Shown here: positions 1 through 64,000 of the stretch, piece after piece
Position numbering within the stretch: position 1 is the first letter of the stretch
Layout: the number at the start of each line of letters is the position of its first letter
DNA from: Chloroflexota bacterium
GTDB lineage: Bacteria > Chloroflexota > Anaerolineae > Anaerolineales > Villigracilaceae
DNA: 64,000 bases
Direction of reading: 5' to 3'
Assembly: GCA_013388855.1 (NCBI GenBank)
Contig: JACAEM010000004.1
Location: forward strand, 1-64,000
Program-made: the position numbers and the translations under genes
Notes under the pieces: generated by a model
Database searches by the model: none
Seen by the model: the letters and a program-made list of their open reading frames with translations, nothing else
Told to the model about the DNA's origin: nothing

Positions 1-120
1 AACGTGAACCTGACGGTGGAGTTGATCGTGCCGGTGGCGTTGGAGCAGGGTTCGAAGTTCGCCATCCGTGAAGGCGGTCTCACCGTCGGCGCCGGCGTCG
101 TCACTAAAATCATTGAATAG
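1..120 (+). CDS. tuf: Elongation factor Tu, C-terminal end (partial)
   Basis: The first 39 codons in frame 1 encode the last strand-rich part of EF-Tu domain III, ending [11 protein letters not shown] before TAG. This is the standard EF-Tu C-terminus, so the GTPase domain lies upstream of the window. EF-Tu delivers aminoacyl-tRNA to the ribosome. It sits 8 bases before rpsJ, the usual str-S10 junction, and is probably cotranscribed with it. Confidence 0.96.
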
Positions 121-128
121 GTGCTGGC

Positions 129-437
129 ATGACGAAACAGAAAATCCGCATCCGTCTTAAAGCCTACGATCATCGTGTTCTTGATCAGTCGGCCAAACGT
201 ATTGTCGAAACAGCCGAGCGCAGTGGCGCCCATGTTGTTGGTCCTGTGCCCTTGCCAACCAAGACAGAACGGTTTACAATACGGCGCTCGACTTTCATAG
301 ATAAAGACTCGCACGAGCATTATGAAATTCGTACACACAATCGTTTGATCGATGTCCTCGATCCGGACTCAAAAACAATCGACATGTTGATGCGGCTTAA
401 TTTGCCCGCTGGTGTCGATATTGAAATAAAAATCTAA
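129..437 (+). CDS. rpsJ: 30S ribosomal protein S10
   Basis: A 102-residue protein matching the whole length of bacterial S10 (uS10). It starts with the typical [15 protein letters not shown] segment and carries the conserved GPVPLPTK loop near residue 40. S10 is a component of the 30S head and also partners NusB in antitermination. It follows tuf by 8 bases and is separated from rplC by a 194-base structured gap, so it may be read mainly with tuf. Confidence 0.98.
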
Positions 438-631
438 TTGGTCGTTACTGGAGAGTAGAGACTTGAACATTATCTCTACTCTCTAATTTCGACAGCGCAA
501 GAACAATTTTGTTCGGGACTATAAAAAATACTGCGGGTCCCACCAGGTTGTTTACTGCGCTGCCCGGAGATGATGCAGCCTAAGCCCAGGCTGACAGTCT
601 CAATAAAATTCTTTGAAGGAGAAAATCGAGT
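438..631 (+). promoter_or_regulatory. Structured rpsJ-rplC leader region
   Basis: No gene is seen in this 194-base gap. It contains four inverted repeats: GAGAGTAGAGA/TCTCTACTCTC (451-461 with 473-483), GAACAA/TTGTTC (501-514), GGGAC/GTCCC (515-519 with 537-541) and CAGCCT/AGGCTG (576-581 with 588-593). None is followed by a convincing T-run. A clear Shine-Dalgarno (GAAGGAG) precedes rplC. Stacked hairpins ahead of L3/L4 suggest an untranslated leader, perhaps for autoregulation or processing. That role is inference. Confidence 0.5.
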
Positions 632-1258
632 ATGTTAAAAGGGCTTATAGGGAAGAAGATTGGCATGACCCAGATCTTCGATGAGCAAGGCGTCGCGTAT
701 CCTGTGACAATCATCGAGGCTGGGCCATGTTACGTTACCCAGATTCGTCAACCCGAAAAGGATGGTTATTCAGCCATTCAACTTGGATTTGGCGAAGTCC
801 ACCCCAAGAAGTTGGCGGCCGGTGAACTGGGTCACTTGAAGGCAAAAGAACTGCCTCCAATGCGTTTCCTGCGTGAATTTCGTTCCAAAGAAATTGCGAA
901 TGTGGGCGATAAAGTGACAGTGGATGTCTTCGCTGTCGGCGAGCATGTCGATGTCGTTGGTACAAGCAAGGGTAAAGGTTTTGCCGGTGCGGTCAAACGT
1001 CACCATTTCCAGGGTGGCAAGAAGACCCACGGTCAGTCTGATCGTCACCGCGCCCCCGGTTCGCGCTCTTCGGGTACGACTCCAGGTCGGGTTTTCAAGA
1101 ATTCGCGTGGTGCAGGTCATATGGGCAATGAGCGCGTTACTGTACAGGCGCTCAAGGTCGTGCTGGTGGATGCCGAGCGTAATCTCCTTGGCGTTCATGG
1201 CGCAGTGCCCGGCGGTAAAGGCGGCCTGGTTGTGATCAAGGAAGCGCGGAAGCAGTAG
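632..1258 (+). CDS. rplC: 50S ribosomal protein L3
   Basis: A 208-residue protein of usual length for uL3, starting [16 protein letters not shown]. The long internal extension that reaches the peptidyl-transferase centre is recognisable around residues 115-165 ([26 protein letters not shown]). L3 is one of the first proteins to bind 23S rRNA. It is the first gene behind the structured leader and has a good GAAGGAG ribosome site. Confidence 0.98.
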
Positions 1259-1280
1259 CCGCTGAGGAAACGGGAGCTAG

Positions 1281-1916
1281 ATGATTATGAAAGTGGATGT
1301 TTTGAATATCGAAGGCAAGAAATTGCGCGAGGTTGAACTCCCCGCGGCGATCTTCGAAGCCCCGATTAATGTCGATTTGATGCATCAGGCGTATGTCCGC
1401 CAGATGGCGAATGCACGCCTCGGTACGCATGAGACCAAGGTGCGCGGCGAAGTCGCCGGTGGCGGCGCCAAGCCGTACAAGCAAAAGGGTACCGGTCGTG
1501 CCCGTCAGGGCTCACGCCGTGCCGCGCAATGGGTCGGTGGTGGGCGTATTCACACGCCGCATCCCCGCAGTTATGAACAGCGCATGCCGAAGAAAATGCG
1601 CCAGGCGGCGCTGCGTTCGGCGTTGTCTGCCAAGGCGGCGGAATCGGGCGTTGTTGTCGTGGAAGAAATCGCCCTTTCCGAGGCAAAGACCAGGGTCATG
1701 GCAGAAGCGCTTAGGAATCTTGTGGGTATTTCCACGGCGTTGGTGGTCCTGCCTGAGAAGGACCATGCGTACGAAACTGTAATGCGTTCCGCCGATAATC
1801 TTGAGAATGCCAAGGTCCTGCTGGCTGGCTACCTGAATATCCGTGACTTGTTCGGTTATGAGAAGCTGATCCTGCCTGTGAAGACCCTGGATGCCCTGGT
1901 GGCGACTTTAGGATAG
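1281..1916 (+). CDS. rplD: 50S ribosomal protein L4
   Basis: A 211-residue uL4. The extended tunnel loop is visible around residues 60-95 (GTGRARQGSRRAAQWVGGG, then HTPHPRSY). L4 lines the nascent-peptide exit tunnel and in E. coli represses its own operon. Two starts two codons apart are possible (1281 and 1287). 1281 is kept because the GGGAG upstream has better spacing for it. It lies between rplC and rplW. Confidence 0.97.
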   Translation: MIMKVDVLNIEGKKLREVELPAAIFEAPINVDLMHQAYVRQMANARLGTHETKVRGEVAGGGAKPYKQKGTGRARQGSRRAAQWVGGGRIHTPHPRSYEQRMPKKMRQAALRSALSAKAAESGVVVVEEIALSEAKTRVMAEALRNLVGISTALVVLPEKDHAYETVMRSADNLENAKVLLAGYLNIRDLFGYEKLILPVKTLDALVATLG

Positions 1917-1924
1917 GAGAAAGA

Positions 1925-2227
1925 ATGTCTACGATTTATGATGTCCTTCGCCGTCCATTGGTGACTGAAAAATCAAGTTATCAATCCGGGAAATTGAACC
2001 AGTATTCCTTTATTGTGTCCGACACCGCGACTCGCACGCAGGTCAAGGATGCCATTGAAACGCTCTACGACGTGACCGTCAAGCGTGTGAATATCATCAA
2101 TACCTCAGCCAAACGCGGTCGCCGCCTGCGCAGCCGCCGTTTGCTTGTCCGCAAAGCCGGCTTCAAGAAAGCTCTTGTGACTTTGGCTGAGGGTCAAACA
2201 CTTCCCATATTTGAAGGGGTGCAGTAA
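1925..2227 (+). CDS. rplW: 50S ribosomal protein L23
   Basis: A 100-residue uL23 with the typical start ([13 protein letters not shown]) and the basic rRNA-binding loop [10 protein letters not shown] near residues 65-75. L23 sits at the tunnel exit and docks trigger factor and SRP. The stop codon shares one base with the rplB start, so the two are translationally coupled. Confidence 0.97.
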
Positions 2228-3063
2228 TGGCTGTTAAAAAGTATAAACCGGTAACCCCGGGCACCCGCGGAATGACCGGTCATTCCTTTGAAGAAATCAC
2301 CAAATCCAAACCGGAACGTTCTCTGCTGGTTGAACTTCGCAAAAGCGGAGGGCGCAACTCCTATGGTCGTGTGACTGTTCGTCATCGCGGCGGTGGACAT
2401 AAACGCTTCATCCGCCTCGTGGATTTCAAGCGCGATAAACGCAATATTCCCGCCAAAGTGGCTGCGATCGAATACGACCCGAACCGCACAGCCCGCCTTG
2501 CTCTTCTGCATTACGCTGACGGCGAGAAACGTTACATTGTCGCACCGTTGGACCTCAAGGTTGGCGATACAGTCATGGCTGGCGCGGGAGCCGAGATCCG
2601 CTCTGGGAATGCACTCCCGATCTCGAACATCCCGGTTGGGACCATGATCCACAACATTGAGGTGCGCGAGGGGCGCGGCGGTCAGATGGTGCGCTCTGCC
2701 GGTGGGGCGGCGCAGTTGCTTGCGAAAGAAGGCGATTTTGCCCAGGTCCGCATGCCCTCCGGTGAGGTGCGTCTGATCCGTCAGGTCTGCTACGCAACCA
2801 TTGGTCAAGTTGGGAACCTCGACCATGGGAATGTTAAACTGGGCAAGGCAGGGCGCAGCCGTCACAAAGGCATTCGCCCGACTGTGCGCGGTTCTGCCAT
2901 GACTCCGCGTGATCATCCCCATGGCGGCGGTGAGGGACGCCAGCCGATCGGTCTTCCCGGTCCGAAGAGTCCGTGGGGCAAGCCCACGCTGGGTCACAAG
3001 ACCCGCCGTAACAAGAAAACCGACCAGTATATTGTGCGTCGTCGCAGTAAGACGAATCGCTAG
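2227..3063 (+). CDS. rplB: 50S ribosomal protein L2
   Basis: A 278-residue uL2, full length for the family. The conserved RHRGGGHKR near residue 55 and the catalytic-centre loop [12 protein letters not shown] near residue 225 are both present. The latter contains the histidine studied in peptidyl-transferase work. The C-terminal TRRNKKT...RR(R)SK tail is typical. Its start overlaps the rplW stop by one base. Confidence 0.98.
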
Positions 3064-3079
3064 GATATAGAGGTACGCT

Positions 3080-3361
3080 ATGTCAAGATCATTGAAAAAG
3101 GGTCCGTTCATCGAGCCCAAACTGTTGAAGAGAATTGAAGCAATGAACCAGAAAGGTGAGAAGAAGGTGTTGCGGACGTGGAGTCGCGCCAGCGTGATCT
3201 TCCCCCAAATGGTTGGGCATACCATTGCCGTTCATGACGGACGCCGTCATGTTCCGATCTACATCACCGAGAACATGGTTGGACATCGATTGGGCGAGTT
3301 TGCCCCGACGCGCACTTTTCGCGGTCACATGGCTGCGGAGAAAGCCGCTCCAACGGCGTAG
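3080..3361 (+). CDS. rpsS: 30S ribosomal protein S19
   Basis: A 93-residue uS19 starting with the signature [10 protein letters not shown] and containing [20 protein letters not shown] and the [13 protein letters not shown] segment that contacts 16S rRNA and S13. S19 belongs to the 30S head near the A site. It lies 16 bases after rplB and 18 bases before rplV in the normal S10-operon order. Confidence 0.98.
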
Positions 3362-3379
3362 GTGTGAGGAGAGTGTATC

Positions 3380-3721
3380 ATGCATGATATTCAGGCACAC
3401 TTGCGTTTTCTTCCCATGTCTGCCCAGAAGGTTCGCCTGGTGGTTGACCTCGTACGTGGCAAGGATGCAAACGAGGCTTTGGAAATGTTACGCTTCGTGA
3501 ACAAGGCTGCTGCCTTGCCGGTGCGCAAACTGCTGGCTTCCGCTGTTGCAAACGCCGAGGAGAACTTTGGCGTGAGCCGTGACGACCTGTATGTCGCCAA
3601 GATATTCGCTGATGAGGCTCCCACGCGCAAATGGCGTCGTTTTGGGGCGCGAGGTCGATTTAAACCGTTACTTCGCCGAAATTCCCATATCACTGTTGTT
3701 TTGCGCGAGCGCGGAGCATAA
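3380..3721 (+). CDS. rplV: 50S ribosomal protein L22
   Basis: A 113-residue uL22 with the signature RFLPMSAQKVRLVVDLVRGK at its N-terminus. The beta-hairpin that reaches the exit tunnel lies around residues 80-100 (the segment RKWRRFGARGRFKPLLRR). L22 helps shape the tunnel constriction where macrolides bind. It precedes rpsC by 11 bases. Confidence 0.98.
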   Translation: MHDIQAHLRFLPMSAQKVRLVVDLVRGKDANEALEMLRFVNKAAALPVRKLLASAVANAEENFGVSRDDLYVAKIFADEAPTRKWRRFGARGRFKPLLRRNSHITVVLRERGA

Positions 3722-3732
3722 AAGGAGAAATC

Positions 3733-4482
3733 ATGGGTCGTAAAGTTCATCCGATTGGTATGCGCCTTGGCATCAACCAGGGCTGGCAGGGACGCTGGTT
3801 CGCAGAGGGTTCAGCCTATCGCCAGCAGTTGCACCAGGATTTTGCCATCCGCAGTCTGTTGTTGGGGATCGATTCCAAGGGCGGCGCCGCCAAGAATGCC
3901 GAGGTTCGCAAACTACGCAAGGAATTACCTGACACGATCAAAGATGGCAAAGCCGGTATCTCCCGTGTGGAAGTTGAACGTTTCCCTGGCAAGATTCGAG
4001 TCTCAATTCATACTGCCAAACCAGGGATTTTGATTGGTCGCAAGGGCGAAGGCGTGAAGAAGATCCGCGTTGCGCTCGAAACGTTGGTCGGTAAGAAGGT
4101 CGACCTCGATATCAAGGAAATCGGCTCACCTGACACCGATGCCATGCTCGTTGCCCGCAATGTTGCCGATCAACTCGAACGCCGCATTGCCTACCGCCGC
4201 GCGATGAAACGCGCGATTCAGCAGGCAATCCGTCAGGGCGCCCAGGGCATCAAGATCATGGTCGGTGGGCGTTTGGGCGGCGCGGAAATGTCGCGCGATG
4301 TTTGGCTGCGCGATGGGCGCGTGCCTCTCCAAACCCTGCGTGCGAATGTTGATTATGCAAAGACTGAAGCCAGCACCACTTATGGTCAGCTTGGTGTAAA
4401 GGTCTGGATCTATAAAGGTGAAGCCCAGCCAGAGGCTGAGGAAAAAGTGGAGACAACGGAAGGCGTGTACGTGAGCGAATAG
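3733..4482 (+). CDS. rpsC: 30S ribosomal protein S3
   Basis: A 249-residue uS3 with the MGRKVHPIGMRLGI start and a type II KH domain whose GxxG loop is IGRKGEGVKK near residue 100. The C-terminal domain (GGRLGGAEMSR) forms part of the mRNA entry tunnel. A short acidic tail of about 20 residues follows the conserved core, which is common and variable in the family. rplP follows after 38 bases. Confidence 0.98.
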   Translation: MGRKVHPIGMRLGINQGWQGRWFAEGSAYRQQLHQDFAIRSLLLGIDSKGGAAKNAEVRKLRKELPDTIKDGKAGISRVEVERFPGKIRVSIHTAKPGILIGRKGEGVKKIRVALETLVGKKVDLDIKEIGSPDTDAMLVARNVADQLERRIAYRRAMKRAIQQAIRQGAQGIKIMVGGRLGGAEMSRDVWLRDGRVPLQTLRANVDYAKTEASTTYGQLGVKVWIYKGEAQPEAEEKVETTEGVYVSE

Positions 4483-4520
4483 CCGCGGCAGCGAGTTGTC
4501 ATGAAAAGAGGTAGTTAGCA

Positions 4521-4946
4521 ATGTTGATGCCAAAACGTGTCAAGTGGCGCAAGCAGATGCGCGGTCGCATGAAAGGGAAAGCCCTGCGTGGCGCTGAAGT
4601 TTCATTCGGCGAGTTCGGTCTGCAAGCGCTGGAACCTGGCTGGGTGACTGCCCGGCAGATCGAAGCCGCGCGCAGGACCATCGTCCGCGAAATGAAGCGC
4701 CGTGGCAAGGTGTGGATTCGCATCTTCCCGGCAAAGCCGTATACCCACAAACCCCCCGAGACCCGCATGGGTTCCGGCAAGGGGAACGTGGAATACTACG
4801 TGGCAGTGGTCAAGCCCGGACGTATTATGTTTGAAGTGGGCGGTCTGGATGAAGCTACGGCCGTCCAGGCGTTGAGAAATGCCCAATATAAGTTTTCGAT
4901 CAAGACCAAGGTGGTCGCACGTCATGACGCAGGAGAGCAGGCATGA
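4521..4946 (+). CDS. rplP: 50S ribosomal protein L16
   Basis: A 141-residue uL16 starting [19 protein letters not shown], a family hallmark, with [20 protein letters not shown] in the middle and the conserved MGSGKG loop near residue 85. L16 organises the A-site tRNA elbow region. A GAGGTAG ribosome site precedes it. Its end overlaps rpmC by 4 bases (ATGA), indicating coupling. Confidence 0.98.
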
Positions 4947-5164
4947 AATCGGTAAAGGCCAGTGAGCTGCGCAACCTGAAGTCAGGTGAAATTGAAACCA
5001 AACTGTCGGACGCCCGCGATGAGCTGATGAAACTCCGCTTTCAGCAGGTGACCGGGCAGTTAACGGATACCAGCCGTCTGCGCATTTTGCGCCGCGAGAT
5101 CGCCCGCATGGAAACCATCCTGCGCGAGCTTGCCGCGGCTGAAGTTGTGGAAGGTGAAGCATGA
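4943..5164 (+). CDS. rpmC: 50S ribosomal protein L29
   Basis: A 73-residue two-helix uL29, starting [18 protein letters not shown] and containing the conserved [13 protein letters not shown] patch and [10 protein letters not shown]29 sits at the exit tunnel beside L23. It overlaps rplP by 4 bases at its start and rpsQ by 4 bases at its end, so L16-L29-S17 form a tightly coupled trio. Confidence 0.97.
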
Positions 5165-5460
5165 ACAATCGTCGTCGCATGACTGGTGTCGTGACCAGCA
5201 ACAAAATGACCAAGACGGTCGTGGTGGAGATCACTCGTGTGTTCCGCCATCCGTTGTACCGCAAGGTTGTACACTCCAGCAAGCGTGTCAAAGCTCACGA
5301 TGAGATCGGTTGCCAGATCGGTGACCAGGTTCAGATCGTGGAATCCCGTCCGCTTTCGCGCGATAAACGCTGGGTTGTGGAAAGCGTCATCAAGAAGGAA
5401 ATCCGCACGGCGGATACCGGCGTTGCCGACTTGAATGTTGAAGTGAAGGCGGAGGAATAA
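5161..5460 (+). CDS. rpsQ: 30S ribosomal protein S17
   Basis: A 99-residue uS17 with an OB fold: RRRMTGVVTSNKMTKTVVVE at the N-terminus and KAHDE...GDQVQIVESRPLSRDKRW in the core. The C-terminal 20 residues are an acidic extension beyond the E. coli length, which is frequent outside enterobacteria. S17 binds 16S rRNA early in assembly. It overlaps rpmC by 4 bases and precedes rplN by 3 bases. Confidence 0.97.
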   Translation: MNNRRRMTGVVTSNKMTKTVVVEITRVFRHPLYRKVVHSSKRVKAHDEIGCQIGDQVQIVESRPLSRDKRWVVESVIKKEIRTADTGVADLNVEVKAEE

Positions 5461-5463
5461 GCC

Positions 5464-5835
5464 ATGATCCAGCATGAGTCTCGTCTGAAAGTCGCCGATA
5501 ATTCCGGCGCGCGCGAGTTGTTGGTCATCCATGTACTTGGCGGTTCCACCCGCAAGTATGGCGGCATCGGCGATGTGGTCGTTGCATCGGTGAAATCGGC
5601 TTCCCCCCAGGGCGGGGTGAAGAAAAGCGAGAAGGTACGTGCGGTTATCGTCCGTTGTTCAAAGGAATGGCGGCGCGAGGACGGTTCGTACATCCGCTTC
5701 GATGACAACGCTGCGGTCATCCTGGATGCCGACGGCGTCAACCCCAAAGGCACTCGCATCTTCGGTCCTGTCGCAAGGGAGCTTCGTGAAAAGGGATTCA
5801 TGAAGATCGTCTCCCTGGCGCCGGAAGTGCTTTAG
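5464..5835 (+). CDS. rplN: 50S ribosomal protein L14
   Basis: A 123-residue uL14, the usual length, beginning [20 protein letters not shown] with the conserved [18 protein letters not shown] segment. L14 lies at the subunit interface and, with L19, forms an intersubunit bridge; it is also the binding site for the silencing factor RsfS. It begins the spc-type part of the cluster. Confidence 0.98.
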
Positions 5836-5848
5836 AGGAGTATCAGGT

Positions 5849-6181
5849 ATGAGAGTAAAGATTCGTAAAGGCGATACCGTCGAGATCATCTCGGGGCGCC
5901 TGGAAGACAAAGGTAAACGCGGCGAGGTCATTAATGTGCTGTTGGATGACAGGCGCGTGGTTGTGCAGGGCGTGAACATCCGCACGAAGCACCAGAAGCA
6001 GGTGCAGACGCAGGCGGGTCGCAACATCAACCCGGGCCGGATCCAATTCGAAGGGCCGATCGATATCTCGAATGTGATGCTGGTCTGCCCGAAATGCGGC
6101 GAGCCGACCCGTGTGGCTGTCCAGCGTGACGAAGACGGCGCCCGCCGGGTTTGCAAAAACTGCCAGGCGCTGATCGACTAG
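5849..6181 (+). CDS. rplX: 50S ribosomal protein L24
   Basis: A 110-residue uL24. The KOW motif lies at residues 2-30 ([13 protein letters not shown]), and the C-terminal part carries two CxxC pairs (CPKCGEP and CKNC) that probably bind zinc. L24 initiates 50S assembly near the tunnel exit. Many L24 proteins keep this ribbon and others, such as that of E. coli, have lost it. It is 13 bases after rplN. Confidence 0.97.
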
Positions 6182-6191
6182 CCGCGGAGTT

Positions 6192-6746
6192 ATGACAATG
6201 AACAAGATGCAAGAAAAATACAACCAGGAAGTGGTCCCTGCTCTGCGCAAGGCATTTGACTTGAAGAATGTCATGCAGGTCCCGCGCATCGAGAAAATCG
6301 TGGTGAATATCGGTATGGGTGAAGCCATGGATAACCCCAAGGCGCTCGAAGCGGCGGTCAATGATTTGACAATCATCACCGGGCAGAAACCGATTATGAC
6401 CAAGGCGCGCAAGAGCATTGCAAATTTCAAGCTGCGTGAGGGTCGTTTGATTGGGACCAAGGTCACCCTGCGCGGCGACCGCATGTGGGCATTCCTTGAT
6501 CGTTTGATGAACACCGCGCTCCCGCGCGTCCGCGATTTTCGCGGAGTTTCCGCCAATGCCTTTGACGGGCGTGGAAATTACACGCTGGGTCTGCGCGATC
6601 AATTGATCTTCCCTGAGATCGAGTACGACAAGATTGACAAACTGCGTGGCATGGAAGTCACCATCGTGACCACTGCCAAAAATGACGACCAGGCACGTGT
6701 CATGTTGCAACTGCTTGGGATGCCGTTCAGCAAGAAGGAAGCGTAA
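6192..6746 (+). CDS. rplE: 50S ribosomal protein L5
   Basis: A 184-residue uL5 with the conserved [13 protein letters not shown] strand near residue 32, [21 protein letters not shown] near residue 62, and the P-site loop [19 protein letters not shown]5 carries 5S rRNA into the central protuberance and contacts P-site tRNA. Starts at 6192 and 6198 are both possible (ATGACAATG). rpsZ follows after 3 bases. Confidence 0.97.
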
Positions 6747-6749
6747 ATT

Positions 6750-6932
6750 ATGGCGAAGAAATGTATGCAATATCGCGAGGCTCGTCGTGAACACGCGAGC
6801 CAGGTACGAAATCGCTGTGTCCGTTGTGGACGGCCGCGTGGATATATCCGCCGCTTTGGCTTGTGCCGCATTTGTTTTCGTGAACTGGCATTACAGGGAA
6901 AGATCCCTGGTGTCGTGAAGTCTTCATGGTAA
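6750..6932 (+). CDS. rpsZ: 30S ribosomal protein S14, zinc type
   Basis: A 60-residue uS14 of the short C+ type (type Z). Four cysteines in CVRCGRPRG and CRICFREL form the zinc ribbon that replaces the longer N-terminal part of C- forms. The [11 protein letters not shown] tail is the family signature. S14 completes the 30S head. It lies in the usual place between rplE and rpsH. Confidence 0.98.
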
Positions 6933-6949
6933 TTGGGTGAGGTGATAGC

Positions 6950-7363
6950 ATGACTGTTATTGATCCGATCGCTGATATGCTGACCCGCATCCGCAATGCC
7001 GTGCTGGCTGGTCACGCGTTGGTCGCAATGCCGAGTTCCAAGCTCAAGGTCGAGATTGCCAAGATCATGAAGGATGAAGGCTACCTCGAAGGCTTTGAAC
7101 TGGTGGAAAGTGAAGAATCCGCGCAGAAGGTGTTGCGTTTGAAAATCAAATATGTAGGCGAGCGCCGCGCCCGTCGCCCGGTCATTTCGGGCGTCGAGCG
7201 GGTGAGCAAGCCTGGACGCCGGATTTATACCAAGAAACAGGACATTCCCTGGGTTCTTTCCGGTATTGGCGTTGCCATACTTTCAACGCCCAAGGGCGTC
7301 ATGACCGGAGCTCGCGCCCGCCAACTAGGCGTGGGCGGTGAGATCCTCTGTAAAGTATGGTAG
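6950..7363 (+). CDS. rpsH: 30S ribosomal protein S8
   Basis: A 137-residue uS8 starting DPIADMLTRIRNA and ending with the signature GVMTGARARQLGVGGEILCKVW. S8 binds helix 21 of 16S rRNA and in E. coli represses the spc operon by binding mRNA near rplE; no comparable site was identified here. It is followed by rplF after 17 bases. Confidence 0.98.
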   Translation: MTVIDPIADMLTRIRNAVLAGHALVAMPSSKLKVEIAKIMKDEGYLEGFELVESEESAQKVLRLKIKYVGERRARRPVISGVERVSKPGRRIYTKKQDIPWVLSGIGVAILSTPKGVMTGARARQLGVGGEILCKVW

Positions 7364-7380
7364 AAGGCAGGAGGTAATCA

Positions 7381-7929
7381 GTGTCTCGTATTGGACGTTT
7401 ACCGGTGGTCATTCCGAGCGGTGTACAGGTCAATGTGCAAGGCTCGAATGTCCACGTGAAAGGGCCGAAAGGCGAAATGAAGCGGACATTTTCCCCGCTG
7501 GTTGGTATTGCGATGGAAAATGGACAGGTTGTCATCTCTCGAAATTCGGATGCCGCTGCCGAACGTGCGCTACATGGAACGACCCGGGCCGTTATCGCGA
7601 ACATGATTCATGGTGTCAGTACCGGGTTCAGTGTGGTGCTTGAGGTCGAGGGCGTGGGCTATCGAGCAGAGATGGAGGGTAAGAATCTGGCTCTGTTCGT
7701 GGGTTACTCACACCCTGTTAAGGTCGAACCTCCCGCCGGCATTTCGTTCGAGGTTGATCAGAAAACCCGCCAGATCAAGGTACTTGGTTACGACAAGGAA
7801 GTGGTTGGACAGACCGCGGCTGAAATCCGCCGCGTCCGCCCGCCGGAACCGTATCATGGCAAGGGTATTCGTTATCAGGGCGAGAGGATTCGCCGCAAAG
7901 CCGGTAAAGCCGGGAAAGGAGCCAAGTAA
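7381..7929 (+). CDS. rplF: 50S ribosomal protein L6
   Basis: A 182-residue uL6 beginning [11 protein letters not shown] with the usual two-fold repeated domain. The C-terminal signature [20 protein letters not shown] is present. L6 lies near the factor-binding site. The start codon is GTG at 7381, preceded by AGGAGGT, so the non-ATG start is well supported. rplR follows after 2 bases. Confidence 0.97.
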
Positions 7930-7931
7930 GC

Positions 7932-8297
7932 ATGGCTAACAAGTCTCGTGCCGTTGCGCGGACCCGCCGTCACAGCCGCGTCCGCAAAAATTTAATGGGA
8001 TCAGCTGAACGTCCGCGTTTGAACGTGTTCCGCAGTCTCTCGGGGATCTATGCCCAGGTCATCGACGACCAGGCTGGCAATACGCTTGTTTCCGCCTCCA
8101 CTGTCGACCGCGAGTTGCGCGAGAAGATGAAGGGTTTGAAGAAATCCGAGCAAGCAAAACTGGTCGGTCAAACCGTTGCTGAACGCGCCAAGAACAAGGG
8201 CATCCAGGCTGTTGTTTTCGACCGCGGCGGTTATCGTTATAGTGGACGCGTCAAGGCGCTTGCCGATGGCGCACGCGAAGGTGGCCTTCAATTTTAG
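7932..8297 (+). CDS. rplR: 50S ribosomal protein L18
   Basis: A 121-residue uL18. The basic N-terminal tail ([16 protein letters not shown]) precedes the core with RPRLNVFRS and the closing [24 protein letters not shown]18 with L5 binds 5S rRNA. It is 2 bases after rplF and 17 bases before the S5 start chosen here. Confidence 0.97.
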
Positions 8298-8314
8298 GCT
8301 GAGTGGAGAACGAA

Positions 8315-8863
8315 ATGGCAGAATACGAAAAAACCGAACAGCAAGAGTATGAAGGTCAGGATCAGTTTGAGGAACGCGTCATTGAGATTGCGCGTGTTGC
8401 CAAGGTGGTGAAAGGCGGTCGCCGTTTTCAATTCCGCGTGACCGTCGTCATTGGCGACAAGAAGGGCACCATCTCGATGGGCGTCGGCAAGGCAAATGCC
8501 GTGCCGGATGCAATGCGCAAGGCTTCCGAGCGCGCCCGCAAGCATATGAAGGTTGTGAATCTTGCCGGGACCACCATCCCTCACGAAGTATTGGGTAAAG
8601 TTGCCGGGGCGAAAGTAATGCTCAAGCCTGCCTCCCCCGGTACCGGCGTCATTGCCGCTGGTGGTGTGCGCGCTGTGCTGGAAGTGGCTGGCGTACGCGA
8701 TATTTTGACGAAATCCCAGGGTAGCGCCAATGTATTGAACGTGGTGCAGGCGACATTTGATGCCCTGGAACAATTGAAATCCCCTCAGGAAGAAGCGGCC
8801 CGCCGCGGCAAGAGTGCCAGTGAGTTGTTGCCGTTCTGGGAGCGGAGGAAGCAACATGCCTAA
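8315..8863 (+). CDS. rpsE: 30S ribosomal protein S5
   Basis: A 182-residue uS5. After an acidic, Glu/Gln-rich N-terminus come the double-stranded RNA-binding fold ([34 protein letters not shown]) and the [17 protein letters not shown] segment involved in decoding fidelity. A GTG at 8303 would add four residues, but GGAGA at 8305-8309 sits correctly for ATG at 8315, so that start is chosen. It overlaps rpmD by 8 bases. Confidence 0.96.
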
Positions 8864-9053
8864 GAAGGAAACCAGCGGAAAAACCATCCGCGTGACATTG
8901 GTTCGCAGTCCGATCGGTTATACCAAGGATCAGAAGGCGACCGCGCTGGCGCTTGGTCTGCGCCAGATGCATCAGACTGTTGAACATCCGGATAACCCTG
9001 CTTTGCGCGGGATGATCCAGAAAATCATTCATTTAGTTCGGGTCGAAGAGTAG
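8856..9053 (+). CDS. rpmD: 50S ribosomal protein L30
   Basis: A 65-residue uL30 with the core [16 protein letters not shown]...[24 protein letters not shown]30 is a small 50S protein lost in some lineages. The start is inside the rpsE 3' end, at the ATG preceded by GGAGGA (8844-8849). Longer upstream starts would read the S5 gene out of frame and lack homology. Confidence 0.96.
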
Positions 9054-9062
9054 GAAAGAACG

Positions 9063-9518
9063 ATGAAACTACACGATCTTGTGCCCAATGAGGGCTCCAA
9101 AAAGAATCGCAAGCGCGTCGGGCGTGGTATTTCGGCCGGGCAGGGAAAGACTGCCGGTCGCGGTACCAAGGGTCAGGGCGCGCGCTCCGGTGAAGGCGGA
9201 AAGATCTATCGCCAGGGCGGCAACCTGCCGTTCTATCGTCGTTTGCCGTTTATGCGCGGTCAGGGGTTTACGCCGCGTGATCAAGTTACCTATAACGAGG
9301 TCAACCTGGATCAGTTGGCGGAATCCTTTAGAGCCAATGCAGAGGTGACGCCTGAAACATTGCAGGAGGCTCATTTACTCCGCGATCCGCGCAACCCCGT
9401 CGTCATCCTTGGTCGTGGAGAAATGAAAGTCGCGCTTAAAGTCCGTGCCCACCGCGTCAGCGCCAGCGCCAAGTCGAAGATCGAAGAGGCGGGCGGCAGC
9501 GTGGAATTGATCAACTAG
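9063..9518 (+). CDS. rplO: 50S ribosomal protein L15
   Basis: A 151-residue uL15. The glycine- and arginine-rich N-terminal extension (KRVGRGISAGQGKTAGRGTK, ARSGEGGK) runs to about residue 50 and threads between rRNA helices. The globular C-terminal part ends KIEEAGGSVELI as in the family. It stands directly upstream of secY, the canonical order. Confidence 0.97.
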   Translation: MKLHDLVPNEGSKKNRKRVGRGISAGQGKTAGRGTKGQGARSGEGGKIYRQGGNLPFYRRLPFMRGQGFTPRDQVTYNEVNLDQLAESFRANAEVTPETLQEAHLLRDPRNPVVILGRGEMKVALKVRAHRVSASAKSKIEEAGGSVELIN

Positions 9519-9544
9519 GCACGACTTGAGAGGAAAATCCTGAC

Positions 9545-10927
9545 ATGCCTGAAAAGAAACAATCCGCCTGGCGTTTTCTGTGGAGATCGCAGGATATTCG
9601 GAAGAAACTGCTCATCACACTGGGAATCTTGATTATTTTCCGCATCGCGGCGAATGTGCCGGTTCCCGGGGTGGACCGCGAAGCGCTGGCAACCTTTTTT
9701 CAATCCCAGGGTCAGGGAGGCTTTTTAGGTTTTCTGAACCTGCTTTCCGGCGGCACCATTCAAAATTTCTCCCTCCTCTCCATGGGTGTCTATCCGTACA
9801 TCACCGCCCAGATCATTTTGCAGTTGTTGATCCCGATCATCCCCGCGTTACAGCGGCGGATGCAGGAAGACCAGCGTGAAGGGCGTAAATGGATGGAGAA
9901 ATGGACCTATTACCTGGCTGTTCCCATGGCGGCGCTTTCCGCCATCGGCCAGATCAATATCTTTAATTCATTTGCTCTTCAGACCATCAACAGGACGATC
10001 CTTAATTTTGGTTTTACCAAGGATACCTGGCTGGAATCGACAGCCATTCTCCTCGTAATGACCGCCGGGACAATGTTTGCCATCTGGTTGGGTGAATTGA
10101 TTTCCGAATATGGTATTCGCGGGCAGGGACTCTCCCTGGTCATCTTTGCCGGTATCGTTTCGCAGATCCCAACCAATTTGGGGATCCTGTGGCTGGACGA
10201 GACGAACCGCTGGACTCTGATTGGCGCCATGCTGGTCGTGATTGTCTTGACGGTCATTGCCATTGTGTACGTCCAACAGGGACGCCGCAATGTACCCATT
10301 ATGTATCCGCACAAGAGCCAGGTCTTCTATGCGATGCAGCGTGGAAAAAATGTCAAAATGCCCCAACCATACCTCCCGTTGATGGTGAATCTGGCAGGCA
10401 TGATTCCGTTGATCTTTGCAGGAGCCATCCTTCAGTTTCCTGCCATTGTGGCGAGCTACTTTACTCAATCCGAAACCGCATGGGTTAGTCAAGTTTCCAC
10501 AAACATTCAAAATTTCTTCAATCCGACCGGGGTTAGTTCCTGGGGATACTGGGTCCTGTATTTCCTCATGGTGGTAGGTTTCACTTATTTTTACACCACT
10601 GTGCTTTTCGAACAACAGAATTACGGAGATAATCTGAAACGTTCCGGCGCCCAAATTCCGGGTGTGCACAGCGGAGCGGCTACGCAGAAATATCTGAGCC
10701 GCATTCAAAGCCGGATCACCTTTCCCGCCGCGTTGCTTTTGGGGATTGTGGCGATCATGCCCTTCCTGTTGCAGTTGATATTGCCGGCAGCGTCGTCAAA
10801 TGCGGGATTGTTCCTGGTCTCCTCCTCAGGCTTGCTTATCGTTGTTGGCGTGGTTCGCGACACATTCATGAATATCGAGGCTGAATTAAAGTTGCACGGT
10901 TATCAGGAAAAACTGCTCATCAGCTAG
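9545..10927 (+). CDS. secY: Preprotein translocase subunit SecY
   Basis: A 460-residue multi-spanning membrane protein with the SecY plug and helix-2 region (NLLSGGTIQNFSLLSMGVYP), the Arg-containing cytosolic loops, and the C-terminal NYGDNLKRSGAQIPGVHSG loop that touches SecA and ribosomes. It forms the protein-conducting channel used by the many lipoproteins in this window. It is 26 bases after rplO and 8 bases before adk. Confidence 0.98.
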   Translation: MPEKKQSAWRFLWRSQDIRKKLLITLGILIIFRIAANVPVPGVDREALATFFQSQGQGGFLGFLNLLSGGTIQNFSLLSMGVYPYITAQIILQLLIPIIPALQRRMQEDQREGRKWMEKWTYYLAVPMAALSAIGQINIFNSFALQTINRTILNFGFTKDTWLESTAILLVMTAGTMFAIWLGELISEYGIRGQGLSLVIFAGIVSQIPTNLGILWLDETNRWTLIGAMLVVIVLTVIAIVYVQQGRRNVPIMYPHKSQVFYAMQRGKNVKMPQPYLPLMVNLAGMIPLIFAGAILQFPAIVASYFTQSETAWVSQVSTNIQNFFNPTGVSSWGYWVLYFLMVVGFTYFYTTVLFEQQNYGDNLKRSGAQIPGVHSGAATQKYLSRIQSRITFPAALLLGIVAIMPFLLQLILPAASSNAGLFLVSSSGLLIVVGVVRDTFMNIEAELKLHGYQEKLLIS

Positions 10928-10935
10928 GAGCCTTC

Positions 10936-11589
10936 ATGACGACCTTCATCGTCCTACTCGGTCCGCCGGGAGTTGGCAAGGGAACGCAGGCAAAAATTTT
11001 TTCCGAACGGTCAGGTCTTGCCCATATCTCATCCGGCGACCTGTTCCGGGAGAACATTAAAAACCAAACAGAATTGGGAAGACTTGCCCAGTCCTACATG
11101 ACCAGAGGGGAACTGGTCCCGGACGATGTGACGATTGCCATGATACGCGACCGCATCAACCGCCCGGACTGTGCGGCTGGCGCCATTTTGGATGGTTTTC
11201 CCCGCACCCCAGCTCAGGCCGACGCGCTGGAAGTCATGTTACAGGAATTTGGCGGACAAGTCGATGTTGTGCCATTCATTTCAGGTTCGGAGGAAGTGTT
11301 GGTCGAACGATTGAGCGGGCGTTGGACCTGCCGGGCGTCCGGGCACATCTTTAACGAGAAATTCAATCCACCGAAGCAAGCCGGCGTATGCGATTTCGAT
11401 GGCTCTGAACTGTACCAGCGTGACGATGACAAGGCTGAAACGGTCAAACGCCGTATTCAGGTCTATCTGGAGCAGACCTCGCCATTGATCTCCTATTATC
11501 GGGATCATGGAAAATTGATAGAAATAGATGGAATGCAATCCATTGAGCAGGTAACCCAGGCTCTTTTGGTCGCATTGAAAAAGCATTAA
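10936..11589 (+). CDS. adk: Adenylate kinase
   Basis: A 217-residue long-form adenylate kinase that interconverts ATP+AMP and 2 ADP. The P-loop GPPGVGKGTQAK is at residues 7-18, DGFPRTPAQ near residue 84, and the LID lies around residues 127-160. The LID metal-site positions read C, S, C, D instead of the four Cys (or C-C-C-D) of zinc forms or H-S-D-T of E. coli, so metal binding is uncertain. The gene lies between secY and map, as usual. Confidence 0.97.
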   Translation: MTTFIVLLGPPGVGKGTQAKIFSERSGLAHISSGDLFRENIKNQTELGRLAQSYMTRGELVPDDVTIAMIRDRINRPDCAAGAILDGFPRTPAQADALEVMLQEFGGQVDVVPFISGSEEVLVERLSGRWTCRASGHIFNEKFNPPKQAGVCDFDGSELYQRDDDKAETVKRRIQVYLEQTSPLISYYRDHGKLIEIDGMQSIEQVTQALLVALKKH

Positions 11590-11591
11590 TC

Positions 11592-12362
11592 ATGAGTTGG
11601 GCGCGCCAAATCCATATAAAAAGCCCTGCCGAATTGCAGATCATGCGGGAGGCTGGGCGTATTAATGCGACAGTGCACGCAACTGTCAAAGAACTTTTAA
11701 AACCAGGTGTTTCCACAGCCGACCTCAACGCGGCTGCTGAGGAAGTGCTGAGGAAACATGGATGTGTATCGCCTTTCAAGGGATATGGTCATCCGCCATT
11801 TCCAACCTCGATCACCGTGAGTATCAACCAGGAACTTGTCCATGGTATTCCGAGCAAGTCACGGAAGCTGAAGAACGGCGACATCGTTTCCATTGATTGC
11901 GGCACAGTGTTCAATGGGTTTGTGGCAGACTCTGCGTTTACCGCCGGAGTAGGAGAAATATCCCGCGAAGCGCAGAAATTACTCCAGGTCACGGAGAACG
12001 CTCTCAACGCTGGCATTCAAGTCATGCGTGTTGGCAATCGGACAGGAGATGTCTCTGCGGCGATACAGAATTATGTGGAAAGCCATGGGTTCTATGTGAC
12101 GCGTGAATATACAGGCCATGGCGTGGGAAGGCAGATGCATGAAGGCCCCCAGGTGCCGAATTACGGCAAACCGGGTACCGGAATGCTGTTAAAGGCAGGG
12201 ATGACGATCGCCATCGAACCGATGGTGCTCGTGGGAACAGCGGAGACGCGTGTCCTGCCCGACCAGTGGACAGTGGTGTCTGCAGATGGGTCATTGACGG
12301 CGCATTTTGAGCACTCTGTAGCCGTCACCGAAGGAGAACCTCTAATCCTGACTGTCCCGTGA
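11592..12362 (+). CDS. map: Methionine aminopeptidase, type I
   Basis: A 256-residue type I enzyme that removes the initiator Met. Metal ligands can be placed in SIDCGTVFNGFVADSAF (two Asp), GHGVGRQMHEGP (His), IAIEPM (Glu) and the C-terminal HSVAVTEGEP (Glu). No N-terminal zinc-finger extension is present. It begins 2 bases after adk. infA, often next, is not found here. Confidence 0.97.
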   Translation: MSWARQIHIKSPAELQIMREAGRINATVHATVKELLKPGVSTADLNAAAEEVLRKHGCVSPFKGYGHPPFPTSITVSINQELVHGIPSKSRKLKNGDIVSIDCGTVFNGFVADSAFTAGVGEISREAQKLLQVTENALNAGIQVMRVGNRTGDVSAAIQNYVESHGFYVTREYTGHGVGRQMHEGPQVPNYGKPGTGMLLKAGMTIAIEPMVLVGTAETRVLPDQWTVVSADGSLTAHFEHSVAVTEGEPLILTVP

Positions 12363-12385
12363 TCCACTGCAAGGCTGCTCGAAAC

Positions 12386-12414
12386 TGGACGAATGAAAGA
12401 TGAACGTGTATAAT
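12386..12414 (+). promoter_or_regulatory. Promoter for rpmJ-rpsM-rpsK-rpsD-rpoA-rplQ
   Basis: In the 100-base gap after map, TGGACG (12386-12391) and a perfect TATAAT (12409-12414) are 17 bases apart. The rest of the gap carries a GTAAGGAG ribosome site for rpmJ. No IF-1 reading frame fits here. Confidence 0.65.
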
Positions 12415-12462
12415 CCAAACCTTGGCTACACGTGGAAGATGTAAGTAAGGAGTATTTCTTTT

Positions 12463-12576
12463 ATGAAAGTATCACCGTCTATACGGAAGCGCTGCGCCAA
12501 ATGCAGGGTCATTCGGCGCAAGGGCAGATTGTTCGTTATCTGCGAAAATCCAAAGCACAAACAGCGACAGGGATAG
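12463..12576 (+). CDS. rpmJ: 50S ribosomal protein L36
   Basis: A 37-residue protein, [20 protein letters not shown] and onward, ending NPKHKQRQG. The CxxC, a later Cys and a His form the zinc site of C+ L36. It is the smallest gene in the cluster and is followed by rpsM after 6 bases. The start is set by GTAAGGAG 9 bases upstream. Confidence 0.96.
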
Positions 12577-12582
12577 TGAACC

Positions 12583-12969
12583 ATGGCGAGAATTGAAGGT
12601 GTTGATCTTCCCCGCAACAAGCGGGTGGAAGTTGGACTGACCTATTTGTATGGCATTGGGCCGACTCGCGCTCGCGCGATCCTTGCTCATACAAAAGTTA
12701 ACCCGGATACAAGAGTGAAGGACCTCTCTGAAGCAGATGTTTCTGCCATCCGCGAGTATATTAGTAAAAACTATAAAGTCGAAGGTGATCTGCGCCGCGA
12801 AGTCCAGATGAGCATCAAACGCCTGATCGAAATCGGCTCTTATCGCGGCATGCGGCATCGCCGGAACCTGCCCGTTCGCGGACAGCGGACGCGGACAAAC
12901 TCGCGCACCCGCAAGGGAACCAAGAAGACCGTCGCCGGGCGTGGACGCCGCCGTGGCGCGAAGAAATAA
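12583..12969 (+). CDS. rpsM: 30S ribosomal protein S13
   Basis: A 128-residue uS13 with [20 protein letters not shown] at the start, the helix-hairpin [11 protein letters not shown], and the C-terminal [14 protein letters not shown] signature followed by a basic tail. S13 forms bridges to the 50S subunit and contacts P-site tRNA. It is the second gene of the rpmJ-rplQ transcription unit. Confidence 0.98.
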
Positions 12970-12986
12970 GAAGCTGGAGAAACTCT

Positions 12987-13391
12987 ATGGCTCAAAGTGT
13001 ACGTTCCACGCGCCGGGGTGCCGGTGCCAAAAAAGCGAAGCGCGCATTGTCCTCCGGACAGGTGCATATCTTTGCGTCGTTCAACAATACAATTATTACG
13101 GTGACTGACATGGAGGGCAACACTGTTGCCTGGGGCAGCGCCGGCTCGGTCGGTTTCAAGGGCTCCCGCAAGAGTACGCCATTTGCTGCGCGTCTTGCCG
13201 CTGAACAGGCGGTCAAAGCCGCCCAGCAACTGGGAATTCAGGAAGTCGAGCTATATGTAAAGGGACCCGGTCCGGGACGTGAAAATGCCATCCGCGCGGT
13301 GCAGGCGATGGGGTTGAAGGTCCGTTCCATTTCCGACATTACACCGGTCCCACACAACGGTTGCCGCCCGCCCAAGAAGCGCCGCGTGTAA
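12987..13391 (+). CDS. rpsK: 30S ribosomal protein S11
   Basis: A 134-residue uS11. After a short basic N-terminus come [32 protein letters not shown] and the C-terminal [18 protein letters not shown], all diagnostic. S11 lies on the platform near the E-site mRNA. It is 17 bases after rpsM and 23 bases before rpsD. Confidence 0.98.
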
Positions 13392-13414
13392 TTTGAAGCA
13401 GAGGAAAGTAATTT

Positions 13415-14068
13415 ATGTCTAAGAATCTTAGTCCGGTTTGTAAACTTTGCCGGCGCGAAGGCGAGAAGCTTTACCTGAAAGGCGAACGCTGTTTTACACC
13501 GAAATGCGCTTTCGAGCGTCGCAGTTTCGCGCCCGGTCAGCATGGCCGCACTGGAAGTCGCAGTGGCGGCGGAAGCCGCACGGGACGCGAGTCTGATTAT
13601 TTGCGCCAATTACGCGCCAAGCAGCGCGCCCGCCGCGTCTATGGCATTCTGGAGCGTCAGTTCCGTCGTTATTATGAAGTTGCCCTTCAACGCCGCGGCC
13701 TGACCGGTTTGAATTTATTGCAGATCCTTGAGTCCCGCCTGGATAATGTCGTGTTTCGCCTTGGCTTTGCTTCCAGCCGGGCACAGGCTCGCGTGATGGT
13801 GACACACGGTCACTTTACGGTTAACGGGCGTCGAACCGATGTTCCTTCCATGCTGCTCAAGGAAGGCGACACGATTTCTGTTCGTGAAGGTTCACAGGGA
13901 CTGACCTATTTCAAAGGCCTCAGTGATCTGGCGGATGCTCGAACGGCTCCCGCCTGGTTGAGTCGGGACACCAAAGGATTGACTGGATCCGTCCAGCGCC
14001 TTCCCGAACGTGCGGAAATCGACGGAAGCTTGAACGAACAGCTCATCGTCGAATACTACTCACGGTAG
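13415..14068 (+). CDS. rpsD: 30S ribosomal protein S4, zinc type
   Basis: A 217-residue uS4. The N-terminal zinc knuckle has four Cys (CKLCRREG, then CFTPKC), making it a C+ form. The S4 RNA-binding domain is at about residues 105-165 ([20 protein letters not shown]). S4 nucleates 30S assembly and affects accuracy. A 78-base gap separates it from rpoA. Confidence 0.98.
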
Positions 14069-14146
14069 TAGTTGGTTTTTGGAAACTGGAGAGGTACATT
14101 GCCATCCAGTGAAATTTCTTCTGTTTTTTACAGGGAGAGGTGAACC

Positions 14147-15115
14147 GTGACGAGTATCACGAACATGGTTATGCCGAAAATCGAGCGTGAGGCTGAGGCT
14201 CGGAACTATGGCAAGTTTGTTATCAGCCCCCTTGAGCGTGGATATGGCGTAACGCTTGGGAATGCACTGCGCCGCGTTCTGCTTTCCTCCTTGGAGGGCG
14301 CCGCGGTCTCATCCATCCGTATTGCGGATGTACTGCATGAGTTCAGTGAAATCCCCGGCGTGCGTGAGGACGTGATCCAGGTGACATTGCAGGTGAAACA
14401 GTTGCGCCTGAAACTGGATGGCGTGGACAGCACCCGCATGCATCTGGAGGTACGCGGTGAAGGAACAGTGACCGCAGCGGATATCATTACACCTGCCGAA
14501 GTTGAGATCGTCAACCCGGAACTGTACCTGTTCACCGTGGACAACCCGAAAGCAAAATTGGATATTGAATTCACGGTCGAACGTGGACGCGGTTATTCCC
14601 CCGCCAACGAACGCAGTGGACATATGCCCATCGGTGAGCTTCCCATCGACTCGATCTTTAGCCCGGTCAAACGCGTCAATTGGGAAGTGACTTCCGCCCG
14701 TGTGGGGCAGAGCACGAACTATGACAAGTTGATTCTGGAGATCTGGACCGATGGGACGATTTCCCCGGAGCGCTCACTCAGCACTGCGGCAAAACTCATC
14801 ATCGATCACCTGCGTTATATCGCTGGTGTCAGTGAAGAAACCCTGTCAATCGCCATCGAAAAGGAAGTAAGTGGAAGCCGCCTGACAAGCGAACTGGCCG
14901 ACACACCCGTGGAGGCCCTCGACCTTTCGGTGCGCGTCTTCAACTCGCTCAAGCGCACCGGCATCACAACCGTCGGTGATGTGCTCGACCTGCTCGAAAA
15001 AGGCGAAACAGCGGTCATGTCCATTCGCAATTTTGGTGAAAAGAGTCTCGATGAGCTCCGCCAGAAAATGCGCGAAAAGGGCTACATGAAAGATGAAACG
15101 AATTCTGCGGAGTAA
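14147..15115 (+). CDS. rpoA: RNA polymerase alpha subunit
   Basis: A 322-residue alpha subunit. The assembly domain (about 10-230) includes GYGVTLGNALRRVLLSSLEG, and the C-terminal DNA- and activator-binding domain is at about 250-315 (LDLSVRVFNSLKR, GITTVGDVLDLL, NFGEKSLDEL). The GTG start at 14147 is preceded by GGGAGAGGTG. An ATG at 14165 is a less likely alternative. Confidence 0.97.
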   Translation: MTSITNMVMPKIEREAEARNYGKFVISPLERGYGVTLGNALRRVLLSSLEGAAVSSIRIADVLHEFSEIPGVREDVIQVTLQVKQLRLKLDGVDSTRMHLEVRGEGTVTAADIITPAEVEIVNPELYLFTVDNPKAKLDIEFTVERGRGYSPANERSGHMPIGELPIDSIFSPVKRVNWEVTSARVGQSTNYDKLILEIWTDGTISPERSLSTAAKLIIDHLRYIAGVSEETLSIAIEKEVSGSRLTSELADTPVEALDLSVRVFNSLKRTGITTVGDVLDLLEKGETAVMSIRNFGEKSLDELRQKMREKGYMKDETNSAE

Positions 15116-15120
15116 TTAGC

Positions 15121-15498
15121 ATGCGACATTCAGTATCAGGTTACAGACTTGGGCGAACCTCAGGCGCACGCCTGGCGCTTCGCCGCAATCTTATCAAACA
15201 GTTTTTTACGCATGAGCGTATCCAGACCACCAAAGCAAAGGCCGCTGCGATCCGCGGTGACGCGGAGCGTCTGATCACAATCGCACGCAACAGTGCAAAT
15301 GCCAGCGACGCCGAGAAGGTCAACGCCCGCCGTCTCGTCGCCCAGAAGCTTGGAGATAATCAGATCATCAAGCGCCTTTTCGATGAGATTGCGCCCCGCT
15401 TTGCGAGTCGCAATGGCGGCTACACCCGCGTGTTGAAGCTCGGTCCTCGCATGGGCGACTCGGCCGAGATGGTGATCCTGGAATTGGTTGAAGAATAA
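15121..15498 (+). CDS. rplQ: 50S ribosomal protein L17
   Basis: A 125-residue bL17 beginning MRHSVSGYRLGRTSGARLAL and containing FFTHERIQTTKAKA and the closing NGGYTRVLKLGPRMGDSAEM. L17 sits near the tunnel exit. It is 5 bases after rpoA. The transcript then meets a palindromic repeat before truA. Confidence 0.97.
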   Translation: MRHSVSGYRLGRTSGARLALRRNLIKQFFTHERIQTTKAKAAAIRGDAERLITIARNSANASDAEKVNARRLVAQKLGDNQIIKRLFDEIAPRFASRNGGYTRVLKLGPRMGDSAEMVILELVEE

Positions 15499-15500
15499 AA

Positions 15501-15575
15501 GTAGTAACGGCTTCAGCCGTTTATTTAGGCAACTGCACCTGTCCTGACGGACGGTATCAAGAAAGTCGTCACTAC
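15501..15575. repeat. Dispersed-type palindromic element with GTAGTAACGGCTT ends
   Basis: The outer 13 bases (15501-15513, GTAGTAACGGCTT) match the reverse complement of 15563-15575 (AAGTCGTCACTAC) at 11 of 13 positions. A small inner hairpin CGGCTTCAGCCG lies at 15509-15520. It fills almost all the rplQ-truA gap. No second copy was found in the window, so its repeat status is inferred from its form. Confidence 0.5.
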
Positions 15576-15576
15576 A

Positions 15577-16353
15577 ATGGCACGTTACCAATTGACTCTT
15601 TCCTACGACGGCACCGACTTTTTCGGGAGCCAGCGGCAGGCAAAGCGCAGAACGGTGCAGGGTGAACTCGAAGACGCCTTGCACACGCTGGGATGGACCG
15701 GGCGCTCGATCCTTATCGCCGGGCGGACGGACACCGGCGTTCACGCGACGGGACAGGTTGCCGCGTTTGACCTAGACTGGCCTCACACAGACGGTGACCT
15801 TGTCCGGGCACTCAATGCCTCATTGCCAGCCGATATGGCTGTACGGGACGTTCATGTGGTGGGTGCGAAATTTCACCCAAGATTTGATGCTTTGTCCCGC
15901 CGTTATCGTTACAAGCTGTTCTGCCAGTCCCTGCGTGACCCCATTCGAGAGCGCTTTGCCTGGAGGGTGAGCAGTGAGTTCGACGAAAATGTTCTTGTCA
16001 GTTCCGCGAAGATCTTCCTCGGTACGCACGATTTTTCCGCCTTCGGTTCCCCGACCACCCCAAAAGGCACCACCGTGCGGACTGTGACGAAGTCCGAGTG
16101 GACGCAAGTCGAAAAGGATGAATGGCACTACGAAGTACAAGCCGATGCATTCCTGTATCGGATGGTGCGTAGACTGGTGTTTGTTCAGGTCGCTGTCGCA
16201 CAGGGAAAAGTTTCAGCCGAGGCAGTTGCCCATTCTTTAGCAAAACAGGCTCCGGCTGGGAAGCGAAGCGTTTATCCCGCTGGGCTTGCTCCTGCACATG
16301 GGCTGACGCTCGTCGAAGTGACGTATCCGCCTGTTGAGTCAATTGGTCAATAA
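15577..16353 (+). CDS. truA: tRNA pseudouridine synthase A
   Basis: A 258-residue TruA, which makes pseudouridine at positions 38-40 of tRNA anticodon arms. The catalytic Asp is D52 in AGRTDTGVHATGQ. The conserved YDGTDFFGSQ and the FHPRFDALSRRYRYKL segment follow. No strong ribosome site is visible; the start lies right after a palindromic repeat. It precedes rplM, a common order. Confidence 0.95.
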   Translation: MARYQLTLSYDGTDFFGSQRQAKRRTVQGELEDALHTLGWTGRSILIAGRTDTGVHATGQVAAFDLDWPHTDGDLVRALNASLPADMAVRDVHVVGAKFHPRFDALSRRYRYKLFCQSLRDPIRERFAWRVSSEFDENVLVSSAKIFLGTHDFSAFGSPTTPKGTTVRTVTKSEWTQVEKDEWHYEVQADAFLYRMVRRLVFVQVAVAQGKVSAEAVAHSLAKQAPAGKRSVYPAGLAPAHGLTLVEVTYPPVESIGQ

Positions 16354-16377
16354 GATAAAGAAACGGAGAATCAGAAA

Positions 16378-16818
16378 GTGTACAAGTCGTACTATCCGAA
16401 AGCAAGCGAAATCGAACGCAAATGGGTGCTTGTGGATGCCAATGGGCAGACGCTCGGACGCATTGCCACGCGTATTGCTCATGTACTTTTGGGCAAACAC
16501 AAACCGACCTTCACGCCCGGCGTGGAGATGGGTGATTATGTGGTGGTGATCAACGCCGAGAAGGTGACGGCCACCGGTACCAAAACCAGCACCAAGATGG
16601 AAACCAAGATGTACCATCGCCATTCGAACTACCCCGGCGGGTACAAAGCCATCTCCCTGCGCGACCAGTTGCAGCAGCATCCCGACCGTGTGTTGCGCGC
16701 CGCCGTCTGGGGAATGCTCCCTCATAATAAAATGGGACGCGCCCTGCTCAAGCGTTTGAAGATCTATGCTGGTACAGAACACCCGCACGGCACGAACAAC
16801 CCCGAGCCGTTGGCGTAA
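16378..16818 (+). CDS. rplM: 50S ribosomal protein L13
   Basis: A 146-residue uL13 with WVLVDANGQTLGRIATRIA near residue 17 and the GHMLP-like signature AVWGMLPHNKMGRALLKRLK near residue 105. The start is GTG at 16378, supported by family length and a nearby ACGGAG. It forms the conserved L13-S9 pair with rpsI. Confidence 0.97.
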   Translation: MYKSYYPKASEIERKWVLVDANGQTLGRIATRIAHVLLGKHKPTFTPGVEMGDYVVVINAEKVTATGTKTSTKMETKMYHRHSNYPGGYKAISLRDQLQQHPDRVLRAAVWGMLPHNKMGRALLKRLKIYAGTEHPHGTNNPEPLA

Positions 16819-16836
16819 CGAAAGAGGAAAGAAGAT

Positions 16837-17229
16837 ATGACTCAATATTACGAAGCAATCGGTCGCCGCAAGGAAAGCACCGCACGCGTCCGCCTGGCGA
16901 GTGGCTCCGGCAAGTTCGTTGTAAACGAGAAGGAAGCGCCCGCGTTCTTCACCCGCATGGGTGATTTGCAGGATATCCTGCGCGCCTTTGCAGCCGTTGG
17001 ACAGGACTTCAGCAAGTATGACGTCACTGTCAAGGTGAACGGCGGCGGCGTGACCGGTCAGACCGAAGCGGTGCGCCTGGGACTTTCGCGCGCGCTCGTA
17101 CTCTTGAACGGTGACTGGGTCTCTGCTTTGCGCAAACACGGTTTGCTAACCCGCGATGCCCGCATCAAGGAACGCAAGAAACCGGGTCTCAAGAAAGCCC
17201 GCAAGGCGCCGACTTACACCAAGCGTTAA
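16837..17229 (+). CDS. rpsI: 30S ribosomal protein S9
   Basis: A 130-residue uS9. The GRRKESTARVRL start and the GGGVTGQTEAVRLGLSRAL core are diagnostic. The C-terminal tail ends YTKR, and its last Arg contacts P-site tRNA in the family. It ends the translation cluster. No clear hairpin terminator was found before the next gene. Confidence 0.98.
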   Translation: MTQYYEAIGRRKESTARVRLASGSGKFVVNEKEAPAFFTRMGDLQDILRAFAAVGQDFSKYDVTVKVNGGGVTGQTEAVRLGLSRALVLLNGDWVSALRKHGLLTRDARIKERKKPGLKKARKAPTYTKR

Positions 17230-17250
17230 TTTTCGCTCTACAAACTTTAA

Positions 17251-17279
17251 TACGAAATGCGTAATTCGTAGGATACAAT
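17251..17279 (+). promoter_or_regulatory. Candidate promoter with TACGAA/TTCGTA inverted repeat
   Basis: In the rpsI-mazG gap an inverted repeat TACGAA (17251-17256) / TTCGTA (17265-17270) lies just upstream of a possible -10, TACAAT (17274-17279). No good -35 is visible. The pair could be an operator, but the evidence is only positional. Confidence 0.35.
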
Positions 17280-17314
17280 CCACGAGTTACGTTTTTCGTT
17301 TTTAAGGAGACGGT

Positions 17315-18400
17315 ATGGACTTTTCCCTTGTAACTTCTGTTTTTGATACACTTCACGTCACTCCACCCCCAAGGCTGGTCCTGCTCGAGGCGCGTACTCT
17401 TTCCTCCGCGCATGTACCGCCATATCCGCCCGATATGCCGGTATTGTTGACTGGCGTGGCTTCGCGCGAGCTGGCGCTCCAGGTGAAGACGGTATTGATG
17501 ACAACGTATCCGCAGGAACATAGGGTGTTCGTAATTGCAGAAGAAAAAAAGAAGGAGGAAAGATTGGGAGAATTGGAGGATTACTTTTTTTCCGAGTCCA
17601 CCTGCCTGTTCGTTCCTGCGCTGGGAGAAGGAACATCGTTCGAATCGTTTGTCGAAATCGTTGCCCACCTGCGCGCGCCGGATGGATGTCCGTGGGATAG
17701 AGAGCAGACACACGAAACCCTGCGTAAACACTTGCTGGAGGAATCCTACGAAGCTATTACCGCCATCGACTCGGGCGACTTCGCCGATATGCGCGAAGAG
17801 TTTGGCGATCTGTTGCTGCAGGTCGTTTTACAGTCGCAGATTGCAAATGAGGAGGGGTGGTTCAATGTCAATCAGGTGGTGCATGGCATCCACTCGAAGA
17901 TCGTGCGGCGGCATCCGCACGTGTTTGGTGATGTAAAACTGGACGGCGTGGATGGCGTGCTGGCAAATTGGGAGAAATTGAAAGAGAAGGAAAGAGGGAA
18001 GAAGAAAGACGGTAAGGGATTATTGGACGGCGTGCCGGTTGCCTTGCCCGCCCTCGAGCAGGCACAGGAGTATCAAGATCGCGCCGCGCGTGTCGGTTTC
18101 GACTGGCCCGAAATTGCGGGTGTGTTAGATAAAATTTCAGAAGAGATCGCGGAGGTCAAAAACGCCACGAACGAACAGGAACTGACATCGGAATTAGGCG
18201 ACCTGCTCTTCGCTCTCGTCAACCTGGCTCGCTGGAAGAAAGTGGATGCTGAGTCTGCTTTGCGAGGCACAAACGCCAAATTCAAGAAACGCTTTGCTTT
18301 TGTGGAACAAGGAGCCAAACGACAGGGTCGAAATCTATCTGATCTCTCCCTCGAAGAGATGGATAATTTCTGGAACGAAGCGAAAAGGCTTGGAATCTAG
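17315..18400 (+). CDS. mazG: MazG-type nucleoside triphosphate pyrophosphohydrolase with half methylase domain
   Basis: A 361-residue protein. Residues about 110-361 are a double MazG domain with metal-binding helices EESYEAI...EEFGDLLLQ and a second EEIAEV...SELGDLL, expected to hydrolyse NTPs to NMP and PPi. Residues 1-110 resemble only the C-terminal half of the tetrapyrrole-methylase domain found in YabN-type fusions (VLLTGVASRELALQVK, MTTYPQEHRVFVI). The SAM-binding N-terminal half is missing. An AAGGAGAC site supports this start, so the short form appears real and not a miscall. Confidence 0.88.
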   Translation: MDFSLVTSVFDTLHVTPPPRLVLLEARTLSSAHVPPYPPDMPVLLTGVASRELALQVKTVLMTTYPQEHRVFVIAEEKKKEERLGELEDYFFSESTCLFVPALGEGTSFESFVEIVAHLRAPDGCPWDREQTHETLRKHLLEESYEAITAIDSGDFADMREEFGDLLLQVVLQSQIANEEGWFNVNQVVHGIHSKIVRRHPHVFGDVKLDGVDGVLANWEKLKEKERGKKKDGKGLLDGVPVALPALEQAQEYQDRAARVGFDWPEIAGVLDKISEEIAEVKNATNEQELTSELGDLLFALVNLARWKKVDAESALRGTNAKFKKRFAFVEQGAKRQGRNLSDLSLEEMDNFWNEAKRLGI

Positions 18401-18401
18401 C

Positions 18402-18540
18402 GCTGCCTGCCGATGATCGTTCTGCCCTTTCAATGGACTTCTTGGCTTCGGTAAGACCCACATCGGTCGTTTCGCGATAGTTCTTGATGACTTCGATCTT
18501 GTTGCGGATTCGAAACGGGCACGTTTGGCGGCGGATGACC
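18402..18540 (-). pseudogene. Remnant of an L7/L12 C-terminal-domain-like protein
   Basis: On the minus strand, 18503-18420 encodes NKIEVIKNYRETTDVGLTEA and then KKSIERAE. This closely resembles the C-terminal domain of ribosomal protein L7/L12 (KIxVIKxxRExTGLGLxEAKxxVE). No start codon or ribosome site precedes it in frame. A PPNV-like segment expected just upstream lies in another frame, so the gene looks frameshifted. It sits between convergent mazG and a lipoprotein gene. It could also be an intact but unusual small gene. Confidence 0.4.
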
Positions 18541-18567
18541 GTTTCACTCGACGCTGCGAGGGGCGGA

Positions 18568-19179
18568 TCATTTGTTGCACGTAAACCTTGCCAGCGCTTC
18601 GTCGAAGAGGGGCCGGACACTCTCCGCCTGCGGGGTATAGATTTTCCAGGCAAAGGCGCGTCCGCCGCAGATCCACGCCGCCGCGCCGCCATGTGGCAGG
18701 ACAGGGGAGGCGGAAAAAGTAATCGGGGAGAAGACGACGTTCATATCGCGTATCAGTTTCACGTCCAGAGTTCCGACGCGTGTATCTACATTCTTATCCA
18801 CGATCAAATCGAGCATGAACTGAGGGTCGGCTGTGCCAGGCGCGATCTGCCAGATCATTTGAATGAACAGATTCCCGTTGGAGGCGGCAATGAATCCCCG
18901 CGAATATGTGCTGGGGTTTGCCTGATCGCTGCTGACCGCGCTGACGTCGTAAAACGCCATGTCGATGGGGTGCCCGATGCAGAACTGGTATTCACAGAAA
19001 AGCCCGGCAAGGTCGAATGGTGTGGAAGATGGCTGGGGCGTCGGGATGGGGTTCGGTGTATTCGTGGGAATTGCCGCGAGGGTCGCGGCGACGGATTGCG
19101 CGACCTGCGCATTGGAATCATTTTTTGGAGTACAGGCTGATACAATTAAAACAAGCAGGAATAAAAGGCGATAACGCAT
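18568..19179 (-). CDS. Lipoprotein of unknown function
   Basis: A 203-residue protein with a signal peptide ending in lipobox VSAC (Cys16), then a Thr/Pro/Asn linker to about residue 55, then a globular domain with Cys pairs near residues 62 and 67 and near residues 175 and 200. It would be anchored on the outer face of the membrane. The family was not recognised. The start is the ATG 7 bases after a perfect TATAAT with no ribosome site, so translation is probably leaderless. It is divergent from the next lipoprotein gene. Confidence 0.75.
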   Translation of the reverse strand: MRYRLLFLLVLIVSACTPKNDSNAQVAQSVAATLAAIPTNTPNPIPTPQPSSTPFDLAGLFCEYQFCIGHPIDMAFYDVSAVSSDQANPSTYSRGFIAASNGNLFIQMIWQIAPGTADPQFMLDLIVDKNVDTRVGTLDVKLIRDMNVVFSPITFSASPVLPHGGAAAWICGGRAFAWKIYTPQAESVRPLFDEALARFTCNK

Positions 19180-19186
19180 GCGTCCG

Positions 19187-19192
19187 ATTATA
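19187..19192 (-). promoter_or_regulatory. -10 element TATAAT for leaderless lipoprotein gene
   Basis: On the minus strand TATAAT lies at 19192-19187. Seven bases separate it from the ATG at 19179, and no Shine-Dalgarno lies between. Transcription would begin at or next to the start codon. No convincing -35 is seen. Confidence 0.55.
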
Positions 19193-19246
19193 CAATTTTT
19201 CGGAACAAACTTTGCCGGGTTCTCGTCAATTGAGAAAGGAGAAAGA

Positions 19247-20227
19247 ATGAAAAGACTCTTACTGTTGTTCGTTCCATTCGTGATGTTAATTTCCGCCTGT
19301 GCACCGCAGGCGGCTCCCACACAAGAATCCGTGCTGCCGACGGATGATGTTCAGCCGCCGGAATCAACCCCGACACAACTTCCTGTGGAATTGACGCCCG
19401 CCCAAATCGCCGCGGTTTCGGCTCTTGCTGACATAACGGGCTTGTCTGCCGACAAAATTTCCCTGGTCTCCACTGAAGCCGTAACGTGGCCTGACGGTTG
19501 TCTTGGCGTGCAGCGTCCGGGCATGATGTGTACGCAAGCGCTCGTGGATGGATTCAAGATCGTGCTCGAAGCCGATGGCAAGGAGTATGAATTCCATACC
19601 GATGAGGATGGCAGCGCCATTGTGCTTGTAGTAACAGGTGAAACGTCCGGGTTGGTGGAGGATGCCATCGTCGCTCAACTGGCTCAAAACCTTGATTTGG
19701 ACAAGGGCGATATTTCTGTGGTGAGCAGTGAGGATGTTGAATTCAGCGATGCCTGTATGGGCGTCGCCATGCCCGATATCATGTGCGCTCAGGTGATTAC
19801 CCCGGGAAGGATCATTGTCCTGGAAGCCGACGGCATTCAATACGAATACCATACCAGTATAGACGGCTCCCGGGTCCAACCGGCTACCCCTGCCTTGATT
19901 TGGAAACGTGAAGGCGGCATTGCCGGATTTTGCGATAGTATGATCGTGTTCCTTTCCGGTGAAGTGTATACGAGCAATTGCCGTGGTTCGGATGGAAAAA
20001 TGGGGGTATTGTCCGCATTGCTCACGGCGGAAGAGCGGGATCAATTCGATGCCTGGATCGGTGAATTTGGTCAAGCCGAATTGGATGCATCCGACCCCGA
20101 AGGTGTTGCCGACCGCATGGTGCTCACTTTGACCTTCTTTGGGTTAAGCGACGGCAAGTTTGCCGCATCAGACGAGGAAGCCCTGTTCCTGTGGACGCAG
20201 GACTTATTCAGAAAACTAAATAGTTAA
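19247..20227 (+). CDS. Lipoprotein with two tandem copies of a WPD-CLG domain
   Basis: A 326-residue protein with a signal peptide and lipobox ISAC (Cys15), then a Pro/Thr linker. Two related domains follow, at about 55-125 and 130-205. Each carries ISLVSTEAVTWPDGCLGV or ISVVSSEDVEFSDACMGV, a second Cys (MMCTQ, IMCAQ), and a VLEADGKEYEFHT-like strand. A third, different domain (about 215-326) has its own Cys pair. The start at 19247 is set by AAAGGAGAAAG. Function is unknown; an extracytoplasmic binding role is a guess. Confidence 0.75.
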   Translation: MKRLLLLFVPFVMLISACAPQAAPTQESVLPTDDVQPPESTPTQLPVELTPAQIAAVSALADITGLSADKISLVSTEAVTWPDGCLGVQRPGMMCTQALVDGFKIVLEADGKEYEFHTDEDGSAIVLVVTGETSGLVEDAIVAQLAQNLDLDKGDISVVSSEDVEFSDACMGVAMPDIMCAQVITPGRIIVLEADGIQYEYHTSIDGSRVQPATPALIWKREGGIAGFCDSMIVFLSGEVYTSNCRGSDGKMGVLSALLTAEERDQFDAWIGEFGQAELDASDPEGVADRMVLTLTFFGLSDGKFAASDEEALFLWTQDLFRKLNS

Positions 20228-20230
20228 AAT

Positions 20231-20261
20231 CAAATAGTCCCGCGATACGCGGGGCTATTTG
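20231..20261. terminator. Bidirectional terminator
   Basis: The arms CAAATAGTCCCGCG and CGCGGGGCTATTTG (one mismatch) flank ATA. A T-rich stretch lies downstream on each strand. It serves the lipoprotein gene on the plus strand and nirK on the minus strand. Confidence 0.85.
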
Positions 20262-20270
20262 ATTGTTTTC

Positions 20271-21728
20271 TTAGTGGCCACTGCCTGAGGTTGGTGTGCC
20301 GTGATAAATCTCAGCGTTTTCAGGTCCTTCAACAACCAGGAAGCCAGCCAATCCACGTTGCAGCCTGGCGAGCGCATGATCGACTAGGATGAAATTGCCT
20401 GGCACCTCAAGACCAAACTCAACCATTGTGGCACCGCCGGGAGGCACAAGCGTGGTTTGGACGTCCGTAAGTGGATTCGATGTCAGGGAAGCCTGATCGT
20501 ACACACGGTCGAAGATTTCACCGATTACGTGGAAGGAGGATGTGAAGTTGGGACCGCCCACGCCAAAGAAGATCCGCACAGTCTCGCCAACATTGGCTTT
20601 GAGTGGCTTCTGGGTTGTCAACGCGCCAACTGCGCCATTGAACACCAGGTATTCGGGATTTTCATTTAACAGTGCCTGGGTATCTTCTGTCAAGAGACCG
20701 GTGGAGCCAAACGCTTCCTTCGTGTAAATTTCGCCTTGCATTACATAAAATTCGCGGTCAACAGGAGGTAATCCGCCTTCAGGTTCGACAAGGATTAATC
20801 CATACATGCCGTTGGCGATATGCTGGGCGACCATTGGGGTGGCACAGTGATAGACGTACAACCCAGGGTTAAGCGCTTTGGCAGTGAACATGGTCTCTTC
20901 ACCAGGAGCAGTTTGGGTCATGACAGCACCGCCGCCGGGACCCGTCACAGCATGAAAGTCCACAGAGTGGGGCATGGTGCTGTTGGTCAGGTTGCGCATG
21001 TGGACTTCGATCGTATCGCCCACGCTCACTCGATAAAACGGACCGGGCACCTTGCCATTGAATGTCCAATACTTGAAGGTCGTACCGTCTGCAAGTTGTC
21101 CTTCAATCTCCACGGCTTCCAAGTCGATGCGGACGACCTGCGGTTCGCGATCACCAATAGGGGCAGGTATTTCAGTGGGGTCACGAACGATATCAGCGCC
21201 GGATGTTGCTTCGCCGTTCACAACAACAGGTTCATTAGCTGCAATGTAATCGCCGGAAACAGCCACCGCCGGGGCGGAATCAGCAAGCGCATTGCCAGCC
21301 ACATTGATTTTCCCCTCCATCCCAGCCTGACGGTGCCCCGGCAAGGTGCAGAAATATGCGAACGTGCCGCCTTTATTCGGGATAAAAGTGAGTGTCACGC
21401 TCGACCCCTTGCCAATCACATGTTCGGATGTTGCGTTGAAATCCGGGAAGGAAATATCATGCTCAACGCCGTCGCCGCTGGAGAGGGTGATCTTGACTGT
21501 ATCGCCGGTATTGGCGTTCAGGACCGGATTCTCCACGCCATCGATACCACCGCCTACGCCGATATACACCATCTTTCCGCTCACCATTGCTGTGGTCAGC
21601 GCGTATTCGACCACCTTACCGTTCAACGATATATTCGACGTGTTTTCAGTTTGCGGTACGTTACCGCAGGCCCCAACCACGAACGCGATAACGAAAAACA
21701 TACTTAATAGTTTAACAGAGGTCTTCAT
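20271..21728 (-). CDS. nirK: Copper nitrite reductase NirK with N-terminal cupredoxin domain
   Basis: A 485-residue lipoprotein (Cys21) that should reduce nitrite to NO outside the membrane. Residues 40-145 are an extra cupredoxin with type 1 ligands H90, C127, H132 and M137. Residues 195-470 are the NirK core. Its type 1 ligands are H254, C295, H303 and M308; its type 2 ligands are H259, H294 and H451; and the catalytic pair is D257 and H400. The fused cupredoxin probably passes electrons to the core. The start is set by AAAAGGAG before ATG at 21728. It lies 1 base after the DUF1858 gene in one unit. Confidence 0.95.
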   Translation of the reverse strand: MKTSVKLLSMFFVIAFVVGACGNVPQTENTSNISLNGKVVEYALTTAMVSGKMVYIGVGGGIDGVENPVLNANTGDTVKITLSSGDGVEHDISFPDFNATSEHVIGKGSSVTLTFIPNKGGTFAYFCTLPGHRQAGMEGKINVAGNALADSAPAVAVSGDYIAANEPVVVNGEATSGADIVRDPTEIPAPIGDREPQVVRIDLEAVEIEGQLADGTTFKYWTFNGKVPGPFYRVSVGDTIEVHMRNLTNSTMPHSVDFHAVTGPGGGAVMTQTAPGEETMFTAKALNPGLYVYHCATPMVAQHIANGMYGLILVEPEGGLPPVDREFYVMQGEIYTKEAFGSTGLLTEDTQALLNENPEYLVFNGAVGALTTQKPLKANVGETVRIFFGVGGPNFTSSFHVIGEIFDRVYDQASLTSNPLTDVQTTLVPPGGATMVEFGLEVPGNFILVDHALARLQRGLAGFLVVEGPENAEIYHGTPTSGSGH

Positions 21729-21729
21729 A

Positions 21730-21954
21730 TTAACTCCTTTTAGAAATGGTTCGGATATGATTCTCCAAAACATCAAGGAACTCCTCAGGTGAAACTTGAT
21801 AGGTCTCAGCCACTTCTCGAAGCGTGCAGAACTTTTGCAGAAAGCAACCAATGCAATCCGCTTTTCCGTTCAAAAAAACCGTATAGGCGTCGGGCCAGGC
21901 TTTCAACACATCTTCGACGGTCATCTCAGATTGGAGATCGATTATTGTGTCCAT
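21730..21954 (-). CDS. DUF1858 domain protein
   Basis: A 74-residue protein matching the DUF1858 family (start IIDLQSEMTVEDVLKAWPDA). It has three cysteines in DCIGCFLQKFC, a candidate redox disulfide or metal site. Family members often sit beside denitrification or hybrid-cluster genes. It is the first gene of the nirK unit. The ATG follows a -10 by 7 bases without a ribosome site, so its mRNA is probably leaderless. A role in nitrite or NO metabolism is inferred from context. Confidence 0.88.
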   Translation of the reverse strand: MDTIIDLQSEMTVEDVLKAWPDAYTVFLNGKADCIGCFLQKFCTLREVAETYQVSPEEFLDVLENHIRTISKRS

Positions 21955-21961
21955 TTATATA

Positions 21962-22003
21962 AAGATACTCCGAATTGAACTTCCCCTCTTTGCGCAAGCG
22001 CAA
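21962..22003 (-). promoter_or_regulatory. nirK-unit promoter with NnrR/Fnr-type site
   Basis: A perfect palindrome TTGCGCAAGCGCAA lies at 21990-22003. It fits TTGCG-N4-CGCAA, the half-site pattern known for NnrR-type Crp/Fnr regulators. On the minus strand a -10 TATCTT lies at 21967-21962. The palindrome centre (21996.5) is 32 bases from the -10 centre, which places the site at -41.5, the class II activator position. The predicted start of transcription is about 21955, next to the ATG. Confidence 0.78.
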
Positions 22004-22015
22004 ATAAGTACGAAC

Positions 22016-22050
22016 AAAAAAAGTACGCGAGACTCGTGCCTCGCGTACTT
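22016..22050 (-). terminator. Terminator of the Crp/Fnr regulator gene
   Basis: Stem AAGTACGCGAG (22021-22031) / CTCGCGTACTT (22040-22050) with an 8-base loop. On the minus strand it is followed by seven T residues (22022-22016). It separates the regulator gene from the nirK unit. Confidence 0.88.
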
Positions 22051-22063
22051 TTGCGCTTCTTTC

Positions 22064-22768
22064 TCAGCCGATTATTGATTCGCCCCCCTCTGAGATTCGC
22101 ACCAATTCATGCGGCCTTCGGATCAGAACTCTCTCCCGACCTGCCTCCACCAAACCCTGCTTTTCCCACTCTGAAAGCACCCGGCTGACGGTATATAACG
22201 TTGTCCCAGACATCTCAGCCAGATCTTGCCGCGTGAAAGATAGTTCAATATCACCATTGATGGTTTTAGTGCCCATCTGCGAAGCCAGTCTGAGCATGGC
22301 GTGAGCGATGCGGCGCTCCACCTTCTCTGTGGCAAGTTCACGATAGCGCTCTTGCATTTCCTGGATATACCCTGTCATCAGTTTCATCAGGTCGAATGAG
22401 AGGTAAGGACGGGTTTGCATCATTTCCCGCAAAAAATCACTCTTGATCGCAAGCGCCGTACTGTGTTCGAGCGCCTGGGCGGTGGCTGGATAAGTGGCAT
22501 TCTCCCGGACCACACCCAGCGCGCCGAACATCTGCCACTCATTGATTGTCCGCAGATTCACCTGTTGTCCAGCGGAATTCATTTGCATCAATTTGGCGCG
22601 CCCCGAAATGAGCACATAAAAATAGACCGCCGAATCGCCCTGAAAAAAGAAAAATTCACCCTCTTCAATCGAACGTTCCACTGAATTTTGAGTGAACAGT
22701 TTTAGGTCATCGTCAGTGGCATTTTGAAAGACGCTCACCCGACGCAACTGTAACGGGTCAATTGCCAT
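22064..22768 (-). CDS. Crp/Fnr family transcriptional regulator
   Basis: A 234-residue regulator. The cyclic-nucleotide-binding-like beta roll is at about 10-125, the long dimer helix near 130-160, and the Crp-type winged helix-turn-helix at about 165-225 (SFTRQDLAEMSGTTLYTVSR). There are no cysteines to hold an Fe-S cluster, which argues for a DNR/NnrR-like sensor over a true FNR. It is adjacent to, and in the same direction as, a nirK unit with a matching site, so it is the likely activator. The ligand (NO or other) is unknown. Confidence 0.9.
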   Translation of the reverse strand: MAIDPLQLRRVSVFQNATDDDLKLFTQNSVERSIEEGEFFFFQGDSAVYFYVLISGRAKLMQMNSAGQQVNLRTINEWQMFGALGVVRENATYPATAQALEHSTALAIKSDFLREMMQTRPYLSFDLMKLMTGYIQEMQERYRELATEKVERRIAHAMLRLASQMGTKTINGDIELSFTRQDLAEMSGTTLYTVSRVLSEWEKQGLVEAGRERVLIRRPHELVRISEGGESIIG

Positions 22769-22774
22769 ACAGCA

Positions 22775-22780
22775 ATTTTA
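22775..22780 (-). promoter_or_regulatory. -10 element TAAAAT for regulator gene
   Basis: On the minus strand TAAAAT (22780-22775) lies 6 bases before the ATG at 22768. The nearest purine-rich stretch (AAGGG) is too far upstream to act as a normal ribosome site. This fits the leaderless pattern seen at other genes here. Confidence 0.45.
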
Positions 22781-22842
22781 CCCTTGATTAGGAAATCATA
22801 ACAAATATGACAAAAATCCTGCGATTTTGTGACAGGCACGGG

Positions 22843-22904
22843 TTGACATGATTGATCTGGTAAAGTATCATGATCACGCTCCCCCTACCCCCCTGGGGGG
22901 GGTA
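22843..22904 (+). promoter_or_regulatory. csoR operon promoter and CsoR operator
   Basis: A consensus promoter, TTGACA (22843-22848), 17 bases, TATCAT (22866-22871), is followed by a palindromic GC block at 22886-22904, TACCCCCC-T-GGGGGGGGTA. The block resembles known CsoR operators (TACCC...GGGTA) and covers about +9 to +27. Cu-free CsoR bound there would block transcription; Cu(I) binding would release it. Confidence 0.85.
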
Positions 22905-22945
22905 AGAGAAAGCCGACTGACTTCCTCTGAGCGGAAGAGGTAACC

Positions 22946-23215
22946 ATGGAGAACGATAGCACTCTCAGAAGACTGAAGACCGTGGAAGGTCACTTGCGCG
23001 GCGTCATCCGCATGGTGGAGGAAGATGCCTATTGTATAGACGTGATCCGCCAGATCCAGGCAGTAGAGGCAGCATTGAACAAGGTCAGTTCGAGGATCCT
23101 TGAAGACCACCTCAATTCCTGCGTTATCACCGCTATTCAGGGTAACGACAAGAAGGAACGCGAGCGTGTTTTGAAGGAAATCACAGAAGTTTTCGAAATG
23201 TCCACAAAAGTCTGA
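22946..23215 (+). CDS. csoR: Copper-sensing repressor CsoR
   Basis: An 89-residue all-helical protein of the CsoR/RcnR family. The Cu(I) ligand set C-H-C is present as C30, H55 and C59, which points to CsoR and not the formaldehyde (FrmR) or nickel (RcnR) branches. It is first in the copper operon and follows its own likely operator. A GAAGAGG site precedes the ATG. Confidence 0.93.
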   Translation: MENDSTLRRLKTVEGHLRGVIRMVEEDAYCIDVIRQIQAVEAALNKVSSRILEDHLNSCVITAIQGNDKKERERVLKEITEVFEMSTKV

Positions 23216-23234
23216 AAATTTTAGGAGTGTTGAA

Positions 23235-23654
23235 ATGTACAAGACAATTCTTGCTGCCTTGCTCATCTTGGCCCTTTCGGCGTGTGTCTCTGAAACGAGA
23301 CCGGCCTCCGACCTTACGGTCGAGATGAATGATTTTTCCTATACCCCGTCCTCCATCACCGTAGCTGCCGGGGAGCTGGTGGAGATGAAAATCAAAAATA
23401 TTGGGCAGATCGAACACGACTTTGTCGTTGAGCGGATTGACGTTTCCTCGGTCTCGACGGAGGGAAGCGGTGTGGGCGAGCACCACATGGGTGGGAACCA
23501 CGAAGAATATGACCTGCACGTCTCGACCATTGCCGGGGAAACGAGCGTTTTGAAATTCATACCCAACGCGCCGGGTATCTACAAAATATTTTGTTCCGTG
23601 GATGGACATGAGGCTGCCGGCATGATTGGCGAACTCATTGTTGTCTCAAAATAA
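23235..23654 (+). CDS. Cupredoxin-domain lipoprotein
   Basis: A 139-residue protein with a signal peptide and lipobox LSAC (Cys17). A plastocyanin-like domain follows with type 1 copper ligands H61, C120, H125 and M130. A His/Gly-rich insert EHHMGGNHEEYDLH at 82-95 could bind extra metal. It is probably a surface copper carrier or electron carrier. It sits between csoR and copZ, so copper induction is expected. Confidence 0.88.
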   Translation: MYKTILAALLILALSACVSETRPASDLTVEMNDFSYTPSSITVAAGELVEMKIKNIGQIEHDFVVERIDVSSVSTEGSGVGEHHMGGNHEEYDLHVSTIAGETSVLKFIPNAPGIYKIFCSVDGHEAAGMIGELIVVSK

Positions 23655-23682
23655 CTATCATTTACCCTAGGAGAAATAACCC

Positions 23683-23901
23683 ATGATCACAGTTACCTAC
23701 TCCATCCCTGCTATCCACTGCGGACATTGCACCCACACTATCGAAATGGAAGTCGGCGAATTGCAAGGCGTCCAGTCCGTGAAGGCTGAAATCGACACGA
23801 AAAAAGTTACCATTACATTTGACGCACCCGCCAGCGAAGAAAAGATCAAATCCCTGCTGGCTGAGATCAACTATCCTGCCGAGGGGTTACTCACACTTTA
23901 G
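23683..23901 (+). CDS. copZ: Heavy-metal-associated domain protein (CopZ-like)
   Basis: A 72-residue single HMA domain with beta-alpha-beta-beta-alpha-beta pattern. The metal loop is HCGHC, replacing the common MxCxxC, with an extra His before the first Cys. It should carry Cu(I) in the cytoplasm to CopA, encoded next. It is 28 bases after the cupredoxin gene. Confidence 0.88.
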   Translation: MITVTYSIPAIHCGHCTHTIEMEVGELQGVQSVKAEIDTKKVTITFDAPASEEKIKSLLAEINYPAEGLLTL

Positions 23902-23909
23902 ATTTTTCA

Positions 23910-23984
23910 TGTCATGCTGAGGAGTGAAGCGACAAAGTGCTCCATCCAATGATGCCGAGTTCCTTTGCTCTGTTCAGAGTGACA
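23910..23984. repeat. Dispersed palindromic repeat, copy 1 (copZ-copA gap)
   Basis: The ends TGTCATGCTGAG (23910-23921) and TTCAGAGTGACA (23973-23984) are imperfect inverted repeats. The inner GGAGTGAAGCGACAAAG is shared in form with the other copies at 37562, 38653 and 43573. It occupies nearly the whole gap upstream of copA and could form an RNA hairpin between the two genes. Confidence 0.7.
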
Positions 23985-23995
23985 TTGTGAGAAGT

Positions 23996-26452
23996 ATGGC
24001 TGATACCAAACAACTTATTCTCCCCATAACGGGCATGACCTGTGCCAACTGTGTGGCGACCGTCGAGCGAAACCTCAAGAAGCTCGACGGCGTGCAGAGC
24101 GCGGTCGTTAACCTTTCCTCTGAACGCGCCACGGTCGACTTCAACCCGTTGAAACTGCAACTCGCGGATGTCATCGCGCGCGTCAACCGCGCTGGTTACG
24201 GGGTTGCTACCGGTGAAGCGGACCTCATTATCAAGCGTCTCTCCGACGACAACGATGCACGGCGTCTCGAAAAGGTTCTTGCCGGTCTCGAAGGTGTACT
24301 GGAGGCGCAAGTGACCTATACCACCGAGAAGGCGCGTGTCAAATATATCCCCACCATCATTACCCAGGTGGAACTTCGTCGTGCGGTATCCTCCGCCGGA
24401 TTTGAAGCTGTGGAACTCGGTGGGGAGGCGGAAGACGCTGAAGCCAGAGCGCGTGAACACGAAATTAACGAACAGAGACGCTTGCTTGTCATTGGCTTGA
24501 TTTTTACGATTCCGTTGTTCCTGCTATCGATGGGCAAGGATTTTGGACTGTTGCCATCCTTCTTCTATACCGACATGGTTATGGAAGGGATGCGCGAAGC
24601 CCAGCCTTGGTTGGGCTGGCTGATGCTGGCGTTGGCAGTGCCGGTTCAATTCTACGTGGGTTGGCAGTATTACGTGGGTGCATACAAGGCACTCCGCAAT
24701 AAATCCGCCAATATGGATGTACTCATTGTGATGGGTTCCTCTGCTGCATTTTTCTATTCACTCCCGATTACGTTTGGTCTGTTGATGGGGCATGTATATT
24801 ATGAGACTGCCGCGGTCATCATCACGCTCATCAAACTGGGGAAATTCCTGGAAGCCCGCGCAAAGGGACGCACCTCTGAAGCGATCAAAAAACTCATGGG
24901 ATTACGCGCCAAGACCGCGCGAGTCGTTCGCGGCGAACAGGAGGTGGAAGTGCCAGTGGACGATGTCCGCGTGGGTGACGTGGTCCTTGTCAAACCGGGC
25001 GAGAAGATCCCTGTGGATGGCGTGGTGGTCGAAGGTCGCAGCGCCATCGACGAGTCCATGCTGACCGGGGAATCGCTCCCGGTCGAAAAGAAATCGGGCG
25101 ATCCAGTCATCGGCGCCACGTTGAACAAACTGGGCATGCTTAAGTTCGAAGCGACGAAAGTTGGCAGGGAGACCGCCCTCGCCCAGATCATCAAGCTTGT
25201 GGAGGATGCACAGGGAAGCAAAGCGCCGATCCAAAAGCTGGCGGATCAGGTCTCGGCAGTCTTTGTACCGATTGTCATTGTCATTGCCTTGCTGACTTTT
25301 GCGGGCTGGTATTTTTGGGGTCCAGCCTTACCGGTCAACGCCGATATTGACAATTTCACACGCGCCCTGATCAACATGGTCGCGGTGTTGGTGATCGCCT
25401 GTCCGTGTGCAATGGGACTCGCCACGCCGACCGCCATCATGGTGGGTACGGGCAAAGGCGCGGAGGCGGGGATTCTCTTCCGTAACAGTGAGGCATTGGA
25501 ACGCGCGGGCAGAGTCTCTGTGGTGATTCTCGATAAGACTGGGACGATCACGAAGGGACAGCCTGCGGTGACAGATATTGTGGTGGAAAGTCAAAGGTGG
25601 AAAGAAGATGAATTGCTCCGTCTGGCAGCGTCTGTTGAAAAAGGAAGCGAACACCCGCTCGGCGAGGCGATCTGGGCGGAGGCGACTACACGTGGATTAA
25701 GTTTGGCGGAACCAGCCGGTTTTAAGGCGGAGGCCGGTCATGGGGTGCAGGCTGAGGTCGAGGGAAGAAGCGTCTTGGTCGGCAACAAGAGAATGTTCGA
25801 TGCACGTGGAATCCAGTTGGGAGGATTCGAATCCGAAGTGACGCGCCTCCAATCCGAAGCCAAGACTGCCATGCTTGTGGCAGTGGATGGTCAGGTTGCA
25901 GGAATCATCGCTGTGGCGGATACCATCAAGGATGGTTCAAAGGACGCAATTGCCGATCTGCACAAGATGGGCTTGCAGGTGGCGATGATCACCGGTGACA
26001 ACCATAAGACCGCTGAAGCCATTGCCAGACAGGTCGGCGTAGATACAGTGCTGGCTGAAGTGCTTCCGGAGGGAAAATCATCTGAAGTAAAGAAATTGCA
26101 GTCTGGCGAAAAAGTGGTTGCAATGGTTGGCGATGGAGTCAACGATGCGCCTGCGCTTGCACAAGCCGATGTTGGGCTTGCCATTGGCACTGGTACGGAT
26201 GTGGCTATGGCTGCCGCACCTGTAACATTGATGAGCGGCGACCTGCGCGGTGTACCACGCGCGATTCATCTTTCCCGCAGGACGCTGGGAACGATCAAGC
26301 AAAACCTATTCTGGGCGTTCTTCTATAACGTGGTACTGATTCCTGCTGCTGCGCTGGGATACTTGAACCCGATGCTTGCTGCTGGAGCGATGGCATTCAG
26401 CAGTGTCTTTGTGGTGACAAATAGCCTTCGCCTGCGAAAACAGAATATATGA
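23996..26452 (+). CDS. copA: Copper-exporting P1B-type ATPase
   Basis: An 818-residue Cu(I) exporter. Residues 5-70 are an HMA domain with GMTCANC (C16, C19). A second HMA-like domain at about 75-145 lacks any CxxC. Membrane helices follow, with the transport motif CPC at 469-471, the phosphorylated D513 in DKTGT, a nucleotide-domain HP motif in SEHPLGEA, and GDGVNDAP. The start at 23996 is preferred; an upstream GTG at 23924 would translate a repeat element. It is driven by the csoR promoter. Confidence 0.95.
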
Positions 26453-26486
26453 TTTGTACACCTATATTTACTTAATATGAATTAGT

Positions 26487-27686
26487 ATGTCTAAGAACCA
26501 GAAACCACCCGTTGACCCTGTTGTCCTGCTGGTGTTAGGAATCGTGTTTGTTGCCGTGGCTGTTGGGTTGGCTGTCTTTCAAGCCAATCCGAATTTCAAT
26601 ACGGCGACCAACTCCGGGGTTATGGGGCAATTGATCGTTGCTTTTATCACAGGCTTGACTACTGGCGGATTGAGTTGTCTTGCCGTGCAGGGCGGTCTGC
26701 TGGCAAGTTCGCTGGCGTACCAGGTCGAGCGGGATTACGTGGGGCAGGTGGCGCGAGGAATGGGAAAGAAATCCAAAGCCGGCCCGCCGGTTCGCCCGAA
26801 TTCCGCACTTCCCATTTTTCTTTTCCTGCTCGCAAAGCTGGCGGCGTATACGCTGCTTGGCGCTTTACTGGGACTGGCTGGCTCCTATCTTACCCTCAGC
26901 CCGATGACGCGTGCTTTCCTCATGATCGCCATTGGCATCTTCATGGTGGGCAATGCCCTGCGCATGTTCAACGTCCATCCGATCTTTCGCTATTTTTCCA
27001 TTGAGCCACCCAAATTCATCACACGCTACATCCGCCGTACAGCCAAAGGAACCGATACCTTCACTCCGCTGTTCCTCGGTGCGTTGACGGTCTTCATTCC
27101 CTGCGGCGTGACTCAAGCCATGATGGCGACCGCCCTGGGCGCAGGCAGTATCGTGATAGGGGCGGCACTGATGTTTGCCTTCACATTGGGGACGAGCCCG
27201 GTCTTTTTCGTCGTCGCTTATTTGACCACAGAACTTGGTGCACGACTCGAAAAATTCTTCATGCGATTTGTCGCGGTGGTTGTCCTGATTCTTGGGCTGG
27301 TGACCTTCGACGGTGGACTCAATCTGCTCGGTTCTCCGCTCTCGTTTCAAAACCTGACCCGTAGCCTGTTCCCGTCAAACAGTGGCGAATCGACGCCCGC
27401 AGCGCAACTCCCCAGTGCGGGAGAAGATGTTGTCCTCTATGTCCAGAATGACGGCTATTTTCCGCAAACGGTCAGCGCTCCCGCCGGGAAGGATTTCACG
27501 CTCAATCTGGTTACCGACAAAACCTATTCCTGTGCACGCGACTTTGTCATCCCTGAGCTGAATTTCTACGAACTGCTTCCCGATACTGGGACAGTACAAG
27601 TAAACATCCCCGCTCAGGAAAAGGGAAGTACGATGTTCTTTACTTGTTCGATGGGAATGTATACTGGAAGGATCATATTCCAGTAG
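26487..27686 (+). CDS. TauE/SafE (DsbD-like) membrane protein with C-terminal cupredoxin-like domain
   Basis: A 399-residue protein. About 6-7 membrane helices (residues 15-295) carry paired motifs GGLSCLAVQGG and FIPCGVTQAMM, each with one Cys, as in the cytochrome-c-biogenesis/TauE-SafE transmembrane family. Residues 315-399 form an outer cupredoxin-like domain with YSCARDF and FFTCSMGMYTG, including a Cys-Ser-Met-Gly-Met metal-binding candidate. It may move copper or reducing equivalents across the membrane. It lies between copA and an HMA gene. Confidence 0.82.
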   Translation: MSKNQKPPVDPVVLLVLGIVFVAVAVGLAVFQANPNFNTATNSGVMGQLIVAFITGLTTGGLSCLAVQGGLLASSLAYQVERDYVGQVARGMGKKSKAGPPVRPNSALPIFLFLLAKLAAYTLLGALLGLAGSYLTLSPMTRAFLMIAIGIFMVGNALRMFNVHPIFRYFSIEPPKFITRYIRRTAKGTDTFTPLFLGALTVFIPCGVTQAMMATALGAGSIVIGAALMFAFTLGTSPVFFVVAYLTTELGARLEKFFMRFVAVVVLILGLVTFDGGLNLLGSPLSFQNLTRSLFPSNSGESTPAAQLPSAGEDVVLYVQNDGYFPQTVSAPAGKDFTLNLVTDKTYSCARDFVIPELNFYELLPDTGTVQVNIPAQEKGSTMFFTCSMGMYTGRIIFQ

Positions 27687-27708
27687 TATCGTTGATAAGG
27701 AATCCCCG

Positions 27709-27921
27709 ATGATTAAGAGAACCTATAAAGTCCCAGATATGACCTGCACCAACTGTGCCATGAAACTGGAAAGCTTGGAAGATGTGCTGGATGGCGTCAA
27801 AGAGATCAGCGCCAGTTATCACAAGCTGGAAATGGTCATCGAATACGATGAAGCCAAACTCACAAACGAACAGATTATTGCAGCCGTGAAGAAAAAGGGT
27901 TACACAGCCATCGCAGTATAA
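27709..27921 (+). CDS. Heavy-metal-associated domain protein, second copy
   Basis: A 70-residue HMA domain with the standard MTCTNC loop (C13, C16). It differs from the HCGHC protein encoded earlier in the operon. It probably serves as a second Cu(I) chaperone, perhaps for the preceding membrane protein. It is the last gene of the copper operon, 22 bases behind its neighbour and followed by a hairpin. Confidence 0.85.
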   Translation: MIKRTYKVPDMTCTNCAMKLESLEDVLDGVKEISASYHKLEMVIEYDEAKLTNEQIIAAVKKKGYTAIAV

Positions 27922-27937
27922 CTATAAACAGACGAAG

Positions 27938-27989
27938 CAGGTACACAGGTGTACATTTTGAAGAGTCCATCCGTGTACCTGTTTACTTT
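27938..27989 (+). terminator. Terminator-like hairpin after the copper operon
   Basis: CAGGTACAC (27938-27946) pairs with GTGTACCTG (27973-27981), followed by TTTACTTTT. An internal GTACAC-AG-GTGTAC (27941-27954) offers a competing small hairpin. The long loop makes the assignment moderate. Confidence 0.5.
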
Positions 27990-28011
27990 TAAACTCAATC
28001 CCGTGTATACT
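27982..28011 (+). promoter_or_regulatory. Promoter for DUF2203 gene
   Basis: TTTACT (27982-27987) and TATACT (28006-28011) are 18 bases apart. Only 7 bases (pyrimidine-rich, no ribosome site) separate the -10 from the ATG at 28019, so the transcript is probably leaderless. Confidence 0.55.
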
Positions 28012-28018
28012 TCCCTCC

Positions 28019-28402
28019 ATGCCCCGGTATTTCACTGTTCAACAAGCAAATGAGACTCTGAAAATCATCCGCCCCATCATGGACGAAGTGCAGGCAATTC
28101 GCCAAAAGATCCTGGCAAATCAGCCTGAGGCCTGGCCTGCCATCGAAAAATCTGCGGGGAACGGCGGTAACCGTGCTTTAAGCAAAATGGTACAGGATTT
28201 CGAAAAGCTCGATCGACTCGTCCATCGCATTTTAGATACGGGCGTCCAAATCAAGGATGTCAACCTGGGATTGCTTGATTTCTCTGCATTGAAAGATGGG
28301 CGGGAGGTATTTCTATGTTGGCAACATGGAGAGGGCGATATTGCCTTCTGGCATGAAGTGGGTGCCGGATTCGCGGGCAGGCAGCCCATCGAAACATTTT
28401 AG
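28019..28402 (+). CDS. DUF2203 family protein
   Basis: A 127-residue protein matching DUF2203 along its length: YFTVQQANETL at the N-terminus, GVQIKDVNLGLLDFSALKDGREVFLCW in the middle, and FWHEVGAGFAGRQPI at the C-terminus. The function of the family is unknown. Its likely promoter gives a leaderless mRNA. rarD follows after 17 bases and may be cotranscribed. Confidence 0.9.
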   Translation: MPRYFTVQQANETLKIIRPIMDEVQAIRQKILANQPEAWPAIEKSAGNGGNRALSKMVQDFEKLDRLVHRILDTGVQIKDVNLGLLDFSALKDGREVFLCWQHGEGDIAFWHEVGAGFAGRQPIETF

Positions 28403-28419
28403 GCGGTCAAAGGATAAAC

Positions 28420-29322
28420 ATGAAAAAAGGTATTCTCTATGGAATTGGCGCGTATACGCTTTGGGGATTTTTTCCAATTTACTGGAAATTCCTGCATCAA
28501 GTTCCGGCTTTACAGGTAATTGGGCATCGAATCGGCTGGTCCTTTGTCCTGCTGACCATCTATATCGTTCTCACCAAACAGTGGCAGGACTTCCGTTCCA
28601 CGGCGCTGACCTCTGCCAGGACGATTGGCATTTATTCCATCGCCGGTGTATTACTAACGATCAATTGGCTTGTCTATGTATGGGGTGTCAATCAGGGTTT
28701 TATCGTCGAGACCAGCTTGGGCTACTTTATCAACCCCCTTCTGAGTGTGTTACTGGGAGTGCTCTTTCTGCGTGAACGGTTGCGCCTCACGCAATGGATT
28801 CCTGTCCTTATCGCCGCTATCGGCGTGATCTACCTTACTTTTGTTTACGGTCGTCTGCCTTGGATTGCCCTGTCGTTGGCGTTCTCCTTCGGCATTTATG
28901 GACTGGTCAAGAAACTTGCCCCGCTTGGCTCGCTCTTTGGGCTGACACTCGAAACTGGTATTGTCTTCCCGGCGGCATTGATCTACCTCTCCATGATGGA
29001 AATGACAGACATGGGGACATTCCTCCACGATACGGCATTCATCAACATTCTATTGATCGGCGCTGGTGTGGTGACAACCATCCCGTTGTTGATGTTTGCC
29101 TCTGCCGCGAAACAGATTCCACTGACGGTGGTCGGGTTGTTACAATACATCGCTCCAACTCTTCAATTTCTCATTGGAGTATTCATATACAAGGAACCAT
29201 TCGATAAATCTCATTTGATTGGCTTTGTCATTGTCTGGGTGGCGCTCATCATTTTCTGGGTGGAGAATTATTTTGCACATCGTGTACCGGTCGAGCCTGT
29301 CCCGGAAATGGGGGAAGGATAA
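28420..29322 (+). CDS. rarD: EamA/RarD-type transporter
   Basis: A 300-residue protein with about ten membrane helices in two EamA repeats. The N-terminal signature GILYGIGAYTLWGFFPIYWK is that of the RarD (chloramphenicol-sensitive protein) subfamily. Substrate unknown. An AAAGGA site precedes the ATG. The stop shares one base with the next start, indicating coupling with the SDR gene. Confidence 0.92.
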   Translation: MKKGILYGIGAYTLWGFFPIYWKFLHQVPALQVIGHRIGWSFVLLTIYIVLTKQWQDFRSTALTSARTIGIYSIAGVLLTINWLVYVWGVNQGFIVETSLGYFINPLLSVLLGVLFLRERLRLTQWIPVLIAAIGVIYLTFVYGRLPWIALSLAFSFGIYGLVKKLAPLGSLFGLTLETGIVFPAALIYLSMMEMTDMGTFLHDTAFINILLIGAGVVTTIPLLMFASAAKQIPLTVVGLLQYIAPTLQFLIGVFIYKEPFDKSHLIGFVIVWVALIIFWVENYFAHRVPVEPVPEMGEG

Positions 29323-30329
29323 TGAAACTTCTTTTCATCGGCGGGACCGGTATCATCAGTTCAGCATGTTCCGAACTGGCGGTTCAACGCGGACATGAAT
29401 TATTTATTTTGAATCGCTCCATTTCGGTAAAGTATCCTCTCCTCAAGGGAGCGACCCACTTAAAAGGCGATATCCACGCTGGTATACCGGAACTCTCCAC
29501 GCTGTTGGCTGGACACCGTTTCGACGCCGTAGTGGATTTTATTGCCTTTACCGCAGATGATATCGAGCGCAATATTTCCCTCTTCCGCGGCAAAACGAAC
29601 CAATTCGTTTTTATCAGTTCTGCATCTGCCTATCAAAAACCGCCAAAGCATTATCTTGTCACCGAAGAGACGCCGCTCTCGAATCCGTTCTGGCAGTATT
29701 CGCGCGATAAGATTGCCTGCGAAGAACGGCTGATGAGAGCCCTTCGCGAAGATGGATTCCCGTCCACTATCGTTCGCCCATCGCTGACATATGGACCGGC
29801 GCAGATCCCCTTCTGTGTGGGGAGCTGGTCTCACCCGTGGACAGTCATTGACCGGATGAAACGCGGACAAAAGGTCATCATCCCTGGCGATGGTACTTCA
29901 TTGTGGGTGTTGACCTGGAACGCGGATCTTGCCAAAGGATTGGTCGGTCTGTTGGGGAAGAGGGAAACGATCGGAGAGGCGTTCCACATAACGTCGGATG
30001 AAGTTCTCAGCTGGAACCAGATTTATCTCGAAGCGTATCAGGCTCTGGGCTTGGAGCCGAACGTGATTCATCTTCCGTCTGATTTCATCGCCCGGTTCGA
30101 CGACCATGCGGTGGGAAGTCTGATCGGTGATAAATCCAATAGCGTTGTATTTGACAATGGCAAGATCAAACGTTTTGTCCCCGATTTTCGATGTGAAGTG
30201 AATTGGGCGGAAGGGGTGCGGCGGGCGCTTGCCTGGTTTGAGACGCATCCCGAATTCCAGACGATAGACCATGAGAAGAATGTATTGTGGGATCGAATGA
30301 TTTCTGTATATGGCAGGGTTTACTCATAA
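29322..30329 (+). CDS. NAD-dependent epimerase/dehydratase (SDR family)
   Basis: A 335-residue Rossmann-fold protein. The dinucleotide motif is IGGTGIISSA near residue 6, and the SDR active site YSRDK (YxxxK) is near residue 127, with SSASAY ahead of it. It belongs to the extended/atypical SDRs acting on nucleotide sugars or RNA-binding relatives; the substrate cannot be told. It is coupled to rarD. Confidence 0.88.
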   Translation: MKLLFIGGTGIISSACSELAVQRGHELFILNRSISVKYPLLKGATHLKGDIHAGIPELSTLLAGHRFDAVVDFIAFTADDIERNISLFRGKTNQFVFISSASAYQKPPKHYLVTEETPLSNPFWQYSRDKIACEERLMRALREDGFPSTIVRPSLTYGPAQIPFCVGSWSHPWTVIDRMKRGQKVIIPGDGTSLWVLTWNADLAKGLVGLLGKRETIGEAFHITSDEVLSWNQIYLEAYQALGLEPNVIHLPSDFIARFDDHAVGSLIGDKSNSVVFDNGKIKRFVPDFRCEVNWAEGVRRALAWFETHPEFQTIDHEKNVLWDRMISVYGRVYS

Positions 30330-30414
30330 AATTGTTTTCCCCGGGGCGTTTCTGATCATCCTGTGTTGATATTCTAAATTACCCCCATGATATACTCTTA
30401 AACCAAGAGGAACG

Positions 30415-32916
30415 ATGAAGTTTGACCCGTTTCACCAGATTTTTGCCCCCCCGACATTCAAGGATGATTATGGCATTGTAATCGCAAAGTTCTTGAACGC
30501 CATTCTGGTGACTTTGATTTCCGTAATTTCCTTGTTGTTGGTGTATCGCCTGTTGACGGGGGGGAGTTTGATCAATCCGCCGGAGCAGATTCTGTCGGTC
30601 ATCATCCTTATCAACATTGTCCTGTTGATTTTTGCGCGCCGCGGGTATGTTTTCCAGACGAGCATTGTCCTTGTGTTTGCGATGTGGGCGGCGATGACCT
30701 ATCAAGCCTGGATTGCTGATGGTGTATATGACCTTGCAGTTGTCACCTATATCATCATCGTTTTGATGACCAGTGTCCTAACCAATTGGCGGCTGACGAT
30801 GTTGGTGACGATCATGAGTATTTTGTCGGTATGGGGAATGTCGATATTTCATGTTAATGTCCCGCCTGATTTTCATGTGGATGAGCCGATGGGCATTGCC
30901 CGCGACCTGACCGTGGTCTACATTCTGGCGTTTTTGCTCATATACTACCTTGTCAGCACCCTGCGAGCATCCATGGAAAAGTCCAGCATGGAGTTTAAGG
31001 AACGCATTCTTACCGAGCAGTCCATGCGGGAACAAGGCGAGCGGTTTCGCAGGATTTTTCATGTCAGCCCGGTGGCAATCAGTATTACAACGTTGAAGGA
31101 TGGAAAATTGGTCGAGGCGAACAATGCCTATTGGAAATTGACCGGGCTTGACCCCAGAACTTCAATTGGACGGACAATGGTAGATTTGGGAATTTGGGCG
31201 AACGAGGCGGAGCGTCAGAAATTCGTTGAAAAACTGACTGAGCGAAAATCTTTGCATAACTCTGCGTACGAGTTTTTAAATCGGAATGGCGAAAGGCGGG
31301 TCACAATAGCATTTTACGAATTGATCGAGCTGGGAGCAGAGCCCACCATCCTGTCTATGTTCCACGATGCAACCGAGCAGCAGGCGATACAAACGGCATT
31401 GCAGGAAAGCGAGAAAAAGTACCGGAATTTTGTCGAGCAGAGCATCGAGGGAATCTGGTTGTTGGCTTTCGATCGACCGATCCAGACCAGCCTGCCTCCT
31501 GAAGAGCAGACCATGTTGATCTACAAACATGCATACATTGCGGAATGTAATGATGCCCTGGCGCGTATGTATGGATACAATTCCAGTGAGGAAATTCGAG
31601 GAGCACGACTGCTTGATTTTGAGAAAGGCGGGGAGATAGACAAAGTTAATTTTCAAGCAACGCTGAAACTGGTGAAGGACGGTTATCGCTCAGGGAGCCG
31701 TGAAACCCGCGAGGTGACGAGGAACGGGGAAACAGTCTATTTTTTGAACAATGCGGTTGGTATCGTCAAGGATGGATTTCTGGAGGGAGTGTGGGGTACC
31801 CAACTGGACATTACCGCCTTGAAGAAAGCGGAGGAGGCTTTGCGGAGGAGCGAATCCCGCGCTCGCGCTCTTTTGGACGCTATTCCCGATATGATCTTTG
31901 AGTTGAAACGTGATGGAACGATCATCCATTTCATACCATCGGCAATGAGTGAACCGCTCATCCCGCCGGAGAAATTCATCGGCAAAACGATTGCACAGGT
32001 CTTGCCGTCTCTGGCAGATCAAACCGCTTTTGCAATCGACCGGGCGCTGGCATCGGGTCAATTGAGTGCCTTTGAATATAAATTAACCCGAGACGGAGAG
32101 GTCAGGACCTACGAAGCCAGAATTACCCCGGCTGGCCCTGACCTTGTTTTGGCTATGGTCCGTGATGTTTCCCTCACTAAATGGGCGGAGTCTGAACGTG
32201 AGAAACTCATCGATGAACTCGAAGCAAAAAATGCGGAGCTGGAACGATTTACCTACACGGTTTCACATGACTTGAAATCTCCCCTAATCACCATCCGCGG
32301 GTTTCTCGGGTTTATCCGCGAAGATGCCGAGCGTGGTAATTTGCAGCGTCTCAATACAGACATCCAGCGGATCAGCGATGCGACGAATAAAATGCAAAGA
32401 CTGCTCAACGAACTGCTCGAACTTTCGCGCGTCGGCAGGCTCACTAACAAGCCTGCGTACATCCCTATGAATGTCCTTTTGAGTGATGTGTTGGAATTAC
32501 TGCAGGGTCGTATTGCTTTGGGTAAAATCAAGGTCAGGATTGAAGAGGGTCTTCCTACCGTATATGGTGATCGTCAGCGCATTTCGGAGGTATTCCAAAA
32601 CCTCATCGATAATGCCGCAAAGTTCATGGGTGAACAGCCAGAGCCGTGCATAGAGATCGGGGTTCAGGGCGAAATGGATGGCAGGCCTATATTCTTTGTC
32701 CGGGATAACGGAATCGGGATCGCTCCAGAATATAAAGACAGAATATTCGGTCTGTTCGATAAATTGGACTCACAAACGGAGGGGACGGGAATCGGCCTTG
32801 CCCTGGTGAAACGTATCATCGAATTTCACGGGGGCAGAATTTGGGTGGAATCGGAACTGGGAAAAGGTGCCACTTTTCTTTTTACGCTTCCCACTCAGCC
32901 CATACCTGAGAGGTGA
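30415..32916 (+). CDS. Membrane sensor histidine kinase with three PAS domains
   Basis: An 833-residue protein. Five or six N-terminal membrane helices span about 20-190. Three PAS domains follow at about 205-325, 335-470 and 480-595. The dimerisation helix has the phospho-accepting H618 in YTVSHDLKSP, and the ATPase domain carries NLIDNAAKF, DNGIGIAPEY and GTGIGLALVKRI. No receiver domain or partner regulator is next to it. A kinase remnant follows. TATACT and an AAGAGG site lie upstream. Confidence 0.93.
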   Translation: MKFDPFHQIFAPPTFKDDYGIVIAKFLNAILVTLISVISLLLVYRLLTGGSLINPPEQILSVIILINIVLLIFARRGYVFQTSIVLVFAMWAAMTYQAWIADGVYDLAVVTYIIIVLMTSVLTNWRLTMLVTIMSILSVWGMSIFHVNVPPDFHVDEPMGIARDLTVVYILAFLLIYYLVSTLRASMEKSSMEFKERILTEQSMREQGERFRRIFHVSPVAISITTLKDGKLVEANNAYWKLTGLDPRTSIGRTMVDLGIWANEAERQKFVEKLTERKSLHNSAYEFLNRNGERRVTIAFYELIELGAEPTILSMFHDATEQQAIQTALQESEKKYRNFVEQSIEGIWLLAFDRPIQTSLPPEEQTMLIYKHAYIAECNDALARMYGYNSSEEIRGARLLDFEKGGEIDKVNFQATLKLVKDGYRSGSRETREVTRNGETVYFLNNAVGIVKDGFLEGVWGTQLDITALKKAEEALRRSESRARALLDAIPDMIFELKRDGTIIHFIPSAMSEPLIPPEKFIGKTIAQVLPSLADQTAFAIDRALASGQLSAFEYKLTRDGEVRTYEARITPAGPDLVLAMVRDVSLTKWAESEREKLIDELEAKNAELERFTYTVSHDLKSPLITIRGFLGFIREDAERGNLQRLNTDIQRISDATNKMQRLLNELLELSRVGRLTNKPAYIPMNVLLSDVLELLQGRIALGKIKVRIEEGLPTVYGDRQRISEVFQNLIDNAAKFMGEQPEPCIEIGVQGEMDGRPIFFVRDNGIGIAPEYKDRIFGLFDKLDSQTEGTGIGLALVKRIIEFHGGRIWVESELGKGATFLFTLPTQPIPER

Positions 32917-32920
32917 ACGG

Positions 32921-33245
32921 ATGAATTTTCTTCAACTGGTGCCTGCCGCTCCACATTTCGATGACATGGAGAAGGCGCGTCACGCGAAACTCCTCCATCT
33001 TGCCTCCGCGGCGCTATTCTTTGGATCGGCGTTCTTGATTCTGTTCAATGTTTGGGGGAAATCCAACGGATCTTTGATGTGTTCACCAAACTCGATCCTG
33101 AAGTCGATGAGACAGGGGCGGTCTGGCAATCGTGAAACGGATCGTCGAATTCCACGGTGGCAGGATCTGGGTCCAGAGCGAGGCGGGGCAGGGGACCACG
33201 TTCTTCTTTACCTTGCCGACAGGGGAAAATGTCGAACCCGAATGA
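32921..33245 (+). pseudogene. Internally deleted histidine kinase pseudogene
   Basis: The first 46 or so codons, from ATG 32921 (MNFLQLVPAAPHFDDMEKAR, then a membrane helix), resemble the N-terminus of the preceding kinase. They join directly, in another frame, to a kinase C-terminus: [19 protein letters not shown], then after a further one-base loss [18 protein letters not shown] and [11 protein letters not shown] up to TGA at 33243-33245. PAS, HisKA and most of the ATPase domain are gone. It looks like a former tandem copy destroyed by a large deletion and frameshift. Confidence 0.85.
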
Positions 33246-33297
33246 GAATAATCTGGATATAATTTATCTAAACCAAACAATTCAAGGAGAAAAAAAG

Positions 33298-34329
33298 ATG
33301 AATTTTGCAATGTGGCGCAAAGCGTTACAAGTGATCCCTGAGGTCTCAAAGGAGGAATGGGATGGGTTGGATGTCATTTCGAAGTGGCTGATTTCGACTC
33401 GTGCGGCGGTCCTCGTAATGACCTTCATCTCGGCGGCACTCGCGGGGCTGTTTGCCTGGCGCGATGGTTCATTCGATTTCCTGCCTTGGCTGGCTCTAAC
33501 CTTGGGCTTGATCCTGGCTCATGCCAGCAATAATATCTTCAACGATTACACTGACTTTGTACGCGGCGTGGACAAGGACAATTATTATCGCAATATTTAC
33601 GGCGCCCAACCCATTGCCAGCGGATTGATGACCCATCGCCAGCACCTCACTTATTTTGGAGTGACAGCTTTTATCGCGTTGGCTCTCGGTCTCTATTTGA
33701 TCTGGTCCACCGGTTTCACTGCAACTGCCTGGATCCTGCTGGGACTTGGCGCGTTCTTTCTTCTCTTCTACACCTGGCCCCTCAAGGGATTGGCGTTGGG
33801 CGAAGTTGCAGTGCTTATTGTCTGGGGACCCCTGATGATCGGCGGTGGGCATTATGTCCTGACCCATGAATGGAACTGGTTCGTCGTGATTGCCAGCTTG
33901 CCTTACGTGTTGGGCGTGACAACTGTCATTTTCGGCAAGCATATTGACAAATTGGATATGGATCGAAAAAAGGGCATTCACACCCTGCCGGTCGTGATTG
34001 GCGAGAAAGCCTCCCGGTATGCTGTGCTGGCAATGATGATTGCGCCATATTTCATCACACTCTATCTGGTGCTTGCAAAATTCTTCACTCCTGTACTGTT
34101 GATTGTGGTTTTCGCGATCCCCACATTCATGAAATACTACAGGGTGTTTCTGAAGCCAAAACCCGAAACCCGCCCCGAAGGTCAACCAGGCTGGCCGCTT
34201 TATTTTGTGGGATATGCCTTCTATAACAACCGTACCTTTGGCACACTTTTCATGCTTGGCTTGTTGATTGATGTTTTGCTGCGCGTCATTCCATTCACAG
34301 CGGACCTCGTAAGGCTGTATTGGAGCTGA
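33298..34329 (+). CDS. UbiA family prenyltransferase, copy 1
   Basis: A 343-residue protein with about eight or nine helices. The UbiA motifs NDYTD (in NNIFNDYTDFVRGVDKDN) and a second Asp cluster GKHIDKLDMDRKKG bind Mg-prenyl diphosphate. It should attach a prenyl chain to an aromatic or quinone precursor, as MenA does, but the acceptor is not known. The start is set by CAAGGAGA; TATAAT lies at 33258-33263. It is followed by a terminator and a close paralogue. Confidence 0.88.
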   Translation: MNFAMWRKALQVIPEVSKEEWDGLDVISKWLISTRAAVLVMTFISAALAGLFAWRDGSFDFLPWLALTLGLILAHASNNIFNDYTDFVRGVDKDNYYRNIYGAQPIASGLMTHRQHLTYFGVTAFIALALGLYLIWSTGFTATAWILLGLGAFFLLFYTWPLKGLALGEVAVLIVWGPLMIGGGHYVLTHEWNWFVVIASLPYVLGVTTVIFGKHIDKLDMDRKKGIHTLPVVIGEKASRYAVLAMMIAPYFITLYLVLAKFFTPVLLIVVFAIPTFMKYYRVFLKPKPETRPEGQPGWPLYFVGYAFYNNRTFGTLFMLGLLIDVLLRVIPFTADLVRLYWS

Positions 34330-34343
34330 TAATCACAGGTATT

Positions 34344-34375
34344 AAAATGGGCAGGAAGGATTTCCTGCCCATTTT
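34344..34375 (+). terminator. Terminator after first UbiA gene
   Basis: A perfect stem AAAATGGGCAGGAA / TTCCTGCCCATTTT with loop GGAT, ending in a T-run. It separates the two UbiA genes, so each has its own transcript. Confidence 0.9.
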
Positions 34376-34507
34376 AGTTAATGAGACAAATCCCTCCGTT
34401 TGTGTCCGATTTCACAGATTGGTAGTATAATCTCGACCCGAAGAGTTTTGTTTCAAACGGCATCGTATGTATGCCGATATCTTTATCAACAAAAAGAGGA
34501 GAGACAA

Positions 34508-35569
34508 ATGCACATCAACTTTGCAATGTGGCGTAAAGCCTCGTGGCAACTCATCAAGATGGACGACAAAAAGGAATGGGATGCCTTGGATGTTGTTTCC
34601 AAATGGCTCATCGCCACCCGATCCGCCGTCACGCTGGTGACCGTTTATTCCTGCGTTATCTCAGGATTGCTCGCCTGGCGCGACGGGAATTTTTCCTGGC
34701 TTCCGTTCATCATCCTTACCCTCGGTCTGTTCATTGCCCACGGCACGAATAACCTGCTCAATGACTATACCGATTACACGCGCGGCGTGGACAAGGACAA
34801 CTACTTCCGCACCCAATACGGGGTCCATCCGCTGGTGCAGGGCTTCTTCACCAAGCCGCAACAGATCCGCTGGTTCATCGTCAGCGGCATTCTGGCAACC
34901 CTGGCGGGAGTGTACGCCCTGTTCAATACCAGTTTCAACCCGGCAGTGATCGGTTTGTTCGCCTTTGGAGCGGTTGTTCTTCTCGCCTATACTTACCCTT
35001 TCAAATATTGGGGATTGGGCGAATTAGCCATCTTCCTCATTTGGGGACCCATCATGATCGGCGGCGTATATCTCACGCTTGGTCTCATCAACGGCGGAGA
35101 TACCAGCAATCTCTGGAATGTTGTGCTCGCTGGCGTCCCCTATGGACTGGGCGTTGCCAGCATCAATATCGGCAAGCATATCGACAAGCACGACGATGAC
35201 AAGGCAAAGGGCGTGGGTACCTTCCCGGTGCGTGTGGGAGAGGCGTTTGCCCGCCGTGTCGATCAGGCATCGATCATTCTCATTTATGTCGTGATCGCCT
35301 ATCTGGTCTTTGTACCGCGCTATTTCACCCCGGTCATGCTGATTGTTTTCCTTGCCTTCAAGCATGGTCTCAACGCGGTCAAATTACTCAATAATCCGCG
35401 CCCCGCGCAGCCGCCTGCGGGCTACCCTGCCTGGCCCACCTGGTTCTCAGCGGCGGCGTTCTTCCATAATCGTCAGTTCGGCGGGTGGCTCATCCTCGGT
35501 TTGATCGTGGACACCCTCCTGCACGTCATTCCGTTCACGGCAAAATTGATTGCGCAATATTGGTCGTAG
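34508..35569 (+). CDS. UbiA family prenyltransferase, copy 2
   Basis: A 353-residue paralogue of the preceding gene, similar from the N-terminal (I)NFAMWRKA to the C-terminal VIPFTAKLIAQYWS. Motifs are NDYTD and GKHIDKHDDDKAKG. The second Asp cluster differs from copy 1 (HDDDK against LDMDR). TATAAT at 34426-34431 and an AGAGGAGAGA ribosome site precede it. The duplication with separate promoters suggests different acceptors or conditions. Confidence 0.88.
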   Translation: MHINFAMWRKASWQLIKMDDKKEWDALDVVSKWLIATRSAVTLVTVYSCVISGLLAWRDGNFSWLPFIILTLGLFIAHGTNNLLNDYTDYTRGVDKDNYFRTQYGVHPLVQGFFTKPQQIRWFIVSGILATLAGVYALFNTSFNPAVIGLFAFGAVVLLAYTYPFKYWGLGELAIFLIWGPIMIGGVYLTLGLINGGDTSNLWNVVLAGVPYGLGVASINIGKHIDKHDDDKAKGVGTFPVRVGEAFARRVDQASIILIYVVIAYLVFVPRYFTPVMLIVFLAFKHGLNAVKLLNNPRPAQPPAGYPAWPTWFSAAAFFHNRQFGGWLILGLIVDTLLHVIPFTAKLIAQYWS

Positions 35570-35589
35570 ACCAAATCATCCCGCAGGCG

Positions 35590-36357
35590 CTAAACCTGCA
35601 GAGCGGTTGACAATTCAATATCCTTGATTTCCAACCACGCGGGTTCGGGGTTTTCCAACACTCCGAACCCGATTTTTCCTTCGGGGGTGAATGCCGCGTA
35701 TTGATTATCGATCCAGATGACCAGCCCCAGCGGCGGGTGTGGGCTCACCGGCGACTCAAACACTCGGACAGCATCCACTTCGAAAGATACCCGATTCCCG
35801 CGCCACTCAAGTCTGTATCCGTGCCATTGACATGGCTCTGCGCTGAGAGCGATTCCGTCCTCCTCGATGACGCGACTCAACATCCGCCGCGTCGCCTTGC
35901 GCGAAAAAGGGAGCGCCAACCCCGCCGGGATCAATAATGGATGAAACTTCGGTGAGCGAAATGTTTGAGCGAGAAAGCCGTGGGCAGGTTTGTCATCTCT
36001 GAAGGAGAGGTAGTTTTGTTCTGCTGCCCCAAAGAACCAGGCGGCATTCGGCGGCGCTGGCAGCCGAAACGGATTTCCTCCAAACCCCAGCGACAACCCA
36101 AATGGATCGTTCCATAGCCCGAAACCCCATGTCCCGGGCAGGGAATCACTCGAGGTCCGAGCAGACAGGCTCAGGCGTAGGTTGAGGCGATGCGGGAATT
36201 GTCGCCTTGGAAGAAGCGTGTAGTCATCAAGTTGCGCGAGACGGTAGCGATCCGCTTTTCCAGAAGGGATCGTCAAACGATAATGTGCCGAGTCGCGAGA
36301 AATCTCCTCCACCTGTGCGCCCGGCGTGGAACGCGGAATTAACTTCGTGTAAGCCAT
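35590..36357 (-). CDS. Conserved protein, probable concanavalin-like beta-sandwich
   Basis: A 255-residue protein without signal peptide or membrane helices. WGFGLWNDPFG near residue 80, WHGYRLEWRGNRVSFEVDAVR near residue 190 and LGLVIWIDNQYA near 220 resemble the strand pattern of GH16/LamG-type lectin folds, but no catalytic ExDxE is visible. The function is unknown. The start at 36357 overlaps the upstream gene by 19 bases; a longer start at 36393 would lie deeper in that gene. Confidence 0.65.
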   Translation of the reverse strand: MAYTKLIPRSTPGAQVEEISRDSAHYRLTIPSGKADRYRLAQLDDYTLLPRRQFPHRLNLRLSLSARTSSDSLPGTWGFGLWNDPFGLSLGFGGNPFRLPAPPNAAWFFGAAEQNYLSFRDDKPAHGFLAQTFRSPKFHPLLIPAGLALPFSRKATRRMLSRVIEEDGIALSAEPCQWHGYRLEWRGNRVSFEVDAVRVFESPVSPHPPLGLVIWIDNQYAAFTPEGKIGFGVLENPEPAWLEIKDIELSTALQV

Positions 36358-36590
36358 CTTCGACCCAGCGTGATCATGCCAATGCCGATCCACGCCACAT
36401 TCAACCCCGCGGACGGATAGGCGCGCAGATACAGCGTGTTGATGACCAGCAGCACGCCTGCCGCGATGTTCATACCCTGATAGAGCACCGAATCGCCCTC
36501 CACCTTTTTCGTCGAAACAAGCGCATACGCCACGAGATAGAGAATTGTGCCCACCCAGCCGAGAATGTCAATGATAAGGATAATATTCAT
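36339..36590 (-). CDS. CBU_0592-like small membrane protein
   Basis: An 83-residue protein with about three helices, starting MNIILIIDILGWVGTILYLV and containing KKVEGDSVLYQGMNI and INTLYLRAYPSAGLNVAWI. This matches the CBU_0592-like family of unknown function. Its ATG follows TATAAT by 6 bases with no ribosome site. It overlaps and is probably cotranscribed with the beta-sandwich gene. Confidence 0.82.
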   Translation of the reverse strand: MNIILIIDILGWVGTILYLVAYALVSTKKVEGDSVLYQGMNIAAGVLLVINTLYLRAYPSAGLNVAWIGIGMITLGRRWLTRS

Positions 36591-36596
36591 AGCACG

Positions 36597-36602
36597 ATTA
36601 TA
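36597..36602 (-). promoter_or_regulatory. -10 element TATAAT for leaderless membrane-protein gene
   Basis: On the minus strand TATAAT (36602-36597) is 6 bases before the ATG at 36590. It abuts the terminator of the upstream gene. No strong -35 is visible. Confidence 0.5.
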
Positions 36603-36603
36603 A

Positions 36604-36637
36604 AAGAACCTGACGGCTTGTTTCCATCAGGTCCTTT
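36604..36637 (-). terminator. Terminator of the methyltransferase gene
   Basis: On the minus strand AAGGACCTGA (36636-36627) pairs with TCAGGTTCTT (36613-36604, one G-U) and ends in TTTTA. It lies just past the methyltransferase stop at 36653. Confidence 0.8.
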
Positions 36638-36652
36638 TGGTTTTTTGTTGCC

Positions 36653-37525
36653 TTATGGTTTTGTAGGTGCAGGTGTTGCCGCTACCGGCGGATGTGCCCG
36701 ATAGTATTTCAGATATTTCATCCCATAGTCATCGCGGGCGCGCAGCAGGTCGATGGCTTTGATGGTCAAGCCGTATTTCATCGGGTCGGTGATGGCGCAG
36801 GTTGCCCCGGCGCTGATGGCGAGGGCGAGAAATGCCTGGTTGATCACATCCCGTTCGGGCAAGCCGAAAGAGACATTGCTGGCGCCGAGGTTGATATTCA
36901 CGCCAAACTCCTTGCGCACCAGTTCGATGGTGCGGAGCGTGATGGCGGATGCGTTGTGATCCGCACCGACGGTCATGACCAGCGGATCAATGACAATATC
37001 TTCAATAGGAATACCCATTTGTGTGGCGCGCTGGATGATCTTATCCGCCGCCGCGAGACGGGCTTCGGGGTCGTTGGAGATGCCCTCTTCGCCGATGGTC
37101 AAGCCGATGACGGCGGTTTTGTATTCCTTGACCAGCGGCAGCACAGCATCGAGAGTGCGATCCTCGCCGTTCGTGGAGTTGATCAGCGGTTTGCCGGGCA
37201 CAAAGGGCAGGGCAGCGGCTAATGCTTTTGGGTTGGGGGAATCAAGACAGAGCGGGATATCGAACTCGCTCGCCAGCATTTTCACGACATTAGGAAGGTA
37301 ATCCACATCGTCGGTGCCCGCCATGCCGACGTTCACATCCAGCAGGTCGGCGCCGGCGTCGATTTGCTTTTTGGCGAGGTCGCGCACGTAGTCGAGATTC
37401 CCCTCCTGCAGCGCGGCGGCGAGTTTTTTGCGTCCCGTTGGGTTGATCTTCTCGCCGATCATCGTGAACGGACCGTCTGTATCGATGACGGCTTTCTTGC
37501 TTTTGCTTTGCAGTATGGTTTTCAT
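36653..37525 (-). CDS. Methyltetrahydrofolate:corrinoid-type methyltransferase
   Basis: A 290-residue TIM barrel of the pterin-binding (DHPS-like) family. Signatures are GEKINPTGRKKL, DAGADLLDVNVG, LCLDSPNP, NSTNGE and GASNVSFGLP, as in AcsE/MtgA-type enzymes that take the methyl group of methyl-H4folate. No corrinoid protein is beside it. The start at 37525 has GGAGAAAG; the extra upstream codons of the open frame run into a repeat. Confidence 0.88.
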   Translation of the reverse strand: MKTILQSKSKKAVIDTDGPFTMIGEKINPTGRKKLAAALQEGNLDYVRDLAKKQIDAGADLLDVNVGMAGTDDVDYLPNVVKMLASEFDIPLCLDSPNPKALAAALPFVPGKPLINSTNGEDRTLDAVLPLVKEYKTAVIGLTIGEEGISNDPEARLAAADKIIQRATQMGIPIEDIVIDPLVMTVGADHNASAITLRTIELVRKEFGVNINLGASNVSFGLPERDVINQAFLALAISAGATCAITDPMKYGLTIKAIDLLRARDDYGMKYLKYYRAHPPVAATPAPTKP

Positions 37526-37561
37526 GGCTTTCTCCACCAAGGCGATTGTAAACCATCTATA

Positions 37562-37685
37562 TGTCGTTGCGAGGAGGGCTTTTGCCCGACGAAGCAATCT
37601 TCAGTTAAACGGTTGATTCTCGTCGACAAGCTAACCCCCTTTAATGGGGAGATTGCTTCACTCCCTCCGGTCGCTCGCAACGACA
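37562..37685. repeat. Dispersed palindromic repeat, copy 2
   Basis: Perfect 12-base ends TGTCGTTGCGAG (37562-37573) and CTCGCAACGACA (37674-37685) enclose inner inverted segments CGAAGCAATCT and GATTGCTTC. It fills the gap between the dppC-like stop and the methyltransferase start. Confidence 0.85.
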
Positions 37686-37691
37686 TTCAAG

Positions 37692-38639
37692 TTAGTATTC
37701 CCCAGCTTTCTCGATCACCTTATACGGGTCGACCGCGTCACGCAGACCATCGCCGATGTAGTTGACGGAGATGATCGCCAGGAAGATCATCAAGCCGGGG
37801 AAGATTGCCAGCCAGGGATATTTAGTGAAGTTCTCCTGAGCATTGCTGAGCAGGTTGCCCCACGAGGGAGTTGGAGGCTGGATGCCAAAACCCAAGAAAC
37901 TCAAGCCGGACTCTTCGATGATGGCATAGCCCATTTCAAGCGTCGCTTCGACAATGATGGGACCGATGGAGTTGGGCAGGATATGACGCAGAATAATGCG
38001 TGCGTCCGAGCCGCCGAGAGCACGCGTGGCAGATACAAAGTCCAGTTCGCGGATGGTGAGGAAGCTGGCGCGCACGAGGCGGGCAAAGATCATCCACGAG
38101 AGGATGCCGATCACGAGACCGATGGTCAATACACTGTTGCGTTCGATGAGCGGAAATTCCACTTCGCGTAAGATCGCGCTGAGCAGGATGAGGACCAGCA
38201 GGGTCGGGAGCGTGAGGAACGTATCGGTGATGCGCATCAGGATGGTATCAAGCGTGCCTCCGTAATATCCGGCGAGTGCCCCCACCGGAACGCCGATGGA
38301 AATGGAAATGCCAATGACCAGCAAGCCGACAAGCAACGAAATGCGTCCGCCGTACAGTACACGTGTGAGCAGGTCGCGCCCGAGCGCATCGGTACCCATG
38401 GGATGAGACCAGGATGGCGGTTGATAGCGCTCGTCCATGTTCGAGACTTCGGGGTCGTAAGGGGAAAGGGGCGCGAAAATACACAGCGCAATCAGAATGA
38501 GGAGGATAATTGAACCTGCAATTGCGCCCGGATGCCTGCGGAAACGCTTCCAGATGCCCGCGCCGATGGAGGCGGCCTCTGTGAGTGAACCGGATGTCCC
38601 GTATTCGATCTGGGGTAGGTCGCCGAGTGTCTGGGTCAT
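37692..38639 (-). CDS. Peptide/nickel-type ABC transporter permease (DppC-like)
   Basis: A 315-residue permease with an N-terminal helix, the OppC-type segment PYDPEVSNMDERYQPPSW with HPMGTDALGRD, and the cytoplasmic EAA loop SATRALGGSDARIILRHILP. It pairs with the DppB-like permease to form the channel. The gene is third in a binding-protein/permease/permease unit and is separated from the second gene by a repeat. No ATPase gene is present nearby. Confidence 0.93.
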   Translation of the reverse strand: MTQTLGDLPQIEYGTSGSLTEAASIGAGIWKRFRRHPGAIAGSIILLILIALCIFAPLSPYDPEVSNMDERYQPPSWSHPMGTDALGRDLLTRVLYGGRISLLVGLLVIGISISIGVPVGALAGYYGGTLDTILMRITDTFLTLPTLLVLILLSAILREVEFPLIERNSVLTIGLVIGILSWMIFARLVRASFLTIRELDFVSATRALGGSDARIILRHILPNSIGPIIVEATLEMGYAIIEESGLSFLGFGIQPPTPSWGNLLSNAQENFTKYPWLAIFPGLMIFLAIISVNYIGDGLRDAVDPYKVIEKAGEY

Positions 38640-38652
38640 TGGTTGCTTTGGG

Positions 38653-38722
38653 TGTCACCCTGAGCGGCAACAAGAGGTTCCTCATGCACCATGAGAGATT
38701 CCTTGCTTCGCACAGAATAACA
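38653..38722. repeat. Dispersed palindromic repeat, copy 3
   Basis: TGTCACCCTGAG (38653-38664) and CACAGAATAACA (38711-38722) form imperfect inverted ends. The inner segments GCGGCAACAAG and GATTCCTTGCTTCG are like the other copies. It lies between two permease genes of one operon. Confidence 0.65.
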
Positions 38723-38735
38723 TGAAACAGGATGA

Positions 38736-39779
38736 TTAATCATAACGAACTCTTGGGTCAAGAAATGAATATAAAACATCCGCGAGCAGGTTGGAGAAGA
38801 TAATCGCCGCCGCGCCCATGATGAGAATGGCAAGCAGGACGGGGTAATCACGATCCACAGCGGCTGTGAAATAGAGCCTGCCCATGCCGGGCCATGAGAA
38901 AAGCGTCTCGACAAAGACCGCGCCGCCGAAAATGGTGGGCAGGTCGATGGCAAGCATGGTAATGAGCGGAATCAGGGCGTTGCGCAGGGCGTGTTTATAC
39001 AGCACCATCCAGTTGGGGAGTCCTTTGGCGCGGGCAGTGCGCAGATAATCTTTGTTTGCCACCTCCAGCATGGAGGAACGGAGAAAGCGCGAGTACCACG
39101 CAATCCAGCCGAGAGCGCCGGTGATCACCGGCAGGATGAGATGTTTGATGCGATCCCACACGGCAGGACCGGAAACATTTAACGAGACCATGCCTCCCGA
39201 GGGAAGAAGCGGCTCTCCTGTCCACGGATTTTTCAGCCAGGCGTAAAAGATGAGGATAAGCACCAGTCCCAGAAAAAATTCCGGGATGGCTTGTCCCGCG
39301 AACGAAAGCGTGGTGACGGTGATGTCGAATTTGGAATATTGCCGTATGGCGGAAACGATCCCTACCGGGATGGCAATAAGTACGCCGATGAAAAGCGTGA
39401 TGGTCATTAACAGCACAGTATTGGGAAGTCGTTGCCCAATCTCTTCAAGCACTGGCTGGCGTGTGCGATACGAAAAGCCAAAATCGCCGCGCAGGATACC
39501 CTTACGGGTACCGAAACTTTCTTCGATACCGTCGCCGTCGGTGTCAACCCTCATCCAGTCGTTGCCGACCAGCCAGATGAGATATTGAGTCGGAAGCGGT
39601 TTGTCGAGCCCGAACTGCCGTTTGAGAATCTCGATTTTCTCCGGGCGGATCTGGCGGCTGCGACCCTGACCGGCGAGCGGTCCGCCCGGAGCGAGATTGA
39701 CGAGAGCAAACAGAAAAATGCTGAGCAGGAACAACAGGACGACTGTCTGGAGCAATCGCCTTGCGATGTACGTGAACAT
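38736..39779 (-). CDS. Peptide/nickel-type ABC transporter permease (DppB-like)
   Basis: A 347-residue permease starting MFTYIARRLLQTVVLLFLLS with the LKRQFGLDKPLPTQY segment and EAA loop RTARAKGLPNWMVLYKHALRN. An insert DTDGDGIEE near residue 80, in the outer loop, resembles a calcium-binding DxDxDG loop. It starts directly after the stop of the binding-protein gene. Confidence 0.93.
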   Translation of the reverse strand: MFTYIARRLLQTVVLLFLLSIFLFALVNLAPGGPLAGQGRSRQIRPEKIEILKRQFGLDKPLPTQYLIWLVGNDWMRVDTDGDGIEESFGTRKGILRGDFGFSYRTRQPVLEEIGQRLPNTVLLMTITLFIGVLIAIPVGIVSAIRQYSKFDITVTTLSFAGQAIPEFFLGLVLILIFYAWLKNPWTGEPLLPSGGMVSLNVSGPAVWDRIKHLILPVITGALGWIAWYSRFLRSSMLEVANKDYLRTARAKGLPNWMVLYKHALRNALIPLITMLAIDLPTIFGGAVFVETLFSWPGMGRLYFTAAVDRDYPVLLAILIMGAAAIIFSNLLADVLYSFLDPRVRYD

Positions 39780-41486
39780 TTAATTTGCGAGCGTCCAGTC
39801 TTTGGCGTTCCAGGTCACGAGATCGTTGATGGTGGATTGCACATTCTGCAACCGGGCGGAATGTGCATCGGCATTGACGCCGGTAAAGAGCAGGGCCTCG
39901 GGAAGTTCCGCTTCCAGAATCTCAGCCATCTTGCAGAAGTTCTCCTGCCGGGCGGCGGTATCGAGCGTATAAGACTCGTCGAGCAGCGCGTCGAACTCTT
40001 CGTTCATCCAACGCCCGTAGTTGGTCCCGTAATCGGGCGTTGCCGAAGCGGAGTGGTAATAGCTGTAGATGAAGTCGGTCGGGTCGATGCCCGCATAGCC
40101 ATCGTCATAGATGTCGATGTCGAAGTTGCCATTTTGTTCGATGCCGCCGTCCTCCGATGCCGCCCACATGATACTGCCCTCCACTACGGAGAGGTTCATC
40201 TTGATACCGATCTCGGCAAGGTTTTCAGCGATGTACTGCTGGGTCAGTTCGAGCGCTTCGCCATATTCGCCATAGGTGATGAATTCCATCTCCATTTTGT
40301 AGCCGTCTTCGGCGGTACCGCAGCCGCGACATTCACGGATGCCGTCGTCGTCAGTATCGATCCAACCGGCGGCTTCGAGTTTGGCTTTCGCTCCTTCCGG
40401 GTCAAATGCCGGGCGGGGAATGTTGGTGCAGACATACGGCTCGCGGAAGAATTCCGTCCAGGCGGGCTGGGCATAGCCAAAGAAGAAATTCTTCGAAATG
40501 GTATCCACATCGATTGCCATACGGATAGCGCGACGCACTTCCACATTCGAGAGGATTGGATGCGGTGTGGCGACGGGGTCGGTCGTCCCTTTGGCCGCGA
40601 GGTTGAAGAACAGGCGAAACACCCAGCGGTTGGTGGGACTGATGCTGACCACGACGTTTGGCTTGTCCTTCAAGTCGTTGATCATCGGTTCCGGTGACCA
40701 CATATCGAGATCGGCATCGCCGTTGATAAGCATCGTCTTGCGGACGGCTTCGTCGGGCACGATCTGAACCGTAATCTTTGAAATTTCAGGTTTGCCCTTT
40801 TCGTAGAAATCGGGATTGCGCTCGAAGGTCATGTGATCGCCATTGACCCATTCCTTGAGAACGTAGGGTCCATTGCTCAAAGGCGTGCGAGCGCAGTCCC
40901 AGGCGGAGAATCCCTGTGTGGCATCGCAATAATGTGCTGGCCAGATCACAATGAGTTCGCCGCCAAATTGGGTCAGATAACCGGGATAAACCGCGTTGTA
41001 GTGAACGATGACCGTATCCACATCCACTTTTTCGACATCGTCCACATAATCGATGCCGGGGATCCATGTGCCGTATGCCGGGTCGATGATGGCTTGATAG
41101 GTGAAAATCACATCGTCAGCAGTGACCGGCGTGCCATCCGACCATTTGACATCGGTGCGTAGATTCCAGGTCACATCCATCGTCCCGGTCTCTTCATCGA
41201 TCACGACGCCGCCATTTTCTTCTGTGGGTAATTCCGCCGCCAATTCCGGGAACGGATTCCCATTTGCATCGAGATCAGCAAGACCGAGCATGACCAGTTC
41301 CATAACCAGCGAATCATAACCAGCGTCGGTGATCGCGGGATTGAAACTGGGCGGATCTTCCGGGATGACGATTACGATACCCTCTTCAGCCTGTTGTGTC
41401 GGTGCAGCGGGTTGACAAGCGGATAACACTAAGGCGACTATGACCGTGATGGTCAGAAAGAACAACGTACGCGTTTGAGTGGACAT
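39780..41486 (-). CDS. Peptide-type ABC transporter substrate-binding lipoprotein
   Basis: A 568-residue family 5 solute-binding protein (SBP_bac_5). The signal peptide ends in lipobox LSAC (about Cys24). Conserved segments include EDPPSFNPAITDAGYDSLV, MDVTWNLRTDVKWSDGTPV and LSNGPYVLKEW. An insert DTDDDGIRECRGCG lies in the second lobe. The ligand is unknown; peptides are the default guess. An AGGAGG site precedes the ATG. It leads the unit with two permeases. Confidence 0.93.
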   Translation of the reverse strand: MSTQTRTLFFLTITVIVALVLSACQPAAPTQQAEEGIVIVIPEDPPSFNPAITDAGYDSLVMELVMLGLADLDANGNPFPELAAELPTEENGGVVIDEETGTMDVTWNLRTDVKWSDGTPVTADDVIFTYQAIIDPAYGTWIPGIDYVDDVEKVDVDTVIVHYNAVYPGYLTQFGGELIVIWPAHYCDATQGFSAWDCARTPLSNGPYVLKEWVNGDHMTFERNPDFYEKGKPEISKITVQIVPDEAVRKTMLINGDADLDMWSPEPMINDLKDKPNVVVSISPTNRWVFRLFFNLAAKGTTDPVATPHPILSNVEVRRAIRMAIDVDTISKNFFFGYAQPAWTEFFREPYVCTNIPRPAFDPEGAKAKLEAAGWIDTDDDGIRECRGCGTAEDGYKMEMEFITYGEYGEALELTQQYIAENLAEIGIKMNLSVVEGSIMWAASEDGGIEQNGNFDIDIYDDGYAGIDPTDFIYSYYHSASATPDYGTNYGRWMNEEFDALLDESYTLDTAARQENFCKMAEILEAELPEALLFTGVNADAHSARLQNVQSTINDLVTWNAKDWTLAN

Positions 41487-41627
41487 TGGTCCTCCTGTGA
41501 GTATTTGCCGCTTGTCTCATACTTTGGATGTCAACGCGGCGCTCTGTAAATTTGCAAACGCCGTATTATTGCACGTTTTCCCCTCGCTGATAAGGTTTTT
41601 AAGGGGTGAATTTCCGGTAAATACGGG

Positions 41628-41633
41628 TAAAAT
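41628..41633 (+). promoter_or_regulatory. -10 element TAAAAT for mtnA
   Basis: TAAAAT lies 6 bases before the mtnA ATG at 41640. The space is ATTTTT with no ribosome site, so a leaderless transcript is likely. The 153-base divergent gap with the ABC unit shows no other clear element. Confidence 0.45.
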
Positions 41634-41639
41634 ATTTTT

Positions 41640-42698
41640 ATGCGTACCGTATTCTGGGAAAACAACCAACTTAAAATGATCGACCAGCGCATATTGCCTG
41701 GTCGATTCGAAGTATTGTCCTACACCGATCATGTCTCCGTCGCGCGTGCGATCAAGGATATGGTCGTCCGCGGCGCGCCCGCCATCGGAGCCGCCGCCGC
41801 CTTCGGACTTGCCCTCGCCGGATTCGAATCCGCTTCTTCATCCACCCGTGAACTGATTGCCGACCTCCAAGCCGCCGCCCACACTCTGAAGGCGGCACGC
41901 CCGACCGCTGTTAATCTCGCATGGGCAGTAGATCGCGTCCTGCTGTCCCTCTCCCAGCGGGAGAGGGGTTGGGGTGAGGGAGATGTCGATTACATCCGCC
42001 ACTTTGTCCTCTCCGAAGCCCAACGCATCGCCGACGAAGATGTGGAGATTAACAAGCGCATGGGCGAACATGGCGCGGCGCTCATCAACGACGGCGATAC
42101 GATCATCCATCACTGCAACACAGGCGCACTTGCCACTGTGGATTGGGGCACCGCGCTCGGAGTCATCCGCACGGCGCACGAACAGGGAAAGAAGATTCAC
42201 GTCTTCGTGGATGAGACCCGCCCGCGTTTACAGGGAGCGCGGCTCACGGCGTGGGAACTGGAACAGTACGGCATTCCCTATGAAATCATCAGCGACAATA
42301 CCGCCGGATATTTCCTCAAAGCCGGAAAAGTGCAAAAATGTTTTGTCGGCTCCGATCGCACCGCTGCCAACGGCGATGTGGCGAACAAGATCGGAACCTA
42401 CATGCTGGCACTCGCCGCGCACGATAACGGAGTGCCGTTTTATCCGGTCGTCCCCACCTCCACCATTGACCTCTCCCTTGCGCACGGTGACCTGATCCCC
42501 ATTGAGGAACGCGACCCGGAAGAAGTACTCGGCTTGGAATTTCACGGGGAACGCGTCGCACCGAAGAATGCCAAAGCGCGGAATATCGCCTTCGACGTGA
42601 CCCCGAACCGCCTCGTCACAGGCATCGTCACCGAGAACGGTATCGTTTATCCGCCGTTCGAAATCAATTTACGCAAGGCGGTCCTCGGAGAACAATGA
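41640..42698 (+). CDS. mtnA: Methylthioribose-1-phosphate isomerase with repeat-derived insert
   Basis: A 352-residue enzyme of the eIF2B-like aldose-isomerase family, converting methylthioribose-1-P to methylthioribulose-1-P in methionine salvage. The catalytic Cys is in HHCNTGALATVDWG near residue 158 and the Asp in GSDRTAANGDVANKIGTY near residue 240. Residues about 102-115 (LSLSQRERGWGEGD) are encoded by a GC-rich palindromic repeat and replace a stretch normally without such sequence. The reading frame is kept. It overlaps the next gene by 4 bases. Confidence 0.94.
   Translation: MRTVFWENNQLKMIDQRILPGRFEVLSYTDHVSVARAIKDMVVRGAPAIGAAAAFGLALAGFESASSSTRELIADLQAAAHTLKAARPTAVNLAWAVDRVLLSLSQRERGWGEGDVDYIRHFVLSEAQRIADEDVEINKRMGEHGAALINDGDTIIHHCNTGALATVDWGTALGVIRTAHEQGKKIHVFVDETRPRLQGARLTAWELEQYGIPYEIISDNTAGYFLKAGKVQKCFVGSDRTAANGDVANKIGTYMLALAAHDNGVPFYPVVPTSTIDLSLAHGDLIPIEERDPEEVLGLEFHGERVAPKNAKARNIAFDVTPNRLVTGIVTENGIVYPPFEINLRKAVLGEQ
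41947..41980 (+). repeat. GC-rich hairpin repeat inside mtnA
   Basis: CCCTCTCCC (41947-41955) and GGGAGAGGG (41959-41967) form a 9-base-pair hairpin, followed by GTTGGGGTGAGGG. The same CCTCTCCC hairpin core recurs at 56362-56386 in an intergenic gap. Here it is read in frame as part of the enzyme. Confidence 0.75.
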
Positions 42699-43456
42699 TA
42701 CTGTTTCAAGTCCCGCCGCCCACTCGATATGACCTGCGATTTACCATCGCTGGAATCCCGATCCGGGTGCATCCTTTGTTTTGGGTAATCTCATTTCTGT
42801 TTGGTTTCTCATCCAATAATATCCTGTACACCTTTATCTGGGTGTTGGCGATCTTTGTGTCAGTCCTTGTCCACGAATTGGGACACGCATTTGCATTCCG
42901 ACGGTATGGATTGCGCTCCTCCATCGTGCTTCACTTCATGGGCGGGCTGACCGTCCCCGAATCCGTTTCATGGGGTGGTACGTGGGCAAACGTTGCGCTG
43001 AGCCCGCGTGAGGAGATTGTTGTTTCGCTTGCTGGTCCGTTTTCAGGCTTTCTCCTTGCCACACTTTTGATTGGCGGCGTGATCGTTTCGGGCGGCTCCA
43101 TCGCTGTCAACTGGTTATTGGGATTCATCCCGTTGCCAGCGGTGACATCCCTTCCGTTTGGTGGTGTGATGTTGACTGTGCTTGTCGCCATTCTCGTATC
43201 CGTAAATGTCTTTTGGGGATTGATCAACTTGGTACCGGTCTACCCACTGGACGGCGGCAATGTGGCGCGTTACGCGCTCATGCAATATGACCCGTACGAT
43301 GGCGTACGAAAGTCGCTCCAGTTGTCTGTCATTGCGGGCGGTATTGTTGCGCTTGTGGCATTGTTCTTCCTGAAAAGTATTTACATGTCATTTCTCTTTG
43401 GTTTCCTCGCATTCCAAAGTTATCAGACACTGCAAAACCGTTACGGCAGGTTTTGA
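42695..43456 (+). CDS. Site-2-type membrane metalloprotease (M50)
   Basis: A 253-residue protein with about six helices. The zinc motif HELGH is near residue 60 and the third ligand lies in NLVPVYPLDGG near residue 183, both within membrane helices as in S2P proteases. No PDZ or CBS domain is attached. It could cleave a membrane-bound anti-sigma factor or signal peptide; no substrate gene is adjacent. The ATGA overlap couples it to mtnA. Confidence 0.92.
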   Translation: MILFQVPPPTRYDLRFTIAGIPIRVHPLFWVISFLFGFSSNNILYTFIWVLAIFVSVLVHELGHAFAFRRYGLRSSIVLHFMGGLTVPESVSWGGTWANVALSPREEIVVSLAGPFSGFLLATLLIGGVIVSGGSIAVNWLLGFIPLPAVTSLPFGGVMLTVLVAILVSVNVFWGLINLVPVYPLDGGNVARYALMQYDPYDGVRKSLQLSVIAGGIVALVALFFLKSIYMSFLFGFLAFQSYQTLQNRYGRF

Positions 43457-43530
43457 AGAAAAGAATTTTATGCCTCCAATTTCTAGACAATACGGTTATG
43501 CCGTGATAAACTTTTGCCCGCATGATACTT

Positions 43531-43557
43531 GGCGTGGCGCTTAGCGCCACGCCTTTT
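43531..43557 (+). terminator. Terminator after the M50 protease gene
   Basis: GGCGTGGCGC (43531-43540) and GCGCCACGCC (43544-43553) form a perfect stem with a TTA loop, followed by TTTT. Confidence 0.88.
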
Positions 43558-43572
43558 ACTGCGAGTATGAAA

Positions 43573-43657
43573 TGTCACTGCGGGGAGCCGCGGAGCGGCG
43601 ACAAAGCAATCTCCTTGCAAAAGGTGGAATTGCTTTGCCTTACAGGCTCGCAATGAC
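43573..43657. repeat. Dispersed palindromic repeat, copy 4
   Basis: TGTCACTGCGGG (43573-43584) and CTCGCAATGAC (43647-43657) are near-inverted ends. The inner GCGACAAAGCAATCTCC and GGAATTGCTTTGCC are also complementary. It ends 9 bases before the PfkB kinase start. Confidence 0.8.
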
Positions 43658-43666
43658 GAGGTATCA

Positions 43667-44623
43667 ATGGATATCCTTCTTACCGGCTCTGTTGCCTACG
43701 ATTACCTGATGACCTTTCCCGGTCACTTCAAGGAACAAATCCTTCCCGAGCGCCTGGCTTCCATCAGCCTGTCGTTCCTCGTGGATGGCATGACCAAACA
43801 GCGCGGCGGTATCGCGCCGAACATCGCATACACAATGGCATTGCTCGGTGAAAAGCCGCGTGTGATGGCGACCGTGGGCGAAGATTTTTCGGACTATCGT
43901 GTCTGGCTCGAATCCAAAGGCGTGGATACGTCTTTGATGCAGGTGATCCCCGGCGAGTTCACCGCATCGTTCTTCGCTACGACGGATCGTGTCTCCGCGC
44001 AAATTGCCTCGTTCTACCCCGGAGCGATGGCGCACTCCGCCACCCAATCCATCAAGGAGTTAGACAAAAAACCGGACATGGTCATCGTCTCCCCGTCCGC
44101 GCCTGAGGCGATGAAGAAATTCCCTGCCGAATGCCGCGAGTTGGGCGTCCCATATCTGTATGATCCCAGCCAACAGGTCCTTCGATTGGAAGGAAGCGAA
44201 CTGGCGCGTGATATGGAAGGCGCCCACTTCCTGTTCTGTAACGATTACGAGTTCGGATTGATCTCCAAAAAGACCGGCTGGAGCCTGGATCAGATTCTCG
44301 AGCACGTCAAAGTGTTGGTCATCACGCGCGGCAAGGACGGAGCAGATCTGTACATGGGCGGCGACTCCGTTCACATCCCCACCGTCCCCGAGGATGAAAT
44401 CGTGGACCCCACCGGTGTGGGCGACGCCTTCCGCGGCGGATTTTTAGCGGGCTACTCGCGTGGCTTCGATTGGAAGCTGTGCGGTGAGATTGGCTCGCTG
44501 GCGGCGGTCTACTGCCTCGAGCAAAAAGGGACGCAAAGCCATCATTACACCATTCGAGAGTTTATCGAACGCTTCCGCCGCCATTTCGATGACGGCGGCA
44601 AGTTGGATTTGCTATTGAAATAA
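43667..44623 (+). CDS. PfkB-family kinase, probable adenosine kinase
   Basis: A 318-residue ribokinase-fold kinase. The N-terminal GSVAYDYLMTFPG and RGGIAPNIAYTMALLG segments bind the nucleoside or sugar. The C-terminal DPTGVGDAFRGGFLAGY contains the catalytic Asp and anion hole. Adjacency to ahcY, whose reaction yields adenosine, supports adenosine as substrate; another sugar is possible. GAGG precedes the ATG at 6 bases. Confidence 0.87.
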   Translation: MDILLTGSVAYDYLMTFPGHFKEQILPERLASISLSFLVDGMTKQRGGIAPNIAYTMALLGEKPRVMATVGEDFSDYRVWLESKGVDTSLMQVIPGEFTASFFATTDRVSAQIASFYPGAMAHSATQSIKELDKKPDMVIVSPSAPEAMKKFPAECRELGVPYLYDPSQQVLRLEGSELARDMEGAHFLFCNDYEFGLISKKTGWSLDQILEHVKVLVITRGKDGADLYMGGDSVHIPTVPEDEIVDPTGVGDAFRGGFLAGYSRGFDWKLCGEIGSLAAVYCLEQKGTQSHHYTIREFIERFRRHFDDGGKLDLLLK

Positions 44624-44672
44624 TTGTTAATTGGCAACTCATTTTCCAATTACCAATCCCCAATTACCAAGT
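44623..44672. repeat. AATTGG-rich low-complexity repeat
   Basis: The gap before ahcY carries TTAATTGG followed by CCAATTACCAA and CCAATTACCAA again, a short A/T-rich inverted and direct repeat. It stands just before the ahcY ribosome site (AGAAGGAG). No function is evident. Confidence 0.5.
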
Positions 44673-44674
44673 AG

Positions 44675-46018
<1,344 letters not shown>

Positions 46019-46019
46019 G

Positions 46020-46060
46020 TCAGTGATCGGTGATCAGTAAGCAGTGATCAGTGAGTCAGT
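46020..46060. repeat. CAGTGATC tandem-like repeat
   Basis: The sequence between the ahcY stop and its terminator is built from repeated CAGTGATC/GATCAGTGA/GTCAGTGA units. It is a simple intergenic repeat of unknown role. Confidence 0.55.
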
Positions 46061-46062
46061 GA

Positions 46063-46094
46063 AGCCTCGCGGAGAATCGCCGCGGGGCTTTTTT
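46063..46094 (+). terminator. Terminator after ahcY
   Basis: AGCCTCGCGG (46063-46072) pairs with CCGCGGGGCT (46080-46089, one G-U), followed by six T residues. It ends just before the convergent STAND regulator gene. Confidence 0.9.
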
Positions 46095-46108
46095 CTTTGC
46101 GGCTGTAT

Positions 46109-48337
46109 CTACGGAATGTTCTTCACCAGCCCATGCTCGCGGGCAACGGCCCGCCCCCGTTCGTAATATTCCTCGGCGCGTTTCAGGTCCCCCTGCGCGC
46201 GGAAGAGGTTGCCCAGGTCGCGCCAGCCTTCGGCGATGCCATCCCAGAAATGCAGTTGGGTATCGAGTTCGATATGCCGCTCGAAGCATTGCCGCGCCTG
46301 CTCGAACTCCTTCTGCTCGAGGAAAAGATAACCGAGGAAGATGGAAATCCTTGAGATAAAGAACAGGTCGCCAAAACGCTCGAAGGCGGCGAGACTTTCC
46401 TCCAGCAAAGAACGCGCCAGGGCTGGTTGCCCCGAATTGCTTTCCAAAATGCCCAGATGAAACGTGCTGAGCGCCGCGCACCACTCATCCCCGCTTTGAC
46501 GATTGAGTTCGAGGCTCTGTTCCAACAAAGGACGGGCGGCTTCCTTGTTCTGTCCTATCTCCAACAGTCCCAGCCAATTCAACGCTTCCGCCAATGCGCT
46601 CTTTCCCGCCTCGCCCAGCGCGGCGGATTTGGCGCGGCTCTCCTCCAGCAGGGCGCGCGCGTCGGCGAAGGCGTCCTGCGTCCATTGATAGCGCCCAATG
46701 TGATTGAGGACGCGCGCCATCAGCAGGGGATGGGATTCCGCATCGGGCAGGGCACGGATTCGTTCCAGCCAGGCGCGCGCCTCGCGGTAATGTCCACCAA
46801 TCTCCCAAGACCAGCCCAACGCTCCCAGCAGGCGCAAAGCCGTCTCGGTCTGCTGGCTGGAGACCGCCCACTCCAGCGCTGCGTGCAGGTTGTACTGCTC
46901 GCCCTGGAGTCGGTCTGCCCATTCCACCTGAAGCGGACCGCGAATTTCGCGCGCGCCCTGCTCGGCGAGTTGGAGAAAATACTCCAGATGCTTCTGACGC
47001 GCCTGCGCTTCTTGCCCTGAAAGTTGCAGTTGGTTCAAGACGAATTGTTGGATGACCTTCAGCATGGCAAAACGAGGCTCGCTGCGTCCATTGAAGACGC
47101 GCCGCAGGAGGTTCTTATCCGCCAGGGCGTTGACGAGGTCGGCGGCGGGCTGACCCAGCGTTTCGGCGCAGACCGCTTCCGCCGCCTGCGGTGTGAACCC
47201 GCCCGAAAACACGGAGAGAAGATTCAGCGCAGATTGTTCCGCCGCGGAGAGGGCGTGATAACTCCAGGCAATGGCGTTATTCAATGTTTTCTGACGCGCG
47301 GGAACGGCGCGCATCCCGTCGGCGGAAAGCACGAAGTCGGCGGTCATCTGTTCCAGCAGGGCTTGAGGCGACATCAGGCGGATGCGCGCCGCCAACAGTT
47401 CGATGGCGAGCGGCAGACCGTCCACTTGGGCGCAGATGGCTGCCACCGCGCCGATGTTTTCGGCGGTCAGGCGGAAGTCGGGGCGGACGGCGCGGGCGCG
47501 CTCGGCAAAGAGGGTCAGCGCCGAAAAGTTTGCCCGCCCCGCTTCGAGTTCAAGCGGCGCGCCCTCCGCAGGGACATCCAGCGCGGGGACGGGATAGAGC
47601 CACTCGCCGGGGACGCGCAGCGCCTCGCGGCTGGTGACCAGAATCTTCAAACGGGGGCAGGCAGAAAGCAGGTCAGATACGAGCCGCGCGGCTTCCTCGA
47701 TGAGGTGTTCGCAGTTGTCGAAGATGAGCAAAATCCGTTTGTCCCCGATGCTGTGGATGAGTTGCTGTTCGATGGGCTGTTTACGCGCGGCGGCGAAATC
47801 CAGCGCCTGAATGACGGCAGGCTCGATCAGGGCGGGATCGTTCAACGGGGCGAGGGCGACGAAGAAGACGCCATCGGGAAACTCGGAGAGCGCGGCGCGT
47901 CCTGCCTCGACGCTGAGGCGGGTCTTGCCGATGCCGGGCGGTCCCACCAGGCTGACGAGGCGGATGCTTGCGTTTTGCAAGTAGCCCTGCAGTTCGGCGA
48001 GTTCTTTCTCGCGTCCCACCAGCGAAGTGACGGCGGCTGGCAGGTTCGAGCGCGGCGCGGCAGGCTGCCAGGGCGCGGCGGGAGTCGGCGCGGGCGCGTT
48101 CCCCAAGCCGCGGCGGGCGAAACGCAAAAAGGATTCGCGCTCCTCGGGTGCGAGATGAAAAATCTCCGCCAGGCGCACCGCCATTTGCTCGGAGGGACGG
48201 CGTTCGCCCGCTTCTACCTTGCGCAGAGTGATAGTGGAACAATGGACCTGGCGGGCGAGTTGTTCCTGTATCCAGCCCGCGGCTTTGCGCTGACGTTTCA
48301 GCCACTCGCCGAATGAGATTTCGTTTGCGTTTTCCAT
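46109..48337 (-). CDS. XRE-type HTH / STAND ATPase / TPR regulator
   Basis: A 742-residue protein. Residues 8-75 are an XRE helix-turn-helix (FGEWLKRQRKAAGWIQEQLA, with TITLRKVEAGERRP). Residues about 95-400 are an NB-ARC-like NTPase with Walker A GPPGIGKT and Walker B ILLIFDNCEHL. The C-terminal 320 residues are alpha-helical TPR repeats. Such STAND proteins switch on when the repeats sense a ligand or partner. It is more GC-rich than its neighbours. The ATG follows TACAAT by 7 bases without a ribosome site. It is divergent from a cupredoxin lipoprotein gene. Confidence 0.9.
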   Translation of the reverse strand: MENANEISFGEWLKRQRKAAGWIQEQLARQVHCSTITLRKVEAGERRPSEQMAVRLAEIFHLAPEERESFLRFARRGLGNAPAPTPAAPWQPAAPRSNLPAAVTSLVGREKELAELQGYLQNASIRLVSLVGPPGIGKTRLSVEAGRAALSEFPDGVFFVALAPLNDPALIEPAVIQALDFAAARKQPIEQQLIHSIGDKRILLIFDNCEHLIEEAARLVSDLLSACPRLKILVTSREALRVPGEWLYPVPALDVPAEGAPLELEAGRANFSALTLFAERARAVRPDFRLTAENIGAVAAICAQVDGLPLAIELLAARIRLMSPQALLEQMTADFVLSADGMRAVPARQKTLNNAIAWSYHALSAAEQSALNLLSVFSGGFTPQAAEAVCAETLGQPAADLVNALADKNLLRRVFNGRSEPRFAMLKVIQQFVLNQLQLSGQEAQARQKHLEYFLQLAEQGAREIRGPLQVEWADRLQGEQYNLHAALEWAVSSQQTETALRLLGALGWSWEIGGHYREARAWLERIRALPDAESHPLLMARVLNHIGRYQWTQDAFADARALLEESRAKSAALGEAGKSALAEALNWLGLLEIGQNKEAARPLLEQSLELNRQSGDEWCAALSTFHLGILESNSGQPALARSLLEESLAAFERFGDLFFISRISIFLGYLFLEQKEFEQARQCFERHIELDTQLHFWDGIAEGWRDLGNLFRAQGDLKRAEEYYERGRAVAREHGLVKNIP

Positions 48338-48344
48338 TTTGGAA

Positions 48345-48376
48345 ATTGTATCGTTATTTGTATCTCCCGGCGATAC
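48345..48376 (-). promoter_or_regulatory. STAND-gene promoter with GTATCG/CGATAC inverted repeat
   Basis: On the minus strand TACAAT (48350-48345) lies 7 bases from the ATG at 48337. An inverted repeat GTATCG (48348-48353) / CGATAC (48371-48376) overlaps it and could be an operator. Assignment is positional only. Confidence 0.4.
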
Positions 48377-48466
48377 CTGCTTTGCGCGCCTGACGTGTAC
48401 AGTTGGGATATCGTGCGGAGAAGGCTGATGCCTCTCCCAATCCAGCTTTTAGAGAAAGAGGAGTCC

Positions 48467-49666
48467 ATGAGAACCAAAGTTTTATCGTTTGTGCTGGCGC
48501 TGGCTTTTGTGTTGGCGGCGTGCGCCCCAGCCGCGACGCCCACCAGCGCGCCCGCGCCCAAGCCGACCGAGGCACCGGCAACAGCGGCGAACTTCCCCAC
48601 TGGCAGGTTCATCAAAGAAGGCGAAACGGACTACGGTCTGGCTTTCAACGCGGACGGGACGTTCTACGTGTTCCAGGGTGAAAACATTTTCGTCCGTGCC
48701 ACGTACAAGGTGGAAGGCAATACCTTCACCGAAACGTCCAACGACGGCGGCTGTGAGACGAACGTCAGTTTCACCTATGCCTTCGACGGAACGCATCTGA
48801 CCTTCAACTATGTCGGCAATCCCGATGATGACAAAGACTGCACGGGCCGCCACGCGGATTTCAACGGCGTGACGTATACGCTGGCGGGGGAAGCCGCCGA
48901 ACCAGCCGCGGCTGCCCTGCTCGAAATCAAAGTGGACGCGGCAGATTATTCCTACACCGCTCCCGAAACCGTAACGGCGGGCTGGGTGCGCGTCATCCTG
49001 ACCAACACGGGAACGGAGCCGCATCACGTCCAGTTCCTGCGCCTGAATGACGGTGTGACGGTTCAGCAATTCGAAGAGGCATTGAAGCAAGGCGAAGGTC
49101 CCGCGCTGGCGCTGGTGAAACAGGTCGGCGGTGTGGGCGCGGTGCATCCCAGCGGGACGGCAAGCGCGGTCATCAACCTGACTGCGGGCGAATACGTCAT
49201 ACTGTGCTTCATCCCCTCGCCGAGCGATGGGGTGGGGCATCACGCCAAGGGGATGATCAAGCCGCTGACAGTGGAAGCAGGCGCAGGGGCCGCGAGTGAG
49301 CCGCAGGCGGATTTGAGCGTCAACTTGAAAGACTTTACCTTCGACATGCCCGCTTCCCTCCCCGCTGGCAAGACCATCATCCAAATTACCAACGAGGGTC
49401 CTGAGCCGCACGAGTTCAACATCCTGAGACTGGAAGGGAGCAAGACTGTTGCGGACGTGCTGGCCTTCCTGAGCGGCGAGGCTGGCGGACCGCCTCCCTT
49501 TGCCCCTGTGGGCGGCATGAATGGCTTGGATGTCGGCTTATCGGGGTATGCGGAATTGGACTTGACGCCAGGTAATTATTTGGCAATCTGCAATATTCCC
49601 AGTCCGAAAGGTAACGGCGCTCCGCATTTTATGCTTGGAATGGTTAAAGAGTTCACAGTCAAATGA
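48467..49666 (+). CDS. Lipoprotein with a beta-domain and two cupredoxin-like domains
   Basis: A 399-residue protein with lipobox LAAC (Cys19) and a Pro/Thr/Ala linker. Domain 1 (about 43-138) matches the small lipoprotein encoded next. Domains 2 (about 150-270) and 3 (about 280-399) are cupredoxin-like and related to each other, with EPHHVQF / LCFIPSP / GHHAKGM and EPHEFNI / ICNIPSP / PHFMLGM. Each offers the His, Cys, His and Met of a type 1 copper site. The AGAGGAG site sets the start. Surface copper binding is inferred. Confidence 0.82.
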   Translation: MRTKVLSFVLALAFVLAACAPAATPTSAPAPKPTEAPATAANFPTGRFIKEGETDYGLAFNADGTFYVFQGENIFVRATYKVEGNTFTETSNDGGCETNVSFTYAFDGTHLTFNYVGNPDDDKDCTGRHADFNGVTYTLAGEAAEPAAAALLEIKVDAADYSYTAPETVTAGWVRVILTNTGTEPHHVQFLRLNDGVTVQQFEEALKQGEGPALALVKQVGGVGAVHPSGTASAVINLTAGEYVILCFIPSPSDGVGHHAKGMIKPLTVEAGAGAASEPQADLSVNLKDFTFDMPASLPAGKTIIQITNEGPEPHEFNILRLEGSKTVADVLAFLSGEAGGPPPFAPVGGMNGLDVGLSGYAELDLTPGNYLAICNIPSPKGNGAPHFMLGMVKEFTVK

Positions 49667-49707
49667 GATGTTTGCAACTACCGATATCAACCAGAAAGAA
49701 GATAAAA

Positions 49708-50097
49708 ATGAACAAGAACAATTTGATGGTGGTTTTGGCAGGATTGATTCTGGCTTCTCTCGTCCTTTCTGCATGTGGGTCGACGGAAAAAAACGGCTTT
49801 CCGACCGGGAAGTTCATCAAAGCTGGCGAAACGGATTATGGGCTGAAGTTCAATGACGATGGGACCTTCTCTGTGTTTCAAGGTGAGACAACCTATGTCA
49901 CTGGAACTTACAAAGCCGATGACAAGATATTCACCGAAACATCCAATGATGGCGGTTGCGACTCGAACGTCAGTTTCAATTACACGTTTGACGGCTCGAA
50001 ACTGACCTTCAGGTACGTCGGCGACGCCACAAAGGATGCCACCTGCTCCGGTCGTTATGCGGACTTCAACAATGTGACCTATACGCTCTCGAAGTAG
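49708..50097 (+). CDS. Small lipoprotein, stand-alone copy of the neighbour's first domain
   Basis: A 129-residue protein with lipobox LSAC (Cys23). Its mature part (FPTGKFIKAGETDYGLKF, TETSNDGGC, CSGRYADFNNVTYTL) is clearly homologous to domain 1 of the preceding lipoprotein, including both Cys. The fold is probably a small beta barrel; function unknown. The start at 49708 follows AGAAAGAAG. It is 41 bases behind its neighbour and is followed by a strong terminator. Confidence 0.8.
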   Translation: MNKNNLMVVLAGLILASLVLSACGSTEKNGFPTGKFIKAGETDYGLKFNDDGTFSVFQGETTYVTGTYKADDKIFTETSNDGGCDSNVSFNYTFDGSKLTFRYVGDATKDATCSGRYADFNNVTYTLSK

Positions 50098-50113
50098 CGG
50101 GTACCCCCAGCCA

Positions 50114-50147
50114 ACAACCTCGCGGCATCATGATGCCGCGAGGTTGT
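50114..50147. terminator. Perfect bidirectional terminator
   Basis: A 34-base perfect palindrome with arms ACAACCTCGCGGCATCA and TGATGCCGCGAGGTTGT. It ends next to the stop of the minus-strand nuclease-like gene and follows the plus-strand lipoprotein. Confidence 0.9.
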
Positions 50148-50708
50148 TTATTTGAAAACCCCGCGCTTTTGCAATGTCTCCAAATATACCGCCTGTTTCT
50201 TTCCAATTAATTTATTCAAGCGCGGAGCCTCGAAGATGAGTTGTTTGATCTTCCGCAACGGATAGACCAGGCATTCATGACTGTCTTTCAAATCTTCATA
50301 CACGACCAGGCAGACCCATGTTTCGGGCATATCCAGGATAGGATCGCGGCGTTGGGGTGAGTCTTGGAAGGTCCAGGAGAGACCGTAACGGTTGGCGGCA
50401 GAGCGGCGCTGGGTTTTGACCGCCACTTCCAACCCGTTGACCTTGAGATCCGCCTCCCACGACTTCTTTTTGCCTGTGTACACGGTATAGTCCGGCCCCT
50501 CCACCTTTACGTTTCGCGTTTCGAAGACCATCCGCACCGCTTCCTCTCCCAACTTACTGACGAAGTGATCATCGCGGATTTTTTGCCTGACATTCTGATT
50601 GCTGTCTCGATAGTTGACAGTACTGGTCACCGCATCAGCAAAAATTGCGGCGCGTTTCATGGATTCGGGTGGAAGATGAATAACCTGCGGAGTTCTAAAA
50701 GTTGCCAT
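50148..50708 (-). CDS. Uncharacterised protein, possible PD-(D/E)xK-type nuclease
   Basis: A 186-residue protein without membrane segments. KLGEEAVRMVFE near residue 52, then WEADLKVNGLEVAVKTQRR at about 84-102, give the Glu ... Asp ... (x)-x-Lys order of PD-(D/E)xK restriction-type folds, although the last Glu is not in its usual position. No methyltransferase is next to it. The family was not recognised, and the nuclease idea rests on this motif only. Confidence 0.55.
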   Translation of the reverse strand: MATFRTPQVIHLPPESMKRAAIFADAVTSTVNYRDSNQNVRQKIRDDHFVSKLGEEAVRMVFETRNVKVEGPDYTVYTGKKKSWEADLKVNGLEVAVKTQRRSAANRYGLSWTFQDSPQRRDPILDMPETWVCLVVYEDLKDSHECLVYPLRKIKQLIFEAPRLNKLIGKKQAVYLETLQKRGVFK

Positions 50709-50731
50709 TCCGTTTTTTCCGGGAGGAGGAA

Positions 50732-52726
50732 TCAGGGGATTTGATAGATCGAATAGACGTTATCGGGGGTTCGGCTGATCAATTCCAATTGTTGCAGAGT
50801 TTCGTGAAGCGCATTTTGCCTGGCGGCTGTCATTCGGTCGGGACGGGTCTCAATGAGGAAATTCAAACCTGTTTCATAGACGAGGACATGAGTATACCCC
50901 TGTGATTTCCAATATGCGATGGCCGCCTCGGGCGTTTGATAACGATACAAGTCGTGGACAAAATTGGAGACAATGGCATCGGGCTGGACCGAACGCGGCA
51001 GGTCGTAGGAGCGCGGCTCGAACAGGCTGTAAACATGCGCGTCTACAGGCAAAGCGGACATATCCTCGATAAGCGCGGAATAGGATGGGGCGATCCGCGC
51101 GATATATTGCCCGCGGGTTTGCGCGCCAAACGCCACTGCCAGCGGATTCCGTTTCAGGACGAATACCCCGTTTTCGAAAACGGTCAGCGCGAGGATGACG
51201 GCGATCATGGCGTTGACGAGAAAACTGATCCGCAACTTGGATGTGTTTAGCGTGTCGAGCGAGTCCCAGCCGAGCGCGGTGGGGATGGCAAACGCCATCA
51301 GCGCGGGGAGGAGCAGGCGTGCCTGCCACAGCGCGGAGGAATTGATCACGCCCAGCGTCCATGCGGAAAAGCTCAAGGCGGCGAAGAGGCTAATCGAAAG
51401 CAGAGACAGGCTTTGAGCGGAGTCTCGAGCCGTGCGTGAGAGGAGGATCCACACTGCGAGCGGAGCGAGAATCAGGAAAAGCGGACCGAGCCGTCCATCG
51501 AAGAAGGTCACATCCCGATGTCCGAGAATGACGTTCAGCGGAAGCATGAAAACTTGCAGGGCGTTCCATCCGATGCCGGTGCCTGCGTCGGCGTACCAGT
51601 TGCTGAGAAAATCATCCCAGTAGCGTCCGCCGAAAACGAAGGGGTAAAAGGGATTGTCCATTACGATGGCGTTGCGTGCGTACCACGGGATGGCGATGAG
51701 TAATGCAATGAGGCTGAATTGCACGGCTTGTTTGAACGCGGACTTGAATGGACGATGGAACAACAAGAGAAGCCCGCATGTCGACGGGACGACGAACGAT
51801 GTGTATTTGACGCCCATTGCCAGCCCGGCGAAGATGCCCGTAACGATGAGTAATGGTGGAGAAGCGCCTAGGCGGTAGGATGTGAGCGTGTAGAGCGCGG
51901 CGACGGCGTAAAAGACAAGCGCCATGTCGGCATATGCCCAGGAGGCAAGCATGGTCAACGAAGGGATACTGACAAGCAGTAGCAGAACCTTGCGACCGAT
52001 GGCAGCGTTCCAAACCTTGGCGCTCCAATGCCAGAGCAGGAGCGCAGAGAGCGTGCCCCATGCCAGATGGATGATCTGTGCGGCGCGTTCGCTCTGCATG
52101 GCAAGCGCCCAGAGATAGACATTTTCGGTGAGGTTGGGGAACCAGAAAGGAACATTGTCCAATGCGCGGATTCCGCCATCTCGCAGGATCGCGGCGGGTT
52201 GGGCGAGGTGATAGAGTAGGGCGTCGAAGGCTTCGAATGGCGGGACAAGCGTGAGCAGGAACGAGAAAGCGGCGGTCAGGACAATTGCCAATTGTGTGAG
52301 GAGTCCATACTGGCTGAAGGCAAGATGGAGGTTCATACGCAGGACGTTCAGATCGTTGCGGAGTCTCTTTGCATCGCTGGCGAGCAGGAAAAAGATGGTG
52401 AGTCCCGTTTGCAGGGTGGACAGGAACGGCGCATTGGCAAGTTGAAGCGCCGATACTCCCAAGCCAAGCAAACCGAGTATTCCCAGACCAATCCCCATGC
52501 CGAACAGAAGTCGCTCTGCTGCATCACGCGTCACACCCAGGGCATGGAGAATTCTCGTACCGATACCGTAAGAGTTGAAGAGGAGCAACGTAGCGACAAA
52601 CAGTGTCCAGATGGTGTCGAGCAGTCCGGTCAACGCGCTCAGGTCTGGTTTTTGGACAACATAATAGGTGATGAGGACTATACCTGCCCAGAGAGATACG
52701 AAGATGCCTGTAAACCCACGTTTCAA
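50732..52726 (-). CDS. Multi-spanning membrane protein, probable GT-C-type glycosyltransferase
   Basis: A 664-residue protein with about 12-13 helices and an outer C-terminal domain of about 130 residues. PPFEAFDALLYHLAQPA near residue 165 has the acidic loop position of GT-C enzymes that use lipid-linked sugars. YADMALVFYAVAAL and GVKYTSF follow the same plan. The substrate is unknown. The start is TTG at 52726, directly after the stop of the CoA-transferase beta gene and behind GGAGGA. Confidence 0.72.
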   Translation of the reverse strand: MKRGFTGIFVSLWAGIVLITYYVVQKPDLSALTGLLDTIWTLFVATLLLFNSYGIGTRILHALGVTRDAAERLLFGMGIGLGILGLLGLGVSALQLANAPFLSTLQTGLTIFFLLASDAKRLRNDLNVLRMNLHLAFSQYGLLTQLAIVLTAAFSFLLTLVPPFEAFDALLYHLAQPAAILRDGGIRALDNVPFWFPNLTENVYLWALAMQSERAAQIIHLAWGTLSALLLWHWSAKVWNAAIGRKVLLLLVSIPSLTMLASWAYADMALVFYAVAALYTLTSYRLGASPPLLIVTGIFAGLAMGVKYTSFVVPSTCGLLLLFHRPFKSAFKQAVQFSLIALLIAIPWYARNAIVMDNPFYPFVFGGRYWDDFLSNWYADAGTGIGWNALQVFMLPLNVILGHRDVTFFDGRLGPLFLILAPLAVWILLSRTARDSAQSLSLLSISLFAALSFSAWTLGVINSSALWQARLLLPALMAFAIPTALGWDSLDTLNTSKLRISFLVNAMIAVILALTVFENGVFVLKRNPLAVAFGAQTRGQYIARIAPSYSALIEDMSALPVDAHVYSLFEPRSYDLPRSVQPDAIVSNFVHDLYRYQTPEAAIAYWKSQGYTHVLVYETGLNFLIETRPDRMTAARQNALHETLQQLELISRTPDNVYSIYQIP

Positions 52727-53503
52727 TTATCCTCCGCTTTTGAGGTAGATTCCTGTAGGGTCGAGTTCCTCGCGTAAAATGTGCAATTCGTTCTCGGTGA
52801 CAAGTTCGGTAACCTTTAATTCGGCGACGACCTTTAGGTCCCAGCCGGTGTTGGCTTTCGCTTCTTCGACCGTCTTGCCGGGATGCAATGCAGTGAGGGT
52901 CATTTCGCCCGTCGCATCCGGCTCCATGATGCCGATGTCGGTGACGACCGCCAGCATCCCGCCGCCGCGCAGTCCCGCCTTTTCGCGGTCGCCTTTGCCG
53001 CCGATGAAACCAGCCGAGGTCATGAATTCCACTTTTTCGGGGAAGCGGCGCTTTTGGTGCGGAGTCATGATGTAACAGCGGTTCGCCCACGCCGCAATCT
53101 CCTGTGAGCCGCCGGAGCCGGGCAGCCGTACTTTGGGGTGATCGTACCCGCCGATCACCGTGGCATTGATGTTGCCATATTTATCGATTTGCGCGCCGCC
53201 CATGAAGCCCACGTCCACATTACCGCGCTGGAGGTAGTTGGCGAAGATGTCGTACATGCTCACCACCGAAAGCGCACCGCTTACAAGGGTGGGGTCACCG
53301 ATGGAGAGCGGCAGGCGGGCAGGCTCCGCGCCGATGACACCGGCTTCGTAAATCATCACCAGATTCGGCGCGTGAGTCCGCTTGGCGAGGTTGCATGCCA
53401 GGTTGGGTTGTCCCACGCCGACGAAGACCACATCGCCATCGCGCAGTAAGCGTGCGGCGTTGATGATCATGAGCTCGGCGGATGAATATTTGATTTCGTT
53501 CAT
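52727..53503 (-). CDS. CoA transferase, subunit B (glutaconate/IpdB-like)
   Basis: A 258-residue class I CoA-transferase beta subunit. DGDVVFVGVGQPNLACNLAK near residue 22 and IYEAGVIGAEP near residue 52 are present; the latter is at the position of the catalytic Glu in the family. GGAQIDKYGNINATVIG is also conserved. It pairs with the alpha subunit encoded upstream, with an alpha/beta hydrolase gene between them. The acyl-CoA substrate cannot be told; ring-cleaving IpdAB-type hydrolases are an alternative. Confidence 0.88.
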   Translation of the reverse strand: MNEIKYSSAELMIINAARLLRDGDVVFVGVGQPNLACNLAKRTHAPNLVMIYEAGVIGAEPARLPLSIGDPTLVSGALSVVSMYDIFANYLQRGNVDVGFMGGAQIDKYGNINATVIGGYDHPKVRLPGSGGSQEIAAWANRCYIMTPHQKRRFPEKVEFMTSAGFIGGKGDREKAGLRGGGMLAVVTDIGIMEPDATGEMTLTALHPGKTVEEAKANTGWDLKVVAELKVTELVTENELHILREELDPTGIYLKSGG

Positions 53504-54339
53504 AGAACCTCTTTTAGAAATGACTGCATGATTTCAAACACTTCCTGCGGACGCTCCAACGGCAGGATGTGTGTTGACTTTTCGAGCGCTTCGACCCGCA
53601 CTTTGGGCTGTTTCCGTTTCACGAGCTTTGCCGCGTCTTCGAGGAATGTATCTGTTTCCGCGCCGCGGATGAACAGGGTCGGTATTTCGAGCTTGGACAG
53701 GTCTCGCCAAATGTCAAAGTCGTGCATGCTTGTGCGATAAATCTGCGCTTCCCAATCAGGAGAATACACAAGCTCATAACCGCCATTCGCTTTGGGCTTG
53801 GTCATGCCTGCGATGAAAATCCGCAAGTTTTCATCGCTCATGTAGCGAAACACGTCACGGGTGCGATATCCACGATAGACGGTACCCAGGTCGTCGAAGA
53901 CGCGGCGTCGTTTTTTCGCGCCACGAATCAACGGGTGGAGTCGTTCTCCCAACCCCAGCAGACGGACAGTGTGCCAGCGCAACATAAATCCGGGCACGAA
54001 CAGGACCGGGTCGATCAACACCAATGCACGGAATTTGCCCGGGTCGCGCAACGCCGCTCGCAAAGTGACGATCGCGCCAATGGAATGTCCAACACCGATA
54101 ACGGGAGCAACTGCATGGTCAGAAAGGAAGCGAAGCAAATCCTCCGAAAGCGGATGCCAGGTGTGGATGTCCTCCGGTTTCGATCCTTTCCACAACGGAC
54201 GCAGATACATCCCAAAGACATGATATTGTGTTTTTAAAAGTGCGAACAGTGGTTTATAGCAACCGGGCGGGTAGCCATTGGCATGTAGGAAGTGCAAAGG
54301 CATTTCATCGCCGCCGAGATCGAAATGGGGAATATCCAT
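53500..54339 (-). CDS. Alpha/beta hydrolase
   Basis: A 279-residue alpha/beta hydrolase. The oxyanion region is LHFLHANGYPP near residue 15, the nucleophile Ser is in GVGHSIGAI near residue 87, and the closing His is in KSTHILPLERP near residue 258. Its location between the two CoA-transferase subunit genes, overlapping the second by 4 bases, suggests a thioester or ester substrate in the same pathway. Confidence 0.88.
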   Translation of the reverse strand: MDIPHFDLGGDEMPLHFLHANGYPPGCYKPLFALLKTQYHVFGMYLRPLWKGSKPEDIHTWHPLSEDLLRFLSDHAVAPVIGVGHSIGAIVTLRAALRDPGKFRALVLIDPVLFVPGFMLRWHTVRLLGLGERLHPLIRGAKKRRRVFDDLGTVYRGYRTRDVFRYMSDENLRIFIAGMTKPKANGGYELVYSPDWEAQIYRTSMHDFDIWRDLSKLEIPTLFIRGAETDTFLEDAAKLVKRKQPKVRVEALEKSTHILPLERPQEVFEIMQSFLKEVL

Positions 54340-54356
54340 TACCTGCTGCTTATCTC

Positions 54357-55259
54357 CTAATATTTTCCATAATTGATAGGCTGGCTCATCTGCTCTGGAA
54401 TTTCGAGTCGCTTGTGAGTCTCTGCTCCCAATTTTTGCCAGTACTCATCGCGGTCTTTCACGCCAAGGACCCATTCATCGAGATATTGCTTGACGGTTTC
54501 AGTAGACTCACTGATCTTATCCCAGGCAAGGTAAAACTCGTTGTCGCGATCGTAATATCCCTGCGCATAACTCGGATGACAGGCAAACGGCACATGACAC
54601 ACCGCGCTGACGACAATGCCGGGAATCATCGTGCGGTTCGGGTCGGAGCGGATGACAGATTCGTCCACAATTTCTTCGGCGGTGAGAATAACCTTTTTCG
54701 CGGCGAAGGCAGCTTCCTTTTGCTCGCCGATGATGCCCCACAGATGCGCGTTGCCATTCGCGTCTGCGCGTTGTACATGGACGATGGCAACGTCCGGGTT
54801 GAGAGCAGGGACGGCAATTACATCCTTGCCGCCGAACGGGTCGGGGATGCGCTTGATGTTGGAGTTGGCTTTTTCCAGATCGGTCGCGCCAGTCTGGTTC
54901 ATCGGGAGGAACGGCAGGCCCGAAGCGCCTGCCTGCAAGCGCGTGATCATACCGAAGTGGGAATATTCCTCCCATTCGAGTTTGCCCTGCTCGATGGCCG
55001 ATCGAACGATGCGCAACGATCCGACGCCGGGGTTGCCCATGTAGGAAAAGATGACTTTCTTTGCACATCCCGCCGCGACCATCTGGTCGTAGATCAGGTC
55101 GGGGGTGGCGCGGGCGAGGGTGAGGTTCTTCTTTCCCTGGCGGATGATTTCATGTCCCGCCGCAAAGGGGATGAGGTGTGTAAACCCCGCCGCGTAGACG
55201 GTGTCGCCATCCTGCACATATTTCGCGATGGCTTCTGTGAGTGAAACGACTTTGCTCAT
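54357..55259 (-). CDS. CoA transferase, subunit A (glutaconate/IpdA-like)
   Basis: A 300-residue class I CoA-transferase alpha subunit with DGDTVYAAGFTHLIPFAAGHE near residue 17, LTLARATPDLIYDQM, and FSYMGNPGVGS near residue 70. Together with the beta subunit it would move CoA between acyl groups. It is the second gene of a five-gene minus-strand unit, 2 bases after the small membrane protein gene. Confidence 0.9.
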   Translation of the reverse strand: MSKVVSLTEAIAKYVQDGDTVYAAGFTHLIPFAAGHEIIRQGKKNLTLARATPDLIYDQMVAAGCAKKVIFSYMGNPGVGSLRIVRSAIEQGKLEWEEYSHFGMITRLQAGASGLPFLPMNQTGATDLEKANSNIKRIPDPFGGKDVIAVPALNPDVAIVHVQRADANGNAHLWGIIGEQKEAAFAAKKVILTAEEIVDESVIRSDPNRTMIPGIVVSAVCHVPFACHPSYAQGYYDRDNEFYLAWDKISESTETVKQYLDEWVLGVKDRDEYWQKLGAETHKRLEIPEQMSQPINYGKY

Positions 55260-55261
55260 GC

Positions 55262-55528
55262 TTATTTCTTTCCCTTGTCTTCTTTCGGTTTGGGTTTTAA
55301 TTTTTGAAGAATGCTGAAACGTCCGCTGGATTTCACGGCTCTCTTATATTGGGCGCGGAAAATAAAGGCAATGACCAGCAGAACGGTGCTGACGCAAAAA
55401 TAATTTAGTTTGGGTTCCCCCGCGGCCTCGGAAAGCAGGAAGAAGGCAAGCATGCCAATACCCACCAATAAAAAAAACGTCCCCACACGATAAATGAATT
55501 CTTTTCGGTCAAATTGAGGTTCGCCCAT
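55262..55528 (-). CDS. Small two-helix membrane protein
   Basis: An 88-residue protein with two hydrophobic helices (about 14-32 and 42-58) and a Lys-rich cytoplasmic tail (KLKPKPKEDKGKK). No family was recognised. It leads the CoA-transferase unit, 2 bases before subunit A. A membrane tether or simple hypothetical protein is all that can be said. Confidence 0.65.
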   Translation of the reverse strand: MGEPQFDRKEFIYRVGTFFLLVGIGMLAFFLLSEAAGEPKLNYFCVSTVLLVIAFIFRAQYKRAVKSSGRFSILQKLKPKPKEDKGKK

Positions 55529-55588
55529 GATAAAAACCTGACCACGGATTGATTTCGCATGAACTTGTGAAATCTGCAGCGAAAAGGT

Positions 55589-56350
55589 CTACAGCTTCGG
55601 TTTTCTTGCAGAGAACAATATCCTGCGGAAGGGGTAAAAAACGGGGCTGCCCGGCATCGCCGCGCGCATCTTCTCGCGGATGGACTGTACGAACGCATCC
55701 TTGTATTTTCCTAACCGTTCGAAGTATGGAACCAGGGCAGTGCCGGAAATCCATTCTACCACCGCATCGGAATCCTCCAGTACGTGGGCGTAGATCTTTT
55801 CGAAAACGGTAATATCTTCCGCCCCGCAGTTGAAGAAGATGCGGGCATAATCGTCGATGGGGAGCACCGGCGCGTAGCGTTGGAATCCGTTCAGGATGAA
55901 CCTGAACATCTCCTCACTGGCGGTTTCACGGTAAATTTGATGGGAGATATGGTTGTGATTCGACGGAACTTGCACTGCGATCTGTCCACCCGGAGCCAGC
56001 CTCCCATAAAGATAGGGAATCAACTCTGCGTGATTCTCGCTCCATTGGAGAGCGGCGTTGCTGAAGATGAGGTCCCACTCACCCGTCAGCGCAGCCTGAT
56101 CTCCTTGAACGAAGACCAAATTCGGGCTTGAGAAAGAAGCGGCTCTTTCCAGCATCTGTGGAGACGAGTCGAGTCCGGTCACATGGCTGTTTGGGAATGC
56201 ATCCGCCAGTTTACGCGTCAACTCCCCGGTACCGCATCCGAGGTCAACGACTCTGAGATTCGGACGAACATCCACCATCGCGAGCAAGTCGAAAAACGGC
56301 GCAGATCGTTCTGATTGAAATTTGTGATAAAGCTCTGGATTCCAAGGCAT
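55589..56350 (-). CDS. Trans-aconitate 2-methyltransferase-like SAM methyltransferase
   Basis: A 253-residue class I methyltransferase. The SAM motif VVDLGCGTGELTRKLA is near residue 35, followed by GLDSSPQML and LIFSNAALQW near residue 95. MPWNPELYHKFQSERSAPF at the start is typical of Tam. It should methylate a small carboxylic acid such as trans-aconitate. The ATG at 56350 is preferred; the longer open frame runs into a repeat and the neighbouring gene. Confidence 0.88.
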   Translation of the reverse strand: MPWNPELYHKFQSERSAPFFDLLAMVDVRPNLRVVDLGCGTGELTRKLADAFPNSHVTGLDSSPQMLERAASFSSPNLVFVQGDQAALTGEWDLIFSNAALQWSENHAELIPYLYGRLAPGGQIAVQVPSNHNHISHQIYRETASEEMFRFILNGFQRYAPVLPIDDYARIFFNCGAEDITVFEKIYAHVLEDSDAVVEWISGTALVPYFERLGKYKDAFVQSIREKMRAAMPGSPVFYPFRRILFSARKPKL

Positions 56351-56361
56351 GGCAATAAATT

Positions 56362-56386
56362 CCCCTCTCCCTTGAGGGGAGAGGGG
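56362..56386. repeat. GC-rich hairpin repeat, intergenic copy
   Basis: CCCCTCTCCC (56362-56371) and GGGAGAGGGG (56377-56386) form a 10-base-pair hairpin. It shares its core with the element inside mtnA. Located between the aldehyde dehydrogenase stop and the Tam-like start, it may also act as a terminator or stability hairpin. Confidence 0.7.
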
Positions 56387-56402
56387 CTTGTTTAAGGATT
56401 GG

Positions 56403-58043
56403 TTACCTGCTTTTCTTCTTGACGGCTTTCTTGGCGGGCTTTTTCGCAGTCTTCTTCTTGACCGTTGCAGGTTTGACGCGAGTCTGGATCTGCTCATGCA
56501 TGTAGAGCTGGACATAGTAATAGCCGCCGCCATTCTTGCCTGTGGCGCCAGAGCCTTTCCAGCCGCCGAAGGGTTGGAAGCCGGGCCATGCGCCAGTCGT
56601 CGCACCCTGCGGACGGTTGGCATACGTGACGCCCGCTTCAATGTTGTCGAAGAACCACTCGGTCTCTTTCGGTGAGCCGTAGAAGCCTGCGGTCAAACCG
56701 TAGTTGACGCTGTTGGCAATCTTCATGGCTTCATCAAGGTTGCTGACTTTGCCGACGGTGGTGATGGGCAGGAACATTTCATACTGCCACAGACGATGCT
56801 CGAACGGCAGGTCGGTGACGAAGGTCGGTTCGCAGAAATAGCCTTTATCGAACATGCCGCCGGTTTTCACGTGACCGCCGGTCAGGAAGTTGCCGCCTGC
56901 GCCGTGGATCTCTTCGGTGAAGTTCTTGAAGTCGTTGTAGGAACTCTGATTGATGACGGGGCCCAGATAGGTGACGCGCTCGGTTGGGTCGCCGATGACC
57001 AGCGCTTCGGTCTTGGCTTTGAGTTTGGCGCACAGTTCATCGTAAACGGGTTCTTCCACAAGGACGCGGGAGGCGGCGGAGCATTTCTGTCCTTGCAGAC
57101 CAAACGCCGAGCGGACGATGCCGGTCGCGGCGTCTTCGAGATTGGCATTGCGCGAAACAATGGCAGGATTCTTGCCGCCGAGTTCGAGCACGATCGGGCG
57201 GACATAGTTGCGGTTGGCGAAGTCGCGGTACATCTTCATGCCCACATCGAATGAGCCGGTGAAGGTCGCGCCGTCCACTTCGGGGTTCTCGACGAGCGCC
57301 TGCCCAAGCGTAGAGCCGGGGCCGGTGACGAAGTTCACCACACCGTCCGGGAAGCCTGCGTCGCGCAGACATTCCGCATAGAGGCGCACGATCCAGGCGG
57401 TATCAGTTGCCGGCTTGATGACGACCGTATTCCCGGCCACGAGCGCCGCGCCGGTCGGTCCACCGGTCAGGGCAAAGGGGAAGTTGAACGGAGAGACCAC
57501 CAGCCACACGCCGTAGGGCTTCAAGACGGAGATATTGGTGGAATCAAATCCAATGAGCGGGTCCTTGCCCATCGGCTTGATGAAACCTTCGTTCTCCTCC
57601 ATCATCCGGGCAGACCAATACATAAGGTCGGCCGTCTCCTGCACGTCGCCAAGCGATTCCATGCGGTTTTTGCCGACCTCGAGGGCCATCGCCGCGCCGA
57701 GTTCGAAAATGCGCTTCTCGATGTTCGCCGCCGCCTTGCGGACGAGTTGCACACGCTTCTTCCAGGGCGTGCGGCTCCAAGCAGGGAACGCCCTGCGAGC
57801 CGCGGCGATTGCCATGTTGGCGTGAGACGCATCGCCTTTCTGCATGACTGCCAGCACCCAATCGGTGTTCACAGGCGACCGGTCTTCATACTTATTGTCC
57901 GCAAACACATCCTTGTTGTCGATGATCATCCCGTATTCCTTGCCGAGATTCGCCTTGAGCTTGGCGACTGCCTTGTCAAAACCTTTGTGCAGCGTCTCGG
58001 GCGGGTTGAACATCGTAGCGTACGTGAGTTTGAAATCAGCCAT
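56403..58043 (-). CDS. Aldehyde dehydrogenase, P5C-dehydrogenase-like, with Lys/Ala-rich tail
   Basis: A 546-residue NAD(P)-dependent dehydrogenase. The catalytic Cys lies in GQKCSAASR, the general-base Glu in LELGGKNPA, and the nucleotide-binding PFNFPFALTGGP near residue 180. The long N-terminal arm and overall pattern fit 1-pyrroline-5-carboxylate dehydrogenase (RocA), which oxidises glutamate semialdehyde. The last 24 residues (after QTRVKPATV: KKKTAKKPAKKAVKKKSR) form a histone-H1-like basic tail not needed for catalysis. The promoter and operator are described separately. Confidence 0.92.
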   Translation of the reverse strand: MADFKLTYATMFNPPETLHKGFDKAVAKLKANLGKEYGMIIDNKDVFADNKYEDRSPVNTDWVLAVMQKGDASHANMAIAAARRAFPAWSRTPWKKRVQLVRKAAANIEKRIFELGAAMALEVGKNRMESLGDVQETADLMYWSARMMEENEGFIKPMGKDPLIGFDSTNISVLKPYGVWLVVSPFNFPFALTGGPTGAALVAGNTVVIKPATDTAWIVRLYAECLRDAGFPDGVVNFVTGPGSTLGQALVENPEVDGATFTGSFDVGMKMYRDFANRNYVRPIVLELGGKNPAIVSRNANLEDAATGIVRSAFGLQGQKCSAASRVLVEEPVYDELCAKLKAKTEALVIGDPTERVTYLGPVINQSSYNDFKNFTEEIHGAGGNFLTGGHVKTGGMFDKGYFCEPTFVTDLPFEHRLWQYEMFLPITTVGKVSNLDEAMKIANSVNYGLTAGFYGSPKETEWFFDNIEAGVTYANRPQGATTGAWPGFQPFGGWKGSGATGKNGGGYYYVQLYMHEQIQTRVKPATVKKKTAKKPAKKAVKKKSR

Positions 58044-58069
58044 ACAGCCTCCAGGTTTGGTGTATTTGG

Positions 58070-58150
58070 TTTGTAGTTTACAAATCATGTAGTCGGGACT
58101 ACATGACGAATTGACAAATCTAGTATAGCGTAGGATTTCACCCCCGTCAA
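58070..58150 (-). promoter_or_regulatory. Aldehyde dehydrogenase promoter with two adjacent palindromes
   Basis: On the minus strand TTGACG (58150-58145), 17 bases, TATACT (58127-58122) form a near-consensus promoter. Downstream lies a perfect palindrome with arms TCATGTAGTC and GACTACATGA around GG (58085-58106). Directly after it is TTTGTA-GTT-TACAAA (58070-58084). Both lie between the transcription start and the gene, as expected for a repressor site. No regulator gene is adjacent. Confidence 0.72.
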
Positions 58151-58230
58151 AGTGACGAAATTCCTCAGGCTGGGCGGTACAACGCGTAATCTTTTCGTAA
58201 GGATTTTTTGATATAAAAACTCTAATACAT

Positions 58231-58773
58231 ATGAAAATGAGAACCCGCCTCCTTCCAAGCCTGATTCTGTTCGCCATTTTCCTGGCTTCATGCGCCCCTG
58301 CAGCAGCCACCGAGACCGCCGCGCCCCTTGTCCCCCCGCCGACAGCCACACTACCGCCACCTGCCCCCACTCAGCCTCCGTCGGATGTAACCGAGGCGTC
58401 TGCCGAAACCGTTCCGCCGACGCCGTTTCCCATTGCCACATCGCGCGGACCCGACCTCCACGCCACCGACCCGACCACGGTCAATCTGGCATCCGGGCAA
58501 CTTCAATTCGTGGAATTCTTCCGCTTCACCTGAGGCACCTGCCGCTCCATGGCGCCCATGGTTCATGGGCTCGAGGCAAAATATTTCGGCAAAATCCAAT
58601 TCACTTATCTGGATGCTGATGACCCGCTCACCCGCGATTTCCAGCGTGCGCTCGGGTTTTATTACCAGCCTGAGGTCTACCTGCTGGATGGAAATGGGAA
58701 TGTTTTGAAGAAATGGGTGGGCTACACGTTACAGGAGGAATTTGAAGAAGAATTTGCGAAATACGTGCAATGA
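58231..58773 (+). CDS. Thioredoxin-fold lipoprotein with in-frame TGA, probable selenoprotein
   Basis: The frame from ATG 58231 encodes a signal peptide with lipobox LASC (about Cys21), a Pro/Thr linker to about residue 80, and then a thioredoxin strand QFVEFFRFT. It then meets TGA at 58531-58533 and continues without any frame change as GTCRSMAPMVHGLEAKYFGK and a normal thioredoxin C-terminal half ending EEFAKYVQ at TGA 58771-58773. The TGA sits exactly at the first Cys of CxxC, giving Sec-G-T-C. Read through, the protein is 180 residues. It would be an extracellular thiol-disulfide enzyme. A nonsense mutation is the alternative; no selenocysteine machinery lies in the window. Confidence 0.8.
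58554..58570 (+). promoter_or_regulatory. SECIS-like hairpin downstream of in-frame TGA
   Basis: GCCCATG (58554-58560), loop GTT, CATGGGC (58564-58570) form a perfect 7-base-pair hairpin inside the coding region. The loop starts 27 bases after the TGA and opens with G. Bacterial SECIS elements are small hairpins in this distance range with a G at the start of a short apical loop. Confidence 0.65.
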
Positions 58774-58774
58774 T

Positions 58775-58812
58775 CGACGGCGGTGTACGAAAGTACACCG
58801 CCGTCGTTTTTG
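58775..58812 (+). terminator. Terminator after the thioredoxin-fold gene
   Basis: A perfect 14-base stem CGACGGCGGTGTAC / GTACACCGCCGTCG with a GAAA tetraloop, followed by TTTTT. It starts 2 bases after the second TGA, which supports 58773 as the true end of the gene. Confidence 0.93.
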
Positions 58813-58864
58813 TGATAGAAACTATTGGGATGGTCGAGTGTTTTTGCAGGAGAGAATATCTTTC

Positions 58865-58893
58865 TTGACACCTTGCATCAATGAATTGATAAT
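58865..58893 (+). promoter_or_regulatory. Promoter of the ECF transporter operon
   Basis: TTGACA (58865-58870), 17 bases, GATAAT (58888-58893). Only 8 bases separate it from the ATG at 58902, and no ribosome site fits, so the transcript is leaderless or nearly so. Confidence 0.82.
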
Positions 58894-58901
58894 AACGCCT
58901 G

Positions 58902-60515
58902 ATGACTCCTATTCCCCTCGTTGTAGAAAATCTATCCTTTCGTTACCGTGACCGGCAGGGTGCGGCGATTCACGATATAAACTTTGAGGCCAGAGCCGGT
59001 GAGATTCTGCTCATTGCAGGTGCCAGTGGCTGTGGTAAAACAACTCTCATCCGTTCGATCAACGGCTTGATCCCCCGCTCCTACAAAGGAGAAATGAGCG
59101 GGCATGTGCTTGTCTTTGGCGAGGAGACCACCTCCTGGAAACTGTCTCAAATTTCACAGAAAATCGGAACAGTTTTGCAAGACCCGGAACGCCAGATCTT
59201 GGGCACAAAGGTATTGAACGAGGTGGCATTCGGGCTCGAAAATCTCACTGTGCCGCGTGAAGAGATCCTCCACCGTGTGGATGAAGCGCTGGCATTCTTG
59301 AAAATTTCCCATTTGCGCGAACGCGAAACATTTACCTTATCCGGCGGGGAGAAGCAAAAAGTGGCGCTGGCAGGCGTGCTTGCCATGCGCCCATCCATTT
59401 TGTTGCTTGATGAGCCGCTGGCGAGCCTTGACCCGGCTTCCGCGCAGGATACACTGGATACGGTTCGATTCCTCGCGGACCAGGGAATGACCGTGTTGAT
59501 GGTGGAGCATCGCGTCGAGGATGTTTTGCGTATCAAGCCTGAACGCGTCATGTTCATGAGCGAGGGCGAAGTCCGTTACCTGGGGGATTTGGCGGGGCTA
59601 TCTCAAGTGGTGAACTATCGTGAAGTGAAACTCCCGGCGGAGGATATTGTCGAACGCGCAAAACGGGATCCGGCCCCAGAAGAGATCTCGATCCTTCCGG
59701 GCGCGGCAGGAAGAGGGGAGAAGGAAGCGCTGGTCAAGTTCGAGAATGTCGCATTTGGGTACGACGCCGATATCGAAGTCCTGCACGGTATTAATCTCGA
59801 GATCAGGCGCGGCGATGTGATCGCAGTGTTGGGTCCCAACGGTGCTGGCAAAACGACTTTCGTCAAACACGCGATCGGTCTACTCAAACCGAAAGCGGGC
59901 CGCGTGCTGGTGAACGGACGCGATACGAAGGAATCTAGTGTTGCGCAAATTGCCAGTACGCTGGGGTATGTGTTTCAAAGCCCGAGCCACATGTTGTTTG
60001 CTCCGACGGTAAGTGAAGAATTGGCATTCGGCCCCAGGAATTTGAAACACTCCAAAGAACAGATTGAATCGGAGGTGAAAGAGGCACTGAGAATTGTGAA
60101 CCTTTCTGATAAAGAACAGGACCCGCCGCTGGCGTTGTCGTTCGGCCAGCAGAAGCGCGTGAGCATTGCGGCGATCCTTGCGATGCAGTCGCGCATCCTT
60201 GTCATGGATGAGCCGACCGCTGGGCAGGATTATCAAAATTATATGAACTTCATGAATTCCATTTTGCAAATGCCGGCATTCGAAGCCATCCTGTTCATCA
60301 CACATGACGTTGACCTGGCGGTCATTTATGCGAATCGTGTGTTGATGATCAACGATGGGAGGCTCGTCGCTGATGGAAAACCGCAGGATGTGCTCCGCGA
60401 CTTCAACCGACTCAAAGCCAACCGTCTCGTGCCCACCTCATTGCTGTCTCTGAATCTGGAGCGACTTCCTGCAACAGGCCGGTTTATGCGGGCTGAGGCG
60501 TTGGCGCACGTTTGA
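58902..60515 (+). CDS. ECF transporter ATPase, two fused ABC domains
   Basis: A 537-residue protein with two complete ABC ATPase domains. The first (about 5-235) has Walker A GASGCGKTT and signature LSGGEKQKVALAG. The second (about 280-505) has GPNGAGKTT and a signature read as LSFGQQKRVSIAA, with F in place of the first G. Fused EcfA-EcfA' subunits energise vitamin uptake through EcfT. It is first in an operon with S and T components. Confidence 0.93.
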   Translation: MTPIPLVVENLSFRYRDRQGAAIHDINFEARAGEILLIAGASGCGKTTLIRSINGLIPRSYKGEMSGHVLVFGEETTSWKLSQISQKIGTVLQDPERQILGTKVLNEVAFGLENLTVPREEILHRVDEALAFLKISHLRERETFTLSGGEKQKVALAGVLAMRPSILLLDEPLASLDPASAQDTLDTVRFLADQGMTVLMVEHRVEDVLRIKPERVMFMSEGEVRYLGDLAGLSQVVNYREVKLPAEDIVERAKRDPAPEEISILPGAAGRGEKEALVKFENVAFGYDADIEVLHGINLEIRRGDVIAVLGPNGAGKTTFVKHAIGLLKPKAGRVLVNGRDTKESSVAQIASTLGYVFQSPSHMLFAPTVSEELAFGPRNLKHSKEQIESEVKEALRIVNLSDKEQDPPLALSFGQQKRVSIAAILAMQSRILVMDEPTAGQDYQNYMNFMNSILQMPAFEAILFITHDVDLAVIYANRVLMINDGRLVADGKPQDVLRDFNRLKANRLVPTSLLSLNLERLPATGRFMRAEALAHV

Positions 60516-60536
60516 CTTTCAAAAAGGAGAAGCAGA

Positions 60537-61469
60537 ATGAACAAGAGTCTATTGTCTATGCTTGTCACACTGGTCGTTATATTTGCGATCGTGGCGATTG
60601 GCATCTATTTTATCGACCCGAACCTGGAGTTTCCGGTTGACCGCGCCACCGTCCCCATGCGCATGTTGTTTGTCGGGATCGGTCTGGTCATCGCTTTTGC
60701 CGTGTATTTCTTCACGAGGGAAAATTCTGCCTGGGAAGTGGGTACCCGCCAGGTGGTGTGGATGGCAATTGGAGCGGCGTTGTATGCGGTATTTTCCTGG
60801 TTGTTCAATGGCACGGTCTTTGTGGTACCTTCCTTGAGCCAGGTCTCCCTGCGCCCCGCCATCGCAATCCCGATGTTCTTTGGGTACGCCTTTGGTCCGG
60901 TGGTCGGTTTCTTCACCGGCGCCGTGGGAAACATGTTCGGTGACGCGCTCACCGGTTTCAGTCTTTCTCCGCAGTGGAGCATTGGCAACGGTCTTGTCGG
61001 CTTTATTGCCGGTCTGCCGTTCCTGTTCTCCGATAAAAAGAAAAGCATGGACACCGTGTTGTGGGTGAGCGGCGCACTGGCGGTGTTGACGGCATTGTTG
61101 TTCTTCATGAACCGCGACCAGGCAAATATGTTGTTCTTCGATCCCGCCAACAACATCTTTGGCGACGCGACGATCTCTGTCTTCGCCGGCATCTCCATCA
61201 TCATCGGCTTTGTACTCGTACTGGTGGTGCGTTATGCCTTTGGGTCGAATGAGAATGTCGCTGCGGCGGTGACATGGGGCATGCTTGGCAATATCCTGGG
61301 GCTTGGCTTTGCCGCCATTTCCGACATCTGGATCAATGGCTTCAGCTTCGCCGCCGCCATGGTTGGTGAATTCCTACCTGCGGCTGGACCGAATCTGATC
61401 TTTGCCGCGATTCTCGTGCCGTTGCTCGTCGGCGCGTATGCTTCGGTGCAGAGACAATCCGGTCGGTAA
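60537..61469 (+). CDS. ECF transporter substrate-binding membrane component (S)
   Basis: A 310-residue protein with about eight or nine helices. The core (about 75-190) has the S-component look: GAALYAVFSWLF, LRPAIAIPMFFGYAFGPVVG and FTGAVGNMFGDALTGF. Two extra helices at the N-terminus and a longer C-terminal half make it larger than the usual 180-200 residues. The vitamin or metal substrate is not indicated; no riboswitch was seen. AAAGGAG precedes the ATG. Confidence 0.86.
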   Translation: MNKSLLSMLVTLVVIFAIVAIGIYFIDPNLEFPVDRATVPMRMLFVGIGLVIAFAVYFFTRENSAWEVGTRQVVWMAIGAALYAVFSWLFNGTVFVVPSLSQVSLRPAIAIPMFFGYAFGPVVGFFTGAVGNMFGDALTGFSLSPQWSIGNGLVGFIAGLPFLFSDKKKSMDTVLWVSGALAVLTALLFFMNRDQANMLFFDPANNIFGDATISVFAGISIIIGFVLVLVVRYAFGSNENVAAAVTWGMLGNILGLGFAAISDIWINGFSFAAAMVGEFLPAAGPNLIFAAILVPLLVGAYASVQRQSGR

Positions 61470-61480
61470 ACAAATAATCC

Positions 61481-61515
61481 CCTCCTCACCTCTCAATGTG
61501 AGAGAGGTGAGGAGG
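61481..61515 (+). repeat. Hairpin between S-component and EcfT genes
   Basis: CCTCCTCACCTCTC (61481-61494) and GAGAGGTGAGGAGG (61502-61515) form a perfect 14-base-pair stem with a 7-base loop. The EcfT ribosome site AAAAGGA starts right after it. It may modulate EcfT translation or protect mRNA ends, or be a dispersed element. Confidence 0.7.
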
Positions 61516-61527
61516 AAAAGGATACTC

Positions 61528-62400
61528 ATGTTAGTTGCCTGGCGGTATCGTAAACGCAGATCCATCATCCAATGGTTTGACCCGCGTGCCTGGTTAACCT
61601 TTTATGCCTGCTTTCTCTTCAGTACGCTTGCCTTTTGGGATGTGCGCTTCCTTTTATTTTTCGTTGTCATTACTTTTTTCGTTTTGATAAACTCTGGCGT
61701 GAAATGGAGGGAGATTCGCCGCGCCTTTCTATTTATCGTCGGATTCGTCCTTTTTTTTGCTTTCCTCACCTTCCTGACCGGACGAGGTGGAACAGAGGTA
61801 TATGAGGAGGAGCATCTCCTGCGTGAACTCAAAGCTTCCTTCTCGATCTTTGGATGGACGCCAACCCTAAAGATCACCGTCGAACGCATCTTCTTTGCCG
61901 TGAGCCAGTTTGCGCGCATATCCAGCATTGCGATCATGACGGTCCTTCTTCCGTATTCGCTGGACCCTAGTCTGTATGGCGTGATTTTTCGAGGGCTGGG
62001 CCTCCCTGATAAGTTCGCTTATGCCATGGATTTGACCATGCGCTTCATCCCGACCTTTGCCCGCGACTTCCAACTGACCGTGGATGCCCAGCGTGCGCGT
62101 GGTTATGAGCTGGAAAAACTGAGCGGTGGCGTCGTGGAGCAGGTTCGCAAGATGGGACCAATCTTTGTGCCGGTCACCATTCATGCGATCATCGGGAGCG
62201 AAGACATCATCGACGCGATGGATTTGCGCGCCTTTGGCGTCGGTCCACGCACGTGGATCGATGTGATCGAACGCCGCACGCGAGACCGTATCCTGATCTG
62301 GTTCGGTGTCGCGATATTGGTTGTTTCGTTGGTATTGGGTCTTTTGGGGTATGGAGAATTTTGGGTCCCCGAAGCATTAATCCGCCTGGCTGGCGGATAA
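61528..62400 (+). CDS. ecfT: ECF transporter transmembrane component EcfT
   Basis: A 290-residue protein with about five or six helices. The two coupling helices carry QRARGYELEK near residue 192 and AMDLRAFGVG near residue 235; the Ala-Arg-Gly type motifs contact the ATPases. With the fused ATPase and S gene it completes a dedicated (group I) ECF transporter. The start at 61528 is chosen for the AAAAGGA site; a longer frame begins in the S gene. Confidence 0.9.
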   Translation: MLVAWRYRKRRSIIQWFDPRAWLTFYACFLFSTLAFWDVRFLLFFVVITFFVLINSGVKWREIRRAFLFIVGFVLFFAFLTFLTGRGGTEVYEEEHLLRELKASFSIFGWTPTLKITVERIFFAVSQFARISSIAIMTVLLPYSLDPSLYGVIFRGLGLPDKFAYAMDLTMRFIPTFARDFQLTVDAQRARGYELEKLSGGVVEQVRKMGPIFVPVTIHAIIGSEDIIDAMDLRAFGVGPRTWIDVIERRTRDRILIWFGVAILVVSLVLGLLGYGEFWVPEALIRLAGG

Positions 62401-62403
62401 GAG

Positions 62404-62430
62404 ACGGCGCACTTTCAAGTGCGCCGTTTT
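62404..62430. terminator. Bidirectional terminator after EcfT
   Basis: ACGGCGCACTT (62404-62414) and AAGTGCGCCGT (62417-62427) form a tight hairpin followed by TTTT on the plus strand. It also ends the convergent DUF1684 gene. Confidence 0.88.
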
Positions 62431-62433
62431 ATT

Positions 62434-63258
62434 TTAGTGATGTCCGGGGAAGATCTCTCCTGCTTCGATGGGGATTTTCAAGTGGTTTTCCTGCGGCGGG
62501 AAAGTGCAGGTGGCATAATCGGTAAAGGCACAGGGTGGACTGTATGCCTTGTTGAAGTCCACGAAGACTTTCCCATTTTCGTGCGCATCGGTGTAATGAT
62601 AACGCCCGGATGGATAGGTCGGTTTGCCGTTGGTCAAGTCCATGAACTGGATGAAAAGGCGATGATCGGGCAGTTCCTCGACCATCAACTCGTGTTTTTG
62701 TCCGTTCAATTCAAAAGTGACAAAGCCTTGCATGGGCTCGTCAAGGATGGCGCCAAGAATGTCGGGCATTTTGACGATTTTTGGGGTGTCATAGCGGGTG
62801 TAGGTGGCAGGGACGCGAAACTCCTCTTTAACGGGATACCACTGCCTGGGTGGAAAGAGGCGGCGCTCTTCGCGCAGATTATCCCACAGGCGAATGCCCA
62901 CGCCTCTCGAACGGCGCACAACCACCATCCGCATATTGTCGAAGGTGATGAAGCTGGGTACATCCTCCTGATCTGCGTCGAGCAGCGCGGATTTGGTCTC
63001 CACGCCGTTGACCTCAATGGGCAGGTCGGAATCAACATTCAAAGTGACGTTGTTGCCGTCAAATTCGAGGACGCCGATTTTTGCAGGGGCGCGGGCAGGT
63101 AACAGGATGTCGCTATCGGGATCGGACCCAACGGTATTGACGCCTCTACGAAGCCAGAACAAGCCTGCCAAGGCAAGCCAACCGTTCTCGCGGCGCAGGT
63201 TGTTCTCCACCTCCTGCCGCCATTTTTCGATGCCGTTGATGTATTCTTCGTTTGCCAT
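62434..63258 (-). CDS. DUF1684 protein, copy 1
   Basis: A 274-residue protein matching DUF1684: WRQEVENNLRRENGWLALAGLFWL at the start, RLWDNLREERR in the middle, and the hallmark FNKAYSPPCAFTDYATCTFPP near the C-terminus. There is no signal peptide. The biochemical role of the family is unknown. Its ATG follows TATAAT by 6 bases without a ribosome site. A paralogue lies just upstream on the same strand. Confidence 0.88.
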   Translation of the reverse strand: MANEEYINGIEKWRQEVENNLRRENGWLALAGLFWLRRGVNTVGSDPDSDILLPARAPAKIGVLEFDGNNVTLNVDSDLPIEVNGVETKSALLDADQEDVPSFITFDNMRMVVVRRSRGVGIRLWDNLREERRLFPPRQWYPVKEEFRVPATYTRYDTPKIVKMPDILGAILDEPMQGFVTFELNGQKHELMVEELPDHRLFIQFMDLTNGKPTYPSGRYHYTDAHENGKVFVDFNKAYSPPCAFTDYATCTFPPQENHLKIPIEAGEIFPGHH

Positions 63259-63264
63259 GCTGTG

Positions 63265-63270
63265 ATTATA
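63265..63270 (-). promoter_or_regulatory. -10 element TATAAT for leaderless DUF1684 gene
   Basis: On the minus strand TATAAT (63270-63265) is 6 bases before the ATG at 63258, in the 52-base gap between the two DUF1684 genes. It suggests separate transcription of copy 1. Confidence 0.5.
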
Positions 63271-63310
63271 TCCGTGCGGTTGTATTGTGTGCTTACAGTT
63301 TTGTTACGGC

Positions 63311-64000
63311 TTACCCCCGATAGATTTCTCCCGCCTCCACGCGGAATGGCAATGTGTTTTGCGGCGGCGCAAAAAGACAGGTGGCGTACGGCGTGAAAGC
63401 GCACGGCGGGCTGTAGGCGTAATTAAAATCCACGGATAATTTTCCATCTTCGCCGATCGGCTCAGTGTAGTAATACCGGCTGGGCGGATAGGTCTCTTTA
63501 TTGCTAGTCTCGTCGCGGAACTTGATGAAGAGTTTACGATCTTTGGTCAGGCTTCCATCGAGTTTGTAGGTCTTGCCTTCGAACTTGAAAGCAACGTATC
63601 CATCGATGCGGTCTTCGACCATACCGCCGAACATGTCCGGGAATTCGTTGAATCTGGGTTCGGGATATGGCGTATAACGAGCCGCCATGCGAAATTTTTT
63701 GTTAATGGGAAACCACTTGAGCGGAGGCTGGGAATGCCGCTCCTCCCGCTGATTGTCCCAGACGCGAACGGCGAAACGTCCTGCATGTTCGTGCAGGACC
63801 ATGCGGATATTGTTCCACGTAATAAAACTGGGGTTCGCGTCCTTGCTGGACCGGAGGGCGGTCTTCTGCACCAATCTGCCATTGACCTCCACCCGGACTC
63901 CCTCTGCCACCTGGAAACTGGCGCTCCTGTTCTTCCACTCGATGATGCCCAGAAACGTTGGCGCCCGTTCCGGCAGGAGGATCTCGCACATCGGGTTCGA
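63311..64000 (-). CDS. DUF1684 protein, copy 2 (partial, N-terminus off window)
   Basis: The C-terminal 229 residues of a second DUF1684 protein. SNPMCEILLPERAP at the window edge aligns with SDPDSDILLPARAP of copy 1, so about 45 N-terminal residues lie beyond 64000. RVWDNQREER and FNYAYSPPCAFTPYATCLFAPP are conserved. The gene is a tandem paralogue of copy 1. Its start and promoter are not visible. Confidence 0.86.
   Translation of the reverse strand, partial: SNPMCEILLPERAPTFLGIIEWKNRSASFQVAEGVRVEVNGRLVQKTALRSSKDANPSFITWNNIRMVLHEHAGRFAVRVWDNQREERHSQPPLKWFPINKKFRMAARYTPYPEPRFNEFPDMFGGMVEDRIDGYVAFKFEGKTYKLDGSLTKDRKLFIKFRDETSNKETYPPSRYYYTEPIGEDGKLSVDFNYAYSPPCAFTPYATCLFAPPQNTLPFRVEAGEIYRG

Follow-up and report, generated by a model that had tools for sequence, protein, structure and literature searches.

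A gene on the plus strand of the analyzed window, i.e., the whole stretch of 64,000 nucleotides taken from an Anaerolineae genome (4.03 Mb, 46 contigs, 99% complete), is predicted to encode a lipid-anchored, extracytoplasmic thioredoxin with selenocysteine (Sec, U) as its attacking residue, and not to be a broken gene. We assign a probability of approximately 93% to this interpretation, which is favored because the genome carries the machinery for Sec insertion, the in-frame TGA is conserved, the hairpin that follows it shows covariation, the stem is associated with Sec forms across the class, and selection is seen on both sides of the TGA.

By direct reading, the read-through frame extends from an ATG at 58231 to a TGA at 58771-58773 and contains one internal TGA at 58531-58533, which takes the first position of a UxxC motif (QFVEFFRFT-U-GTC-RSMAPMVHGLE) and would place Sec at residue 101 of a 180-residue protein. 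The sequence-only reading had reported a single TGA at the first Cys of a CxxC motif with the frame open on either side, and this is confirmed by our reading and by a match of the read-through protein to PF00085 (Pfam Thioredoxin; E 6.3e-7, 29.8 bits against a gathering cut-off of 23.5). The frame begins with a putative lipoprotein-type signal peptide (58231-58293) that ends, behind a hydrophobic stretch recognized by eye, on the Cys (residue 21) of a lipobox-like LASC; a Cys was also seen by eye at the corresponding N-terminal place in the orthologues that were read. A Pro/Thr/Ala-rich linker that is predicted to be unfolded (58294-58440, with low pLDDT up to approximately residue 67) is followed by the thioredoxin domain (58441-58770, residues 71-180), which is delineated by both profile and predicted fold. 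The TGA at 58771-58773 is regarded as the real stop, the 63 distinct orthologues ending in TAA (36), TAG (14) or TGA (13). The strong terminator previously placed right after this second stop was also recovered: the scan located an intrinsic terminator at 58775-58811, consisting of a 14-pair stem (58775-58806) and TTTTT and starting two bases past the final stop, with 0.9 looser sites expected by chance in such a region.

When searched alone, the portion after the TGA returned no Pfam match above cut-off, and no NCBIfam model was matched above its cut-off by the window protein, which scored 31.8 bits against the equivalog cut-off of 96.8 for TIGR01068. Judged by its sequence, the window protein is thioredoxin-like and not a TrxA orthologue. 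The best NCBIfam E-value among the other 29 family members, 8.6e-11, was likewise to the TIGR01068 thioredoxin model. AlphaFold2, applied to the Cys-read sequence with 29 rows, modeled residues 71-180 confidently as a thioredoxin; the confidence was low over most of the linker. The closest solved structures (Foldseek was also run) are thioredoxins with Z of 15-16, the top matches having an rmsd of 1.7-2.0 over 98-103 residues at 20-26% identity. The protein is absent from plasmid records at E 1e-5.

The search for selenocysteine genes that had been proposed as a check found selA, selB, selC and selD in the genome, each above its curated cut-off. SelA (4.5e-136), SelB (1.9e-102, full length) and SelD (4.8e-104) were all matched, while selC corresponds to tRNA-Sec with anticodon UCA (tca). 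As a separate observation, selD (L020:1501-2433) has an in-frame TGA of its own in the motif CAGUASK, because of which SelD itself is likely to represent a second Sec gene of this genome.

Within the genus, an orthologue was identified in 14 of 18 genomes, each with one TGA, and at the family level in 96 of 152 genomes (E 3.1e-34 or better), i.e., in 95 rows that each have one TGA and in G003, where an N gap cuts the gene and the TGA lies in the first half. None of the 96 family orthologues is a Cys form. Where the active site was read directly, TGA was found at the U of UxxC in 93 of 93 loci, many of which are the same genomes from two collections (92 typed, 64 distinct) and one of which, L123, was untyped at first and also has TGA at the site. 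The hairpin, codon and selection analyses were based on 63 distinct sequences, L039 having been dropped owing to an N gap. The downstream frame damage that the earlier reading had named as contrary evidence was not seen in these relatives: 80 residues follow the U in 57 of the 63, and 79 or 81 in the other six. The two sides of the TGA are under similar selection, with median pairwise dN/dS values in the genus of 0.107 for the 30 codons before it and 0.101 for the 71 codons after it, and of 0.099 and 0.141, respectively, across all 63 sequences.

SelA was matched in 144 of the family's 152 genomes, with one match below cut-off. The protein was found in 92 of the 96 genomes that carry the gene and in 52 of the 56 that do not, and the gene is therefore often missing while the machinery stays. 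The four gene-carrying family genomes that returned no SelA match, and four of the class's 40 Sec-carrying genomes for which the same is true, are all drafts (53-95% complete). In a sample of 301 genomes from the phylum, this class included, 12 had a match at E 1e-12, all of which belong to the same class. Six remoter TGA-bearing loci of the same family (L040-L043, L176 and L179), with sites reading UMEC, URDC or UKEC, are likely to constitute a second group of thioredoxin-like selenoproteins.

The putative SECIS element occupies 58554-58570, where seven pairs (58554-58560 with 58564-58570) enclose the loop GUU (58561-58563). The 7-bp hairpin and GTT loop thus stand as originally described, although the distance of 27 bases given for the hairpin is true of its loop, the stem starting 20 bases from the TGA. 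Bacterial SECIS elements are characterized in the available portions of PMC1088965 and PMC1794560 as stem-loops just past the UGA with a small apical loop containing G, features that recur here in the 7-pair stem, the G-led loop and the position just past the UGA. The 63 distinct sequences pair in 99.5% of cells, and their loop reads GUU, GUC, GUG or GUA. Three pairs, amounting to eight cells, have changes on both sides, which was reached by none of 500 shuffles, and these two-sided changes vanish when the partner columns are slid by 1 to 3; the covariation score is 0.080 in register versus 0.077 with the 3' partners slid by +2. The measure of 'further pair types' was ordinary (290 of 500 shuffles). 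In L063 and L064 a Pro is replaced by Ser, and in L066 a Gly by Arg, with the pair kept in each case, as expected if the RNA is under selection. Codon choice within the hairpin is close to fixed, with GCG in 61 of 63, CCC in 54 of 55 and GGG in 56 of 62 sequences, compared to usages of 0.21, 0.44 and 0.17 elsewhere in the gene. Codons before the TGA (58522-58530), outside the hairpin, were also observed to be near-fixed, namely CGC at -3 (61 of 62) and ACC at -1 (58 of 62).

For the window sequence by itself, folding energy showed no excess over shuffles in the four stretches assessed (z of -0.01, -0.50, -0.79 and -0.61), and when the 21 codons that follow were recoded synonymously 20,000 times, 1.1% of the recoded sequences contained such a hairpin, defined by a stem of 7 pairs or more, a G as the first or second base of the loop and a suitable distance. 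The selenoprotein had originally been proposed in part by an argument from chance; the comparative data support that proposal, but chance alone is a weak argument for the hairpin, as the energy z values and the 1.1% indicate. The consensus fold also contains a further stem of four pairs, formed by columns 11-14 and 20-23, which is invariant and is uninformative either way.

Beyond the family, a match to the domain profile at E 1e-6 was obtained for 172 of 396 genomes of the class. Eighty class loci were hand-picked, with 'none' rows taken on purpose for Cys forms, which renders the Sec:Cys ratio meaningless, and 73 of these were used, L175-L181 being omitted as members of the window's own family. 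Homologues with Sec and with Cys at the first position both exist, as the proposed search of homologues was to establish, and the hairpin goes with the Sec forms. Specifically, of 44 Sec and 29 Cys loci (n=73), the stem keeps five or more of its six pairs in 42 and 4, respectively (Fisher p 3e-13), and SelA matches were obtained for 36 of the 40 genomes that have a Sec form versus 11 of the 25 that have Cys forms only (p 1e-4), p-values that overstate the case since the class rows are related. The first typing covered 67 of the 73 loci, comprising 42 Sec rows, 41 of them with the stem, and 25 Cys rows, four of them with the stem; six were typed later (two Sec, four Cys), before which the SelA split was 36 of 39 versus 9 of 21. 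The SelA background in the class is 325 of 396 genomes. Two Sec rows, L171 and L214, are missing the stem in this register.

In a quick tree of 100 columns, in which 42 of 82 inner branches are open, the ordinary TrxA branch holds 12 of the 25 first-typed Cys rows. Cys rows outside it have the stem in 4 of 13 cases and SelA in 2 of 11 genomes, a split that was made after viewing the tree. The tree requires 11 changes between U and C. One Cys row, L167 (CGTC, 5 of 6 pairs, no SelA match), has as its sister, with a support of 99, the congeneric L212 (UGTC, with a SelA match), and likely represents a recent switch from Sec to Cys that left a SECIS remnant. Comparable switches with SECIS remnants are shown for FdhA and a HesB-like protein in the accessible part of PMC1794560. 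A U-x-x-U site was identified in eight loci (L158, L166, L169, L171, L172, L174, L177 and L221), one of which, L177 (UIPU), comes from the window's own genus. Six of these group together (84), L158 has a UxxC row as its sister (99), and L166 is placed among other rows; because these two fall apart from the six-locus group, UxxU probably arose more than once. We lean towards a scenario in which surface-anchored thioredoxins occur throughout the Anaerolineae with Sec as the usual residue, the switch to Cys with a decaying SECIS having taken place chiefly where the machinery was lost, and a second Sec having been gained repeatedly to generate a di-selenol UxxU site.

Under the standard code, the gene would be divided into a 100-residue stub and a fragment. 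Other explanations for the TGA were weighed. In a single genome, an in-frame TGA would look no different if a common Cys thioredoxin had become a pseudogene by a nonsense mutation or if the TGA were a sequencing error; TGA at the site in all 93 loci, one TGA in each of the 96 family orthologues, the genus dN/dS of approximately 0.1 on both sides and the retained length after the TGA speak against it, and this explanation, refuted by the conservation of the TGA, is considered extremely improbable. An equally negligible probability is given to a reassigned code in which TGA specifies Trp or another residue without selenium. The frame would indeed be open if TGA encoded a residue, but three of ten window frames checked end in TGA, the selenoprotein gene included, relatives have Cys and not Trp at the site, and the genome has a complete Sec machinery; code reassignment was rejected on these grounds. 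Only slightly greater weight, and still very little, is given to a split into two products, i.e., a short secreted lipoprotein that the TGA terminates and another protein translated from the ATG at 58549, which lies five codons past the TGA and opens a 74-residue frame. Residues on both sides, those of the motif FF-x-x-T-U-x-x-C included, belong to a single thioredoxin domain and are conserved jointly, the ATG is unkept in class relatives (ATC, CTC or TTT in L149, L155 and L145), and covariation is found across the hairpin; the split gene was rejected on the joint conservation of the domain, the lost start codon and this covariation.

The most substantial competitor, though an unlikely one, accepts the same selenoprotein and gives it another job, as a surface selenium-dependent peroxidase or another enzyme that is not a disulfide reductase. 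Sec confers peroxide chemistry in other families, which counts towards this possibility, as does the neighborhood of the gene, in which no thiol-redox gene is conserved. The neighbor that is conserved, in 46 of 62 loci, encodes a divergent aldehyde dehydrogenase (PF00171; window 56403-58034) with no evident redox link, and the downstream ECF transporter genes are common to only 15 of 62. A peroxidase role is opposed by the UxxC spacing, profile and fold, which are those of thioredoxin, and by Cys relatives with CxxC. Two DsbD_TM proteins are encoded in the genome, one by a gene adjoining glutaredoxin-like and LD-transpeptidase-like genes and the other by a gene adjoining a Cys-containing (WCSTC) lipoprotein thioredoxin, named by eye; neither a DsbD_TM gene nor CcdA lies beside the selenoprotein gene. 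Elsewhere in the window, two adjoining minus-strand genes with similar sequences were observed at 62434-63258, which matches DUF1684, and at 63311-63991, which was judged by eye only.

For the preferred disulfide-reducing selenoprotein, we infer Sec incorporation, lipidation, the direction of the redox reaction, its substrate and its electron donor or partners as follows. Translation would start at 58231, and the hairpin 20-37 bases past the UGA would hold SelB and Sec-tRNA-Sec such that Sec is inserted and termination avoided, whereas at the final UGA, which is followed by no such hairpin, translation would stop. The protein would be exported and subsequently attached to lipid. Sec, the first residue of UxxC, would attack a disulfide of a protein that is secreted or exposed at the surface, and the Cys would resolve the intermediate, the Sec-Gly-Thr-Cys site thereby reducing or exchanging disulfides of surface proteins. 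Its re-reduction across the membrane would be provided by a CcdA/DsbD-type protein, of which the genome encodes two, the DsbD_TM proteins mentioned above.

This prediction would add a conserved and probably extracytoplasmic selenoprotein to a group of bacteria known mostly from metagenomes. The sister pairs of Sec and Cys forms, and of UxxC and UxxU forms, offer a natural test of the benefit of selenium in a thioredoxin and of the way in which SECIS elements decay once Sec has been lost.

As regards known systems, lipoprotein thioredoxins of the TlpA, ResA and CcdA-linked kinds are extracytoplasmic, anchored and equipped with a CxxC-type redox site, and are counterparts that work like the predicted protein. 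The window family differs from ResA and TlpA in giving weak matches for a few members only (11 of 30, best 0.013, and 1 of 30, 0.19, respectively), and from CcdA-linked thioredoxins in that the window gene has no adjoining CcdA. UxxC thioredoxins (PF00085, one Sec) are listed among experimentally verified selenoprotein families in Table 1 of PMC13188914, and several UxxC Trx-like families appear in the accessible parts of PMC2398784 and PMC1088965; the available portion of PMC1794560 counts three selenoproteins for Chloroflexi. With verified Sec thioredoxins the window protein shares the thioredoxin domain, Sec as the first residue of UxxC and a SECIS-like hairpin just past the UGA, while it is distinguished by its putative lipoprotein signal, its long linker and the presence of Sec in every family orthologue found. 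It is 20-26% identical to the nearest thioredoxin structures, and the listed Sec thioredoxins are set apart from it by description only. SaoT (NF040730), described in the same portion of PMC13188914 as a thioredoxin-like selenoprotein with UxxC, resembles the window family in both respects, yet was matched at chance level only (12 of 30 members, best E 0.061). UxxC and UxxU both occur in Prx-like thiol:disulfide oxidoreductases of PF00578, according to the sections available of PMC13188914 and PMC9312934 and, for the Prx-like 2 family, PMC2398784. One-Sec and two-Sec sites are thus combined in one family there as here, but those proteins are peroxiredoxin-like, whereas the window clade matches thioredoxin profiles and has UxxU in relatives and not in the window gene. 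Within its accessible part, PMC13188914 lists UxxU for Prx-like, metal-binding and FmdB proteins and not for thioredoxin. A limited literature collection, searched by title and start of abstract, yielded no published treatment of this Anaerolineae clade. UxxC thioredoxins are an established kind of selenoprotein, and what seems to be new is the Anaerolineae surface clade with its UxxU relatives.
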